This document shows, in pieces, positions 1 through 5,712 of a stretch of 5,712 nucleotides of DNA. Each line of letters opens with the position of its first letter. The first letter of the stretch is position 1. The translations under genes and the position numbers were made by a program. The notes beneath the pieces are model-generated. The model was not told where the DNA came from. It did no database searches and saw only the letters and a list, made by a program, of their open reading frames with translations. The stretch is from contig JALWSI010000130.1 of the NCBI GenBank assembly GCA_027080315.1, positions 1 to 5,712 of the forward strand, in the 5' to 3' direction. This DNA comes from a bacterium. GTDB taxonomy: Bacteria; Thermosulfidibacterota; Thermosulfidibacteria; Thermosulfidibacterales; JALWSI01.

Positions 1-7
1 AGGAGGT
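1..7 (+). promoter_or_regulatory. Ribosome binding site of the DUF763 gene
   Basis: AGGAGGT is a full-length match to the anti-Shine-Dalgarno complement and leaves a 5-base spacer to an ATA codon at 13. The same motif at similar spacing precedes dnaN. No other plausible start lies at the right distance, so this site decides the start of the downstream gene. It sits at the very edge of the window, so the upstream context is not visible. Stops in the other two frames (TAA at 9-11 and TAA at 14-16) would allow an upstream gene to end here, possibly overlapping the ATA as ATAA. Confidence 0.7.
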
Positions 8-12
8 GTAAG

Positions 13-1089
13 ATAAAAAGAACAGGAACTGCAAACCTGCCATTGCACGGTGGAAAGGCCCCGGCGTGGCTCTTTAACCGCATGGTTAAACTATCCAGGG
101 AGATCATCAGAATAATGGTGGAAGATCACGGACCAGAGGCAGTTGTGTCAAGATTTTCAGATCCTTTCTGGTTCCAAGCCCTCGGTTGCCTTCTGGGCTT
201 TGACTGGCACTCAAGCGGGCTCACAACCACTCTTACGGGAGCGGTAAAAGAGGCGTTGAAGGGAAGAGAGAAGGATTTTGGACTGGCCATAGCAGGAGGA
301 AAAGGAAAGGTCTCAAGAAATACTCCTGACGAGGTTGAGAGAATCGGGAAGGTTATGGGCACAGATCCAGAACCCCTGATATACGCAAGCAAAATGAGCG
401 CAAAGGTGGATAACACCGCCGTACAGGACGGTTATCAGCTCTATCATCACACCATTATCTTCTCTTACACAGGAGAATGGTCGGTTGTTCAACAGGGAAT
501 GAACCAAGAGAACAGGTATGCAAGAAGGTACCACTGGCTAAGCAGCACTCTAAGTTCCTTCGTAGAAGAACCCCATACAGCGGTCCTTTCACAAAAGAAA
601 GAGATCACCCTGAACATGGTAGCAAAGGAGAGCTCAAAGGCAAGAAAAGGGGTGGTATCGCTAACAAATGAACTTTCACCAGATAGGATCATGGAAGAGA
701 TGAAGAGAATTCAAAACTTGCACATGCCAGAGAGGCACTTTATCACCATGAAGGACGTAAACATTGATAGACTTAAAAAGGGTATAACCAAGGTATGCGA
801 AACCATACCAGAGGACTTTCAGAGGCTACTTGAAACCCCAGGCCTTGGTCCCAAAACCCTCAGGGCCCTGGCGTTAACCGCAGAGGTACTCTACGGAACA
901 CCACTCAGTTTTAAAGACCCTGCAAGATTCAGCTTCGCCCACGGAGGCAAAGATGGACATCCGTTTCCCGTAGATAGAGAAATCTACGACAGCACTATAG
1001 AGACACTAAGGGAGATAACCAGAAGGACCAGACTATCACCGAAAGATAAAGACGGGATCAACCGAAGACTGTCGGTCTTCTATGGGTAA
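13..1089 (+). CDS. DUF763 family protein of unknown function, apparent ATA start
   Basis: This is recognised as a DUF763 protein from its hallmark stretches: an N-terminal KRTGTANLPLHGGKAP block, CLLGFDWHSSGLTTTLTGA, and FAHGGKDGHPFPVD near the C-terminus. The molecular function of the family is not established. Read from ATA at 13 it has 358 codons. The first ATG/GTG/TTG start is TTG at 43, which has no ribosome binding site and would remove the conserved KRTGTANLP block, so I prefer 13. Residues about 272-295 (TPGLGPKTLRALALTAEVLYG core) look like a helix-hairpin-helix of the LPGVGxKTA type, followed by PVDREIYDSTI (Asp 321). That order recalls HhH-GPD DNA glycosylases, so a DNA-binding or repair role is possible but inferred. 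No signal peptide or membrane segment is evident, so it is probably cytoplasmic. It has the same orientation as dnaA, 210 bases upstream of it. The gene call is firm, the start less so. Confidence 0.85.
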   Translation: MKRTGTANLPLHGGKAPAWLFNRMVKLSREIIRIMVEDHGPEAVVSRFSDPFWFQALGCLLGFDWHSSGLTTTLTGAVKEALKGREKDFGLAIAGGKGKVSRNTPDEVERIGKVMGTDPEPLIYASKMSAKVDNTAVQDGYQLYHHTIIFSYTGEWSVVQQGMNQENRYARRYHWLSSTLSSFVEEPHTAVLSQKKEITLNMVAKESSKARKGVVSLTNELSPDRIMEEMKRIQNLHMPERHFITMKDVNIDRLKKGITKVCETIPEDFQRLLETPGLGPKTLRALALTAEVLYGTPLSFKDPARFSFAHGGKDGHPFPVDREIYDSTIETLREITRRTRLSPKDKDGINRRLSVFYG

Positions 1090-1124
1090 CAGTCACAAGC
1101 GGAGGGGTGACAAAATCTGTCTAT

Positions 1125-1133
1125 TTACCCACA
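1125..1133 (+). promoter_or_regulatory. Near-consensus DnaA box
   Basis: TTACCCACA differs from the TTATCCACA consensus at one position. Its CCACA half is followed 8 bases later by TGTGG (1142-1146) in the opposite orientation, giving a small inverted pair of box halves. The second half-site matches only 5 of 9 positions as a DnaA box. The site is probably part of the DnaA-binding cluster upstream of dnaA. Confidence 0.5.
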
Positions 1134-1144
1134 AAGGGCTCTGT

Positions 1145-1170
1145 GGTATGCGAAGGTATGTAGAGGTAAT
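1145..1170 (+). repeat. Three short repeats phased at 10 bp
   Basis: GGTATG at 1145-1150, GGTATG at 1155-1160 and GGTAAT at 1165-1170 begin exactly 10 bases apart, so they lie on the same face of the helix. They sit between the one-mismatch DnaA box and the AT-rich core. They could be an iteron-like binding array for an origin regulator. With only 6-bp units, chance is a real alternative. Confidence 0.4.
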
Positions 1171-1223
1171 CATTTGGGAAGGTTGGTTGTGAAAAAAAGT
1201 CAGTTTTTTACATGTGTTAGCCC

Positions 1224-1244
1224 TATAAATAACAATATCAATAA
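1224..1244 (-). promoter_or_regulatory. Possible degenerate DnaA-trio run upstream of dnaA
   Basis: Reading the minus strand away from the perfect DnaA box, the triplets from 1244 down to 1224 are TTA, TTG, ATA, TTG, TTA, TTT, ATA, every one with a central T. DnaA-trios have the form 5'-NTA-3' on this strand sense, and four of these seven match exactly. The gap from the box (about 18 bases) is long for the known arrangement, and AT-rich DNA produces such runs easily, so this is only a secondary candidate. Confidence 0.25.
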
Positions 1245-1248
1245 TTTA
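1237..1248 (+). repeat. Copy 1 of a 12-bp element shared with the dnaN leader
   Basis: ATCAATAATTTA occurs here and again, identically, at 2721-2732. This copy ends 14 bases before the perfect DnaA box at 1263-1271. Both copies are in non-coding origin-like DNA on either side of dnaA. Confidence 0.6.
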
Positions 1249-1262
1249 CAAATACAGGTTTC

Positions 1263-1271
1263 TGTGGATAA
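1263..1271 (-). promoter_or_regulatory. Perfect consensus DnaA box
   Basis: TGTGGATAA on the + strand is the exact reverse complement of TTATCCACA, the consensus high-affinity DnaA box. It ends 28 bases before the dnaA start codon, so DnaA bound here is well placed both for origin function and to repress its own transcription. Confidence 0.85.
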
Positions 1272-1287
1272 CTTGTAAAAAACCAAA

Positions 1288-1297
1288 GAGAGAAGGA
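1288..1297 (+). promoter_or_regulatory. Weak ribosome binding site of dnaA
   Basis: GAGAGAAGGA precedes the dnaA ATG. The best core, AAGGA at 1293-1297, leaves only 2 bases before ATG, while GAG at 1288-1290 is at better spacing but short. This is much poorer than the sites of dnaN, DUF763 and the 16-codon ORF, which may keep DnaA synthesis low. Confidence 0.5.
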
Positions 1298-1299
1298 CA

Positions 1300-2652
1300 A
1301 TGGATAAGAGTGCCTACAACGAGGTATGGAAAAGGGTCCTTGATAATCTGAGAGATGATATATCAGAAAAAAGTATAAAAACATGGCTCAATCCAATAAA
1401 GGTGTGTGAGGCATCTGAGGGGAGACTCATTCTTGAGGTACCAAACAAATTTTACAAGGACTGGATAAGGGAAAACTACGAAACAGCAATAAGGGAAAAA
1501 CTCAACGGTATCCTCAACTCTAACACCAAAATAGAGTACACAATCTCTAAGCACAGAGAAGAACCCTTGCCTGACAGGAACGCTTTTGAAGATAGAAGGC
1601 CATACACAGGAAAAAACAGCTATCCAGGCTCAACCCTCAACCCAAAGTATTCCTTCTCAACCTTTGTGGTTGGTCCAGGAAACCAGTTTGCCCATGCCGC
1701 CTCTCTGGCAGTCTCCCAGAACCCTGGCAAAATATACAATCCACTATTCATTTATGGAGGGGTAGGCCTTGGAAAGACACATATACTGAACGCCATAGGA
1801 AATGAGATAAAAGAAAACAAACCTAACCTGAACGTTGTGTATGTATCGGCAGAGTTTTTCGTGAACGATCTGGTAAGCTCAATCAGGAACGAAAACATGG
1901 GAAGCTTCAGGGAAAAATACAGAAGAGCAGATGTTTTGCTAATTGACGATGTACAGTTCATAGCGGGCAAAGATAGAACCCAAGAAGAGCTATTCCACAC
2001 CTATAATCAGTTATACAACGAGAATAAGCAGATAGTTTTAACCAGCGACAGGTATCCAAACGAGATGAGCGATGTTGAAGAAAGGCTAAGATCAAGGTTT
2101 CAATGGGGTCTTGTGGCAGACATACAGCCCCCAGACCTTGAAACCAGAATAGCCATTCTCATGAAGAAAGCAGAAGCAGAAGGAGTAGAACTACCCTACG
2201 AGGTAGCTGAATACATTGCAAAGAGAATACGCTCCAACGTTAGAGAGTTAGAAGGATGTCTCATAAGGCTATGCGCCGTGTCATCCATCACAGGATCCCC
2301 CATAACCCTTGAGACCGCTCAAAACGTAATAAAGAGGCTCTTTCCCAACTCCTTAGAAGAGGAGCTGTCAGTTGAAAAGATAATCCAAGTGGTGGGAGAC
2401 CACTTCTCCGTAAAACCCTCTGAAATAAAGTCAAGGAAGAGAACAAAGAACATAGCAATGGCAAGACAGGTTGCCATGTACCTTGCCAGAAAACTCACAA
2501 CCCATTCTCTACCAGAAATAGGTGAAAAGTTTGGTGGAAAAGACCACACGTCAGTGATATACGCTACCAAAAAGGTGGAAAAGATGTTAGAAGAGTCTGA
2601 ACAACTCAGGGAGGCTGTGAAAAAGATAGAGGATAGATTAGACACCCTTTAG
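1300..2652 (+). CDS. dnaA: Chromosomal replication initiator protein DnaA
   Basis: DnaA is the AAA+ ATPase that binds DnaA boxes, opens the origin and helps load the replicative helicase. At 450 residues it is of normal length. Domain I (about 1-85) is the protein-interaction domain and is followed by a short linker to about residue 115. The AAA+ domain III shows Walker A GGVGLGKT (153-160), Walker B LLIDDVQF (213-220), sensor 1 around TSDR (248-251), the arginine finger in RLRSRFQWGL (Arg 266) and sensor 2 in RSNVRELEG (Arg 315). Domain IV (about 353-450) has the basic SRKRTKNIAMARQ segment and the box-recognition signature GGKDHTSVIYATKKVE (412-427). All key residues are present. The N-terminus MDKSAYNEVWKRVLDNL fits the usual DnaA start. 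A perfect DnaA box lies just upstream, suggesting autoregulation. The coding strand is rich in A and C, unlike dnaN next door. Confidence 0.98.
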   Translation: MDKSAYNEVWKRVLDNLRDDISEKSIKTWLNPIKVCEASEGRLILEVPNKFYKDWIRENYETAIREKLNGILNSNTKIEYTISKHREEPLPDRNAFEDRRPYTGKNSYPGSTLNPKYSFSTFVVGPGNQFAHAASLAVSQNPGKIYNPLFIYGGVGLGKTHILNAIGNEIKENKPNLNVVYVSAEFFVNDLVSSIRNENMGSFREKYRRADVLLIDDVQFIAGKDRTQEELFHTYNQLYNENKQIVLTSDRYPNEMSDVEERLRSRFQWGLVADIQPPDLETRIAILMKKAEAEGVELPYEVAEYIAKRIRSNVRELEGCLIRLCAVSSITGSPITLETAQNVIKRLFPNSLEEELSVEKIIQVVGDHFSVKPSEIKSRKRTKNIAMARQVAMYLARKLTTHSLPEIGEKFGGKDHTSVIYATKKVEKMLEESEQLREAVKKIEDRLDTL

Positions 2653-2659
2653 GGAGGAG
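2653..2659 (+). promoter_or_regulatory. Strong Shine-Dalgarno directly after the dnaA stop
   Basis: GGAGGAG follows the dnaA TAG immediately. The GGAGG core (2653-2657) lies 7 bases before an ATG at 2665, which is ideal spacing. It is far too distant from the dnaN start at 2791 to serve that gene, and dnaN has its own site. It therefore appears to serve the 16-codon ORF. Confidence 0.55.
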
Positions 2660-2664
2660 CAAAA

Positions 2665-2715
2665 ATGTCACAAAGCATCCAAACTCCACACAAAAAGCAC
2701 ACAGAGATTTCGTAA
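2665..2715 (+). CDS. Putative 16-residue leader peptide or micro-ORF
   Basis: ATG at 2665 opens a 16-codon frame, MSQSIQTPHKKHTEIS, ending in TAA at 2713-2715. It starts 12 bases after the dnaA stop and has a GGAGG Shine-Dalgarno at ideal spacing, better than that of dnaA itself. It matches no family I recognise; it is hydrophilic, with Lys/His in the middle, and has no membrane segment. It is in the dnaA frame, separated by the TAG. Its first three residues, MSQ, equal those of DnaN, so it could be a remnant of an older dnaN start, a coupling leader that keeps ribosomes on the mRNA, or a chance ORF. The initiation signal is clear; a functional peptide is unproven. Confidence 0.35.
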   Translation: MSQSIQTPHKKHTEIS

Positions 2716-2720
2716 TATAG

Positions 2721-2732
2721 ATCAATAATTTA
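2721..2732 (+). repeat. Copy 2 of the 12-bp element shared with the dnaA leader
   Basis: ATCAATAATTTA is identical to 1237-1248 and in the same orientation. It ends 6 bases before the DnaA box at 2739-2747. An AATAT string lies shortly upstream of this copy (2714-2718), and another overlaps the start of copy 1 (1234-1238). Confidence 0.6.
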
Positions 2733-2738
2733 GAGTAA

Positions 2739-2747
2739 TTCTCCACA
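2739..2747 (+). promoter_or_regulatory. DnaA box next to the trio run
   Basis: TTCTCCACA differs from TTATCCACA at one position. It points toward the DnaA-trio run that begins 13 bases downstream, which is the polarity expected for a box that loads a DnaA filament onto the trios. A second, much weaker box-like sequence (AAAATCACA, 2747-2755, 5 of 9 matches) lies between the two. Confidence 0.65.
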
Positions 2748-2759
2748 AAATCACAGTCC

Positions 2760-2777
2760 TTACTACTACTGTTATTT
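2760..2777 (+). promoter_or_regulatory. DnaA-trio run (basal origin unwinding element)
   Basis: The triplets TTA-CTA-CTA-CTG-TTA-TTT follow one another in register. On the complementary strand they read 3'-AAT-GAT-GAT-GAC-AAT-AAA-5', and four of six fit the 3'-(G/A)AT-5' DnaA-trio motif exactly. The run is preceded by a GC-richer stretch and a DnaA box in the right orientation, and followed by AT-rich DNA. DnaA is known to assemble on such single-stranded trios to open the duplex. The run ends just before the dnaN ribosome binding site. Confidence 0.65.
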
Positions 2778-2778
2778 T

Positions 2779-2785
2779 AGGAGGT
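2779..2785 (+). promoter_or_regulatory. Ribosome binding site of dnaN
   Basis: AGGAGGT, a full anti-Shine-Dalgarno match, lies 5 bases before the ATG at 2791 and fixes that start. It directly abuts the trio run, so the predicted unwinding site and the dnaN translation signal share the same DNA. Confidence 0.9.
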
Positions 2786-2790
2786 AAAAA

Positions 2791-3966
2791 ATGAGTCAGT
2801 TAGTAATAGAAAAAGGTTACCTTATAAAAGGATTATCAATTTTAGAGGGAATAACCGGTGGTAAACACATAAATCCCATTTGTGGTTCTGTGTTGTTTGA
2901 AACCAAGGACGACAGGTTGTTCTTAAGGGCTACAAACCTTGAGGATAGCATAGAAACGCAGATTCCCTTAAAACATTCTGATTTTGATGGAAAATTTCTG
3001 GTTTTTGGGCAACAGTTTCTTGGATTTGTAAAAGAGCTACCAGATGAAGAGATCACTTTGATTCTTGATGATAACTCTTCAACACTCTCTATTGTCTCAA
3101 GCAATCCTGAAGCTGTTATTTCTCTGATACCTATTGATGAGTTTCCGGCTTTGCCAACCGCTCCAGATAATGGAGAGCTAATTCCCATACCAGCAAGTGT
3201 CTTTTTAGAATTTATTGAAAAAACAGCATTCAGCACATCTTCAGAGCATGAATCAAGGGTCCTGTACGGAATAAACCTTGTTGTTGAAGGAGAGGTTTTA
3301 AAAGCCACTTCAAGCGATGGATTTAGATTTTCAAGGTATCAAAGCAAGATATATGCCGGGGCTAACATCTCTTGGTCTGCAGTTATTCCAAAGAGAAGGG
3401 CTTTGGACATGAAGAGGATAGTATCTTTGCTGTTCAATAAGGACGAAGAGGTTCTGATTGGGAGTACAAACAACCACTTCTACCTTGGTTCAAATAATCT
3501 GTCTATCTTTTCAAGAACCATAGACGACGAATATCCAGATTATGAGAGCATAATTCCAAGCGACTTCACAAGAGAGATTTTAACTGAAAAGAGCAGCCTT
3601 ATTCAGGCAATAAGGAGGGTGTGTCTATTCTCTTCTGAGAAGAGTGGAGGGGTGAAGATACAGTTTGATCCTGAAGGAAAACAGATTCACCTGAGCTCTC
3701 TAAGGTATGTTGATGAGCCTTTTATAGGAATGGCCTCAGAGAGTCTCTCTTTAGAGGATGCCTCTGGAGATCCCGTCACAATTGGTTTGAACTACAAAAG
3801 TGTGTTAGAGTGCTTGTCGGTTTTGAGAGGAGGTACTGTGCGGTTGGAATTTGGAGACTCTTTGTGGCCGGTGCGCTTCACCTCTGATGAGGATGAGGGA
3901 TTTTACCATATCCTCATGCCAATTCAGCTTGATGAGATAGAGGGAGATAACAAAGAAGGAGAATAG
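2791..3966 (+). CDS. dnaN: DNA polymerase III sliding clamp (beta subunit)
   Basis: DnaN forms the ring-shaped dimer that tethers DNA polymerase III and other partners to DNA. At 391 residues it is somewhat longer than the roughly 366-residue E. coli protein. Clamp landmarks in order: TNLEDSIETQIP (48-59) in domain 1; VLYGINLVVEGEVLKATSSD (157-176), where the family usually has ATDGHRLA; VIPKRRALDM (198-207); TIDDEYPDYESIIP (243-256); NYKSVLECL (334-342); and MPIQL (376-380), matching the MPMRL that ends E. coli DnaN and lines the client-binding cleft. An 11-residue acidic tail follows that motif. Several motifs are off-consensus, but the three-domain order is intact. The start is fixed by a perfect ribosome binding site. 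gyrB follows after 8 bases, so the two are probably co-transcribed. The coding strand favours T and G, opposite to dnaA. Confidence 0.96.
   Translation: MSQLVIEKGYLIKGLSILEGITGGKHINPICGSVLFETKDDRLFLRATNLEDSIETQIPLKHSDFDGKFLVFGQQFLGFVKELPDEEITLILDDNSSTLSIVSSNPEAVISLIPIDEFPALPTAPDNGELIPIPASVFLEFIEKTAFSTSSEHESRVLYGINLVVEGEVLKATSSDGFRFSRYQSKIYAGANISWSAVIPKRRALDMKRIVSLLFNKDEEVLIGSTNNHFYLGSNNLSIFSRTIDDEYPDYESIIPSDFTREILTEKSSLIQAIRRVCLFSSEKSGGVKIQFDPEGKQIHLSSLRYVDEPFIGMASESLSLEDASGDPVTIGLNYKSVLECLSVLRGGTVRLEFGDSLWPVRFTSDEDEGFYHILMPIQLDEIEGDNKEGE
3956..3961 (+). promoter_or_regulatory. Probable ribosome binding site of gyrB inside the dnaN tail codons
   Basis: AAGGAG lies in the last codons of dnaN, 13 bases before the gyrB ATG, which is long spacing. 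A shorter AGGT at 3969-3972 is only 2 bases from the ATG. With dnaN ending 8 bases before gyrB, translation of gyrB is probably coupled to that of dnaN. Confidence 0.45.
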
Positions 3967-3974
3967 TTAGGTAG

Positions 3975-5712
<1,738 letters not shown>

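Follow-up and report, generated by a model that had tools for sequence, protein, structure and literature searches.

A predicted basal unwinding system between dnaA and dnaN, abutting the dnaN Shine-Dalgarno sequence, in an uncultured bacterial order

Where replication begins, and whether its onset is entangled with expression of the DNA polymerase III beta clamp, are the questions raised by the dnaA-dnaN spacer (2653-2790, 138 bp) of the window, by which we mean the whole stretch of DNA analysed. It is an entire contig (C130, 5712 bp) of a 1.84-Mb draft genome in 253 contigs, with the gene order DUF763 - dnaA - dnaN - gyrB. A first-pass annotation had proposed a basal origin unwinding element at the end of this spacer, and its coordinates for the box, spacer, trios and Shine-Dalgarno sequence all proved correct on re-reading the sequence. 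The spacer is 66% A+T and the first 60 nt of dnaN are 72% A+T, the latter bearing out the value given earlier for the first dnaN codons. An Rfam scan of the window yielded no match, and scans for promoters and terminators gave no excess over shuffles. The spacer also contains a 16-codon ORF (MSQSIQTPHKKHTEIS, 2665-2715) with a strong Shine-Dalgarno sequence, which begins 12 nt past the dnaA stop and has a dnaN-like start (MSQ). No counterpart is evident in the dnaA-dnaN spacers of relatives; this ORF is possibly a leader peptide or the relic of a duplicated dnaN start.

Read towards dnaN, the element consists of a strong DnaA box, a weak one, a short gap and a run of DnaA-trios that ends directly at the Shine-Dalgarno sequence (Table 1). 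The complement of the trios, which is the strand that would be bound, reads 3'-AAT GAT GAT GAC AAT AAA-5'. The interval between the strong box and the trios is AAATCACAGTCC (2748-2759, 12 nt). Its 'GC-richer CAGTCC' lies where the first-pass annotation placed it but makes more sense as the end of the weak box followed by GTCC. The resulting 4-nt gap between weak box and trios recurs in other dnaA-dnaN spacers, and the corresponding gap averages 4 bp in the published set of basal unwinding systems, or BUS (PMC8287927). The Shine-Dalgarno sequence ends six bases ahead of the dnaN ATG.

Table 1. Features of the window, and the motif that takes the place of the DnaA box in relatives
Feature	Position	Strand	Basis or remark
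Perfect DnaA box TTATCCACA	1263..1271	-	Box upstream of dnaA also kept in f2-family relatives
dnaA (initiator)	1300..2652	+	Pfam PF00308, PF08299, PF11638; alignment to B. subtilis DnaA 8btg
Least stable 100 bp of contig (likely unwinding region)	2713..2813	.	Nearest-neighbour energies, z -3.2
Upstream (strong) DnaA box TTCTCCACA	2739..2747	+	1 mismatch vs TTATCCACA
Imperfect inverted repeat, box TCTCC pairing with Shine-Dalgarno GGAGG, 10-nt loop CCTTACTACT	2740..2784	+	
Downstream (weak) DnaA box AAAATCACA	2747..2755	+	4 mismatches; shares one base with strong box TTCTCCACA
GC-richer short gap GTCC	2756..2759	+	Sequence
Six DnaA-trios TTA CTA CTA CTG TTA TTT = TTACTACTACTGTTATTT, in register	2760..2777	+	Sequence
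dnaN Shine-Dalgarno TAGGAGG (AGGAGG from 2779), immediately 3' of last trio	2778..2784	+	Sequence
dnaN (DNA polymerase III beta clamp)	2791..3966	+	Pfam PF00712, PF02767, PF02768
GGGATTTACA	L035 4079-4088; L036 8834-8843; L037 10276-10285; L039 16151-16160; L045 7163-7172		f2 genomes

We re-implemented the published BUS search (PMC8287927), which asks for a box with at most two mismatches to TTATCCACA, a spacer of 0-16 bp and at least three consecutive NAN trios on the bound strand; a second co-oriented box with up to four mismatches is usual but not required. Here the strong box has a single mismatch, the spacer is 12 bp long and there are six such trios, four of them 3'-(G/A)AT-5', while the second box lies at the four-mismatch limit for the weaker member of a tandem pair. 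The 2739-2777 element is the only plus-strand site of the window that qualifies and the best candidate overall, the minus-strand sites having at most one YTA trio each. In the published survey, a BUS was predicted in 1755 of 2070 bacterial origins (85%), tandem boxes were the commonest arrangement (57%) and spacer lengths peaked at 10-13 bp (PMC8287927). By these values the predicted element is typical.

A BUS also calls for a DnaA with the residues of the trio-binding motif. Across the ATPase domain, the alignment of the window's DnaA with its B. subtilis counterpart (8btg) has no gaps. In 8btg the trio strand is contacted by E183, N187, I193, R202, K222 and E228, all six identical in the window's protein and invariant at the equivalent positions across the order alignment, and by I190 and N196, which are replaced by V and E.

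As for conservation, we compared eight genomes of the same order, belonging to families other than the window's own; DnaA is 53-56% identical in three relatives, the GenBank MAGs QMPS01000055, WFSL01000022 (Aquificota) and JAJSAC010000073 (Thermodesulfobacteriota). In the five genomes of family f2, CTACTATTACTA occurs exactly once per genome, always in the dnaA-dnaN spacer and 24-25 nt ahead of dnaN, and CTACTACTA is found in the same spacer of an f3 genome. The box has fared differently: in the five f2 genomes GGGATTTACA, 16 nt upstream of the trios, replaces the canonical DnaA box, and the dnaA-dnaN spacers of f3 genomes have no clear DnaA box beside the trios. At order-level distance, the conservation proposed as a check on the element therefore extends to the trios, kept in the same place, but not to the canonical box. 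Four f2 genomes retain TTATCCACA immediately ahead of dnaA. We considered GGGATTTACA as a genome-wide alternative box; with just 1-9 copies per relative genome, the count is not decisive. Four loci (L103, L105, L112 and L031) harbour inverted trio copies, TAGTAGTAA, between the trios and dnaN, which create strong inverted repeats (z -2.0 to -3.1) and are possibly opposite-strand trios, or hairpins.

Is the origin itself located here? At fourfold-degenerate sites, T:A counts are 27:65 in DUF763, 36:66 in dnaA, 55:53 in dnaN and 106:47 in gyrB. The first two genes differ from the last two (p=6e-10); DUF763 and dnaA do not differ (p=0.44), and dnaA against dnaN alone gives p=0.026. Since the skew of dnaA matches that of DUF763 and not that of dnaN and gyrB, the switch is placed after dnaA. 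G/C skew at fourfold sites of the contig's genes has no such clear switch. The cumulative keto-skew minimum of the contig is at position 2878, as drawn on a single 5.7-kb contig of the draft rather than on a whole chromosome. In four further contigs of the order the minima are at 36269 (120-kb piece, spacer 36069-36215), 26939 (80-kb piece, spacer 27098-27260), 9359 (spacer 8746-8908) and 10351 (spacer 10193-10349). In 5/5 contigs the minimum thus comes no farther than about 0.6 kb from the dnaA-dnaN spacer; for the GC and AT components taken singly, the scatter reaches about 4 kb in some of the five. Finally, the least stable 100 bp of the contig cover the box, the trios, the Shine-Dalgarno sequence and the dnaN start. 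Three motif-independent tests (T/A skew, keto skew and duplex instability) place the origin between dnaA and dnaN by composition. The location at the chromosome origin that a BUS calls for is likewise given by composition, through the window's own T/A switch and the keto-skew minima of the four relatives.

The region upstream of dnaA deserves consideration as the principal unwinding site (1190-1271), with the dnaA-dnaN element as the accessory part of a bipartite origin. It has the perfect box, the least stable 30 bp of the window (1224-1254) and a trio-like run with two mismatches, TTATTGATATTGTTATTT, at 1227-1244 on the minus strand; bipartite origins are also known in B. subtilis and Clostridioides difficile, though melting there takes place at the dnaA-dnaN part. 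We rank this arrangement second but consider it unlikely: the run begins 18 nt from the box and fails the published BUS rules, the fourfold-site skew switch comes after dnaA, and relatives have no trios upstream of dnaA. The most likely role of the perfect box is to autoregulate dnaA or to serve a second subregion of the origin. Two 13-nt arms, GTTTTTTACATGT at 1203-1215 and ACTTGTAAAAAAC at 1271-1283, form an inverted repeat that brackets this box and an A+T-rich stretch upstream of dnaA. In the whole genome (G000) there are 57 copies of TTATNCACA, and the reversed control has 28; the surplus boxes are scattered rather than clustered.

The first-pass annotation had further suggested that, with melting in the dnaN leader, initiation could disturb or control clamp expression and vice versa. 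That the element lies in the presumed dnaN leader is a fact of the sequence. Among 69 dnaA-dnaN spacers of at least 60 nt, 36 have a box and at least three YTA trios, and in these the distance from the last YTA trio to the dnaN start is shortest in the window (16 nt; next 18, median 50), in a sample that is uneven (many Syntrophaceae) and has automatically predicted start codons. Most other origins with a box-trio element have it 30-60 nt from dnaN. In a genome from outside the order (L013), whose locus showed no dnaA directly upstream, the trio run stops 11 nt short of dnaN. The packing is the extreme of a continuum and not a separate kind. The literature search found no report of trios overlapping the dnaN ribosome-binding site. 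Counting TACT-N-GGAGG-N-ATG over 386 genomes, as a measure of trios beside ribosome-binding sites, was far too loose to be informative. Tight packing by itself does not establish interference or regulation between initiation and clamp expression. In B. subtilis the two are already known to be linked through transcription, because overproduced DnaA represses the dnaA-dnaN operon and DnaN is depleted (PMC6669920).

The leader also contains the imperfect inverted repeat of Table 1 (TCTCC..AAAAT.ACAGT-loop-ACTGT.ATTTT.GGAGG), in which the UCUCC of the DnaA box arises from the box's one departure from consensus. It is tempting to speculate that the stretch has a double role, as the site opened by DnaA in the DNA and, in the leader RNA, as a structure in which the UCUCC masks the dnaN Shine-Dalgarno sequence, but we regard this as improbable. 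Still less probable is that the stretch is chiefly such an mRNA hairpin and the trios incidental. The UCUCC-GGAGG stem folds at -10.4 kcal/mol as RNA (z about -2; DNA z about -3), with the second lowest z of the 36 box-plus-trio spacers. Yet its rank among GC-matched 50-mers of the contig is a modest 33/599 in a post hoc test, the repeat having been noticed after the fact, and relatives keep the trios but not the hairpin, their leaders folding no better than shuffles. The repeat is modest and may be due to chance.

That the trios are a chance run of TTA/CTA triplets in this A+T-rich spacer is barely credible, as the same kind of motif in the same place in relatives already contradicts it and the counts go against it: the exact six-trio pattern matches the window only at 2760-2777, and shuffles give 0.03 matches even at two mismatches; CCACA-N6..18-YTAYTAYTA has two matches in the 1.84-Mb genome, one being the dnaA-dnaN site, and none for the reversed control; and 0/400 Markov-simulated 5.7-kb windows reach a box (at most one mismatch) with as many YTA trios.

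Support for a basal origin unwinding element is good: it fits the published search rules, and skew, duplex instability, the relatives and the DnaA residues point the same way. Its anatomy, its departure from chance, the origin position from strand composition and the retention of the trios in relatives are demonstrated. Against it count the non-conserved canonical box beside the trios and the V and E at the I190 and N196 equivalents. We put at roughly 0.87 the probability that the element is the BUS of the chromosome's oriC, and DnaA-dependent strand separation there is predicted by analogy. DnaA would bind the tandem boxes (2739-2755) and, if B. subtilis is a guide, an ATP-DnaA oligomer would extend from 2760 towards dnaN along the trio-bearing bottom strand, adjacent protomers each capturing two bases of the 3'-GAT-5'-type trios as the duplex melts. 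The opening would then spread into the A+T-rich dnaN start, where the helicase would be loaded.

The incC BUS of B. subtilis (DnaA-box#6/7 and DnaA-trios; PMC6669920, PMC10721633) likewise lies between dnaA and dnaN and, compared by arrangement and not base by base, shares tandem co-oriented boxes followed by 3'-GAT-5'-type trios heading towards dnaN. Unlike incC, the window has a weak downstream box, trios that abut the dnaN Shine-Dalgarno sequence, and a 138-bp spacer without a cluster of further strong boxes. The predicted BUS set (PMC8287927) has in common with it the box, spacer and trio rules, the tandem arrangement and the 10-13 bp spacer peak, and differs from it in the window's very short distance to dnaN. 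C. difficile oriC2 (PMC7561715) also has a trio followed by an unwinding region in the dnaA-dnaN spacer, with a second subregion upstream of dnaA; its unwinding was demonstrated in vitro, whereas that of the window is predicted. No characterised origin from the window's lineage was found in the literature searched.

This kind of element is known and widespread, and the window holds a well-formed example, unusual only in its near-overlap with the dnaN ribosome-binding site. Through it the range of the BUS comes to include an uncultured order, for which the nearest named genomes carry the labels Aquificota and Thermodesulfobacteriota. The retention of the trios across much of the order, while the adjacent box changes, provides natural variants for asking which part DnaA needs. 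The locus is also a compact case of an origin and a clamp leader overlapping, and the double role, if true, would tie clamp synthesis to the origin element.
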